A stretch of 64,000 nucleotides of DNA, taken from NCBI GenBank assembly GCA_038049695.1, contig CP142453.1, forward strand, positions 126,889,001-126,953,000, given 5' to 3'. Origin of the DNA: Cinnamomum chago (taxonomy: Eukaryota; Streptophyta; Magnoliopsida; Laurales; Lauraceae). A model generated the notes under the pieces. The model searched no databases, was not told the DNA's origin, and saw only the letters and a program-made list of their open reading frames with translations. The position numbers and the translations under genes are program-made. Below, piece after piece: positions 1 through 64,000 of the stretch (the first letter of the stretch is position 1; each line of letters opens with the position of its first letter).

Positions 1-3000
1 ATCATCAAACTTTTCGGCATATTGACATGTTGCAGATTTCCTGGCACAGCCACTCCATCACCAGGAGTGTGGGTGGATGGAGTTGAAGGTTGAGAATTGG
101 GAGAAGGGCCCACTGTGTTCCCTGTACCGGTACTGTTTGCAGCTCCAGAAGAGGTAGCCTGTTTCCTTTTTCTGCTATTCTGAAAATATAATCACCAGGT
201 TATTAATAATAACAAATACATAATCAAGCTTTAGTTGGAAAAAGAAATCAGTTCCATTGAGGAATCTGCATGACGATTGTAAGCTAATATATATGTTTCT
301 TTCTAACAGATAACTATTTGATCTAGGGATGAAAAAAAGAACGACAAGTATCTAAAAATTAAGTGCAACCTGCTGCAGTTGCTGTTGCTGATGCTGGTCC
401 TGCGGCTGCTGAATGGAAGATTGCTGCATCTGGGACATCCTCATCTAATTAAAAACCATAAGAGACTCAGAAAGATGTCATAGCAAAAACTAAAATCCAA
501 TGTCCAACTTAACACATTCAGTCGGCATAAATTAGAATATGTCAAAGCAAACACTAAAACCCTTCAATGTCCAACTTAACACATTCAGTCGGTATAATAA
601 GAATATGCATTGATTGAATCCATACAAAGTGGGCATTAGCATTTGGAGCAGATCAAATCGTCATTTATTTCACATGCGAACTCCAGATTGTGAACCAGTT
701 CAACTGGTTCGGTTCAAACTATTGCTGTAGTTTGCTTTTTTTGAGAGAGCAGTAGCTTCTCCTCTCATATTCTATACCAGCAAAACCTATGCCACATGCC
801 CCAAATAGAAAGAAAATAATATTAAACTAAAAGATCAAAATATGAGAGGCAAAGTACGTAATAAACCATATACCAACCCAAAAGCTTAAGTTAATAGGTG
901 GAAGGCCCATACAGATATATTAAGTCATGTCAAGCCTATTACTTAAGCAATGTGAGATGTGGGATGTGGGGCTTCCCAACACTCCCCCTCACGTGCAGGG
1001 CCCAACAGATTTCATGGACGGGCCCGTCATGTGAGCTTACACAAGAACAACAGGATCGGAACCCACTCTGTTACTAACCATATACCAACCCTAAAACTTA
1101 AGCTAATAGGTGGAAGGCCCATATAGATATATTAAGACATTTCAAGCCTATTACTTAGGTGATGTGGGATGTGGGACTTCCCAACAAAGTTCATATTAGT
1201 TCGCAAACTTTTGTCTATCACTCAAGAGATTCTTCAAAAGATTTTCTTTTTCTGAACAGTGGTCCTCAATAGATATTGAAAATCATAAGAATATTTGAGA
1301 AATCAGTGTGATGAAAAGGATTTAGAAATATCTAAAAAGCTGGAAACATGTCTAATAAGAAATACAAATTAAAGTCGGTAAATAAAGAAAATAAAGACAA
1401 ATAAAAAAATTATTGAACGGTAAAAACGCTGAAAACTTAAGGAAAAAAAAAACTGGACAATACATAAAGAAAAGTAAAAGACCTAATAAATAAAGCTATA
1501 TATATATATATGAAAATAATGAATGACAAGTAAAAAAAATATATTATTTATATCAAAAAGAATAAAATAATTATTTTAATGAAAGTTACCATTCAGGAAA
1601 AAAAGAATTGAAAATATAAAGAAATAACTCAAAACAGAATACAAGAAAATTATAGTATTGGACAGACACTAGAAACTTCCAATGCAGATCTTTTTAAAGA
1701 GACACAATAAGATATAGACATATATGAGATCCAAAATTTTAATTGCTTTATTTTATGAAAAGATAAAAAAAAAAAAAAAGAGGAATTATTTTAAGGGAAA
1801 TTTTTCATTAAATGGTTCAACCCAGTTTGTTGTATGGAGTTGAATGTAAGACAATGAAGAAATGACCAGAAGCCAAAGTACATGTGGCAGAGATGCACAT
1901 GGTAAGACAGATTGGTAGAAATCAGTCATAGGCCCATAGCAAAGGATAGGATTAGCTGTATGTGTTTACTCTCCTTTGAATGAAAGGAATTGATTGTATA
2001 TAGCAGGCAATTGCTCTTTTGCAAGAGAGTAATTGAGCAAAACTTGCCAACACTACAAAATTTTGTTGGCCAACTGCCCACAAAAAACTCAATGAGTTCA
2101 AAGCAAAGGTATGACATAATGTTGGCAGTCGACATCTGAGTTTCTCTGAAGGTTTTTGTGCAATTTTTCTCCATCATTATCGTCAAGGTCTTGTTCCAAC
2201 AACGTTGGGGTTAGCGTAAAATTATGTAACCCCAATCCAGTCTATCCCGAGCCAAATCCTCAGATGGGTTGCACTTCTTCAAATCTATCATTACTACTAC
2301 CACATTTTTTCTCCAATCACAGGGTAAGTAAAAACCCCCATATTCTGTTGGATGAACTGGACAGTTCTCTGTATACAGTGTTCATCTAGACCATACAAAA
2401 TTGTGACTCTTTGGATTTTCGATTTGAAATTTAACCCAGACGTGCGCTTAAACACACCTAAATTTGTGAGTGGATCTGGTTTACAATCAGAGAGTGGTTC
2501 GTAGGCTGTATATTTGGCTTGATAGTTGATATTGTTTCTACTATGAGAAGTCAGGCTCAGACTCATTTCCTACCTACATAACTATTTACTTGAATGCAAT
2601 CATATGAGACAGGGTTCTACCTGCCCACTGCCTTGATATTCTCTGAGGCATTGTATGAAATAGTGCCTCCGGAATACTCTATTGATTATTGCACAACATA
2701 AACTCATACCCATTTCAAGAGTGCAAGCTCTGATACATCTGGGATGGGACTGATATTGTTTGTAATAAATATTTATCAGTCACTGGTCATGTTTGTTTTT
2801 AAGAAGTAACTAAATTTTAATTAAAGAAAAGGAAAAGCAGAACAAGAGAAATCACCCAAATCAAAGAAGAAAAACCATCAGTAGCCAATTGATCCACCAA
2901 ACCATTTGCCACCCGAAGAATGCGCTTAAAAAGATCTTCCACCATATACACAGTTCTCTCGTAGGGATGCAAAACCGTGCTACGACTTGAGAATAAGATG

Positions 3001-6000
3001 ACTCCAATTTGCATCAAGTGGTTCAATATGTCATTAGAGGCTTGGGTGGCAACCTTTTTCTTCTTCTTCTCCCCAGATTTGCTTCTTTTTTTAATTTTTT
3101 TGTTGTGAACCACAGATCGTTAATGGGAAAAAAAAAGGAATACGAAGGAAAAGACTGAAGTCAAAGAGGGGATTTATTCCAGGGCCCCATAAATCTAGAA
3201 ATTTGATTCTGTTTCTTTCAAATTCTCAACCATCTTTCTAACAAAAAAAAAAAAAAATTTACTCAACCATCATAAGAATCATCGAAAAACTAACCTTCAA
3301 AAGAATATCAGGTTGATCTTGCGAACCTCCTCTGACCTTAGGTGAACTTGATTGAATTGGGGAACCTATAGAACCTTCATTTCCTGCCGGTTGACCATCT
3401 TTCACATTCAAGCCACCCCTAGGTAAAACCTTAAATCTCCTAGGATCCATATCTCCATAGTTAGGTGAGCTCCCAAGGTTGCCTTGTGCATGGGCCTGTG
3501 CCAGGAATTGCTGTTGCTGTTGTGGTGACAAAAGCTGGAACTGATTTTGTGTCTGCAGAAAAGGTTTTTGAACTTGTGGGCCTATATTTGGGCGCATCTG
3601 GTCGATGCCCTGAGTAAAATGAGTTCAAAGTCAAAGACGACAATTTCCAGTAAATATCTATAATGAAACTAAAAAGACACTCATAAAATTTGGTACTGAG
3701 AAGTATCAGTATGTAACTTACAGTTAACGGCCAACCCTTTAGTGGAAGACCACTGACAGCTTGGTTCAATCCTGAATTGAAGAAAGAGGCAAATAAATTG
3801 TGGTAAATCCAAAGATAAATTTAGACTCCCACAACATGAAGAAATTCGAGGTTCTACTAGAATAATGCATAGATAGGTTCGTATAATCATATAACCTTCA
3901 GATAGAACATTCCATGCAGTTTTTCTTATTATTATTATGTTGGCCAAATGGGGACATTCTATGTCAGTTTTTAAACATGATTTCATGAAAAATAAAATAC
4001 AAAGTGAAATTTCTTACATCAAACTAGGGAGTTCCTTTCTCCCTAAATTGGCTTCCCGCTGTGTTGGTAGAAAATGGTTTGTGGGGCCCTAAGAGAATCA
4101 ACCTGACTTCCCAGTTGGAAGTCCAAGTATCATGGCAGAAGAATTACTTAAATTAAAGCTTCTCTCACTAAGCTACTTGTGTATTATGTCACTTTTCAGC
4201 TGCCTTAAGCTTTGAAGAGACTTGAAAGGCCCCAGTGTGACTTCTTGTAGCAAGGGATAGAGGAGATGAGACCACGGGAAAAAAAATTGGACTAGGGACC
4301 CAACTCGGTCAGGACCGAGTCCAAGTCGACTCTGCTGAGTCGCATGGGAATTGGCCTAGTCAGGCTGAGTAGTTGGCTTTTCCTTGCTATCAGTATTATA
4401 CTGCATCTATACATTTCTTCTATTAGAAGAAAAAAAAAAAATGGCTGGAGATCTCAAACCCCTCCCAAGAAAAATCTTAGCGCTGAGAGAGAAGACCATC
4501 TCCTTGTTTGTATCCAACCTTCCTATCTCTATTTCCTCTCCCGAGTTTAAGGCAATGTTCTGCAGGGCAGGTAGGAACTTGGACTCCTCCATTCCAAAAG
4601 AATTAGCAAGCGGTAAAGACAGAGGTTTTGCCTTCGTTAGATTTGGGTTGATGAGAGAAGCGGAACTAGGCATTGAGCTGGCCAGAGGCAGATCATGGGG
4701 ACGGAGCAGGATTAACGTGCAGTAATCGAACCAAAGAAAGAAGGTAGAGTCCTCCCAGCTAGTTAATCGGCATCCATCAGAGCCCTTCCTGGGAGATCCT
4801 GGGAAATTTGTTTCCTCTTTTGATAACCCATGGTTCAACCCTCTCAAACGATTGACAGCATCCCTTGGTACCTCGCCTCAAGAAGGGTGGATTCTTCAGA
4901 GAGGAGAGTCCCCTATGGTGAGAGTGGCTCCCTGGGTGATTAAAGAAGGTAAGAGCTCCCTCACCAATAGTCTGGTTGGATTTCTTAAGCACCTAGAGCA
5001 TGGGCTGTCTAGGGTTCATACCTGGTTGGAGTATCGATGAGGGAAGCAACCTGAAAAGGTTAGGCTACTAGACCGTGGTGCGGTCTGGATGCGGTGTCTC
5101 TGAGATTGAGGCAGAAGAATTCCTACTATCCCTCAAAGATGAAGAGGAGGCATATGACATGGCGTACTGAGACTTCCTTCAATATCTCATGTGTCGCATG
5201 GGTTTTGGGTAGAGATGGAGGATGTGGATTATGGAATGCATTCAATCAGCTCATTACTCCATTTTGGTAAATGGTTCTCCAAAAGGCTTTTTTCCTACGT
5301 CTAGACTCTAGAGATCTTCGCCAAGGGGACCCTCTTTCACCTTACTTGTTTTTTTATTGTCGGCGAGGCTTTGAGTCGTATGATTGAAGCAGCAGCTGGT
5401 GGGAACCTTATCAATGGGTTTAGGACTAGCATTAATGGCCCTATAGTCAGCAATTTGGAGTTCGCTGATGACATGCTTCTCTTTTGTGATGCCGATGAGG
5501 ATGAAATTAAGAATGGTGTAAGAGTGCCTGAAGGTCATCTTCTCGCTTTGGCAGGGCTTATGGGCTGCAAGGCTAGTGGGCTTCCTTCAACCCATTTGGG
5601 GTTGCCTCTCTACATTGGTGCTCCACCTAAACATTTGTGGTCTCCGGTGATGGAAAGGCTAGAAAAGAAACTCGCTCTAAGGCTAATTATCTATCTCTTG
5701 GAGGAAGAATTACCCCTATCAAATCGGTCCTCTCCAACATTTGTGGTCTCCGGTGATGAAAAGGCTAGAAAAGAAACTCGCTCTATGGAATGCTAATTAT
5801 CTATCTCTTGGAGGAAGAATTACCCTTATCAAATCGGTCCTCTCCAATTTGCCAATATACTTCTTATCTTTATACAAGTGCCCGATGGAGAATATCAAAT
5901 GCATTGAAAAATTACAGTGGGATTTTTTGTGGCGAGGGTCTGAAGTGAAGATAAAATTCCACTTGGTGAGATGAAATCTTGTTCGCAAATCTAAAAAAGG

Positions 6001-9000
6001 GGGAGGCCTGGGAATTAAATCTATTAAAACTATGAATCAAGCTCTTCGTGCCAAATGGTTATGGCGACTCGGGGATTAGTCAGTTGGTCTCTGGAAGGAA
6101 GTGCTTTCCTCTAAATACAGTGTTGCCAGAGGAGGATGGGAGGTGCGCGGTGATTCTCATCAACATTTGGAAAGGCATCTTCTCTAAGTTCACCAACTAG
6201 CATGTGGGCAAGGGAGACAACGTTGGGGACTCTCCTTTGGCGTCCCAATTCCTAGACCTCTTCCATTGCGCAAAGAACAAAAGAACTCTTGTGCAGGATT
6301 ATGTGGAGAGAGGAGATAAATTAATATGGGGCCCTACTTTTAGAAGAAACCTCACTCATGTGGAAGAAGGTCAATTTTGCTTGCTCTTGGCTCTAATTGA
6401 GGTCTATATTCCAGTGGATGGTAGAGATTTAATGCTATGGTCTTGCTCTGCGGATGGGAGTTTCTCCGTTGCCTCTTGTTTTGCTGCTTTCAATAGGGAC
6501 AATTCAGGTGCTTCCAATATTGCCCAGTTGTGAAAGTTCAAAGCTCCTCCAAGAGTCCTCGCATTTTCATGGATAGCCTTACTTGGAGGTACTTTAAACA
6601 TTGATAATCTCCGACGTCGGAAATTGTGTATTGTAAATGCTTGCCCCATGTGTTTGGCTGACAAGGTGACAGTGGATCACCTATTTCTGAATTGTAGGGT
6701 TGCTTAGTTCCTTTGGAACTCTGTATTTAGTTGGTTTGATGTTAATGGGATTCTTCCCTCTAATCTATCTCATCTCTTCGATGTGTGGAATTTGGGAGTT
6801 GGTTCTTGTAGAGGTCGTATAATGTGGAGATTTTCGTTCGTGGCTATGTTATGGGTGATCTAGAAAGAGAGAAACAACCGATGTTTTCAAGACAAAGCTA
6901 CCAACGAGGTCCTTCTTAAGGGACAAGATTAAACATCTTGTAGCTTCCTGAGTCTCTCCCCTGGCCCCTTTTCGGGGTTTCCCGGTGGATATGATTCAAA
7001 GGAATTGTAAATAAGTGTCGTTCTCCTCTCCAACAAAGCTCAATGCCATTCACAAATGCAAACCCCCGCCCCCCCCAAGTAGTCTTAAACTAAACTTTGA
7101 TGGAAGTGCCCATGGTAACCCGGTGTGGCTGGGGCGGAAGGAATTATTGGGAACGACATAGACTGGCCCATTCTTTCCTTCTCGTGGCCTTCAGCTCAAC
7201 AAATGTTGCAAAACTACTGGCTATTGCGACCGGCCTTAGAGAAGTAAAGTGGTGGAACCTACAATTTGATTATTGAATGGGACTCTTTTTGCGCAATCCA
7301 GTGGGCCCGGGAGTTGCTAAAGCTCATTGGTGGAAGGTGGCTGGTGTGGTTGAGGAGATTTTTTTATCTTGCGAAAGGCCTTCAAGTCTCCTTTTCCCAT
7401 ATTGATCGAAGTGCGAACACAGAAGCTGCTCACCTAGCCAAGGAGGGTGCTTCTCGTCATGATTTAAGGGTTATTTTGTATCCCTTGTAATTTTGTTTAT
7501 TTCCTTTTTTGTTGTTTTCTTTTTGGCGTGGGGCTTGGGTCCATAGTTTTTTCTCTAGGCCTTGGCTTCCGGCTTTCTTTTGTTGCATAAATACAGTTTT
7601 TAACACTTCGACAAAAACCAAGAGACTACCCAATTTTACTTTCCTAACTACCAATAAACCCCGATTTTCCCACATTCCTAACAGCTTCTTTGGTAAACTT
7701 ACTTAATTAGTGAAGTGAAGTAAATGGTCAATTCAAAAGAGAAGAAAAGAAGAGGGGTCAAATCAAACGGTGCTAAATTTCAAAAAGCACATCTTCTTTA
7801 AGTCAAAAGGCTATGCCCTCATGCCATTAAATGAGAAAAAACTTTCTTCTTTCTACAACAAAAAAAAAAAGTCAAAAAGTTATCCTCGTGACAAAAAACC
7901 ATAACATGGCTTCTTTTTTTTCCATTTAGCACTTTTTAATTTGAAAGTCCCCTCTTCATATTCCCTGGGCATTGGGCAAGCAAGTAATGTTACCTGCACT
8001 GCCAAGTCCTGACTTTGACTGCGCAATTCCTTGGCTATAAATTGATGATGGATCCATGGGCATAGATCTTTGGGCTACACTCAAGTTGACATCACCTTTG
8101 ATGTCCTACAAGTTCAAAAACAATATGATATCAAATAAAAATTGAGATCATACATGGCAAAACTGATGCATCTGGAAAGGAAAAAAGAAAAATAGCAATA
8201 ACAAGAATAAAATAAAAACAAATTAAGAACTATTGGGCAAGTAGTTACAGTAGTCTGCTGAGTTCGTGCCTGCATTTGCTGCAATGCCGTAGGCACACTG
8301 CCTGGACTACCTTGAACCAACTGCCTGTGTCAGAAAGAAGAAGAACAACAGCTATTAACAACCCCATGGAGAGTTAACACAGGTGCAGATACTCTACGTC
8401 ACAAGGAACAAAGTCTAGCAAATCGAACCCTGAATGGTTGGTTGCAGATTTGATAAGGGCCATCCGATTTGCATCAAGAAGTTGCGGGGATGACTCTGAA
8501 TCCATGGAATGAGGATGTTTCATACGATCCTCGTACATTTTTGCAGCCAATCCAATAGCTGTCTGCCCTAACATTCCTTCGGGGTTCATAGCATTTATTG
8601 GCCCGCTGAGAGAAGGATGACTACCATCCCTCCGTTGCAAGTGAGCATGTCGCTGCATAATTTGCAATTGCTGCAACTGTATCTGTTGCTGTTGCTGTTG
8701 CTGTTGCTCCCTGGCTTTCATTTGCTGTACCTACACACCGCCATGAAGAAATTTTATGTTGATCTAAGACACACTGACTACCAATAAAGTCAGATGGACC
8801 CAAATATTAGGAAATGACGCTCTAAACGTCTTTGTAGAGTCACCTCAATATAAGATGCAGCCACCTCAGAATGTTTCTCATTTGTCCTTGCAATAAAGAT
8901 GTCCCAGAAGACAGACCACCATTCAAAAAGAAAGCCACCCGGCGCATCAATTGCTGCAAGGTCTCCGCAGCTAGCACAGTTACTTTTTAATATTTTAAAT

Positions 9001-11372
9001 TCTTTTCCTCAAAAAATGCTAAGTATTGCTGGTTTTTCATTTAGCTTTTTCCTATTGCTTTAAATGGCAGCTTCGCCATAAAATATATATATATATATTT
9101 AACAGGCAGATATTGCAAAAATTTCTTTGGAAAAAATTAAACTCAAACTAATATGATATTACAAGTAAAAGGACAGGAAATTTTGAGAAAGATATATTGG
9201 TTCTACCAACTTGAGAGTAAGATTTGGGCATTATTAACATACACTAGATAAATTCAAGTATAAATATGGATGTGATTCTGAGTGATATGAATGAAAGGCC
9301 CACTTTATATAAGGTTTGATAAAACCATGGCCCTGGATATACAAGATAAAGACACGAAACATGGAAATCAGCCATCTGGCTGAGATTGTCATGTTTATAT
9401 TCTATTTTTGGCGTTAAAGGATAGGAGAAATGCCCTAGCTCAATGACAACTGTGGAACCAAAAGCCTTTCTTACAGAAAATGGGTTCTGGCTCCCGCCTA
9501 AACCTGCAACTTAAGTGCCTGTTGGTTGCAGGTCATGGACAGGCCCTCAGTTGCACTTCAAGCTCTATCAGCAAGACACTGACCATAATTTTGGATCATC
9601 AGATGTGTACAACACCATAATATGAGATGAAAGTATAAAAGTTGCTCCAACATCTAAATATAAAGAAAAAATAATGTGAAAAAATGTGGGTTTTAATTTG
9701 TGACGATAATTAGCATTTCATACACAAACCCCCTAAAAAAAGAAAGAAAAGGGAAAGAAAAAGAGCAACGATTATCATTGTAGCACCCACATCTTCAGGC
9801 AAAGCATAAAAAGCAAGTGACCCTTTACTTTAGAGATGGCCAGACTTAATTAAATGATGATGGAAAATAAAAACGCAAAGGAAAATTAGAACAATAGCAG
9901 TCCATCAAGTGCATGGAAAGGCATGAGTCATACTATGGAAAATGATAGATATAAATTGCAGCATGCACAATTCAGAAAGCAAAGGAGCAAAAGCAAATGA
10001 GAGAGAGAGAGAGACAGAGAGAGAGTCTGTGTTAAAGTTTCAGCTTCCTTCACTTTTGGTGGATGCTCTCTTCTATGAAGGCTACTTCGTTGTTATGTGA
10101 GGAAAGGAACAACAGATGTTTGCGGAACAAACAGCTACCCATCAGGGACTTGATCAGGGTTGCTAGATGGTGGACTATCTCTTGGCATCAGATTATAAAC
10201 AGTTCTTGAAAGTTTCTATAGATATCATTGATGGGAAGTAGATGGAGTTGATAAAAGACAAGATGTTCATTTCTAGCCCAGAGATTTCCTGGATTCCTCC
10301 ATCAGAAGGATGGTGAAAAGTTAATTTTGATGCCAGCAGTTTGGATAACCAATGCATACCAAGGGGAATGTGGGATCATTTGTGATGCAGTGGGGAACTT
10401 TTAAGAAAAGATTCTCATCACCTAGTGTTTATACATGTATTAATGAGGCTAAATTCTTGCAGTTGCTCATTGAGGTGAGAGCGGCTTACAGCCTAGACCT
10501 TTTCCTCAAGCGAAGATTGGGCAGAGGGAGCATGTGCTGACCCATGGAAAAATACCCCATGCTTAGATGAGGTTGAAGGACCTATTGAATGGTGGCATGG
10601 TGCTGTTTTTCCATGTTCCATGGGTGGCTAATGAGCTACGAGATTGATCTATCTAAAGATGATGGTTCCCATTCTGCTTCAACCTTTGAGTTGTAACTCT
10701 TTTAGTCTCTTTCCTTGTTTAGCTCACTGACCCCCTTGTGCAACTACCCCATGTTCATTCATCTTTCAAAAAATTAAATAAAATAAAATAAATAACAATG
10801 CGGGTGCAACCTCCTTGATGTCTTTTACGACATTCACTTCAGGTGGCAAAAAAAAAAACAGGTACGCTCTACGCTTTTCAATTCCCCAGTAATAATACCA
10901 TCTTTAAGTAACACAATCTCAAATTTTTCCAATTCTAGTATTTAGTAATCAAGCATGGTGTATCATATTCGCAAGGACATGCGATGCGATCTCAGTTCCT
11001 AAAGGGAAGAGACTTGATTACCATATGTATACAAAGAAAAGAAGGAAAAACATAAAAGGGGCATAAGAAAACAGCAATAGTAAATTAAACCTGCACATGG
11101 TTCATAGAACTTTATTACCTACTGGATCTGCTGCAACCTTTCCCTCAGCCATGAATGCTTTTGCAGTAGTATGCAAATTTCTTTTCAGCAAATAATCATA
11201 TATGTAAACATCGAGCCTGAACAAAATGCGCAGGTTAGAACAGCAAACCATATGACAAACAACTGTACTAAGAAATACATCAACAATAGAAAAAAAAAAT
11301 CAAAATCATAGACAGAAAAATCTTCCACAGACAACCATACATCTTATCTGCTTCCCAGTTACTCTGCGCCAT
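1..11372 (-). CDS. LUH: LEUNIG_HOMOLOG-type transcriptional co-repressor, N-terminal part (partial, runs off the left edge)
   Basis: Groucho/Tup1-type co-repressor that works in the nucleus with SEUSS-type adaptors. Coding exons on the minus strand: 11341-11372, 11119-11216, 8844-8953, 8429-8730, 8249-8324, 7994-8105, 3722-3771, 3295-3609, 370-444 and 1-179. All introns have GT/AG ends and the phases close, giving 449 residues plus two bases. The start is [20 protein letters not shown], the LisH/LUFS start of this family. Residues 1-88 are the LUFS domain, including [13 protein letters not shown]. Next come a Q-rich segment with seven consecutive Q (about residue 90), the LUH-type stretch [42 protein letters not shown], a second Q-rich exon and NSRKRKQ. 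The C-terminal WD40 repeats lie beyond position 1. The word choice fits LUH better than LUG. The introns of 4222, 2850 and 2165 bp are enlarged by transposons. Exon 8 has a second in-frame donor (see findings). Confidence 0.95.
857..1186 (-). mobile_element. TRIM retrotransposon (about 330 bp) in LUH intron 8
   Basis: Two direct repeats of about 118-125 bp (857-981 and 1069-1186) flank an 87-bp interior with no coding capacity. On the minus strand the LTR begins TGTTGGGAAGTCCCACATCC. A G-rich polypurine tract (GTGAGGGGGAG) precedes the downstream LTR. The flanks AAGTA (852-856) and AAGTT (1187-1191) look like a 5-bp target duplication with one change. The LTR and interior match the element at 50401-51647. 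The primer-binding site is eroded. It has the same orientation as the host gene. Confidence 0.85.
2172..2320 (-). mobile_element. RTE-type LINE 3' end remnant
   Basis: It reads on the minus strand as the tail of an RTE-clade LINE: a conserved C-terminal segment followed by a GTTGGAACAAGACCTTGACG-like end and a degenerate (ATG)n tail. The same end recurs at 46568-46870 (minus) and at the end of the larger copy near 22.6 kb. It is a short, truncated fragment inside LUH intron 8. The rest of that intron (about 1190-3290) is AT-rich with nothing else I recognise, apart from a weak LINE RNase H-like reading on the minus strand at 2820-3110. Confidence 0.65.
4270..7640 (+). mobile_element. L1-type non-LTR retrotransposon, degenerate, antisense in LUH intron 6
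   Basis: ORF1 remnant at 4441-4725 encodes an RNA-recognition motif, with RNP2-like LFVSNL and RNP1-like [11 protein letters not shown]2 follows as broken reading frames. It has the reverse-transcriptase core [16 protein letters not shown] near 5460-5505, then a HLGLPL thumb motif. A zf-RVT finger ([18 protein letters not shown]) sits at about 6640-6700. An RNase H-like segment spans about 7085-7490, starting [11 protein letters not shown] and ending [12 protein letters not shown]. The 5' part of ORF2, including the endonuclease and early RT motifs, is mostly missing, and many stops and frameshifts are present. No clear target duplication was found, so both ends are approximate. It cannot be autonomous. 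It accounts for most of this 4.2-kb intron. Confidence 0.85.
5632..5847 (+). repeat. Tandem duplication of about 106 bp inside the LINE
   Basis: The block starting CATTTGTGGTCTCCGGTGAT occurs at 5632 and again at 5738 with near identity. Small differences (for example CTCTAAGG versus CTCTATGGAATG) lie near the middle. It is a local duplication within the decayed ORF2, downstream of the RT catalytic motif. Confidence 0.85.
10060..10790 (+). mobile_element. L1-type LINE 3' fragment (zf-RVT tail and RNase H), in LUH intron 2
   Basis: Broken frames read as the end of LINE ORF2. A segment with CEERNNRC follows the zf-RVT region, and the RNase H start WIPPSEGW plus VNFDASS lies near 10290-10345. 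It ends in an AT-rich tail with AAATAAAATAAAATAAATAA near 10775-10796. No intact frame remains. It is antisense to LUH and resembles, but is not a copy of, the element at 4270-7640. The rest of intron 2 (8954-10060) is AT-rich, with a short (GA)n at 9997-10025. Confidence 0.65.
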
Positions 11373-12300
11373 CTTCTTCTTGGATCAGCGACAAGGAAAG
11401 CATACAACAATTCAAATTATCGAAATTCACGGCTGCAATTAAGCCATTGTTTGAGTCAAATAGCTCCAAATACATAACAGAAAGGAAAATTGAACATGAA
11501 CAACTTCAGCAAGAACAGGGAAAAAAAAAAACACACAAGAACTACATAACGACCTGCGATCTAGCGGATGCGGAAGATCAAAACCTACATTCCCGATCCA
11601 GGCTTCCAGGCGAACTCGATCTTCATCACTAAAACCCTAATTCAAACTCCAGCAACTAGAAATGCACTAAAATCACCAAGAACAAACAAACATCAACGAG
11701 ATTTCAATAGGAGCTGCTGATCATCGCATAAAACCGAGATTCTCTCGTCAAACAGCGCTTCAAACGCGTGTTTAGGGCATTCGAACAGATCGATTTCTTG
11801 AATTTTTTTTCCCTCAAAACATGAAGAATTCCAGGGATTTGAGAGTTTCTTAAAGGGGATATACGGCAGATTCCCGGAATTAGGGTTTCGGCTCAGGTGC
11901 AGAAGAAAAGCAGCTTGATTTTTTTAAGGAAGCGAAGATCGATCGCTTTCATTCTTCTTCAATTCACTAGAGAGAGAGAGAGAGATATGGATGAATGAAA
12001 TAGCCTTAATTTGCATGGAGCTTCGGGTCGATATACGAAGCTGCAGGTTAGGTTAGGCACGGAAGCAGGTTCGGATGAGGCTCGGACCGAAGCTGTAACT
12101 CAGCAGGAGTCGTGGTAAGTAAATGGAGGTTTCCGCGTCCAAGTTGGTAAACAGGTTTTTCATGCTCCTACTCTTTTTTATGCCACGTGGACGCCTGAGA
12201 TGAAAGAATTCGAGTCCAGATCCTCCGTGGCTTTTGATCTTCCCAGATAGTGCTAGAGAAATATAGTGAAGCTCAACTATTAAAAACATCAGTATTATTC
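11373..12300 (-). promoter_or_regulatory. 5' leader and proximal promoter of LUH
   Basis: This lies upstream of the LUH start codon on the minus strand. It holds a purine-rich leader with a (GA)n run at about 11971-11987. A perfect palindromic G-box, CCACGTGG, sits at 12183-12190, about 0.8 kb before the ATG. I found no convincing minus-strand TATA box and could not place the transcription start. A 5' UTR intron is possible but not resolved. Family knowledge says only that G-boxes bind bZIP/bHLH factors; use of this one is inference. Confidence 0.5.
12183..12190. promoter_or_regulatory. G-box palindrome CCACGTGG
   Basis: Exact eight-base palindrome in the upstream region of LUH. It is the canonical plant bZIP/bHLH site. 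Distance and orientation fit a proximal promoter element, but function is not shown. Confidence 0.45.
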
Positions 12301-15300
12301 AAAATAAAATACATTGGTGTGGCATTTCTAAAAAGTTTACTCTATAAATAGTTATTCCCTTGACCATTTAATAAATGTTGTGATTTATGACTGAAGAACA
12401 TGTAGAGAAAAACAAACACACACTACGAGATCACAAAATTTATGTGGTTCAACTTTTGCTCTACATCTACAGAAAAATAAAGAAGAGTTTTTCACTAAGC
12501 AAAAAAATAGAATTACAAGACTAGAGCATTAGCCACGGTTAATAATATCAAACTCCAAAACCCCGGTACACCCAAAATAAACCTACTTCTAATCCGATCG
12601 AGGGCAGTGCAGACGTCCAGTCAAATAAAACTATTAATCTTTGCGCTCAATACCGCCGTTTTTTTTTTTTTTTTAGCTATTGGAGGATTTCCGACTCTTT
12701 AGGTTGTGGACCAATCCCTCCTGATTTTGAGGGAATGCGAGTAAACTCCCATATAGCTCCAATATAGTAGTGCAGTTTTAAATTTATAACCTTCGGGTGC
12801 AAACTGTGATTTTTAAACTAACAGAATTACCTTTTGGAGTTATACCTCCGACTTATATTGAGCCATATAAGTCAACAAAAAGAATGAGATAATAGATACC
12901 ATGTGAGATTGTAATAATCACCTTTTTTTCCAAATGGTGAATCTTATTTATGTTTTTTTGCCGAATAGTGAATCTTCCAGTGGGACCGATCTTTATTGGG
13001 GTGAATAGAATTTGACCCGCTTCAAGTTTTCTCAAGTCAAAGTCCAACTCAAAAAATTCCACTAGTTGATCATGCCTTCAATGCCCCCCGCCCCAACCCC
13101 CAAACCTCAAAGATCCCAGCATAGAAAACATGAGACGTGGTCATAGTCAATATTTGGATTAATGCCTAGCTGTTGGTAGTTAGAAACGTACCGAAGACCT
13201 GTCGAGAAATTTGGGAGCTACATTGCTTGTAATAACCAGATAATCTTTGCAAATTATATAAAAAAAAAAAAAAAAAAAAACTTAGGTCATTTTTTGTATT
13301 TACTTTTTTTAAGGTTCAAAATTAAAAATCTAATTTTAGGCTTTACTTTATATTAAGTCTATTACGAAAATTATAAATTAAAGTTTTTAATTCATGAGGT
13401 AATTTAGGGCCCACCTTCAAAAATCGTGATATTGGGGCTTGCATGCTCACATTTCAATGTTAAATCTACCATTTTGAATTATTTTGAAAGTTTTATGAGA
13501 TTATTTTCCTTCAAAATGCTTAAGAGTTTTGCGCGTTGTCCACCTCCATTAGATCCGACTAAAATGCTCCTCGGAAAAAAAAAAAAAAAAAAAAAACACA
13601 CACACTATTAACTTATGTTCTTTAGAACCGAAAGTTCTAATTTATAAACAAGCACTAAAAACTAAGAAATATACAATTAAAAGTTTACCAAATACTCTAA
13701 TATGTAAATAAATTTAAAATCATAAAAAAAAAATAAGAGCTTATTTTAAGAGTTACCAAACACCCCTTTATTTAGGTAAGTGAATGAGTAAATTTGAGGT
13801 AGATCATAGATGTTACATGATGGAAGGCAAATTATGTTAAAGTAAAATAAAGGTTTACTAAAATTCTTATTTTTATATTAGGAGATAAAGTATAGGTGTA
13901 AGTGAGGGCATGACGATTAGAAATAACTCTTTGACAGGCAAAAAAAATAAATATCAAAGACTTTTCTTACCCTATAGGTTTATCAAAGCACAAACGTGCC
14001 CTAATAATTATCATGAGTATAGATGAGATTCTTGAATTATAGTACTCATGCTGCCAAATTTTTTATGGTAGAAGATGTGGGTCCCATGGTGATTTTGATT
14101 GCTCCTTTGGGAAGCACATTGTTGGTGGTGGAATTTCTTGAGTTGGCGAGGTCGATCTTGGAACATCGTTCACAGGGGCGTTTGCTACACTGTAGAGATG
14201 TCAAAGATAATGAGAATGTAAAGCGGCAGAACCGTAGATGAGGTTTCGTCAAGGTGATCAAGATCGTTCGTTCAATGGTGGTAACTACAGAGAGATGGTC
14301 AAAAATAGTAGGGGGAGACCAGGACAAATTTACCCTTTATTGCCGAATTGAATAATGAATATGGTTAGGATAATAGCGAGCCTTGGTTCGAGCAGATCAA
14401 AACGGCGTTTATTTATTCCCGTACGCCGTTTCTCGTTCATTGCTATTTTAGGCAAATTTTTTTGTTCCTATATTGGCAAACGTCTAGCATGAGTGGCCCA
14501 CCTGAAGCCATGATGGGGGCATAGCATTTTGATTTGAAGAGTATTAGTCAACCGGAACGCGACGGAATCTCAAAATGGGATTCACGGGTTAAAAATTCGA
14601 ACAGCTCAAAATAAATGTACATACCACTAAGTGGATGAAATATGCCGTTGTTTTACTAGAATAGAGTAAATTACCATGTGAATGACACATTCTTATACAT
14701 TATTAATTTTGCTCACTAGTCGTGTTTTTTCTATGAAGCTAGCAATAATTGGCCATGCTTAGCCCGTGCTAAATAATAAAAATGTATTTAATTTTATTGA
14801 TTTCTTTAAGATATTATCGATAAAGAATAAAGCAAAATATATACACTATTTAATAAAAAGGGTAAATCAATTTATTTATAAAATTTAGATTAGAATCTTA
14901 TTGTCATCGTACTTTGAAATTTTTGTAAAAGAACTATATATAAGGGAAGAATGATGATGATAATTTTAAAATAAATAAATATATTTATTTGAAGAGTTTT
15001 TTTACTAATTTTAAAGTAGGATCTCTAAATTTGAAGATACTTCAATAGTTTGAAAGACATGATTTTCAAAACTTTGAGGACCGTTAACTTACAAGAAAAA
15101 TAGGACTCGCCCTGATGAATCTAAATCGCTCAAAATAATAATTTACTCTTTATCTTAGCAAGATATGGTTTACAAAGTTAAGTTTTCCCACCAGCCATCA
15201 GATGCCATCGGATATGAGTAGGTGTGAATCACATCAATACGCTTGTGAAAAACAAAGATACTTATAGGCTGCGTTGAAAATCACATAAGTAACCCAAAGG

Positions 15301-15480
15301 ATTAAATTCAACGTAAGTTGATTGAATTAAACAGCTCGTAAAAGGTTACATTCAGTCTCGTCCCTCCATAGCATTCGATGGGTGAAGGTAAAATCAACAA
15401 CATTATAGGGCATCACAAAATTTAAACACAATTGTAGATTTCTCACAAGATCAGATCCTCTACAACTTTAGCCACAAGAC
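12301..15480. other. Intergenic, no gene seen
   Basis: AT-rich spacer upstream of LUH. It has poly-A/poly-T runs (12660-12674, 13261-13280, 13575-13595). Short open frames near 14.0-14.3 kb overlap on both strands and show no motif or codon pattern I recognise. Around 14743-14775 the minus strand ends in a CTAG preceded by a GCTAAGCATGG stretch. That resembles the Helitron-like 3' ends farther right, but it is too short to call. Confidence 0.6.
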
Positions 15481-15483
15481 TTA

Positions 15484-15817
15484 GCCCATGTTTGGCATCT
15501 CTATTTCATATCTTTATTTATCTAAATGTCTAAATCGAACAGAGGTTTGAACAATTAGAACGTTTGACACAAGATTTTAGACTCTGTCCGCTTTAGACAT
15601 TTAGAGGCAAATCCTCTAAAATCCAAATGCTCCAAAAGTGGACAGATGAGAAATAGAGCTTTTGGGTCTTAAAATATAGAGGCAAGGTATTTAAAGTAGT
15701 TTCATGCATTACCAAATGCGTTTTTTTTATCCTAGCCTATTTTTTTATGGCTCTTTTTTTAATGGCTCTATTTTAGATGGATCTATAAATAAAAGAGTAG
15801 AGATGCCAAACAAGCCC
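15484..15817. mobile_element. Tourist-like MITE (PIF/Harbinger type), 334 bp
   Basis: The terminal inverted repeats are GCCCATGTTTGGCATCTCTA at the left and GGGCTTGTTTGGCATCTCTA read inward from the right. They are flanked by a TTA target duplication at 15481-15483 and 15818-15820. There is no coding capacity. The terminus, the TTA duplication and the length are all as in Tourist MITEs. Confidence 0.85.
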
Positions 15818-15820
15818 TTA

Positions 15821-16050
15821 CTAAACTCATGTGAAAACGGATTAATAACAAATTTAAAAAAAAGATAAGAAGGAAGAGAAATGGATTAAGGCTAATTACT
15901 AAATTGGGTCGGCACTCTCCCCCGAAAGTGACCAGACACCTTAAAATAATGTGCGTTTTTTTATTTTTTTTGTGCAAATTTTTTGTATTTTTGAAATGAG
16001 AACTCATGATTGCTGATGTGGCACAACTCACATCCCTCCTCCCTGTTTGC

Positions 16051-16081
<31 letters not shown>

Positions 16082-18355
16082 ATGGTCATCTTACAGTGGG
16101 ATAAGTCCTATTTAAGTAAGATTTTATGCCATACATAGGGGATCATTCATTCTAAGCCGTTTGGATTTTCTATAGATGGGTTGGGATCAAAATTCTCCGA
16201 GTTGTATGCAGTAACATGGGACAATTGACAGAACTGAGAGAAACTATTTTGAGTGCTCAAAGTTTAATCCTTAGACATGGGATAAAGCTAGATGAGTGTC
16301 AAATTCTGCATGATCAGTAAAGGAAACTGAGAGGAAAAAATTCTTCTTTGAATGAACGGCTTATGATGATTTGGCCCTCAGATCGATCATTGATTAAGGA
16401 GACCAGATGGACCCCACAGGCTAAGCTGGTATCGAACAAGTAATTCAAATTTACAATATCTTTGAGGTTTCCGTTTTGCAGCTATTGGATGAGTCAAATT
16501 TGGACATTCATGGGACGTAGTGTAAGTCATGACTTAGGCTCAGGTCCAGTCTATGAGCCCTAAAAAGCCCAAGTCAGGTTGGGTTGTGCTGGGCTGGCCC
16601 TGCCCAATGATCATAAAAAAGGAAAACCAATTGGCTAGTCCTATTTATTTTGAGCGAGACCATTTGAGGCCTATTAAACTGAAAACTATATTTAGATCGA
16701 GGCCTATCAACTTACCCTGTAATCAGATCCAGGCCCATCACAACGCACATTTTATCCAGCTCCTTGCCGGCCCATTATGAAATGGAGTGCTTGAGCCAGG
16801 CTTGTGTCTCACAACAGACATCATTTAAACTTTTATTTAGTTTGAAGGCAAGTCGGGCCTGAACCGTGGCCTATTGCCAACACAGTCATCTTCAATGGTA
16901 GTACCATCAAGATGCCCTGTAAACAGGTTCATGGTTTAACACAGATCCTTGCAAACCCCCCAGAACACTGATTTGTTTCCATCCCTTCGTTTTTGTTAAA
17001 AGACAAGGTTTTTAAATGTTCCATAAACTGCAAAAAACTGTAGCCTTATTTATGGTGCTTGCAGAACGTTTTCGATGTACATAAAATAACAATTTAGATT
17101 ACAAATTGGTGAAATAGGAGTTCTGCGTACAGATGATCTTTAGCCGGCATATGAGATTTGCTCAAGCAGTATTTTTTGGTATTTTGGTTTTTAAAATGAA
17201 GAAATAATTAAATACTTTTCCCCAAATATCTCATCTCAGTTGGTCAAATTCGAACCAATTCTATCTTCATTTGTTCTTTTTCGATGAATGCCCCAAAGAA
17301 CCGCTTGAAATAATGAATATTATTTTGATTTCGAGAGGAAAGAACTCCCCTCACTACCCACGACCCAGTAATAATTGAAGGGATATTTCTGATAAATATT
17401 AATGATGAAATCCGAAATAGGTGACAAAACGAGACCATGCATGCCCAAACGTGGGCTAACAAGTTATCACTGTGGCTGTTAGGAAGCCCCAATGGTTCAA
17501 CCTCCCTCACAAGTATCACAATTCTCTCTTCCTAATTGAAAAATCCTCTGGGTGCTCATTTCTTGCTGCCACCCAAATATCCGCATACCTGGATCACTGT
17601 TCAAAAATTGAATGATCATTCTGATGAATAAGAAACGAATAAAAAACTACTACTTAATAAATCAGAACCTGACAGACAATAATGGACTTTTTAGTCCATT
17701 GATACATGACAAGCTGATGGATCTACTGGTCAGAGGAGTGAGTTATGGCGACTTGCTAAAAAGCTACTACTGCTTGCAGCTAATTGCCTTTTATTTTGAC
17801 CTTTTATTGACCCAAATCTTATGGGTAAGAACGTCCATAAGAATCAATAATTTGATGCAAGGCTAACCAATTCAGTGTCCCCTTTATTCCTTCGTGGGAT
17901 CAGTGGGCACATAAGCATAGTCACATGCCACCAAGCTGAACCTAATGGCAGTTACTCCAGAACAGTCCATACAGAACAGTAGTAATAATTTCAATTCTGT
18001 GAATTGCATGTAATCCCATATCAGACTGGCCGAACGACCCCTATAGAGGTCACAGATAGGGAGTCCTCTAGGCTCTCTTCCAACTAAAATAGTATAACCC
18101 ACCAATTTTAGCCAACACATCCCCAACTAACATCATAAGAATTTTATGCTTCCAGAACACAAAAGGCTTGAATTGCTTGTCTTTCGATTCATAACTTTAA
18201 TTAGTTAGAAGGCCGTGCCAAACTAGTCTTAAAAGAGCACGGACAAAATTAAAAAGAAAAGAAAAACCCATACATGGAATGACATTTGAAAAACATTCGA
18301 TGACCACAATTGATCTAGAATAAAGATTTCCTAAATACCTCTGCTAACATTATTA
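15821..18355. other. Intergenic, downstream of the DeSI-like gene
   Basis: No gene recognised. It contains a (TA)n microsatellite at 16055-16081. A pocket rich in GGGCC/GGCCC words at about 16510-16870 resembles eroded non-autonomous hAT interiors, but no paired ends could be found. GGAATAAAGG on the minus strand at about 17880-17889 could be the poly(A) signal of the DeSI-like gene, about 470 bp after its stop codon. Confidence 0.5.
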
Positions 18356-21300
18356 TTAGCCCTGCGACACAGCAGAATTCAGCTGGCCATGTCTCTCCAT
18401 CACTCTCCTTGTAGCAAGAGCTGCAGCCTCACTTGCCCGCAATGTTCCAGTCGCCATGATTGTAGCAAATTCCTTGCTGATCTCTTCTTGAACCTTGCTC
18501 CGAGCTTCTCCAAGAGGGTCATTCACCTTTTTCTCGGGTATTTTTTCAGGTGTGTTTCCAGTGTCAGTTGGGTGGATATCAGATATGGTGGTGTTCTCCA
18601 CAGCATCACTAGTAGGTGTATCCTTCTCAGATGCATCATTTACTTGTTGGGGGGACCTGGCCACAGCAGCAGGACTGAACTGAGGAGCTTGAGGAACAGC
18701 ATTTACTCTCATTGTCGTTTCGAGTTGCTTGATCATCGGTACTGCACCATCACAGTTACACATTAACAAAAATCAGAACGTGAATGATGCAGCTCTAATA
18801 TAATCCAGGGGAAAAAAAGAAGCAAACAACAAGAACATGTTTTCTTTAGGCGGGGATACAACTCAGAACATCATAGACTGAAAGTAATGCAAAAATATAG
18901 AAGAAACTCTAAGGGCACAAAAAACCACAATCTCATACTTAATGGAAAGATTATAGTGAGCAGAGGATGAAAGACTCACAAATAATAGGGCCCATTGGGC
19001 TGCTCATGACTTCATTAGGGAGCTGCAGGATGTAATCTGGAATGGTGGCCCCTACCAGGAACTGAGCAACCTCATTGGTGAAGTTGTTGCAATTATGGTG
19101 GAGTAGGTTGTATGTTTCGGCAGTATAACGAGGGCTAATCTCCTGCAAGTACTCCTCAAATAGCTGCTGTGGCACATGAGTAACCCCCAAGTCCACTGTC
19201 TTCACCGGGGTTCCATATTGTGTTGTTCCAGCCGGTGTTTGTTGGATGCCTCCTCCGAAGAAGTATTCATTTCCATAAACTATTAATCCCGTGTGCCTGT
19301 GTAATTTTGACGTTAAAAGACAAACCACAAATCGAAACTTGAAAAAACCAACATTCTACAACTGTTATTTTACAACTTTCAAGTAATAGAATCACTAGGA
19401 GTTTTTTTTTTTTTTAATAATGATGATGATGTATTGTATTGCTCAAAAAAAACTATACAATTTAAGAGATATATAATGAATCAAAAAAATCCAACAACAA
19501 AGGGAAAGAGCAAACAAAACAAAAGGAGAAAAAAGGAAATGCCCCAAAATGACGAGCACACATCAATACTTCAGAGATGGACACATCAATGGAAAAGAAT
19601 GTTAACAACACAGTTTAGAAATTTATGATCCATAGTTAAGTCCATCCTATTGTAATCTAAGCATCTAACTATTTGTCCATACATGAAGTGTGATGTTGGT
19701 TTTTTCTCGTTTGATATGTCCTGCACCTTCCTAGATATGTGGTCCATATGGTTAATAATGACATGAGACCCACTACGTTCAGAGAAAATGTTGACATACG
19801 TGCAACAATATGATGACAAACAATGAACACTAAAATGAACAGAAGGCATAACAAACTGCGCAAGGATGAATGATTCATATAATACATAGTTACATACCAC
19901 TTTTGATAGAGTTCCAACTCTGCCCATAAAGTACCCTGTATATGTCTGTTAACCCCCTAAAAAAAAAGTAAAGTAAAATCATCTATGCTTGAGCATGAGG
20001 ACAGATCATTGTACTTTCTTGCATCATTGAACTCCCATGAGCACCGGACCATTCTACAACTTTAAATGAGACATTTAAAACTGTGCAAATTATTGGACTT
20101 TAGAACAATACAGTGGAACTTTAGGAGAGAGTAAAATGCATACGACAAGAATCAAATGTTCTTTTAGAACATTGGTTTACAGCCTGTAAAACCACCACAG
20201 GAGACTTTTTTTCTATTAAGTTTCTATTAGGCCTAGAAACTAGAGAAAGGAGAAAAATTCACATGACTTCATTGATTAAAGAAGGCCTATAATATGGTGC
20301 CAACAGAAATACTAGTGATTATATCAAAATTATAATAGACATGTCTGTTAAGGTGTTCAGGCAAAATGGGAACTGATGTAGGTGAAACAGGGCTAATATA
20401 GCCAAAGAAGAAGCATGCCAAGACTTGGACCCAAGCACTATTGATATCAATTCTTGTACCATTAACCTTCTGGTGTTACTGGTTATCAAAGATGGTATCG
20501 GAGCAACTGGTTATCAAGATGGCATCTAAGCCAGAGGTTGGGAGTTTAAAACCCATAAGAGGCATGTTACCTCCATCTATCTGCCTAATAAATTCTTGTA
20601 CCGTTCACTAACATGTTAATCTTTTTGTGTTAATGGTTATTAAGAAGCACCACATCCAACTTCATATTTGCTATTTTTATTTATCTTAAATCTTATTAGA
20701 TTGTCATTTTTATTTTTTTGATATATGGTCATATATATCTTTTACCTCAGAATTAGGGTAGTTGAAGTAAATAAAGCATTCAAGCAAATGAAGACAAAAA
20801 TGCCCCTGGCCATGATCGCATTCCAATAGAGGCTTGGAAATGCTTATGAGAAATTGGAGAGATTTAGCGAACTACGCTCTTCAGTAAGATATTAAGGACA
20901 AAAAAAATGTTAGATGAATGGAGAGGGTAGTACTAGGGATGGCAGTGGACCGGGGAAAAACGGGTATTCGTCCAAACCCGCCCCGTTTGGACCGGGGATG
21001 GACTATACGTATTGGAGGGTGGACGTATACGGGGATACCCGTATAAACCCGTGCGGGGATGGAGGTGGGGATGGACTTACCCTTACCCCCGCCCCGCCCC
21101 GCCCCGTCCCCATTACCCGCTAAATAAATAAATAAATATATATGTAGTGTACCTATGGTGTTATGACATTTAGTGATTTAGGTGCTGTTGTTTTTCATAG
21201 GAATGTATGTATCAGGTGTTCGTGGCAGCAATGATTGGTTTGATTTCGCTGTTATGTATATGATTTTATAGGAGTAGTTCTCTATTGATGTTCGTGTACT

Positions 21301-23380
21301 GAAAGTGTCATAATTTTTCTCATACCCTTGATTCAGGTGTGATCTCCTGTTGCAAGGAAGTTGGGGGAAGGCTAGAAAAAAAAAGGCTTAGGCTTAGGTG
21401 GGTACGGGGGAAGCGGGGACGGGGACGGGGATTATAAATTTACCCGCGGACGGGGATGGGGATGAAAATTATACCCGTTAGCGGGGGTGGACCGGGGATG
21501 GACGAAGATTTTTTAAGCGGGTACGGGGATGGAGACCATGCCCCCCGCCCCCGCCCCGGTCCATTGACATCCCTAGGTAGTACCTATACAAAAAGAACAA
21601 AGGATATATACAAAGTTGCACTAACTACTGTGGGGGTAAACTTATGAGTCACAATATGTAACTATTTAAGAGAGTAATGGAGCAAATATTTAGACAAAAG
21701 ATATGTGAAAGTTAATTTAGGTTCATGCCAAGGGGATCTCCCATAGAAGCTATCTTCTCGCTTCGGCAATTGATGGAACAATATTGGGAGAGCGGAGCTG
21801 GAAAAAAAAATCTTCATATACTCTTCATTGATTTGTAGAAAGACTACGACAAGGTACCCAAAATTTTAATTTGGCAAGTTGTAGATAAAAGGCATGTCCA
21901 AAGAAGTTATATTAAAATCATCAAGGCAAGTATGAAGGAGCAGCAACAAGTGTAAGAACTACCTATGAAGTGACAATTGCCTTCCCAATGACCATGGGTT
22001 TTCATCATGAGTTAGCTTTAAGTCGTGCATGCGAAATTCGAGGGAGGGTATGGAGCTTTAGAATGAATGGGCTTTAAAACAATTCATACTAAGACAAAAT
22101 AAAGGGATTGCAACTTCAAAGGGGATGTATTAAAGATGAGACTTCTTTTTGTTGAGCACTGTGATCCACACATATCAACAAGATTAAAGAAAAATTTTAC
22201 AGAACAAGGATTAGACCACCTATGACCTATGGAGCGGAAAGCTAACCAATCAAAGTGTCACAAACATGTGAATGTTGAGATGAATGAGAGATAAAACTAG
22301 AAAAACTAGAATAAAAAATGAGCACTTTTCGGAGCATTTAGAGGTAGCATGAATAGGTGATAAATAAAGAAAAAAACTCGTTTGAGATGGTTTGGACATG
22401 TCCAATGCAACCCAATAATGACGCCATTAAGGAAAAAAAAATCTATGCAGGCTGCTGACCCACAAGAGAAGGGGTAGGCTGAAGAAGACATGGATGGAAG
22501 TAGTAAGGACGGATCTGAAGATGTGCAACATATCCAAGGGTTTAACATAGATTAGAATGGAGAAACGAAATTCACGTAGCCAACCCTGACATAGTTAGGA
22601 TAAGGCTTTGATGGTGGTGATGATTATGATGTTTGTGACACATGGGGCAAAAGAAGAAAAAAAAAATAACAAAAGCAAGAGGTTTGTAATTTTAGTCATT
22701 TTATGCACAAGATAAATGAACTTATCGTAATAGTGAAGCATTCAAGTAAAAACAAAACCAACTCAAATAATTTTTAAAGCGGGGAAAGATCCTTCACTAA
22801 GAACACTAAACAAGAAACTCCATCATCTGGATATAATAATACATGTAAAAAGTAACAAACTCTCCCAGATATCTACAATAAACAAGTGTCTTTCAATACA
22901 AATGGAATCTGCAGCTTCCAAGGTGGAACCAGAACATGTGTCTCATACAATCAAAGATCAATCTACCATGTGGTATAACATAATCATGTGTTTATTCCAC
23001 TTACCAGATGCCTTCAATGGCTTTCCCCAAGAATGTCACTGATAGCTGGCGAGCAAGTCCTTGGCTGAGATCATACACATTCAATGTGACCTTGTAACCA
23101 TCCTTCACAAAAGCCACAGTTTAAGAGCAAACATTTATAACCATGGATATAGATTTATTGGCATTTTATATAAACGTCACAAGCCAAAATAGAAATAGAA
23201 ATATATAATCCCTCAGACTATAGGTCATAGAGCTCAATGGTAGCATACATTGATTGATTATTAGATGCCAGCTCTTTATTCTTTCATAAATCTGTTTATT
23301 CTTTCATAAAAGATAATATGCAATTTCATTGGAGAGAGGACAGACAAATAGATTAAAAAAAGAATGCGCACCTCTGCCAT
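18356..23380 (-). CDS. PPPDE/DeSI-type isopeptidase-like protein
   Basis: Putative thiol isopeptidase of the PPPDE (DeSI) family, which in animals removes SUMO; in plants the substrate is mostly unknown. Minus-strand coding exons: 23372-23380 (only ATG GCA GAG), 23005-23102, 18980-19296 and 18356-18741. Together they make 810 nt, or 269 residues plus a TAA stop. The protein starts [20 protein letters not shown]. The expected catalytic pair is present: His37 in [19 protein letters not shown] and Cys105 in [19 protein letters not shown]. The conserved [18 protein letters not shown] ends the domain near residue 127. The C-terminal half (about 130-269) is a Pro/Ser/Thr-rich linker, then a helical segment with [15 protein letters not shown]. 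The 9-nt first coding exon was chosen because it joins in frame to give MAE+DGYKV as in plant homologues. The intron at 19297-23004 holds nested transposons. Confidence 0.93.
20755..22630 (+). mobile_element. RTE-clade LINE, degenerate, split by a hAT element, antisense in the DeSI-like gene
   Basis: Broken frames carry RTE reverse-transcriptase landmarks: [12 protein letters not shown] and KKMLDEW before 20925, VPIYKNKG-like and NYRGVKLMSHTMKL after 21584, then FIDLxKDYDKVP near 21815-21860 with a stop inside it. The YADD region appears deleted. The C-terminus has RLRWFGHVQ-like wording near 22380-22410. The tail is GGATAAGGCTTTGATGGTGG followed by (ATG)n, typical of RTE ends. The 642-bp insertion at 20934-21575 interrupts it. 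The sequence between 19301 and 20750 has no other recognised feature. Confidence 0.8.
20934..21575. mobile_element. Non-autonomous hAT element, 642 bp, GC-rich
   Basis: The ends are TAGGGATGGCAGTGGACCGG and, inward from the right, TAGGGATGTCAATGGACCGG. It is flanked by a perfect 8-bp target duplication, GGTAGTAC, at 20926-20933 and 21576-21583. Subterminal regions are packed with CGGGG/CCCCG words on both sides of an AT-rich middle, as expected for hAT transposase-binding arrays. There is no transposase. The host sequence reads through as RTE LINE once the element is removed, so this insertion is the younger event. Confidence 0.93.
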
Positions 23381-23920
23381 CCTTCCTTAAATGGAGTACC
23401 AGAAACTCACAATTAGGAGCGTCAGAAAGCCTTTAAAGTTGTGTTGACTTTAAAACAAGAGTTCCTATTAAAACACCCAGAGAATAAGCACTAATAATAA
23501 TACAATGATTGAGATAAAACACAAATAACAACAACACTAGAATTTCTTAAAACACCATTCAGGTTTGTGTTAATTAAACAACTTCCCCATATAATACAGC
23601 TTTATATTCTAAAGCAATAGGGAAGTTTATGAGGACTTGGGAGAGTATGACACCTGACATTATTTGGTATAACTGAAGTCTACTCTTCTCATACAACCTT
23701 TCTTCATATGTTGAATATATTCTGATTATCTTATTCTTAAGTATTCTCTAAAAATTGAAGACCAACTTATAATACAACTCACTAGAAAATTCAATTAAAT
23801 ATGTCTCGTTGAAGTTTCCTACTTACCTTCAACAATTTTAAAGCCTTTTCAAAACCACCCCCTTCTCTTTTCCCTTGGCATTTAGCTCAACCACTGTATG
23901 GAGACTTTGGGTTTATATGT

Positions 23921-24262
23921 TCCAAGGATCAAAATAGCGGTTGCAATGGGTGTAGCGGTAAGTGGCCAAAACACTACGCAGCAGGCGATACGTAGCGGTG
24001 TGGCAGTGTGAATTTTTTAAATGTTAAAAAAATCTTGAATTTTGTATAGTAACCAATATTGTGTATTTTAATGATTTGAAACCATATAAAGGTAAAAATA
24101 ACTTCATAAAAGGCTACTGAAGAAAAGAAATAAGAAAATCAATGTTTAAAACTAAAACTACTTGGCCATACTAGGTTTTCAAACCATAGAGCCACTATTT
24201 TCAAAATAGCGTAGCTGCCTCACCGCTATGACCGATTAGCGGCCGCTATGTTGAACCATATA
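23921..24262. mobile_element. Putative TIR element with GCGG-rich ends, about 340 bp
   Basis: The left end reads CAAAATAGCGGTTGCAATGG and the right end, inward, reads CAACATAGCGGCCGCTAATC. Both continue to a second block, TAGCGGTRAGKSRGC. The middle is AT-rich with no coding. Boundaries and target duplication could not be fixed. It lies in the 5' leader intron of the DeSI-like gene. It may be a Mutator- or hAT-related MITE. Confidence 0.5.
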
Positions 24263-25493
24263 TGATAAAGGGTGCTCCTTAGCAAGGAAAAAGATGCATC
24301 CATTGTCCTAAATAGAGGCTTAAGGTTTGTGGAAACAGACTTTATTTTGGATAGGGACAACGTACGGAGGATAAGGTTTGTGGAAACAAACTAGATTTCG
24401 GATAGGGGATCAAAAGATGTGTTTGGGTTGTAGATTGGTATAAGAGCTTTAGTCAAAAATAGTGCGAAGACATTAATGAGTAGACAATATTGTGGTCAGT
24501 TTTTCTCTCATGACCGTTGTTTCATGCTTAACAGAAATCCACAAAAAGGTTGACAATTGACAAAGTTAATCTTCCACCATTCATTCTCTTCTTTTTTCTT
24601 TTTTTTTGGAATGAATTCCATCATTCATTCTTCCCAAAAAGGAATCACTAAGAGATGTTGTCCCTCCAGCCATTTTCTTCAAGCTTTTCCTCTTCAAGCA
24701 TACTACTATTTATTTATTTATTTTTATTTTTTTAAGGTTACTTTCATTAAAAGAAGCAAGCAGTACAAGAGAAGTAGGGGAGTGAAATAGGGTTGGAATG
24801 GGTCAAGTTAAATAGGAGACCTGCCCTGATATGCTCCTATTAAGGGTAGGTTTGGTAGTACTTATCTTTCAGGCTCAGGCAATTATGGATTCACGGACTC
24901 AAACTCAGGACAGGTTCAGAGTGGGTTAGGATTTTGTCTGCCTCACCCTAGTCCAACCATGCCCCATTAATGATTAGTTTAGATATTTACTTATTTAGTA
25001 TTAACTTGACACTTGTAGTGCAGCTGTGTATGGGCATTGAGAAAGGAAAGACTTGGGTTCAAGTGGCTGCAGCTCTTCCTAATTGCTGTGATTTAATGTG
25101 GAACTCAGCAACTAAGGCTTAATTTGAACACTAAAGAAGAAGAGAGAAGATGCAGAGCAGGGTGGAATCAGGATAATGCAGTCCCACTCTTTAAGAACTC
25201 CACACACAAATAGCCAAAAGGGACTGCATTATTAATAAGAAAACTCATTCAAACTATACAGTGGGAAACAGCCTTACATAAACATCATAAACATATACTG
25301 TTTCATCATCATCAAAGCCTTGTCTCGGGTAGATGCCTTTTATCATTAAAAAATAAACCCTAATCCTAATTAGCACTGAAAGTGTCTTTACCGCTTGAAT
25401 TCCTAATGAAGAGTCTCAACTGCAATTTCTAAAGGAAATGGGGAAAAAAGGAAAGAAAATGAGATGCATTACGCAATAATTGCGCCTATGCAA

Positions 25494-25640
25494 AAGTGCA
25501 TAGCCGGGACTACAGTGGGCTATTTGGCCTGCTGTTTGGATGGTTTGGACCCCGCATGTGCAATGCTGTTTGCAAGTGCATAGCCGGGTATACGTGCGCT
25601 ATATGCCTGCTATTTGGATGGTTAGGGCCTGCTGTAGAGG
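25494..25640. repeat. Imperfect tandem repeat, period about 80 bp
   Basis: AAGTGCATAGCCGGG occurs at 25494 and 25574. Each copy is followed by a similar GGGCTAT/GCGCTAT and CTGCTRTTTGGATGGTT stretch. Two degenerate units are present. The surrounding leader intron (23381 to about 26540) also holds the RTE tail tip near 25297-25330 and a duplicated GGTTTGTGGAAACA motif near 24320-24385, and nothing else recognised. Confidence 0.6.
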
Positions 25641-26499
25641 CCTGTGAAAACCAGGCTGGGTTTTAGACCAGCTTGGGTTGAGTTCAGGTCAAACCTGCTA
25701 GAGATACTGCAAACAAACCCCTGCTGTATAATGAAAACATTCCAGGACAGTCAAAAGATTCTAAATTTCCAACCATTGATAATTCATTGGCAGGGCACCT
25801 TAGTATCACTAGAGAAACCAGGGATCGATTCGAGTCTTTTTCCTTGCAGTTAAATTGACTGTTCTAACACCTCTCTAAATTTAACATTTTCAAAGAAGGT
25901 TATGAAAACTACCACAGCCATTATGCATCTATCATCCTGTTGGTTTGTGCTTCTCCGATTCGCAAGTTAGATAAAATTTGAGAGAGAAAAAAAACCATCA
26001 TGTGCTTAAATGAACCCCATGTGATTTCCATTACTTTCAATCAAATGTCCTTTCTGGACAAACAAGTGCCCGTTCTAAGACCTCTCTCATTTGAATGTTT
26101 CCCAAAGTTCAATTTTAACCTAATTGAAACAAAATCAATCTTGAATAAACAAGGTAGCAAATTGGGTATTATAAAATTGACATTCCATTCCATTCAGATA
26201 TGAGAAAGCCCATGACATCCAAACAAGCCCTAGACTCATATCCAAAAAGACAAATCAAAACCAAAATCAGAAAGGGAATCACTCAATGCACGACCCCATC
26301 TGAAAAAACACACACAATGCACAATAGATCAAGCATTGCAAGAACAACCATGAGCCCAAATACATTGCAATCACGCTATCAGGCCGTGGATTCCTGGTTT
26401 CTTCTCCAAAATCCAAACTTTAAAGAGATTTGAGAAAACCGAATAAGCATTACTTTCTCCAAAATCCATACATTGTCATGAAACCCTAATTAGCTGGGA

Positions 26500-26810
26500 T
26501 TAAAGAGAAAAGAAGAGATCTGAAGAGAAAGATGGAAGGAGAAGGAGAAGAAGAAGAACCTGGAGAGATGGCGAGAAGGCAGAGATTCTACGGGAGAGTT
26601 CTCGGAAAGAAAGAGAGGTATTGATTTATTCCGAAGGAATGAATAGAACAATTGAGGGAACGTTCTGGGAGCGTTTTGGGGGTTTTATAGTTGCCGGTCC
26701 TGGGCTTCATGGAAGGGTTTCTAGAACTTACCGACCACCAGTTTTGCGACACGTGGCACGGTAGGTTTCGACTTTCCACAACTGCGGTCCAACGTTTACT
26801 TTGCTTTTGA
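26500..26810 (-). promoter_or_regulatory. Promoter and first leader exon of the DeSI-like gene
   Basis: On the minus strand a good TATA box, TATAAAA, lies at 26683-26689. Transcription should begin near 26655. A pyrimidine-rich leader follows, with a plausible donor at about 26561 (CTCTCCAG|GTTCTT), so the coding start at 23380 is reached after a roughly 3-kb leader intron. Upstream of the TATA box are TTCTAGAA (26717-26724) and CACGTGGC (26750-26757, plus strand). GAACGTTC (26658-26665) sits near the start site. The first and third match heat-shock-element half pairs and the second is an ABRE/G-box core. These are matches only; regulation is inferred. Confidence 0.6.
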
Positions 26811-26960
26811 ACGGTGCGACCGAGTCGGATATGGTAGTTTAATGACCCGACCCGCTAATTTTGTTAAAAGGTTTACGTGTTTGACTTGATTTATGAAATG
26901 GATATGATTTGGTTCACACTGCATTCTTGTGGTATGACTTGCAAACGACTGACTGACTTC

Positions 26961-27125
26961 AAGTGGGTTGCTCCGTTGGTTTAGGACAATGGTTTCTATC
27001 CGAAGATTGTTGGTTTTCCTATTATACTACCACAGGAGAGTTTATCCGATTTCTTTCCATACCTAAACGGATTAGTCAAGTCCAAAAAGATGAAAATCCT
27101 CCTATAGTTAAAAAAGATCATAAAT
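26961..27125 (+). mobile_element. tRNA-derived SINE, diverged copy
   Basis: It aligns by eye with the better copy at 55573-55758: TTGCTCCGTTGGTTTAGGAC (A-box region), then ACTACCACAGGAGAG. A degenerate tail follows. The B box is eroded (GTTGGTTTTCC). Ends are approximate. Confidence 0.6.
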
Positions 27126-27629
27126 TTTTTTATTAAGGACTGTATAAGGAACCTGCTTAATATCTTTCATAGATAAGTGTGTGTCCGCATCAATGGAAGT
27201 TGGAAGGATTAGGGATGGAATGTCTCCATGTACGAGGGAAAGCATGAAATTTTTTTTTATCCTGACCCTTGCTTTAATGGACGTAAATAGAAATCTCCAA
27301 AGATGAGAATCTTCTCATTATATGATTCAAGTCTTAAATGTTTCCAACTACCTGAGTTAAGGAGACAGTTGGATGGGTTTCGTTTTTAAATGTCCCTTCA
27401 CCAACAACACTTGTAGAGAATCTTGACTGTTGAGAAAGGATATCAATGCCGATATCAGTGTTTTTAAACATGGAAAACGGACTTTTTACAATATTTGCAT
27501 TCAAGAAAAAATTAGTAAAAGGCACTGCTTTTCTTCACTTGAGGCTAGGAGTAAATTTTAAAGGGGAACTAACAACAAGCCTTTTTGGTTTTACATATTA
27601 TATTATAATATATTATAACCAAGGGTTTT

Positions 27630-27909
27630 TGTTTTAGTTTTGACCGATGATTTTAATTTTGACCAATAATTTTTTTCAAATATTCCACATTCTCTCTCTA
27701 ATACTCATGCAATTACCCATTTATTTTTCTTTTCATCAAATAACTCATATTTTAGTTGTTCATTTTATGTACTATTCCCTTTCTACTCCAATTTCTTTAT
27801 TTATTTTTTATGCAACTTGTCATATGGAAAGATGTAATTTTTTTTAATATATAAATTTTTATTTTGCAGTGAAGGAAGATAACATGCTGAGCCCAGGCTA
27901 TTGAGCTAG
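27630..27909 (+). mobile_element. Helitron-like repeat, copy A
   Basis: This is one of three AT-rich repeats sharing TTTTGACCGATG-like starts, AACTTGTCATATGGAAAGA in the middle and a CATGCTGAGC... terminal part ending CTAG, followed by T. The CTRR|T end after a short palindromic stretch is the Helitron 3' rule. The 5' end is uncertain. The matching copy at 35655-35933 agrees over most of its length. Confidence 0.5.
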
Positions 27910-30900
27910 TAACTATTTATTGTTATCCTAAATTGACCAACGCATATTGATCGGATTACAATAATAGGATAGTATACGTCTAAATAACATTTGATAAAAA
28001 AGACATACCCAATTCCACAAGGAAGACCGATTAATGCAAAGGTGGCTCCCTTTAATCAAAGATTTACTACACTCCTTCGATGGTTTTTTATTTGATATTT
28101 TTTTGCGATCTCAATGGGACGATCAATATTTTACTATGCAGTGGAAGGAGTTGTACTTGTGCCCCTTTAACCCTTTATAAAGTTTTTTTAACCCTCATCC
28201 CTCCATGAAGTCTTAATTAGATTAAATTTTACATTCCTCTTACAATAGATACTCGGGTTAGCCACTTTCCTTAATTAATAGAAGAGCTTTTTTTTATAAA
28301 AAGGCCCCTTTATTTTCATAAAACCTCAAAAACACCCTTGTACATTTTGTTTTTACTTCAGCATCCCTTGACTAACTGTCAAACTCAAGGAAAACAAATT
28401 GGTTGTTTCCACTTTTCCTTTTTGCAATGCTTTCCCATTTTAACCCTTGGTTAAGAATTTTTTATGATTGGAGTCCCCCCTTCTTTGCAAGACATTAGTT
28501 TGCAGGAAGAAACCACAAACAAACTCCATTGTAGTCTGGAATTTTTCTTCCCACATATTTTTCATCTCTCTAAACAAGAACATACCTCCCTTATCATATT
28601 AAAATGGTCGATTGAACTTTAATGCAAGGGTAAAATGGAAAAGCATAACAAAAGGGGGAGAGCGGAAACGGCATGTTTCTTTTTCCTTGTATTTGAGTGT
28701 GAGTCAAGGGGTGCTTAAGCAAAAAAGAAAAAGTACATGGGTGTTTTTGAGGTTTCATGGAAAGATAGGGTCCTTTTCGTAAAAAAACACTTAATAGAAT
28801 GCCTCAATGATGAGCATTAACCAACAATGGACCTTAAAATAGGTTAGTTTTGCAAGTGTTGTCAACTACATAGGCACGTGGTCATTGGGCCACACTGAAA
28901 GGCTAATCGTTGTCACACTTCCAGAGAAAATTAGCCAACTACCTTGACTTTGAGGGTTTTGTGTGTCAATGAATTGAATTAAGAGTAAGATGGGTTGAGT
29001 AGAGTTAGTTGCAAGTTCAATAAATTTTCAATAATTTGAAATTTGAAAGACATTTATTATGTCCAAAAAAGCCGACCCCAATATAGTTGGGGAGCCCCCA
29101 ATATTTAGGGGAAGGCTCTGATGATGGCTTATTTTGTTCCAAGAATTAAGATGTGAAGGAATTAAACTAACGGCAAATCACTTTTCTTAAAAATGTCCCT
29201 CCTTCTTTGCCTGTTCGCGTAAAGGCCCCTAAAAACTTATAACTAAACATGGAACCCCTTGTCATTTGTTAAAATTTACAAAATCCTTTCTCCCGAAAGG
29301 TGCAAAACAGTTGGTACAACTGAGACACTTTTTTAAGTTTTTTTTTATCTAAATCCATCCACAATTAGCCACATCAGCAAATGGAAGTGGGACCCAATTA
29401 ATACATCTCAATTTTAAAATTAAAAAAAAACTACCTCATCTTGAAACGACTCATTGAACGGATGTATCTCTCCTTTCTCTCCATCTAACCTCCTCATTAT
29501 GCCTCTCTCATTTCTTAACAACCCCTCCAAATTCTTTCTCTCCCTTTTTAATCTTAAGTCCTCTCTTAATCTCAAATATTTGGTCCTACTTGTGATACGG
29601 GATTTAATGATAGTCCCTTTTAATTGCCAGCATAACCGAAATGTGTTTTTTCTCACCTGAACAATGGAAAACCTGTACTTGTATAAAGAAGATAGTGTCT
29701 TTAATTAAATTTAAATAATATCTTGGATGGAGGCCACCAAGTTGGTCAGGAAAATAACACAACAGTGGGACGCACATTATGCATCAACACAGGTCCATCC
29801 TCCAGATGCCAATTGTGTTGTTATGCCAAAGGCGCACTCATGGGCCAGCCCATCTGGAGCCCAGCCTGCACTGGGCTGGATCTGTGCTCTATTTTCACCT
29901 GTGGGGTGTGTCTGGGCCTAATTTTAGTGGCCCAACGTTAAATGGGTCATTCACTGGTCTACACAAACTGATTAAGATGCGCTCGGTAAATGTGTTGGCC
30001 TGGCCTTGAGACTCAGCCCATGATTAGACCTGGGCCTATTTCAGGCACAAAAACTAATGGGCCTAGTTGGCTACTTAACTGGTCAAGCCCAATTTTTGTG
30101 TGAAGCACAAGTCCGTGGCCATGACAATGGAGCTGCTTGAAACTTTTGGGCCCAAATAACACAATCAGAGATGATTAAGATGCTATTGTCCAACCAATCA
30201 GATGTTGATGATGCATGAACACTTCATTGGGCTTTTTTTTTTTGTTACAAACAATATTTGGGGGCATGCTGTGTCCAAGTAAAATTCTAAAATGTTCAAG
30301 GAAAAATTACATTCTAAAATCTATGATTTTGGCAATTCTGCTAGCAATGTGACTTACATGGCTGTCATAGTAAATTCTCATCCTCTAAATCAGTCAAACA
30401 AAGAATTTAAGATTTCCTCATTAAGAGTTCGAGACAATGTGAATCCCTTTGAGAAATGCTTGCAATCAAACAGTCGGGCCTTTGGGAATCATAGTGCCCT
30501 TGCTGTGGATAATGTAGCCCGCAACCACAACTTCACCTACGGAATAAAATCTGGGTGGGCAACCATTAAGCCAATTGAGAGAAAAATGTAAGTTTTCAAA
30601 AATGTATAAAACTTTTGGCTGATTTTAAAAAAAGTACTTAAAATTTTAAATATTTCAGAAGAGCACAATAGCTTTCCATATTACCTTCAGTAAGATACTC
30701 TTTAGGAAAAAAGTTTAAATTTAATAAAAATACTCTTATGTCATTTTTAAAATTATTATTAATAAATCATATAAAAGAAGTAATCAAGTCAAACTCAAAT
30801 ATGACATAATGGGCCCCACTTCAAATTAAAATACTTGATTTTGGGAGTAAAATAGTTCGATAAAAGAAGAAAACTTGTCCTGTCATAAAGGAAAGATATT

Positions 30901-31335
30901 TTCATCGTATCTCAAACTTTTTATGGATAAAACTTGATCAAATGAATTGTGAACATTCTTAAAAAAAATCCAAAAAGCAAGGGAAAAGAAAAAAATGTGA
31001 CCCTCCCAATCCCCACACGTGACACGCATCACCACATGTGGGCCACTGTTTAAAGGCTGGGTTGTAAATGGGTCTGGTCCAGGTCCATGGTAGACCCGGA
31101 ACTAAAACCGTCAAGAATTAATGTGGAATCGGATCGGAATCAGTTTCTTGGCTCCGGAACCGAAACTGAAACTAGAACCATATATAGGACGGTCCAGATC
31201 CAGATGTGGGTTTAAATAGAGAATGATATTTAAAAAATATAATTTTTAAGAAATCTTTTTTAAAATTAAGATAATATGTCGGATTTTATATCCGAACCAA
31301 GGTCACAAGAGCGTAGACTCATTTACATAACAAGA
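27910..31335. other. Intergenic, no gene seen
   Basis: AT-rich spacer. An RTE LINE tail tip lies on the plus strand at about 29066-29130 (GCCGACCCCAATATAGTTGG, then AGGCTCTGATGATGG). GGGCC-rich pockets at 29830-30110 and 31040-31200 look like eroded hAT interiors: the second begins GGGTTGTAAATGGGTCTGG, like the hAT at 53661, but has no matching right end. Open frames at 29.4-29.9 and 30.3-30.6 kb show no recognisable domain. Confidence 0.5.
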
Positions 31336-31337
31336 CA

Positions 31338-31425
31338 TAAATAGAGCAAAAAGTCTACGCACCCGGGATTCCAAACCTCGGACGGAACCCGGGGTGCATG
31401 GGATCCGTTGTATCCAAACTTGATT
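31338..31425. repeat. GC-rich hairpin repeat, fragment related to the element at 34188-34274
   Basis: CAAAAAGTCTACGCACCCGG is followed by CTCGGACGGAACCCGGGGTG and GGATCCGTTGTATCC. The reverse complement of 34201-34265 gives the same series of blocks (CACCCCGGGATC, CCCGGACGGACCCCGGGG, GACCGTTGGATCC). No target duplication was found here, so the copy is probably truncated. Confidence 0.55.
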
Positions 31426-32261
31426 TTTAACCGTCCAAACCACCGGATAATCGGATGATTGTGACCATTTACATCATTAGGAGAGAAGAGTTAAAAAAAA
31501 TTTCCTCCACATTCAAAAAGGCAGAAGGCTGTGATGATTGGGTTCACAGTTGACACGTTTGGTTAGATGCGGCGGTGACGCCGACGAAACGCAGGACATG
31601 ACATGAAATTCGCGCCCAAATTAGAATATGATTATTCCTCAAAAGACGTATCATACTCATTTCATTCTCCCTGTTTTTTATCTTTAAACCATGGTTAGAT
31701 CTTAGATGGTCTGGTTAAGTTCTCCACGTGGACCAATTACGCACCAGAGTTTTGGCGCGAAACCTCCCCGTTCAGATTCCTTGGCGGTAAAGGCATACCT
31801 GCAAGTTGCAGGAGCTATTTTATAGATAGTCCGCGGACCACTCAAGTTATCTTTCATACTCCCACAGTTTCTACGGTGGATTCATCACCGATCGAAAAGT
31901 TGGTACCACCATAAATTAGTCCGCTATTAACGGACCCAGGCATCTGATTCGACCTGTTTAGGATTTTGACTTCCGAGGCCCACTACAGTCTACATGGCCC
32001 ACCCCATTAATTGAGATTCTCTCGAACATGCCATGGGGCATCTGATTCGACATGTTTCGGATTTGATTTCGGAGACCCACTACAGTCTACATGGCCCACA
32101 CACATTAATTGAGATTCTCTTGAACAGGCCATGGGGCTATTGTTGGGTTCTTTTAAAAACCCTAAGAATTAGTGATTCTTTTTTAAAAGAAAATGGATAG
32201 TATTTATTTTTTAATTGTCTTTGAGGATGATTTCAACATAAATAAAATCTTGAAATGAGAA

Positions 32262-32330
32262 TGGCTCATTGCCCAAGTGGTAAGGGTTGACGGTTCTCAC
32301 TTGGTTACGCACATTTCAAACCCTAAAATA
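32262..32330 (+). mobile_element. tRNA-derived SINE-like fragment (type 3)
   Basis: The A-box-like TTGCCCAAGTGGTAAGGG (32269-32286) and B-box-like ACATTTCAAACCC (32311-32323) have tRNA-like order. The segment resembles the minus-strand copy at 53945-54025. The body after the B box is AT-rich. Short, so only moderately sure. Confidence 0.4.
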
Positions 32331-32682
32331 CGCCACATTTTCTCGTATGTGTGGGCTTCTTCCTTCCCAATTGTATGCATGCTCTTTTTTGGTTTCCAAC
32401 GCCATTGCTTGGATACCAAAAAAATCTAAACAACTAATAAAAGTGGGATATGCATTCTATAATTGTGAATAAACATTTATTCAATGTAATTGAGGAGAAG
32501 GTTGTTTTCATTTCCCCCCTTCAAATAGTTGTAGATAAGATTTATATGAGTGCCAAGTCTCCTACTTTTAAGGAACATTTATTTACCGCTTCTGTATTCT
32601 AAGTTTCCTGTATGTGTTTAGTTAAGTTGTCTCATTTGTGTGCATACCATCATGTCAATTTGTTAGCAATTATAATGTATTA

Positions 32683-33614
32683 GGGCCTGTTTGGATGCAT
32701 AAGAAAGTACAAGAAAATAATATTTTTTAGAATATAATCTTTCATTTTCTAAAGAAGAAAATCTTGTGCGTTTGGTAACTCAAGAAAAATTTGAAGAAAA
32801 TATTCTTTTCTTTCAAAAAGCTCAATATTCTCTCCTACTGCTCCCCCCTGTAGAAAACTTTCTACAAGATAAAAATCTTTCAAAATGACGATTACAAAGT
32901 GGTAGAGTAAAGTAAAGACCTTGGTTCCACAAATCCATCATAATGTGAATGTTTACATATATGAAAAAATAAAGTAAAAGTAAATCTCACAGGACGATAA
33001 AGTTAGGGTAAAGTAAATGTGGGATAAAGTACATGGTGAAGTAAAGTAAGAATGAATGGTAAAGTAGTTTTTTTTTTTTTTTTACTTTACTTAAACATTT
33101 TATCGTAGTTTTATATGGTAAATAAAAAGTGACTTGTTTACAGGTGTGGTAAAGTAAAATAAAGATCAATGTCATATCATGGTAAAAGATAAAGTAAAGT
33201 AAGGTCAGATGAAGTATGTGGTAAAGCAAAGTGGGAGAGAGAGTTATAAAGTAGTTGTTTTTTCATTTACTTCACTTTACTATACTTTACCATGGTTTTA
33301 TGTGATAAAAGAAAAGTAACTTATGGTAAAAACATGAAAGTTAAACTTTACTTTACCACATTACTTTTTTTATCCTGACGTGGTAAATTACATATAAATT
33401 AAAATATTTAATAAAAAAATTCTTATAATGTAATTTACTTTAATCATAGTACCTTCCAAACATCTCAATTTAAAATCTGTAGTATTCTTCAAAAATTGTC
33501 AAACAGTAAAAAAATTATACTATTATAATATTGCATTATTGTATTCTATATTATTTTATTCTTACAATATTTAAATATATAAATATTTTATTCTGTAGAC
33601 ATCCAAACGGGCCC
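32683..33614. mobile_element. PIF/Harbinger-type non-autonomous element, 932 bp
   Basis: The ends GGGCCTGTTTGGATGCAT and, inward from the right, GGGCCCGTTTGGATGTCT are flanked by TTA on both sides (32680-32682 and 33615-33617). The interior has many copies of GTAAAGTAAAG and its complement TTTACTTTAC, so it can fold on itself. No transposase frame is present. Confidence 0.8.
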
Positions 33615-33629
33615 TTAAGCTAGAATGTT

Positions 33630-34009
33630 TTGAATTCAATTTTGATTGTCGATTATGATTTTGACATTCAATTATTCTTTTTTTATTTTCAAATATTTTC
33701 AATTTTCTACCCTACATATCACATACAAACTAACTACCTTATCTCTTTACCAAAAAAACCACCTCTACTCCCCACATTTCTATTTATGCAGTAACTCCCT
33801 TTTTGCCCAAACTTTACCATTTACTTCATACTCCAATTCTCATATTTCATTTCTATGCAGTCAATTCTTTGATTACATAAAAAATACTCTCATAATCCTT
33901 TTGTTTTCGTTTGCTTTATTTTTTTTAAAAATTATGGATATTTTTAATGCATGAATACTTAAGTTGTAATGTTGGCCATACATGTGCTAAGCACGGATTA
34001 TTATGCTGG
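33630..34009 (+). mobile_element. Helitron-like repeat, copy C
   Basis: It shares the AATTTTGATTGTCGATTATG-like start, an internal TTCATACTCCAATT-type stretch and the terminal GTGCTAAGCACGGATTATTA with the other copies. It ends CTGG followed by T (34006-34010). It starts within 20 bp of the right end of the 932-bp element. It is diverged from copies A and B. Confidence 0.45.
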
Positions 34010-34187
34010 TGTATTTTAACGATAGGCTAAGAAATGGGTTTGTATATTAGTTGAAAATCAGCATCTTTAATATATTAAATTAAGGGTATCTTTGAAAAAC
34101 TAATTGTGGAGTCTGTAGACTGACTTTGTAATTTCGTTTCGTACATTTGACCGTAAGTCTCAAATTTGGTTAACACTTTCTCAGAAC

Positions 34188-34274
34188 AAAAATTCTATGC
34201 GTCTGGGATCCAACGGTCCCCATGCGCCCCGGGGTCCGTCCGGGGTCTAGATCCCGGGGTGCATAGCACCGCTG
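34188..34274. mobile_element. 87-bp GC-rich foldback MITE with a 10-bp target duplication
   Basis: Flanked by perfect TTCTCAGAAC at 34178-34187 and 34275-34284. Imperfect inverted ends: CTATGCGTCTGGGATC at the left and CTATGCACCCCGGGATC inward from the right. The middle holds a second near-palindrome, CCCCATGCGCCCCGGGG. It ends CATAGCACCGCTG, almost identical to the end of the element at 37109-37246. The 9-10 bp duplication suggests the Mutator superfamily. Confidence 0.8.
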
Positions 34275-34284
34275 TTCTCAGAAC

Positions 34285-35650
34285 TTGATCAACAAAGAAA
34301 TTTCATATCAAATATGGGTTTTGCATGTATTGGTGACAATGTCACTCTCCATATGTACTCTTAACTCTCTAAGTGGTGATCTTAGTTTTTTATCCTTTTT
34401 TCTACTTTCTTTAATTTTAAATCTTTCCTCCATTTGATGTTACATTATATCCTAGAGTCTTAGCAATTGATTCATGAGGTTTATACATACAATATTCACA
34501 CATCACCCAATTCTATAAGAGTTTTTGGTACATACCCCCTAAAGTTTCAATGATTTATAAATAAGATTATGTGGTTTTAATATTTATAAATAAGCCTATA
34601 CCTTTACATTTCATTACCTTTCATGTCCCAAAAATCAGTATTTCTAATGAGAATGGGTAACTACCATAAGATTTGTATTGGAATTTTATAAAAATGATAG
34701 CTCTGTCCTTACATCCATTAAATAAAAAACAGTATATTATTATTTATAAAAAATTATTATTTTATCATAAGTCTCAATGGTCTCTCTCAATAACTCTTTA
34801 ATGCACATGAAGCCTAATGATGTATTTTGAAAACTTCATCAATCTAACGGTGGGTCGCGAATGAATTGGATCAATTATCACCAATTATAAGCATGTGCGT
34901 TGATTGTCAGTATGTCATTATGATCAATTTGGGTTTTAATGAAATAGGCCATTTACTGATAAAAATAGGTTTATGTACAGATATTCTCTTCCACTAAATG
35001 TGATTATTAATATTACAAGCTTTAGAGAAAAAGTAAGTCAGTGCCTTTTAATTTATGCATATAGGGATCAATAGATGGGCAAAAGTGTCATTTTACTCTA
35101 AAAATTTTTGGTGGTTAGAACCCTATTGGTTTTGGAGACACAAAGAATATTAAAATGAAAAGGCATGAGTCTATTTACAAATACTAAAACCATAGATGCC
35201 TATTTACACATCCTACAAATCTTAACGAGTATATGCAAAAAGTTCATTATGTAATTACCAAAGCAACATCCTTACCTTTTTGTTCTATAGTTTTTCTTCT
35301 TCCAGTTGTCAAATTGACTAGTTGCAATTAAAGTAAGTAAAACAGGGTTTCTCCTCTCTATTTTGTTCCTTCTTTTCTCCATATGAAGAAAAATCTTTGC
35401 TATTTTTTCATGGTAAAATGGTTGGAAACAATACGATTAAATTGAAATTAAGAGGAGAAATCCCACCAGTGCTTGTGTCTTTCCCCAAGGTGATTTAAAT
35501 CATTCGTCTCATGGGTCCCACTAATCTGAAATGGATTGATGCTCATAAGATTGACTATCTGCCTTGACCGTGGTATGTGATGATATCAATTTAGTGGGTC
35601 AATCTAACTATCAATGAACCGCAATGCAGGGTTTTCTGGACTTCAAGGGG
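34285..35650. other. Intergenic, no gene seen
   Basis: AT-rich sequence with no recognisable coding region, RNA gene or paired repeat ends. Confidence 0.5.
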
Positions 35651-35654
35651 TCCA

Positions 35655-35933
35655 TTATAATATATCCAGTTAAGCGGTTTTGGCTTTAATTTTGACCATC
35701 GGTTATAATTTTGACTGACGGTTATGTAACTATTCATACAACTATCCACTCATTTTTCCCATCAAACCACTCATGTTTCAATTGTTCATATGTAACTATA
35801 CACTTTTTGCTCCAATTTCTCCAATTCTATTTTATCCAACTTGTCATATGGAAAGACGTAAATTTTTTTAATATGAGATTATTTATTTTGTAGTGCAGGG
35901 AGAAACCATGCTAAGCACGAATAATTGGGCTAG
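35655..35933 (+). mobile_element. Helitron-like repeat, copy B
   Basis: This is the best preserved of the three copies. It has TTAATTTTGACCATCGGTTA near the start, CAACTTGTCATATGGAAAGA in the middle and CCATGCTAAGCACG at the end, terminating CTAG (35930-35933) before T. The 5' end is probably the TC at about 35661, after an A, but this is not certain. Confidence 0.5.
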
Positions 35934-37108
35934 TACCGGTTATTCTAGGATCCTCAAACGTTGTACCTCAAAGAGTTATTAGGTAATATATTTTGGCAAG
36001 CAAATTCTTTGAGATTTCTCATTTGCTTTTTCAAAGATTTGAAAAACCCATGTGGACCATTGTAAATCATAAACGATTGAACAAGTGAAATTCCTCACTT
36101 TTGTGGATTTATAGATTTGAAATTCTTCACTTTTGTGGATTTATGCACTAATGCTAATTTTTTGTTAGCTATAGCCATCGATGTACACCAATATCAATAA
36201 GAAATCCTCATTAAGGAATTCTTAAATCGGCGAATTTCTCACCTATTACCAATCGTTGATCAAGTCATGAGGCACATCGAATCTAAACTATTTAGAATCA
36301 CATACTCGTCTAGTTTTTGGGCCAAATTTCACTCTACCATAGGCTAGGCCTGCTGTCATGTTGCAATCACCTTAATTTGACACCAAACATAAGCAAAATA
36401 TCAATTCAATTTAGAAATAAAAGCACTTAAAATATCTTTAAATTTGACTCAAGGGTTGAGATTAGCTGTGGCCAATAGGAATATTTGGCCCACTTTTTAA
36501 CTTCAACTCTCCATGAACTATCGCCCAAAAAAAAAAAAAAAAAAAAACTCTCAATGCATAATCAACTCAGGAGCAGCACACTTTAAAGTGCGTCAGAGTC
36601 GAGAAATCTCTGTAAAATTCGTTACGAGTGTAGGCATGGATTTGAGAATACCCTATTCAATTGAGCCCAGGTTCGCAGAAGATGACTCACAGATTAAGGT
36701 GCCCATGGTATCTCTATTTTCAAGGTCTATATGTCTTAAAGTGATTTTATACAGATGTTTCTGAAATTTAGTAATTAGAGTTGGCAAACGGGTCGGGTCA
36801 GAAGTGGAGCCCACTCTTTGGACTCAACCCGTAACTGACAAATTTTTTAAATGGGTTGAAAACCTGCAGCCAGCACCCGTAATGACTCGAGTCGGGTCAA
36901 CCCACTAAAATTTTGATGGAAGTGGCATATCTAATAAGCCTATTAAGTTTGATCACTACCGTATTAACCTCGATTACTTTTTTTAAGCTCTGAAAATTAC
37001 TCGCACACCCACAGGCAACCAAAGTCTCTAAATAACGTAGTTTTTTTTGTGGAGAGGGACCTATTAGTGGATAGGGCACTAATATGTTAAACCATGTGTT
37101 TACTAATT
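35934..37108. other. Intergenic, no gene seen
   Basis: No gene recognised. A poly-A run lies at about 36527-36546. A segment starting AGTTGGCAAACGGGTCGGGTC at about 36780 looks like one hAT-type end, but no partner end was found. Confidence 0.5.
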
Positions 37109-37246
37109 GAAAAAGTCTCCTTGGACCGATTATGGAGACCGAACCATGGTCCGGTCCCCATAAGGGATCAAGTGGCCCTTATGGGGACCGGGTATGGGGA
37201 CCGGGCCATGGTTCAGTCCCCATAATCGGTCCACATAGCACCCCTG
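37109..37246. mobile_element. 138-bp foldback MITE with a 9-bp target duplication
   Basis: Flanked by TTACTAATT at 37100-37108 and 37247-37255. The core 37123-37232 is an inverted repeat: GGACCGATTATGGAGACCG at the left against GGACCGATTATGGGGACTG from the right, then AACCATGG and CGGTCCCCATA on both arms. It starts GAAAAAGTCTCC and ends CATAGCACCCCTG, like the 87-bp element at 34188. Probably Mutator-type. Confidence 0.85.
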
Positions 37247-37255
37247 TTACTAATT

Positions 37256-40200
37256 TGAACCTATCACATAATAGAAATGAAAAGCTTGAAAGTTTAAAAT
37301 AAGTTAGCCTTGTATATAAGATATAACAAAAACTTCAATAAAAATAAAAATAAAACCCATCACTTTACACAGTAAGTAAAAAAAAGAAAAGAAATAAATG
37401 GTAAGGAATAGCAGCCTTGCCGAATTGTGGAAAATCTGCTAGTATATAAGCATTTTATGTAGTATAATGGAATCTATGGCGCTACATAAACATGGCCTTA
37501 AAAATAATTTAAACACAAGCGAATTAGCCGAAGAAGGCATGTTGAGATGAATAAATATAAAATTGAGAAGTATTTGAATGGAAAAAGTTAAATGTGGTAA
37601 AATCTCGAAGTTACTATAAAGCTAAGGACAAGTCCTTCACTCTTCTAGCTGTAATATTCAAATTAAGTAATTAAAAAAAAAAAAACTTACTCTGTCTTTC
37701 TTTCTTGTAACGTACTTTATGTCAATCAAAGAAGAAGAATTTTCTCATTCCAGCAAACCATGTATTGTTTATTTAAGTATTAGTCCATTATCTTATCCCT
37801 TCATTTAACAACCTCAAAGTTTAGTGAATTTTTCAATTATAGGTTTTGTTGAGATTTCAATAAAATGGCAAGTAAATGTTTGATGAGTGTAAATCTAAGC
37901 TTAGCGTTGTATCACAGGATATGAAAAGAGTGTGAAAAGGGCTACAATTGTCAAAGGTGGGCTTGAGTGAGCCCCAAGCCTAGCTGCTTGTAGGAGAATT
38001 TTCTGACCAATCTAACAATGGTGTCATATTCATGTAAGAGAAAAGTTGCTTGATCTTTTGAGAGGGCAGTGAATTTTTTCAGTTTTGAAATGGATAGGTG
38101 TGACATGCTAGTGGATCTATCGGTTTTGATTTATGGAATTCTCAAGAGGCTTGACCTTAAATAACTTGGATTAAAAAAAACTAAGGTGTCAGTTTCTAAA
38201 TGGAATGAATGATTTCTTTATTAAAAAAAAGTTCTTTTTCTTTTATATTTTAAAGTAAAGCAACAGAATTGTTTTACCAATTTCTCAAAGCCCGTTGCAT
38301 AGATTTGGATTTTTTGAAAGTCCAAGAAATGTACTCCTAAAAGTAGTTAAACTCAAAGAAACAAAGGTAATGTTTGGAATCTTTGCTTCGATGGAAAATG
38401 AAATAGAGAGAAATGAAGAATACATGCCAAGCCATCACTCTAATAAATCAAACTATACAACAAATGAGTGAGAAAAAATGAGATTGCTCTATTCATAAAA
38501 GCTTAGGAGCAAGTGTCTGTGTTTGGAAAATGTTATAATGTAATCTTTACCTTTTTAATGGTTCACTTGTATTTTTTTTCCCCTTATTCCATTGGATAGA
38601 AATAACTTTATTACCACATTACACACAATTAAGACACATGTTACCAAACCTGCTTTCATGCTCATGATCATATGAAAAATAAAGGTTTTTTTTTTTTTTT
38701 TTTTGTATATTTTTATAAAAAATAATGATTTTGAAGCTCTTTTATCCAGCTATACCATTGCATTTAACATCTTATCTAGAATTTGAATTTGGAACGGATT
38801 CCTATTTTTTCAGCGCGTGCAGCTTTCTGAAATCCATATCCTAAAATAATCTATAAAGAAAAATATGAACATTATGTATAAATACTATGATAGCACTTGT
38901 TATCAACATCCACATCCACTTAAGTAGATCCACTCTGATGCAATTTAGGGAATCTCAGTCTTCAATTTTACAAATAAGAGGATAATCATCCTCAACAACG
39001 ACATCATCACAGTCCCATAAGTAGTTCTCACCCTAATGCAATTTAGGGAATTTCACCTTCCATTTTATTTAGGGGTATTATAGAAAAAGTGAGTTGTAAA
39101 ATCGATTGAAGAATCAATCACGTGGCTCTTTTCAAAGGTGATAAAATCAATCCATTATCTAAGTATATAGAAATGAAGTAGATGTAGAAATCAAGCAGCC
39201 GTGAAAGGCACCAATTCCACCAGCTTTTCCTTGTGCTGCTTGTGTTCTTGTGACATGTTCTTCATTCTGTTGGATGGTATAATTATCGACTGTTTTAGCA
39301 TAACTAAATAAAATGGTATTCAATGTAAAATATATTAAATTTCTTTATTACATGGATGGATGTTTCGTTTTAAGTAGGATCAACAATTGGTGATTGGATG
39401 TATTTTATATATTCCTAAATGGAAGAAAACTATATATGTTGGAAGTTGCATATATCATACTATCGTTTTGTTATTTTCATGAAAAGCAACAAATAGATGC
39501 ACTCTAAATGATAATAAAGAAAAAGAAAGAAAGAAATCTAAATACTAACGTGTCCATTGTTATAGTAGTGGCCTCAACAATTATATTTTGTAAGAGAGAT
39601 ATTTAGTTGTGGAGTCAACCATGCCTTAAAATTTACAATATATATTGAGGCACTTGAGCTTATAACAATCTTAACTAGGATGATTTATTTTCTTTTCTTG
39701 GATGTCCAAATATGGTAGTCCCATGTTACATCAGACTCTTGTAGAAAGGTGATCAAGGTCCTTCGATTGATATACCTGTAGATAAGAGAGCCCCATCATG
39801 AGCTAAAGACTCCATTAATATATGAGTATTATAAACTCTATCTAATGTATTAATTTTCTCTTCAATTATGTTTTTCATTACTCTAAGATTTTTTCTCATT
39901 CATTGAGCTTCTAATAACTTTTATAATTAATGAGATAACTTGCTATTTTACTAAACAAGTAATAAAAATAAAAATACGAAGTCAAATTAAGCCAAAATGT
40001 AATTTCAACAAAAAAAAAAAATATAGACATATCTTTTCCTATGCCACCCATTCCAGATAAAGATTTTATGACTACAATTTTAAAAAATATTTTGATAAAT
40101 AATATTTATAGTTTGATTTAAAAATAAATATGTCATAGTTATGGAAGTTACTCAAAAGCATAAGGTAAATCTCAAATACTATTAGCATAAATCAAAGAGA

Positions 40201-42219
40201 AAAACTAAACATAGAAATGAGCAAAAAAGCATAATCAAATAAATTTTCATATATAATATAGTCATTTCAATTGGTTTCATTGACTTCCGAAATATATTGC
40301 ATTGGCGAGTGGGATTCAAGCCACATTTGTGTTTATTTTTAACTTTTAGGATTTTTTTTTTCCTTTTCAAGCCCAGTTCTCACCAATGTAAAGGCAATCA
40401 ATATATTTTGGCTTAAATCTAGCCTATAAATTGTAGCTGAATAGATTAAATAATTTAAGAAAATCATAATGATTTTTTTTATATAATGATATTTTGTTAT
40501 TATGTATACATAATAATGCATACATAAAAAGTTGCAAAGAGAAGTAAAACCTTTAAAATAAAAATTACTTCAAAATTCATGTAAGTGTCAACACAGATTT
40601 AGGCTTTGATTGCCCCATTCTCTTCTATTTAAATAAAATGAAGCCCGAGGTGGGATGGCTCTACTTTAAAATGAGTGGAGTAGTTTGATGGAAGGAAGAG
40701 CATGCCCTCTTTATAAGTCGGGGAAAATAATAAATGATTGAAAGTTGTGACTCCAAATGTCACTTATCTAACTGGTCATAAGAAAATTTTTTGACGATAA
40801 CATGTGTCATAGAAAAGGACTGTAATTCCAAATGTCACACCAAAATGATGATAATAATATTTAAAATAACAGCAGTTTGAAGATGAAAAGGTAAAATCAA
40901 ATGTATTAGATAGTGCAAAGTAGTATGTGATTTTGGAATATGCTCTCATCCTTCTTCTTGAACAGTGAGGATCAATTGTCTTTGTATCTGGGGTCATGGA
41001 GATTATGGCATCTCATGGCCAGATGCATTCATTTATTTACCTTTGAGCGAGGATCAATTCCGATCAATGGTTAATTAGTACCACTCTCAAGAAGACTATA
41101 GTAATAAAAAATGAGAAGAGAGAGAGAGAATCACGATGATGACAGGGGGATTTACGCTGCAAAACAATTACACTTTCCATTCCCCACTCGCAGTCGCAGT
41201 CGTCGGGTATCCAATGACTTTGCTGTCCAAGCCACAAAAAACCCTCTCCCAACAATATCGCCTTGTTTTCTCGAAGCACGAGAAAAATAAACCTTCCATT
41301 TAAATCTAGACGACAATATCTTTCTACGGCCAGACTAATTTGACACTTTAATAATATAGTAAAAATCAAATCAACTATCTACTTTTCGTACAGTATGTCA
41401 CATTACTCTATCTAATTTCTTTTAAGAAAGTGAAAAAACAATCATTTTTATCCGCTAAAATACGAAATTTTTTTTACTTTCCCACACAAATAGTGAAAAA
41501 AATCCCATAACGAACAACTAACAACAAAATACCATCATAGTCCATTTATATTTTATTCTTTATTCAAAATCAACTTTATTTCACTTAACTCTATTAGTAG
41601 AGTTGCCAAACTGGCCTAAAGTTTTGCATTGTTTGGATTTTGACTGCTTGTTTGAAAATATTTACATAGGGCACTCACAGTCCTATGGTCAAATGTTTAT
41701 TACATCTAGGTGGGCCTCCAAGTATAAACATGGTTTATTCAAGCGTGGAGATTATTGCTTTCTCAAGAAGTGGCCCTTTTAGTGGAGCCCCCTAGAGGTA
41801 TGATAATAGAAAAATGTATGATGATGAAAAGATATATATATATATATATAAATGTAGATGAGGATAAAGATGAGACAGTCATTTGAATGATTAAAAAAAA
41901 AAAAAACAATGTGACATCAGAACTTATAGAGACAATCCATAGGTGTGTATGAATGAATTGGATTTGATTAAAATTAGCCCCGAAATACAAAAGTAAGAAG
42001 AATTTGGATCCCACCATATACGATGAATGACGAGCTTCGAGATAAGCTATGTGTGGGCTCTTTATGGATCAAATAAGACACAATCAACATGAATTTGGGC
42101 TGCAATCCAACTTGCCATTTGTTATATTTTCTTATATTGTGACACAGATAATAGTGCACAATTTTAGATCTAAAGCTCTAGTTGATTGCATCTTATCTTG
42201 GGACCAACATATTAACCCT
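37256..42219. other. Intergenic, no gene seen
   Basis: Nearly 5 kb of AT-rich sequence with many homopolymer runs, such as poly-T at 38687-38704. A short (TA)n lies at about 41831-41850. A single PIF-like terminus, GGCCAGTTTGGCAACTC (minus strand), sits at about 41599-41617 without a partner. No coding or RNA gene was recognised. Confidence 0.5.
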
Positions 42220-42222
42220 TTA

Positions 42223-42421
42223 GGCCTTGTTTGTTTCATGCAATTGAGTTTTTAGAAATTTCAAAAGTTATATTCTTATACTTGGTTAAACATGAAGAAT
42301 CAAAGTTTAATAATCCAACATTGACTATGTATAGGCGAGAATCTACATCCAAATCAAAATTTAATCAAATTCCAATGGATAATCACATGCTTTGACCAAT
42401 AATTAATGATCCAAACACACT
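42223..42421. mobile_element. Probable Tourist-like MITE, 199 bp
   Basis: The left end is GGCCTTGTTTGTTTC and the right end, inward, is AGTGTGTTTGGATC. TTA flanks both sides (42220-42222 and 42422-42424). The size is typical, but the inverted repeats are weak. Confidence 0.5.
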
Positions 42422-42596
42422 TTAGACTTAACTATATCTTAGATATATAAGGTGCTTGAATACTATCATTGTCATTATCATTCTCAAAGTCTTATTCCGT
42501 TATTTTGTTACTGGGCGTGAGAGTCATTATTTTTCTGTTAGAACTCTACTAATGCATTTAATAACTCCGCAATTCATTACGTAAGTTTACAAAAAC

Positions 42597-42605
42597 ACAC
42601 ACACA

Positions 42606-42655
<50 letters not shown>

Positions 42656-42748
42656 CGCGAAGGAATCACTCAGTTGATTGACAACCCTACATTATATATA
42701 TATATGATCGCGAAGGAATCACTCAGTTGATTGACAACCCTACATTAC
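42597..42748. repeat. (AC)n/(TA)n microsatellite running into a 53-bp tandem duplication
   Basis: ACACACACACGTGTGTGTG leads into a long (TA)n up to 42652. The unit beginning GATCGCGAAGGAATCACTC is at 42653 and again at 42706, and each copy carries its own (TA)n. The second copy is essentially identical to the first. It lies about 0.6 kb upstream of the KRP start codon. Confidence 0.85.
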
Positions 42749-42949
42749 ATCCTACCAATGATGAAGCTTGATGGCTGGGATAGAAAGAGAAGAAAAAAAA
42801 AAAAAGGGCCCACAAAGGCTAGGGCCAAAAGCTCATTTTCTCGGCTAGGACTCCTCAATCTCAATTTATCTGGAAACGAGAACTTAAAGCTACACACATG
42901 CCTCACCTAAGTACCTAACCCTAAAAACCTCAGGAAACCCTCTTCCTCC

Positions 42950-43325
42950 ACTCTCCCTCCTTTTTCCCTTGATACAAATAAAAACCCTCAACACAAATTT
43001 TCCCTCCAAACCTCTCCTCCCCCTTCACATCCTAACCACCACCCAAAAACCTAACTTCTTTCCTTCCCTCCTTTTTTTTCCCCACTCCAACGTCTCTCTT
43101 TCCCTCTCTCTCTCCTAGGGTTTTAGTTTTCCCTCTCATTCTCATTTGTTCCCTGTTCTCCTTCCAACATTGGATTCCTTTTTTTTTTTTTCCAATCAAT
43201 ACCTTTCCATCTTTGACATATTCCGTTGATTTCCCTCTTTCTTCTATTTGGGTTCTTTCTATTTTCTTCTCTACTTCATCCTTTCCACACCTTTCTCTTC
43301 ATGAGCTTTCAGTAGTAGCAGAAGC
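42950..43325 (+). promoter_or_regulatory. CT-rich 5' leader region of KRP
   Basis: A strongly pyrimidine-rich stretch (TTCCCTC, CTCTCTCTC and CTTCTC blocks) runs up to the KRP start codon. This is as in many plant 5' leaders with Y patches. The transcription start and a TATA box were not identified with confidence. Confidence 0.4.
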
Positions 43326-44756
43326 ATGGGAAAATACATGAGAAAGGCTAAGATCACAAGTGAGGTTGTTGTGATGGAGGTGTCTCAGGCTTCTCTAGGT
43401 GTCCGAACCAGAGCAAGAACCTTAGCCCTTCAAAATCTGCAAAACACTAGCTCTACCACCTCTTCTTCTTCTTATCTTCAACTCCGCAGCCGCAGGCTTG
43501 AGAAACCCGTTGCGGCAGAGGAGGAGGCCAAGAAGCCCAAAGAAGGTTGCAAACAGAAGTGTAGCTCGAACTCTAGATTGGGTTCTGTTTCGGTGAATTC
43601 CGGGTCTGTAGGGTCGGTTTCAGTGAGCTTTTCGACGAATGGAGAACAGGAGGGTCTTTGGCAAGACATGGAGGCCTCCCTGGGGGAGAATGTTTTGGAA
43701 TATGAAGGAAGAGAAGGAAGAGAGAGGTGGGGTACTCTGTCTGTTTCTCTGTTCTTGTTGTTTTAATTCCTTATAGAGATATACTTGGTTTTTTTAGTTA
43801 TATATTGGTGTTCTATTTTTGTTTCTCAAATGCTTGCATGTTTTTTTTTTTTTTTCTGTGTTGGGTCTGTGTGTGATTTTTGGAAGGTTCTATTGTCTTT
43901 GGAAGACATGTAATGTGATCTCTGTTTTTCTTTTACTGGATGTGTCTACTTTGATCTTTTTTTCTAATAGTGCAGAGGTTGTTTAATGGGAAAAGTTCTT
44001 TTTTTTTGTGCTATTTTATATCATTTCAGTATTGGAACCTAAAATCATTATTGATTCTTGCCATTTGCTCTATTGCTTGTTTGGGGTTTAGGGTTTAAGG
44101 TTTTTTTTTTTTTTGGTGTGTGTGTGTGTGTGGTTTAAGGTTCTCTTTGAAAGTTTTTGTATTCTTAGTTATATTGCAACTTCTTAGTTTCTACTCAGGA
44201 AAGAGCCACTGGGAAACATGAATCTTTATTTGGGGTTTTAGGCTTGAAAACCGCTTGTAGAGATTTTGGCTTGTTTGTCTGTGGTTTGCTTCTTTGAAAT
44301 TTGTCTTTTCTTTTGTTTTTGGTTCATACACCTTGCCTACTGGAAAAGAAAAACCCCCTGCTTTCTTCCCTCTTTTCTTTGTTCCTGTCCTTGTGAGTTG
44401 TCATGTTACCATTGTGCTGGTTTGTTTTACACTTTGATGCATGCACATATCCTTTTCACTTCAGATAATGTATGCCCCAAAGCCTTCTCATTCTACTTTT
44501 CTTTAGGTAAAAACATACAAAGTCTCTTTCTTTGGAACTTTCATGGTTTAAAGTGTGGCCTGTGTGTGCTGGAACTTGGGGTACTGTTTAGAAGTTAGAA
44601 AATGGGCTTTCCTTGTGTCTATGTTTGGAGTGTTGTCTAACATGTGTGATGTCTCTCTCACGTTTCTGGCTTAAAGTGCTTTCAAGAAGGTTTATACATG
44701 GCTGAATGATCTGTTTGAATGTTACACAGTTATGTTTCTAGGACATGAGTACTACC

Positions 44757-44844
<88 letters not shown>

Positions 44845-47008
44845 GCACACACACACACACACACACACACTCATTATATGCAAGTGGGATATAAAACTGA
44901 GAGTTAATGCTGCTCCTTTATTGAGCATTGACTATTCAATAAGAAACTCCCCTCATTTTGAAGCTTATATATTTACGGTGCTATGCTCCTGATTTATGTC
45001 TTTTAGTGTTTGTATTCTTGTTGAAGTGCTAAGTTCTTGATGGAGGTGGAAATACCACTAAAATTGGGTCTATAAATGTCATCGATGTACTTCGTTGTTG
45101 CATGCACGGATATTTGTCATGCACCATGTAGTTTTGTCTTATGCTCTCCTGATTGAACTGCTTATGTGACAAAAACCTATTCACTTGGTTGAAAATTTGA
45201 TTTGAGCAACAACTATTATTTGGGATGGAGGGTGGATGATTCTCTCTGTTGTATCATAGGTTATGGCGATTTTGTAACAAAGTAAGTTTCATTTGACAAG
45301 AGCGTGTGGCACAGTTGGAAGGTGTTCATTGTCACAATCAAAAGGTTGCGGGTTTGAGTCACGTAACCAGTCAATAGATATATACATAAATATATATAAT
45401 TAGTTTCATTTTGAATTATGTTAGAACTAATGTATATGTGACCTTGTTCAAACATTCTGTATGATTCTAGTGTCTTTGAAGCCTCTGTTGTAATAAGTTC
45501 ATATTACTGCAGAAAGTACAGATTTGTATTGGATGTAGCATGTGCTTTACTTGCTAATTCTAAGACAAATTATTAAAGAATTTCTAAGAAATTCATTAGA
45601 TGCCACTATCTGACAGGAACGTTAGGGAAACTACGCCTTCCAGTCTGATAAGGGATCCAGAAACCTTAGAAGCACCTGGTTCCACAACCAGGCGCACAAG
45701 GGCAACTGCATCAACCAGGAGAAAACAGAACACAATGAGTAGAAGCATCCCATCAGCACAAGAGATGGAAGAGTTCTTTGCCAGTGCAGAGCAACAACAG
45801 CAAATGATATTCATGGAGAAGTATAAAATCCTTGCCTTTTCCTGAATTAAGTTTTCTTTAAGTAACTTTTATAACTTACAGAAACTTGTACTGACAATGT
45901 GACCTGTTTAGTAGTTCGAGGACTTATTGTTCTCTTTGGCTGTAGGGTTTACCTACATTTTCTTCTGTTCAAGATAGTACTATAAATTACTATAAATTAT
46001 AAACTGCCTTCTATTTTCTTTTAATATCAAAATATCTATTAGATGGGCCCAAGAAACTTGTTTTCCAACCAAGGTTCATTCACATAACCTTTTATGTAGT
46101 ACAAAAGATTTGAGATTAATATTTTTAAGATGATTGTTTATTTATCATCCAATGTTGTCTTTAACAGTTTAAAAGCCCAAATGATTGGTTAGAAAAGCTT
46201 TTAGACACTTCACATGGTACCTGCTTTCTTTTACTTCCTCTTCCTGTGACCCATCAATTCTTTGTGGGTTCTCATCTCAATCATTATTCACATACTCTGA
46301 ACAAGGATTGGGGAATGGCTTATCTTGCAAAACATTCTCTTCTCCTTTGTTGCGTTTCTTTGATCCTCAAGACCATAATTATGAGTTGGATCTAGTTCAT
46401 GTTAAGTTGACACATTTGATGGTGCAATGCTGTTACCCGGTGTTTAGTCTTGATTAAAGTCAAGATAAATAATTGTGCAGAAGTTGCGCCAGAGGTCCAG
46501 GAAAGTCATTTGTCATGTCTAGACTATTAACTAAGATAAATGATTTGTGTTTATTGGCAAATTTACTTTTATACCATCATCATCAAAGTCTTGTCCCAAC
46601 TATGTTGGGGTTGGCTATATGAATTTTGTTTCTCCATTCTGATCTATGCCGAGTCAAATCTTCAGATAAATTGCATTTCTTCAAATCTATTTCTACTGCC
46701 TTCATCCACATCTTCTTTGGTCTACCCCTTCCCCTTAGTGGGACATCAACCTGTATAGCCAATTGTTTTATTACTGGCGCTGTTGCAGGCCTGTGTTGGA
46801 CATGCCCAAACCATCTCAAATGGGTTTCTACTTCTATCTTATCTTATGCATTATTAACATAAAGATCCATCATCTCTCTTGTAGAATTTGACACCTTTAG
46901 TAGCTTTCCATATTTTATAATTTCTTTACCATCAATTTGTGCAGGTACAACTACAACCCAATAAGTGACTCACCACTCCCTGGACGCTATGAGTGGGTGA
47001 CAATGTAA
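43326..47008 (+). CDS. KRP: Kip-related protein, cyclin-dependent kinase inhibitor (KRP/ICK), complete
   Basis: Nuclear inhibitor of CDKA-cyclin D complexes that restrains entry into S phase and controls cell number and endoreduplication. Three exons: 43326-43726, 45617-45820 and 46945-47008 (669 nt, 222 residues, TAA stop). All introns are GT/AG and the phases close exactly. The N-terminus [20 protein letters not shown] and [11 protein letters not shown] are typical of the KRP3-like group. Residues 50-61 give the conserved [13 protein letters not shown] Ser/Glu-rich region with [14 protein letters not shown] spans the first junction. The C-terminal CDK/cyclin-binding domain is residues 179-222, with [25 protein letters not shown] and the terminal [11 protein letters not shown]. 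Length fits the family (about 190-290). An in-frame ATG at 45600 would ignore the acceptor at 45616, so it was rejected as a start. Intron 1 is 1.9 kb and intron 2 is 1.1 kb. Confidence 0.96.
44762..44870. repeat. (CT)n then (CA)n compound microsatellite in KRP intron 1
   Basis: About 77 bp of uninterrupted CT (44762-44838) is followed by about 32 bp of CA with one G (to 44870). The tract is long and should be highly length-polymorphic. Confidence 0.95.
45293..45405 (+). mobile_element. tRNA-derived SINE (type 2) in KRP intron 1
   Basis: The A box TGGCACAGTTGG is at 45307-45318 and the B box GGTTTGAGTCA at 45351-45361. The spacing of about 44 nt is as in a tRNA gene. An AT-rich tail (ATATATACATAAATATATA) follows. 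It will not fold as a functional tRNA because the acceptor arm is absent. Same family as 60128-60215. Confidence 0.65.
46568..46870 (-). mobile_element. RTE-type LINE 3' end fragment in KRP intron 2
   Basis: On the minus strand it reads [11 protein letters not shown], then GRGRPKKMW and [11 protein letters not shown], the usual C-terminus of plant RTE reverse-transcriptase proteins. The tail TTGGGACAAGACTTTGATG then (ATG)n follows. It is better preserved than the copies at 2172 and 20755, and is truncated at its 5' end. Confidence 0.8.
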
Positions 47009-50000
47009 GATTGGAGCATTGGATCCATTGACGGGCCTTCTCATCTGTAGTTCAGCTTCATGACCTTTGCCTTGATTTCAATACTGTCAGGTGGGATGGG
47101 ATGGAGATGATTTCTCCCTTAATGCAATGATTTGTAACATCCATAGCTGTTATGTATTGTGCAAAAAATCAAGAAAATCCCCTTAATTCTAGTTCTCTAA
47201 TAGATACTTTAGGTTAGTCGTAGCTTCAATCCAATTGTCATTTCTCTTTGTAATAGCAGATAGAATCAGACTCATTAGGCTCGTACAGGAAAGGTCCCTG
47301 ATTCTGTTTTTATGCGTTGTGCTGCTTAAGGAACTCAATGCCCAAGGAAGTTAATATTTTCCAATTGCCCTTTTTATGCATTTTTGTGCTTGCACTCTTT
47401 TCTCCTCCTTTTTGGCAAACTACTCTATCTAACCCTGAATTCAAGCAGTTGATAGTAAGCAATCACAACCACACGTGCCTCATTGAATATTACAAGTGCT
47501 CTTTAAGATGGATAGCATTTGATGGGTTTATGATCATCTAATCATAGTGGTTTGGATGGTTTATGATCATCTTTTTGGGATGGATTCCCCTGTGGGCCAT
47601 CTGAGTTTATGTGCTGTGTTTGCCCAGTTGGAGGAGCATTACAATTTGAATCAGCCTGTCACCTGATCACAGTCCTTTTGTATATAGCACAGAAAGCAGT
47701 TACCGTAAAGTTCGGTGTCCCTGAAATCGTACACAGTGGGTCCCATGTATTTTAAAGCAAACAGCTGGAATGAATCTCTGCCAATTGTTGGTGCCATGTT
47801 CAGATGGCACTGTGATCAAAGGGATGTACACTGATTGAAACATAAGTTAACACAATCCAATTCCTTGATGTTTGCATTTTCGTTACAAGAGAATGTATGT
47901 CTCTAATTAAAGTGATATTTGGGCATGCTCCATTCACAAGGAGGGTTTGATCCAATGGTAAAGTCTGAAGTGAGCCCCACCCCCACTTATGCACCCTTTT
48001 TGTTGTATGGTCCAAAACACATGGTCCCAGTGAACCATATAGTTGGACTGAGTGTATAAAGTCCAACAAACCATCTCTTATTTGTGTCCCATGGATGGAT
48101 GGTGGAAAAGAAATGGTCAGGAATCCAAATTCAACAGGTGTCTACTTCCCTCACCAGTGGGTTGGGTCCCAGCCCCAAAGCTGGGTTGATAAATATAAAA
48201 GGTAAAAGCCGGAGAACTGAGGATAGCCCAGTATTGAGTAGGCTCAATTTTCTGCCACAAGCCATCCATCTGCCATAGCCATAGGCCACAATTTCCAGTC
48301 TGGGTTAGTACAGGGGATGATGACTTATGCACAAAGTTTTGTATTGTGTAAGACAAAACATTGAAGGTATCCCAGGTGCCCTGTAGCATCAGTCAGACAC
48401 AGGGCTGTGGTCTTCATGAGCTGGGATTGAAGAATGGTAGTTGGTGCCTGGTGGAGAATCTCTACCCTATTTATACATTTGACAGCTTTTACTGAGGTAA
48501 GTCTGTTTTCTCTTTGAAACATTGATGATGGTTGTATTTGTCCTTTAACAATGGAGCACGTAAGTAGTAGTGGCACATGGGTCATGGACCCCACCGGACC
48601 AGTTTCATGACAAAGTGGAAGATATGGGCTGCCTTCAACTTCTCTCTGCTTTTCACCATCCCCATTCTTGTAACTGACAATGTGTAAAAGATGATGACAT
48701 TTTAACAGTCGCTCGTGCTGTATTACTGTAATTTTATTATTAGCATTCAAAGTAAAGACTAAGGGGATTTGAATGTGTCAATATTGGGTCCAATTGGACT
48801 TGGCCAGCCTGAGTGTGACTTGTGTATGATCCACATTGGGTTGACTTTAAGCAGTCTTGTTGTTAACGGGCCTAAGCCCTGTCCTTTACATGCTTAATGG
48901 CCCAACCCAGGCCCATACTTAGCAAAGAGGGGCTTTAACACGTTGTCTTTATATTCACCTATTATTGTTGTCGCTGTTGATATTATTGTTGTTATTATTA
49001 TTTTATAGTATCCGAGCCAAGGGCCTAGGCTGGGATCCATTATTCATCCATGGATACTAAGGTGAGATGTTCCCAACGAACCGGGCAACCCCTCGTTCTC
49101 ATATTCCCTAATTAGTTGCCTTTACCACCACTTTAACATGCTGGTTTTTGCTCCAATTTATATTGGAAAATAATATTTATTTGAAAAGGGTGTAGTGCTG
49201 GGATATATGCATCTATCCAAAAATATGGGTCTTACACTCTTATGTATCTTCTCAAGTTACCCTAGTGTTTCTCCACCTCGTTGGGGACATGTTTGTGTAG
49301 GATCTGAGGAAGAGAAAACACGGGTTATTGTTCCGAGACAATACAAGTAGGGGCAAACCCAAGTAGAAGGGTCTTGGAGTTTCAACCCCAATCCGAGTTA
49401 TAATAAAAACTACAAATTATGAAAATTAATGGTTTTTTTACATTTGCCCCTGTCCCAAAATTTCCATTTTTTTAAACACTAAGCCCCGCAAGGAGAATTT
49501 CTTGGGTCCACCCCTGAATACAAATGGAATGTATATGGTAAGATTTGGAGATCCCTTGTCCAAAGAAAGTTGCTACTTTTCCACAGTGAAGTGATATGCA
49601 CCAAACATCCCTTTCCAAGTTCTCACAGAAAACTGTGGCTTTTTCCTTTTCCTTTTCCTTTTCGTGGGAGTGACGCTGCACAAATGCGTCCTGAAATCTT
49701 GTTAAAATCCATGGAATATCATGAATGTTTCTTACTATTCTCAATTGCACATAAATGTGTTTCACCATTAGGCATCCAAGAGAAGATTCAAATATCTATG
49801 ATTATTCTGGGATTACCCATCAGCAAATGGACCATTATACAATCAGTCCTCTATTAACAACAGTTCCAAGTCCTATATTAACAAAAGTTCAATCAGTTAT
49901 TAAAAACTCAGTTATGACTAAATCTAAATTGCTTATGCATATTTTCCACATCTATATTGAACCTGCTGGCCACCGGGCAATGAACAGAAATACTGATTAT

Positions 50001-50395
50001 GGATACAGAAACATCCAATATGTTAAAAATAAAAGAGAGAGAGAGAGTGTCAAGTTGATGTTCCAGTAGTTCCCATCATTAAAAAGAGATGGTGTTCATG
50101 TTCTTTCTCTCTAATCTAATATTAGCTCAAACAAAATGAAATTCAACACATGGAGTTTGAAATGGTATATTATATATATTATAAACAATATAACAATATT
50201 ACAAGTATGGGTAATATCCTGTTTCTAGGATTTGTAGCCACAACTTGACAACACCACCAAGAAATAGGGAACAAAACCAAGAAAAATAAATTTGATAAAT
50301 GTGGACCAACCAAGAACTTTTAGCAGCCATGACTGGAAAACTTTTATTTTTACACACTCACACAAGTCCCTCGTCACCATGGCTACTACGGTCAA
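47009..50395. other. KRP 3' flank and intergenic, no further gene seen
   Basis: The KRP 3' UTR must begin at 47009, but no AATAAA was identified close by. The rest has GGGCC-rich words (48780-49090), a short (CTTTTC)n at about 49640-49663 and open frames that overlap on both strands without known domains. No gene is supported. Confidence 0.5.
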
Positions 50396-50400
50396 AGATT

Positions 50401-50518
50401 TGTTGTGAAGTCCCACATCCCACATCGCCTAAGTAATAGGCTTGACATATCTTAATATACCTGTATGGGCCTTCCACCTATCAGCTTAAGCTTTTGGGTT
50501 GGTATATGGTTTATTACA
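50401..50518 (+). repeat. Left 118-bp LTR
   Basis: Starts TGTTGTGAAGTCCCACATCC and ends GGTTTATTACA, directly before the primer-binding site. It differs from the right LTR at only a few bases. Confidence 0.92.
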
Positions 50519-50705
50519 TGGTATCAGAGCATATGATCCTGGGAGACCCATCTATATTTGTCACCCTTTCTCTCCATTTGTCATCCTGACAAGTGCTATA
50601 GTGTGCTGGTGTGCGACAACCTGCTGCCTGGTTAGCCATTCATCTGTCCACACACATCTGGTGTTGCATTCTTCTTGCTTTTATATTTCCATATTGTTTT
50701 CTTTA

Positions 50706-51143
50706 ATGGCTGGTACAAGTTCAACACCTCATCTCTCGTCAGGAACAATCTCTATTTCTAATATTGCTAGTTTGATTTCAATCAAATTAGACCGGGACAA
50801 TTATTTGCAGTGGAAAAGTCAATTTGTTCCTATTCTTCGAACAAACAAATTGCTCAAATATGTTGATGGTTCAGCTGAATGCCCGGCACAGTTTTTCAGT
50901 GATAAGGATGGTAAAATAACCACCACAATCAACCCCGCATTTGAGCTTTGGGTTGAACAAGATTCACTTGTTTTGTTATGGATAAATGCAACTCTCACGA
51001 CCCCTGTTCTTCAAAGGGTCGTTGGCCTTCAGTCTTCTCTTGAGGTGTGGCAACAGCTAGAGAAATTGCATTTGATTCAGTCTCGGTCACGTGTGTTGCA
51101 ATTAAAGCAACAATTTCAGAAACTTAAAAAGGGGGAATATTGA
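50706..51143 (+). pseudogene. Copia-type gag fragment (UBN2-like), 145 residues
   Basis: Starts MAGTSSTPHLSSG. It continues with the classic copia gag features ISIKLDRDNYLQWKSQFVPI, AFELWVEQDSLVLLWINATL and the helical SLEVWQQLEKLH...SRVLQLKQQFQKLKKG. Normal copia gag goes on for a further 100-200 residues to a CCHC knuckle; here the frame stops at LKKGEY. The TGA stop at 51141-51143 is the first triplet of a 72-bp repeat. An upstream in-frame ATG at 50499 lies inside the LTR, so 50706 is the likelier start. Within its 145 codons the frame is open. Confidence 0.85.
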
Positions 51144-51436
51144 AAAGTATTTCGCTGCCTCTACTAATGCCTTGAGATTTTGGTAGGAATGACCAGCTAA
51201 AGAAATTCAATATGGTATCAGAGTCAACCGGTCGTGAGTTCGAATCCCATGAGGAACGACTCGGCGCAAAAAAAAAAAAAAGAATGCGTGTCACCAAAAG
51301 TGCGCCGGCCGAGTTCCACCTGAGGGGGAGTATTGAAAAGTGGGCTCCACCTAAGGGGGAATATTGAAAAGTATTTCCGCTGCCTCTACTAACACCTTGA
51401 GGTTTTTGTAGGAATGGCTAGCTAAAGAAACTTACA
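51141..51436 (+). mobile_element. Nested mini-LTR pair (72 bp each) inside the TR-GAG element
   Basis: Two 72-bp direct repeats, 51141-51212 and 51365-51436, both begin TGAAAAGTATTTC and end near AAAGAAA. Each is preceded by AGGGGGAATAT and followed at once by TGGTATCAGAG, the initiator tRNA-Met binding site (51213 and 51437). Between them lie a poly-A run, GGGGGAGTATTGAAAAG and GGGCTCCACCT, a partial third start. This looks like a second, smaller TRIM-type unit. No target duplication around it could be identified, so recombination is as likely as insertion. Confidence 0.75.
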
Positions 51437-51529
51437 TGGTATCAGAGCGGATTTCGATCCCGTTGTTCTTGTGTAGTACACGTGACATGCCCGTCCATGA
51501 AATCTGTTGTGCTTGTACGTGAGGGGGAG

Positions 51530-51647
51530 TGTTGGGAAGTCCCACATCCCACATCGCCTAAGTAATAGGCTTGACATATCTTAATATACATGTATGGGCC
51601 TTCCACCTATCAGCTTAAGCTTTTGGATTGATATATGATTTATTACA
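51530..51647 (+). repeat. Right 118-bp LTR
   Basis: Starts TGTTGGGAAGTCCCACATCC and ends TGATTTATTACA, directly before the AGATT duplication. Same length as the left LTR. Confidence 0.92.
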
Positions 51648-51652
51648 AGATT

Positions 51653-53400
51653 GATTTGGTTGTTTCTATGGAAAAGAGGTATCTCACAAATTGAACTACT
51701 GGATGTCTTGTGATTTGCAATGCAAACTTTTGTGTTTGAAATGGAAACTTATATTAACGGTAACTAACTATCTATTTGATCTATATAAGAAAAACCTTCC
51801 GTATTTCAAATCCTACTGCCCTAGCAATTGGCAAGGGTCTTATTCTTTCTATTTTTATAAGTCGAGCTCCAAATGCACCATGCATTCAAGGTAAATTTAT
51901 ATCTGATGTCCTTTACTAACAATTAATTCAGACTTTAGACAAGAAAAGAAAAAGAACAAATTTTAGATAGCTTTGGTTATTCAAAAACCAAATGCATGAA
52001 TCTCTCTATTTGTAAATCTCTATAGTTAGCTACGACAAAAACAAATGTCCATTTTCAATTTAATCAACTGCATAAATAGACCTTGCCCTCATTAATGTAT
52101 AAATTAAGTTATTTGCACTTGGTTTAAGAAGATTAAAATGGTTGCACTAGTGAACAAAGTTCAAAAAATTTGAAGCTGGTACCTTTCTCTTTTTAGGTCA
52201 AATGAGGGTTTCCAATTCTTTGGACTGGACTAATCTTTGAGTCCAGAGAGAAGCTGGGTAAAACTCCTATGGCCCCTACGTGGTAGCACTGGTGGGCTTA
52301 ACTTTTTATTATTAAAGAGGGGGGAACATGGGATCAATATCCGACCTCCAAATCAGAAAGAGAAAGGAACCATGGTCAACCCCCTTTTTAAGCTAGTACT
52401 TGGATCTAAAAATTTGTACTTTCTACAGTTCCCAATTTCAATGGAATTTGCTGTCAAACTCTACATTTAAGGCAAGACAATCTATATAACTATCTACCTC
52501 ATAAACTATGGAAATTACTGAAAAAGAGGGCAATCTATATAAGGAGCTACTGGGACAACACCCCATGATTTAAGCTCGATCAGGGAAGAGTTGCAAGCTG
52601 AAACTTTCAATCAAGGCATTTCTCTCTACTTGTTTGATTTATTTTATCATTGGTGTCATGTGGTCTAGTGTCTGAATGTTTTGGTTTGTCATTGATGTGA
52701 TGTATTGCTTTCCACATACTGACACCTGGACTGAGCCCATCTTGATGAATGTCCAAGACCAGCCCACTTAGTTGGGGAGTGGGAACCAGTCCCTGGATGT
52801 TCTACTTGAATCTGGCCCAAACCTTTGTAATCAGTCTTTGATAAGTAGCGTTAGTGTATATTGTAATATCTATAGGTAGAACTAGTCCATTAAATTGGCC
52901 ATGCCCAGCCCAAGTAGTTCTTGGGCCAAATGAGTGGCCGGTCCATTTTTTGGTTTAGAGTTCTCAGCCTATGAGTTGAATGGCATCTAACCATTTTGGG
53001 TCCAGATCAATGAATTGATTGGACTTGGCCCCAATTATCAACCAAGTCTTAGACCCCCTCAACTACCCTCATTGTTACAGGTCACTTGCTGGTTTCTCAC
53101 AGGCCCTGTATATTGGTTTAGCAGTCGACTCGACCCAATCGGCCTTGATGGTCAATTGAGTCGGTTGTGTCTAAAACGAGCCTGACCAAGTACTTGGTCC
53201 TAACACATTACTAGACTTTGGTGACCTTTCGAGTTGAGTTGACATTTCATGTGCCATAGGTGATTGGATCATGGCTTGAGCAGGGGAGCCCACTCCGCTG
53301 ACAGTCAAAGGTGTATATTTTCTGGCCTCCAATTTCAGCACTTGTGCGGCCCACATCAAGTGATCTTGACAAATGAAATTGACCATCACCAATGTGGACA

Positions 53401-53402
<2 letters not shown>
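51653..53402. other. Intergenic, no gene seen
   Basis: AT-rich to neutral spacer with GGCCCA-rich stretches (52740-53150). No coding region, RNA gene or paired repeat ends recognised. Confidence 0.5.

Positions 53403-53452
<50 letters not shown>
53403..53452. repeat. (AT)n microsatellite
   Basis: About 25 uninterrupted AT units directly to the left of the foldback element. A shorter (AT)n resumes at 53625-53634 on its right. Confidence 0.95.
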
Positions 53453-53454
<2 letters not shown>

Positions 53455-53623
53455 GAATGTTCATATGCATCCATCCCTCACCATAAGGTGAGGGATGCTT
53501 CCATAAATGGGGGGTTTCAAGTACACCCTATGTACTTGAAATCCCCCTTTTGTACTTGAAACCCCCTATTTATGGAAGTATCCCTCATCATAGGGTGGGG
53601 GATGGATGCATATGAACATTCCC
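53453..53623. mobile_element. Foldback MITE, about 171 bp, nearly all inverted repeat
   Basis: The left arm GGGAATGTTCATATGCATCC is matched exactly from the right end. Pairing continues through CATCCCTCACC-type, CTTCCATAAAT and GGGGGTTTCAAGTAC blocks, leaving a short loop near 53530. It sits inside an AT microsatellite, consistent with a TA target (Stowaway/mariner-like), but the target site cannot be resolved in the repeat. No coding capacity. Confidence 0.85.
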
Positions 53624-53660
53624 CATATATATATTTGTTATCTTAGCAAGGGGTTGTGAT

Positions 53661-53928
53661 TAGGAATGTAAATGGATATCCGATTATCTGATTACTCGGA
53701 CGTTCCGACCCTTTAAAAATTGGGTATGGGTCCTTATTTAGGCCTAGATAAGTAAATGGGTCCGGGTCCGGGTCCGGTTCCACTTTGGTTCGGACCCGTG
53801 GATCCAAAACCCGATATATTACCTCAATTTTTGAAAATCTCTCATAAAAATCATGTTTTTTTTTTAATATTATTCTCTATCTAAACCTGAATCCGACCCG
53901 GACTGGAACTGACCCGTTTACAACCCTA
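53661..53928. mobile_element. Non-autonomous hAT element, 268 bp
   Basis: The ends are TAGGAATGTAAATGG and, inward from the right, TAGGGTTGTAAACGG. The flanks GTTGTGAT (53653-53660) and GTTGTGAC (53929-53936) are an 8-bp target duplication with one change. The interior is rich in GGGTCCGGGTCCGG and its complement. Confidence 0.85.
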
Positions 53929-53944
53929 GTTGTGACACAATAGA

Positions 53945-54025
53945 GAGCCTGCATATACAACGTACGTGAGGTTTGAACCCTGACAGCTGGGTAAGAACTG
54001 ATGGTCCTTACCACTCGAATAAGAT
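53945..54025 (-). mobile_element. tRNA-derived SINE-like fragment (type 3)
   Basis: On the minus strand an A-box-like TCGAGTGGTAAGG (54006-54018) and a B box GGGTTCAAAC (53971-53980) appear in tRNA order, as from a tRNA-Leu/Ser ancestor. It has the same arrangement as 32262-32330. Confidence 0.45.
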
Positions 54026-55559
54026 ACTGTTATTGTGGACAGGAATCCTGTAAAACTCCGTTCCCGAGGGTTCCTACAAAATCCGGGGTGAATTGAATAT
54101 TCTAACCTTTGTGTAAGATGGCTCTATAATTCTTTTTGTGTGCCGTATCTATGTGGTGAACGTTCTAGCGTGATATGAGTTTGACCTTGTAACTACCAGG
54201 GAGCTTTTAATTAAAAAGAGAGACCCTCTTGGAGCCCACCAAAAGCATGAAAAACAAGGAATGTATTAAAATGGGTGAGTCAATTACCACTGCAATCTAA
54301 TAATCTTCATGCTTCGATTTTGAGTCTTATGGGTGATTAATGTTATCATGGGTGGGTAGGTAGGTAGGTATTGTTAGAATTATTGAGCTTAAAGTGTGTC
54401 CCAATGACCACATGCCCATGCGGCCCCACTTGGACGACACAATTACTTTAGGACTCGATTAACCTTTATGGAGATATTTTTGGTATTTTAGAAGAATTGC
54501 TAACCTAATAGAGTATCATATTTGCTAGAGGAATATAAATCTTTAATTTATTACTTCAAAACAGAAAGTGAGTTGTCTAGGATAATTTATATAGAGGGTT
54601 TAGAGCTGTATAGGGCTAGAAGTTATAGCTCTCTCTATGAAGATCTCATCGAAATTACGTAGAAATACAGCAGTACGTAGAGGAGTGTGGTAAATTCTCA
54701 ATTAAAAATAGTTGTTTAGATTAGGCGTATACCTTTGGATCCGATGAGAGATATATTAGTCCCACACCAAGAGTAGTATATATGAAGTGATTGGATTAGT
54801 CATGAATCTTGGCTTAATACACAAGATGGAGAAAAAAAAATGCCTTAAAAAGGAATCGCGTTGAAGAATGTCTTTGATTCTATGCCCTGCATATGTTAAA
54901 GCAGAGCATGATTTAGAAAAGCTTGATTTTGAGATTATGTATTCATGATTATATGCCCTGCATCTATTATTGGGATTTCATATCAACCCTTTTCGATCAA
55001 TCAAATATCAACCCACATGGTCCCCACCACTACCAAAAGAAAGGTCAATTGGCAGATTCTAATCTGTAATATTGAGATAACTCTCTCAGTGCAATCTCTT
55101 TATTAGTGGTCTACCTCTGAAATTCCAAGGGTCTCGTGATTACTATCCCACTTATTAGCTCTCCCCATCAAAAGCACACCTCAATCTATGAGTCCCCCAT
55201 AGTTTAAAAGGAATAAACATTAATTTTTTTAACATATGAGTATGACCACCATTTTAATAATATTTTTCCACTTAGTGGCTCCCTCAAGAAAAACTCCCCT
55301 TGAATGTTTGAGTCCAGATCTGATCGAAGTAAAACTTCCACAAATCGACGAATAAATTGCAAGTTGGAGTCCAAAGAAATTCACGAGGCTTCTTAGTGGG
55401 GCCTCTATATGAATAACTCACTAAAAATAAACTTCATCGCCAAATTTTACTTTACATAAAAGTGAGTCCACTTTTAAAATAAATAAATAAGACGTTACAT
55501 TGAAAACTCTACTATTTTATAATGATACTAACATTAACATAGAGTTGTTATTTTCCAAG
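54026..55559. other. Intergenic, no gene seen
   Basis: Contains a short (GGTA)n near 54355-54370 and otherwise AT-rich sequence without recognised features. Confidence 0.5.
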
Positions 55560-55572
55560 TTGCATCTTAAAT

Positions 55573-55758
55573 AATCTTGAGGGGTAGCTCAGTTGGTTTA
55601 GGACTACGGTTTGCACCCGAAAATTGTGGGTTCGAAACTACACTACCACAATGGGGCCACAGGAGAATTTTATCCAACTTTCTCTCTTCGACCGTAAAGA
55701 TGATTTTGACCTAAAGGATTGAAAACCTTGACTGATTAAAAAAAAAAAAAAACAAAAT
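55573..55758 (+). mobile_element. tRNA-derived SINE (type 1), well preserved
   Basis: The A box TAGCTCAGTTGG is at 55585-55596 and the B box GGGTTCGAAAC at 55628-55638, with tRNA-like spacing. A tRNA-unrelated body and a poly-A tail at about 55738-55753 follow. The flanks TTGCATCTTAAAT (55560-55572) and TTGCAGCTTAGAT (55759-55771) look like a 13-bp target duplication with two changes. Its relative is at 26961-27125. Confidence 0.8.
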
Positions 55759-55771
55759 TGCAGCTTAGATT

Positions 55772-56145
55772 GAGAGGGACATGATCATGTTGGTGAGAGT
55801 GCTTAGAATTTGAGTACACCTTCTTTGGTGTTAGTTTCATCAGCATAAGACGAGTGGGTGTTTGCTCTTTATGTCTTGTGTTCAACCCCCTTTATATTTA
55901 GTTGCGTAGGGTCAGCGTGCCCTAAAAATACCATGGGATCCCCTTCGGGATAAAAAAAAAAGAAAAATGATAGAGTGATCCACATTCTTTTTTTTTTTTT
56001 ATTAGAAGAGATCCAACTTATTAGTAACTTTTGGCAAGTGAGTTCCCTCCAAGAACCTGACGTTTCTCGTGATTCCGAGCATCAGTTTCCGGTCTCACTT
56101 TGATCTCTCTCGAAATCTTCGTACACAGTAAATAATAATAAACTC
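55772..56145. other. Intergenic, possible second short retroposon
   Basis: A segment at about 55850-55970 (GTGTTCAACCC, then TTCGGGAT and poly-A) has the look of another degenerate SINE, but no A box could be confirmed. Nothing else recognised. Confidence 0.4.
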
Positions 56146-56148
56146 TAA

Positions 56149-57190
56149 GGGCTTGTTTGGCAAATCTTATCTTTACGAAATAGATCTGTATGATATAGAT
56201 CTATTTCAAATGGAGCGGTTTGAAATTGATGTTTTACAAATAGACTGTTTGGTAAGACATAGATATTTTAAAAATAGACTGTTTGGTAAGACATGTAAAA
56301 ATAGATCTAATGGTCTAGACATTTTGCAAATCTGTGATCATCCAACGGTTGGAATTTTATCTCAAACACGTGTTCCACATTTTAATTACTATAGGCGGTT
56401 TGGATCTTCATTTTGGTTTGGATTTTGCATTTAGGGGCCATGATTTAAAAAAAAGTATATATAAATGTCTGTCGTTTTTTGTAAATATCTCAAAATCTAT
56501 GATGATCCAATGGCTAAAATTTGGACCCTTAGTCGGGAATGATCTTTTGAATATATCCAATGGTTTGGATCATGATTTATGATGCCTGAATTTAAAAAAA
56601 AAATAAAAATACTACACTGCTGTGTACAACTTCAAGACTCAATCACTAAGGCATGGGACATCAATGGTCAAAAACGTTTTTGTAAATATCTCAAGATCCA
56701 CTTTGAATTAGAAGCTCAATTTTGGGCCCATAGCCGTTTTTGGCCCTCCAAAGAGAACCAACGGATCGGATCTTGAATGTGGGGCCCACAATGTCCGGAA
56801 TATTACATCAAATGGCTCACGTTTTTTTGCAAATATCTCGAGATTCGAGAAAGATCAACGGCTGAAATTTGGACACGTGGCCGTATTGGGCCTTCTTCAC
56901 ATTTCTAACGGCTTGGATCATGATTGTGGGTCCCATAAATTAAAAAAAAAATGAAAAACCGGACTGTCCTAGGAGGACGTCCGTTTCACTGTAGCAGGTG
57001 CAGTCTTTCCGCTTCAGACATGAAGCCCTGATTCAAATCAGGTGGTTTTGATGGCTTCTTTTTATAGACACCTTTCCTCTTAAAACCAATTGAAATGGGC
57101 ACAGTAAATACCCCTACCAAACATTCTAAAAATGGATTCAATAAGTTTTAAGTATATAAGAGGCAAAATTAAGAGAATCCAAACGGTACC
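56149..57190. mobile_element. PIF/Harbinger-like non-autonomous element, 1042 bp, abutting the NPGR2 leader
   Basis: The left end is GGGCTTGTTTGGCAAATC and the right end, inward, is GGTACCGTTTGGATTCTC. TAA flanks both sides (56146-56148 and 57191-57193). A 34-bp tandem repeat (TAGACTGTTTGGTAAGACAT at 56241 and 56275) lies near the left end. The interior has three degenerate units built on TTTGTAAATATCTCAARATC followed by GATCCAAYGGCT-like words (about 56475, 56680 and 56825). The inverted repeats are imperfect, so confidence is moderate. Confidence 0.6.
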
Positions 57191-58511
57191 TAACTCTCTC
57201 TCTCTCTCTCTCTCTTCAGTCTTCAGTCAAGATTCAAGAGAGAAGACATTTTTGTAGTTGGGACTTGGGACGGAAGACCCAAACAAAAGAGAAAAGCCCG
57301 TTAGATTCTTATCCACTGAGCTTTGGATTCTTTGTTGAGGAAGCAGAGGAATCAAAGGACAGAGATCTTTTGTGAAAGATTGATGGAATTTGGAGATATG
57401 GGTGGGGTTTTTATTATTCCAAGGGCCCATCTCCCGCTGCTTTCGGACCAAGGCAAGGTGAAAAGGAGTTTTCTTTAATGCTTGCTCTTCCTCCAATGAT
57501 ATCTTTGCCTTTGCTCTCTTCTTTCCCTTCAATCTAGGGTTTCAATTAGCATTTATGGAGCTTCCCAGAGGGGAATTCTCATCTGGGTGGGGGTGATTTT
57601 GGTGGTTTTCTCTGTTTTTGTCATCTGGGTTTTTTGTTTGTGTGTTTGGTTGGAATTCTGAGAGTTGGATTCGGAATTCTCCTTTCTGGAGGAAATTTGG
57701 ACTCTGGGTGTTTCAGTCAAAAGAAATGATTGCTTTTTTTTTTTTTCTTTTTAACATTCTGAGAGATTGGTCTGGTTTAGATGGGGGAATTTGGATTGTT
57801 AGAGTTGAAATTGTCTGATATTTGATTTGGTCTTTCAAAAGAAATGTTGGGTTGGTATTTGTAGTCTCTCTTTTTTAGTTGGGCATGAAATTGAGCATGT
57901 CTGGATTGAATTTCTTGGAACTTTAGCTCTTGGGTTTGCATAAAAAGTGCCAGGTTTCTCATTTTCTTCTTGTAATTCAGGGTGAAGTTTTATTTCTTTT
58001 TTACTTGGTTTATGACTGTCGGTTGAAATTGTTGGTCTCCCAAATCCCAATCTGGGTTTGCGAAAAAAATTGGTTTTCCTCCCCTTCTGTTTAGAGCTTT
58101 GTATTTCTTTTTTCTTGGGAGTTGAAATTGGCTGGTTTTGGATTGAGTTTTGTGCATTTATTTCTCATCTGAGTGCACTATGGTTTGATTACTGTGCTCA
58201 ATTTCCCTTTATTATGTTATACATTTTTTTATTCCACCATCTTGAATTTCTTCTTTCACTGACATAGTAGTTGGTGATTTGAAATTTAGAAGAGAATTTG
58301 CTCCATATCTATCCAGTATTCACTACTGAGCTTGTTCTTAGACTGTTTTTGCTAGTTTTTTTCCCCTCTCAAACTGGTAATTTTAAAATTTGTTTCTTTT
58401 GTGGGAAGTAGCAATGGGGAAGATTTTGGGTGTAATGAATGACAAAGTATGAGTGGTAGAAAATGGAAGAAAGGGCGAGGAACCAAGATTAGACGGAGGT
58501 TGGGGAAAATT
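57150..58511 (+). promoter_or_regulatory. Core promoter and 5' leader of NPGR2
   Basis: TATATAAG at 57153-57160 is the best TATA box upstream of the gene. A start about 30 bp later would fall at the (CT)n run 57194-57215. The following sequence (TCTTCAGTCTTCAGTCAAG, CTAGGGTTTC) resembles a plant leader. A 5' UTR intron between about 57540 and 58440 is likely but its borders are unresolved. The TATA box lies inside the right end of the 1042-bp element. Confidence 0.45.
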
Positions 58512-61500
58512 ATGAAGTGCCTCTGTTCAAAAGAACAGTTACAAGCAGATGATATGGTTCCATCGTCCGATTCCCTTGCAACTAGAGACTACTCAGCAAG
58601 TGGTTATTCTTCTCGAGCAGGGGAGCCAGAGCCAGAGCGAAGGCCTGATATTGGCAACATTGAAGAAGCTGAATCATCCCTCCGTGAGAGCGGTTGTCTG
58701 AACTATGAGGTTGGGCATCCTTTAACTCTTGCTCTGATGTGCTATCTTCATGTTCTTTTCTCTGCTGATTATTAGGATAATAGTAGAGTGAGTAACTATT
58801 TCAATGCCATAATTCCATATGCAAGATGGAACACATTGTGATACCTGTAGGTCTTAATCCATGCAAATTGTGCTATCACATGATTTTGTTGCTCTTTATG
58901 TATAACCCTGATTGTTAATTATGTATGGAATCAGAGTTCCTTTGTAAATGATGGGATACCAGCTTGTTCTCTCTAAAGAATTGGAAGATTTTAGTCTATA
59001 TTTTCTAAATTGTTTACTTTGATTGCTGATACTTATAGCCATAGTGTGCCACTTTTTTCCAATTCAAGAAAAATTGTGCCTCTTTTTCAACCTTGACGAA
59101 GGTGGGACTCATTTTTTGTACTATGATGCAGCAAATCAGTAACTAGTTAACTTAAGCCCCAACTTTTGCTGTTAGTGCGTGGACTTAAGTTCAAAATGCT
59201 GGCATTAGTTCTCTCTCCAAAAACCCTATTTGTATGGATTGTATCAGTTGATACATAAGACATATTGTGTGTGCGCGCATGCGCGCGTGCATGAATATTG
59301 GTTATATTTTTTGGTCTTTTTTCCCCAGAAAAAAAAATCAAAAATTGGAAAAGAGGAGAAAACTCTAAAGTTTGAGTTCTTATAGACTATGATGGCCTGA
59401 AATGACATGGACATGGCAAAGGCTTCCATGGATATATGGTAAGGACATTTTCTATACATATAAATAAAGTAACATATACACTATGATCCAGATGCTTGTT
59501 TTGAAGATCAGGACACCATACTCTATAGATTATAAGCCCTTAAGACTCTATGTAATGATGTATTGGATTCCATAGTACTGATCTTACGCTATTTGATCCT
59601 GACTTGTTAAATGCAGTTTATTAGCGACTCAAATGAAACAGCATTGATAATGTTTAGTACTATAGACCAGTCTCCAAATTTTACCAACAAATTAACATGT
59701 GTACACATTTTGTTGAGTCATGATGCAGAAAGAACATGATTGATGAGCATGAAAAAACATATATTAAATCCATAATATAAGCAAAATTAACAGTTGTTAA
59801 TTGCACAACAACAACATAGAAAAGAAACATACATTGTACCTTCATTATCACGTTGCATCCATCTCAAGTGTCATAACTCACTACAAGTCTCAACAAAGTG
59901 GAAAAGAAGCACATTGTGTATGCTCAAGGTAATGAAGTGTAAAAAAGAGACAAAAAAAGGGAAAATGAACCTTTATTTGAAGAATTCTTATAGCCTTTGG
60001 ATTATTTCGAAAGCCATAAGTTAGAAATGTATTAATACGTATTTTTAATTAAATAGGTCTGCGGTTGTTATTTTTCATACTGCGGTCCAGTTTGAGTTGT
60101 TTGGCATAAGATTGCTAGAATCTAAAGACAAGAGCTCATAGCACAGTTGGAAAGTGCTCACTGTTGCTACGACGAGATTCCAGGTTTGAGTTATGTTAGT
60201 AATGAAAAACAAGAATGCCTAGGATCTAGTTGCCTTATACAGTTATACCAATAGATAACCATGGGGTAAATGCAAGACTCGACTTATCTATACCCATTTT
60301 TTTTTTGTTAAAATTAAGTTAATGATATAATAAAATGCTGAGAGTAGAAGTAAAAAGTTAATTAGTAAAAAAAAATTAAACTATTAAATATATATTTGTA
60401 TTCATTTTGTGATTTGGGATTCTGATATGTTGACCCACACCAGCACCTGAGATCTGCGAGAGTATGTGTACTTGAGCTAACTGCATGACATGTTACTAGA
60501 GTGCAATACTGAATCCTAAGCAATGTTTTATTAACATGTATGATACGTCACATGATACATAGGCAATACACTTGCAATTAGCAATTTCATTCTTTTCAGA
60601 CCTGCCATCTTCCATTGCACACTTCTCCCCTAGGATCTTCATAGTGAACATTCTTGATCAAAGGCTGTATTGTAAAAGAACCATATGCATAATACTTGGA
60701 TCATGGGCACATAGAGTAAATAATGTAGGAGTGTTCTTTTAATACATGTGTTCATTTAAGGAGGTATTACTTAAATTTCTCTTTTAATTATTTGTGCTTT
60801 GTTACTTAAGGAAGCGAGAGCATTGTTGGGAAGGCTTGAATATCAAAGAGGAAATGTTGAAGCTGCCCTTCATGTATTTGATGGAATAGACATTGCTGCA
60901 ATAACTCCCAAGATGAAAGCCACAATTGCTAGAAGAGTTGAACATCGAAAACGACGCTCTAGCAGTGATGCTGCTCCATTGATGTCCATACATGCTGTTG
61001 GTCTGCTCCTTGAAGCTATTCTTCTCAAAGCAAAATCGCAGCAAGATCTTGGGAGGTTTCATGGTATATGCCAATCCTTGATTTAGATCAGTTGCTAGTT
61101 GTCTGTACTCTCTCTCTCTCTCTCTGGACTTGCTTGTCTTTTGTGTGTGTGTGTGTGTGTGTGTTTTCATGGTCACAAGTTTCTTGGCCTATGTATTGTT
61201 CATATTATCATAAGTTTTTTAATGTCAGGATCATCAAAACCTTGCCAAAGAAATGCTTTTTTTGTTAGGAATAATACATTTTCCCTTTTGTTGTGTGGAT
61301 CTTGCTTACCGAATCTTGGGTGCTTACAGCACGTTAAAGCTTCCCGTTGGTGGCCATTTCGAAAAACCATACTGTGCTTAGCCTTGTCCAGTTTAGTGGA
61401 ACACAATTTTCTTTTTCTTTTTTCTTCTGGTCTTTAAAGATGTTTCTCATATTAGTGTAAAATTACTGCAATATTTCTATTTAACCCTTGGATTTCTTGA

Positions 61501-63673
61501 ACATGGCTTTGAAGCTGATAGAACAATCCTGATTGAAGCAAATATTGAATAGCTGATACATATTTCCATTCGCTTTTTTGCAGAAGCTGCACAAACATGC
61601 AAAGTTATTCTCGAAACTGTTGAATCTGCATTACCAGAAGGCTTGCCTGAAAACTTTGGTACTGATTGTAAATTGCAGGAGACCCTAAACAAGGCCGTCG
61701 AGTTGCTTCCAGAGTTATGGAAACTCTCAAGTTTCTTTGATGAATCTATCTTGTCATACCGACGAGCCCTCCTCTATCCTTGGAACCTTGACGCTCAGAC
61801 CACTGCAAAAATACAGAAAGAGTTTGCCATATTTCTTCTGTACAGTGGTTGCACTGCAAGTCCTCCAAATCTGCGGTCACAAATGGAAGGTTCGTTTATT
61901 CCTAAAAACAATATAGAAGAGGCAGTTCTCCTGTTACTGATTCTTTTAAGGAAGGTTGCACTTAAGAGGATTGAGTGGGACCCATCAATAATTGATCACC
62001 TTACCTTTGCATTATCTGTGTCGGGGGAGCTAAAATCATTAGCCGGTCAGATAGAAGGATTACTTCCTGGGAACCTGCACAGAAGAGAAAGGTACTATTC
62101 TCTTGCACTTTGTTACTTTGGGGAAGGTGATGACCTAACAGCTTTAAATCTTCTGAGGAAGTTGTTGAGTAACAGAGAAAATCCAAATTGCATTAATGCT
62201 TTGTTGTTAGCTTCCAATATTTGCGGGAAAAACAGCACTTACGCAGAAGAAGGCATTCATTTTGCACAGCGAGCTGTTGATAATTTGCCAGGTGGATGCA
62301 ATCAGATGATAAGTATTGTCAATTGGTTGCTGGGTGTTTCTCTTTCCGCTCAGGCAAGATCTGCTGTGTCTGATTCGGAAAGAGTTACTCAAGAGTGTGA
62401 GGCACTCCGTACACTGGAAACAGCTGCAACATTAATGAAAGAAAGAGATCCTAAAGTCATTTTCTCTCTCTGCATAGAAAATGCTGAGCAGAGAAAGTTT
62501 GATGTAGCTCTTGAATATGCAAAGCTGCTTCTGGAAATGGAAGCTGGATCGAATGTTAGTGTGTGGATTCTGTTGGCTCGAATATTTTCAGCACAAAAAC
62601 GATTTATTGATGCCGGGGAAATCATTAATGCTGCTCTTGATCAGACTGGGAAGTGGGATCAGGGAGAATTATTGCGAACTAAAGCTAAAATCCAGATTGC
62701 TCAGGGTCGATTGAAGAGCGCTGTGGAAACATATACTCATATTCTTGCTATTCTTCAAGTTCAGAGTAAAAACTTTGGAGCCAGGAAGAAGCTTTTAAAG
62801 GTTTGGATTGGCAGCATTTTGAATTTTTCCCTTTTCTTTTTCAAAAAATCAGAATTTGTGGGCCCCACATTATCACTTAGACATTTTATTTGTCATTATA
62901 TAAGTTCCTTAAAATCCACTGTAACTTTTGATCTCTTTGTTCGCCATTGAGGGCTCAAATTCCTGATCTTTGAAAATGAAAATTTCTTTCTTTAAGTTTG
63001 TAATCAAGTGGAGCACTAGGTTCAGTTGCAGCAGTTCCTTTTCAAGAAAATATGGACCGAACATGATAATACCTTTTCTGTTAAAAAATAACGATAGTTA
63101 TTTTGAAGATGAAGTCATTCAATCAAGGATCATTTTTCATCTATCAGCTGAAGTCGTCGTCCTCAAGAAAAATCCTTTGGAACTGCCAGAATTAATGTAT
63201 CAATTGGTTTCGAATGAAGTGGAAATCGTTAAGCATATACGAACAGTTTTTCCTTCCTCCCATGTGCTGCCTTTTCCCTATAAAAAATAATATGGGAATT
63301 GCTTTCACATTCATGTGTATGGGGTATAGCTAATTCTTCTTTTTCGTTTCCTTTTTTCCTTTTTTTATTTTTCCTGCAATGGGCCATTATTTTTGGTTGT
63401 TTGTGGTATTCTCATTCTGTAAAAATCATTAGGCAGAGTTTTGCTGTTTGCATTGCAATATCTTTCAGGAGTTTTGAACTCTTTTGCCTGCCTGCCCCAT
63501 TTTCATGAAATACTTTTGACAGGGTGGAAAAGATGATAGAAGTTTGGAAATGGAAACTTGGCATGATCTGGCGTATGTCTACATAAAGATGTCACAATGG
63601 CGTGATGCTGAAATATGTCTGTCCAAATCAAATGCCATTAATAAACATTCTGCTTCGAGATGGCACACAACCG
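58512..63673 (+). CDS. NPGR2: NO POLLEN GERMINATION-RELATED 2 type TPR protein (partial, runs off the right edge)
   Basis: Tetratricopeptide-repeat, calmodulin-binding protein. The family is needed for pollen germination (NPG1) and acts at the plasma membrane as a scaffold for the PI4K-alpha complex. Exons 58512-58709, 60811-61063, 61584-62800 and 63523-63673 give 606 residues plus one base, with phases closing. The start MKCLCSKEQLQADDMVPSS is the NPGR2 start, and an in-frame ATG at 58449 would add 21 basic residues. Landmarks: SLATRDYSASGYSSRAGE, NIEEAESSLRE, ARALLGRLEYQRGNVEAALH (first TPR), LLEAILLKAKS, KAVELLPELWK, ILSYRRALLYPWNLD, SPPNLRSQMEGSFIPKNNIE, VWILLARIFSAQKRF, AALDQTGKWDQGELLR, ILAILQVQSKNFGARKKLLK and METWHDLAYVYIKMSQWRDA. 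The last visible donor is at 63674 (GTATGC). About 100-130 C-terminal residues with the final TPRs lie beyond 64000. The frame is open throughout. Confidence 0.95.
60128..60215 (+). mobile_element. tRNA-derived SINE (type 2) in NPGR2 intron 1
   Basis: The A box TAGCACAGTTGG is at 60139-60150 and the B box GGTTTGAGTT at 60183-60192. The layout and flanking words match the copy at 45293. The rest of intron 1 (58710-60810) shows no other feature apart from a short CA/GT-GC run near 59267-59290. Confidence 0.55.
61107..61164. repeat. (CT)n and (GT)n microsatellites in NPGR2 intron 2
   Basis: A short CT run (about 61107-61125) and a GT run (about 61142-61164) lie 45-100 bp after the exon 2 donor. 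The rest of intron 2 (61064-61583) has no other feature. Confidence 0.85.
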
Positions 63674-64000
63674 GTATGCGCAACTTATACTTTCCCTTTT
63701 GATGTTGTCTCATATGGGGTGTTATGGCATTTGAACTTCAGAAATGAATTTTATGGAAATGCCCATGCCCCTAGACCTATGAATGTTAGATCTTCTTACA
63801 TTTTGATGTGTCCTGAAACATTTGAAATGAGATCTCCCTGGGTTTACACTCCATGAGTTCCCAGTTTTTCCTTGAAAGAATGGTTGTTGGCCAAAGCTGT
63901 CAAGGCTACTTTTGCCATCAGCTGAATCATGAGCCATACTGAAAAAGAACTTGGAGCCCAAGTAAATAATGTTTACTCAGGCTGTACATTGCATATTTCC

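Follow-up and report, generated by a model that had tools for sequence, protein, structure and literature searches.

A 1.25-kb mosaic element within one target duplication

The window, that is the whole 64-kb stretch of the Cinnamomum chago genome analysed here, contains a retroelement of 1247 bp at positions 50401-51647. A duplicated AGATT (50396-50400 and 51648-51652, 5/5 match) bounds it as target-site duplication (TSD), and all its parts lie on the plus strand. Its outer LTRs form a pair of 118 nt, assigned below to family A: the 5' copy (50401-50518) and the 3' copy (51530-51647) are identical at 113/118 positions, with 5 differences (95.8%, K2P 0.044). On these ends a preliminary description of the locus was correct. 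Inside the single TSD, four LTRs or LTR parts alternate with three interiors.

The 11-mer TGGTATCAGAG, which we take to be the usual plant primer-binding site (PBS) for initiator tRNA-Met, occurs exactly at 50519, 51213 and 51437 and nowhere else in the window. The expected number of exact matches is 0.03 for the whole window on both strands, and 0.0003 for 1.25 kb on one strand. Each of the three sites lies directly 3' of an LTR end, as had been noticed. A tRNA scan of the 64-kb window found none, and the mosaic element had no match in Rfam.

Following the 5' LTR, PBS 1 (50519-50530) leads into the leader of a Copia family, C (50531-50705; shorter than the leader of C copies), and then into the 5' part of its copia-type gag (50706-51133). 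The latter, read from 50706 through 145 codons, runs on into the next LTR and matches PF14223 at profile positions 4-93 of 172, plus PF14244; it is 96% identical to C copy L002/L031 over the 425 nt compared. No match to this gag was obtained in a prokaryote collection or in viral contigs. A purine tract, AAGGGGGAA (51129-51137), precedes B1 (51138-51212), the last 75 nt of an LTR of a further family, B. PBS 2 (51213-51223), the TRIM-B interior (51224-51321) and the TRIM-B purine tract GAGGGGGAG (51322-51330) come next; a 29-letter piece of this interior had no match among viral contigs. B2 (51331-51436) is a full-length family B LTR of 106 nt. Behind it lie PBS 3 (51437-51448), the TRIM-A interior (51449-51520), the TRIM-A purine tract (51521-51529) and the 3' LTR.

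The purine tracts end at 51137, 51330, 51361 and 51529. That such tracts precede LTR-like starts had been noted before, and this stands, with the qualification that the tract at 51353-51361 is itself part of the B LTR. The gag fragment, also noted before, had led to a comparison with TR-GAG elements, which have a gag open reading frame besides their LTRs, PBS and purine tract. In the mosaic, gag extends over about half its length and, where it is fused to the B LTR, breaks off at PF14223 position 93 of 172; the mosaic is therefore not a TR-GAG, and we rejected that class.

Three parent families in the source genome

We searched the source genome (1.06 Gb, 14 contigs) and found all three parents, TRIM-A, TRIM-B and Copia C, as separate families.

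Plain TRIM-A has the order LTR118-interior-LTR118 at 25/25 loci (L052-L076), some of them with a truncated LTR. Another plain copy lies in the window itself (858-1186, minus strand), with most of its PBS deleted and the flanks AACTT and TACTT. With its 118-nt LTRs and a total of about 330 bp, the family falls under the definition of a TRIM, its TSD being scored for the window copy. Elsewhere (G000, C1:103892303-103892764), ends of family A LTRs lie at three places spaced by about 200 nt, all in one orientation, and these coordinates suggest a tandem TRIM-A array.

TRIM-B is present in many copies, as LTR-interior-LTR and in longer arrays with between three and five LTRs, whole or in pieces (e.g. 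L010, L018, L020, L021). Its LTR had been described as a separate type of 72 bp; this sequence is part of a 106-nt LTR (51331-51436 in the mosaic, with TA..TA ends in other copies), and a plain LTR of 72 bp was rejected. The B LTR holds a second purine tract (51353-51361), followed at 51362 by a repeat of its own start, from which a 75-nt form is counted. We scored TSDs at 27 B loci without A, leaving out the B locus L034. An exact 5-bp TSD accompanies the 106-nt start at 11/27 (L044 and L045 look like one duplicated locus) and the 75-nt start at 4/27 (L022, L023, L026, L042), while 12/27 have it at neither. As exact TSDs go with both forms, both plus-strand starts of the TRIM-B LTR appear usable. 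The LTRs of 106/75 nt and the exact TSD at 15/27 loci place TRIM-B, too, under the TRIM definition. A and B are similar at the PBS and the purine tract only, apart from two short matches that carry no weight.

The Copia family C has LTRs of its own: in copy L031 they lie at about 3152-3366 and 8088-8312, with the PBS directly after, and match neither A nor B. For this reason we dropped the idea that the gag is a part of family B. A different Copia is found behind an A LTR: at L080 33-150, an A LTR (97%) and its PBS stand directly before a leader and gag frame (L081 73-933; PF14223 8-170 of 172) unlike those of C. The 3' end of this element was looked for and not found. It is either the partner of TRIM-A or another hybrid.

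Junctions

The joint of A and C falls inside PBS 1, and the stretch shared by the two families is the PBS itself. Nearly all aligned A copies end at 50529-50532, that is at the end of the 12-nt PBS, and the match to C begins at 50514. Three A rows run further, to 50539, 50546 and 50557; L080 is among them, continuing into another Copia leader. Among the best 40 of 1243 candidates scored, only the window spans this joint.

In principle the mosaic could have arisen by deletion from a large autonomous element of family A that already had two PBSs, B being inserted or captured between them, as Gao et al. propose for rice OsajLTRA10 and its TRIM. The duplicated 25-bp PBS-bearing sequence around the coding part of OsajLTRA10, as reported in the relevant section of PMC4717578, speaks for this, and so does the A LTR with PBS ahead of a Copia gag at L080. 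We consider it very unlikely, since the gag of the mosaic derives from C, which in L031 has unrelated LTRs, and since no copy combining an A LTR with C, other than the window's, appears among those same best 40 candidates.

At the joint of C and B, the best C copy stops at 51133 and B begins at 51129, the overlap being AAGGG (51129-51133); another C copy reaches 51138 at 95%. This joint, too, is spanned by the window alone (best 40 of 1012 candidates scored). It coincides with the inner purine tract of the B LTR, and locus L037 offers a parallel: there a 5S-like sequence is joined at the same tract.

The joint of B and A lies in the last LTR bases before PBS 3. There the B LTR ends in CTTACA, which is A-like: 57/61 A ends hold TTACA, and an A-type end occurs at 1/76 other B LTR ends checked, that of L079, which likewise precedes an A interior. 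The switch in the window thus took place a few bases 5' of the PBS. L035, L036, L077 and L078 retain the B-type LTR end, with the switch at the PBS or past it. The combination B_LTR-PBS-A_int was found at 6/40 scored loci, window included (best 40 of 1586 candidates).

The preliminary description had proposed a genome search for further copies of the whole element and of two of its junctions. The 1247 bp as a unit were found at their own locus only (best 40 of 3512 candidates scored), and among these there is no sign that the mosaic itself has moved again. The junction searches came out differently from one another, as the B/A joint at 51437 recurs and the C/B joint around 51140 does not, each within its scored candidates.

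A target duplication around the B block had been named in advance as the mark of a plain later insertion. We found no exact 5-bp duplication at any of 100 combinations of start and end, and rejected the reading that TRIM-B inserted into a TRIM-A element already carrying gag, with small deletions afterwards. In favour of this reading, TRIM-B is common and integration-competent. Such an insertion is hardly credible all the same: besides the missing duplication, the right end of the B block meets the TRIM-A PBS exactly, the LTR on the left of the block breaks off at the inner purine tract, and the B_LTR-PBS-A_int joint recurs at five other scored loci.

Other A/B mosaics and their integration

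Eight A/B mosaics were seen: the window, L033, L035, L036, L037, L077, L078 and L079. Four of the eight (window, L036, L037 and L077) have an exact 5-bp TSD, and L033 and L079 match at 4 of 5 positions; L035 and L078 are truncated and their TSDs not scorable. The chance level is 0.001 for an exact match and 0.016 for four or more.

L078 repeats the plan of the window without C, namely A_LTR-PBS-B_int-B_LTR-PBS-A_int-A_LTR, with the 3' LTR cut. Three loci, L036, L077 and L079, have an inverted order: in them B_LTR-PBS-A_int-A_LTR stands as its reverse complement and adjoins a B_int-B_LTR unit; in L036 this unit has kept its A_LTR. Accordingly, L036 carries both reciprocal hybrids, A_LTR-PBS-B_int-B_LTR and B_LTR-PBS-A_int-A_LTR. 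In L036 and L077 an A LTR at one end and a B LTR at the other lie inside one exact TSD, which shows that an A/B mosaic is able to integrate as one unit. L033 consists of a B TRIM with A pieces after it. In L037, one TSD encloses a B TRIM that contains an A TRIM as well as about 100 nt resembling 5S rRNA. This piece (L012 1797-1896, the same locus, minus strand, between the B and A parts) matches RF00001 with 73.5 bits from model position 1, and is either captured 5S RNA or a piece of a Cassandra LTR.

An assembly artefact joining repeats seems next to negligible in probability. Every component of the mosaic is a repeat, but the element is just 1.25 kb long with an exact TSD, and three other A/B mosaics have exact TSDs as well.

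Trees were built for the A parts (34 rows, 7 of them mosaic; L037 was dropped because its match to the A interior is below 60 nt) and for the B LTRs (74 rows, 13 mosaic). The A-part tree of 34 rows gives no sign of a single origin of the mosaics: it has 6 label changes against 6.5 in shuffles, with 23/31 inner branches open. In the B-LTR tree the mosaics cluster beyond the shuffles, with 9 changes against 12.1 and 4/500 shuffles as low, to which pairs from the same locus lying together (L036, L077, L079) probably contribute. The B2 LTR of the window groups with an LTR of L033 with modest support. In view of this clustering, some of the mosaics may partly share their descent.

LTR divergence and a possible later exchange

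The outer LTRs of the mosaic (95.8% identical) are no more alike than unrelated A LTRs, the mean identity being 94.9% between loci and 96.1% within loci. Their similarity does not demonstrate that one was copied from the other, and, with unrelated A LTRs nearly as alike as paired ones, we do not press a dating by LTR divergence. B1 and B2 differ at 9/74 sites, inside the range of unrelated B copies; the excess of their divergence over that of the outer LTRs is marginal (Fisher p 0.049, and 0.20 without the last 10 columns).

These values bear on an alternative history, in which a plain TRIM-A inserted first and made the AGATT duplication, and DNA carrying B and C, for instance an extrachromosomal circle or a tandem copy, later recombined into its LTR end and PBS. 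The added block would then lie between two copies of a 17-nt repeat, TTACATGGTATCAGAGC, comprising LTR end and PBS, and such copies flank it at 50514-50530 and 51432-51448, so both outer joints could stem from a single crossover with a circle. B does occur in tandem arrays, and the TSD fits both histories. For the window locus a later exchange at the repeat is on these grounds possible, the outer LTRs being no closer than unrelated ones. We nevertheless regard it as unlikely. Chromosomal exchange has little homology to work with in 17 nt. Moreover, C copies have a C LTR and no B LTR before their PBS, so the circle itself must have been a C/B mosaic. Finally, such an exchange fails to produce the inverted L036 and L077, with A and B ends in one exact TSD.

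Probable joining during reverse transcription

The element combines parts of three families, namely two unrelated TRIMs and a larger Copia that contributes one piece, and two of the joints lie at the shared PBS or beside it. The best explanation is that unrelated RNAs were joined during reverse transcription via their common PBS and then integrated as one unit, to which we give a probability of about 0.72. The preliminary description had likewise seen here a template-switch mosaic integrated as one unit. What stands of it is the existence of the three parents as separate families, the position of the junctions at sequence that the families share, and the other A/B mosaics with exact TSDs of their own; its weaker part is the integration of the window locus in one step, given the possible exchange at the 17-nt repeat.

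In the proposed course of events, RNAs of A, B and C would have been co-packaged and reverse-transcribed in one particle. The minus strand would begin on TRIM-A RNA and copy the 3' LTR, the purine tract and the A interior. At the joint of PBS and LTR end it would move to TRIM-B RNA, where it would copy one B LTR, then the B interior and a portion of another B LTR. A full LTR between a purine tract and a PBS is absent from a single normal genomic RNA, and the model consequently needs either a tandem B transcript or repeated end-to-end R transfers as the source of the second B LTR. At the B purine tract, a switch via AAGGG would lead into the gag of a Copia C RNA, with synthesis running to the C PBS. 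Ordinary plus-strand transfer would then pair the A LTR-PBS strong-stop with the C PBS, yielding A LTR-PBS-C leader; the A/C joint needs no more than such a transfer landing on a C minus strand. The A-LTR ends would let integrase insert the mosaic once, creating the AGATT duplication.

The parents, the junctions with their positions and overlaps, the TSD and the recurring A/B mosaics with TSDs are observed; co-packaging, the order of strands and the completion of all joins before integration are what we infer from them. A hand-over at the PBS during reverse transcription accounts for mismatches of LTR-PBS-interior in both directions. Both reciprocal products in L036 are expected if the plus-strand strong-stop of each family annealed to the minus strand of the other. 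Against this explanation, the complete mosaic was met a single time, as were two of its three joints, and the TSD and LTRs of the window are neutral between integration as one unit and later exchange at the 17-nt repeat. Such cross-family mixing, as the A/B mosaics suggest, recurs in the genome.

A broader reading is possible, which we put forward tentatively and with more doubt than confidence. In this plant, the initiator-tRNA PBS common to unrelated Copia-like families may act as a modular joint: particles would hold RNAs of several families (two TRIMs, a Copia, perhaps 5S rRNA), LTRs and interiors would be swapped both ways, and the resulting elements, some of them inverted and bounded by U5 ends from two different families, would integrate repeatedly. 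In that case TRIM LTRs could capture coding interiors, and duplicated-PBS elements such as OsajLTRA10 may be gains instead of TRIM sources.

It is largely unknown which elements supply the particles that mobilise TRIMs, and larger relatives were found for 11/289 TRIM subfamilies in the survey data given by Gao et al. 2016 (PMC4717578). The mosaic is a record of RNAs that may have shared one particle, and it singles out as candidate helpers Copia C and the element at L080. Should the PBS prove to be a general joint, LTRs would pass between unrelated families along a predictable route, and recombination across families could then be tested by scanning genomes for mismatches of LTR-PBS-interior.

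Comparison with known systems

Our searches of the open-licence literature turned up no description of TRIM mosaics joining several families at the PBS. Re-shuffling of Cassandra in sugar beet is reportedly the subject of an earlier paper. Template switching in LTR retrotransposons is established, as passages of PMC1950507 and PMC5668417 set out. Among the closest likenesses are the template-switching complexes of Sabot & Schulman 2007 (PMC1950507), which share with the mosaic an internal LTR and a 5-bp TSD and are explained there by switching between co-packaged RNAs. In that account the outer LTRs are highly similar; those of the mosaic are 95.8% identical, against an average of 94.9% for unrelated A LTRs. 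It places formation inside a virus-like particle and asks for two complete cores; the mosaic has the A and B interiors, and its C core is cut within gag. The complexes as described join related elements of one family at R, whereas the mosaic joins unrelated families at the PBS and purine tract, includes a truncated Copia gag and measures 1.25 kb.

Tandemly arrayed TRIMs, in the part of Gao et al. (PMC4717578) devoted to them, likewise alternate between LTR and interior inside a single TSD, and two TRIMs in inverted arrangement with a TSD are shown there as well. The arrays as figured belong to one subfamily, whereas the mosaic alternates A, B and C; being of one family and non-coding does not describe it, with A and B unrelated outside PBS and purine tract and with the C gag fragment. 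The same source presents OsajLTRA10 (TRIM OsajRetroS10) with the two-PBS layout of the mosaic, LTR-PBS-coding block-second PBS-TRIM interior-LTR. As presented, and unlike the mosaic, it encodes a full Copia polyprotein in that block and lacks a second LTR family; it is interpreted as the source of OsajRetroS10 by deletion.

Cassandra also forms TRIM arrays, for which the corresponding section of PMC7215508 proposes both LTR recombination and template switching; unlike the mosaic, those it describes consist of nearly identical units of a single family. Tandem LTR retrotransposons of plants lie within one TSD, read as a single insertion at one rice locus analysed in PMC11899658; according to its description of them, these are copies of one element sharing an internal LTR, unlike the mosaic. 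For ONSEN in Arabidopsis, recombination in reverse transcription followed by integration was shown experimentally in work presented in PMC5668417, and in this it resembles the course proposed for the mosaic. The recombinants treated there arise within one family and nearly always from two parents; the mosaic needs three families, which counts against the explanation proposed for it. We see in it a variant of template-switch complexes and tandem TRIMs, whose novel part, as far as our searches of the open-licence literature go, is that unrelated families are fused at the PBS, along with the truncated Copia gag and inverted products that include both reciprocal forms.

Two further repeats were noticed in the window. 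At 53453-53623 lies an inverted repeat of 73 nt, 92% complementary, with 25 nt between its arms, possibly a small hairpin element. A direct repeat of 141 nt with 79% identity occupies 27771-27911 and 35795-35935, 8 kb apart.
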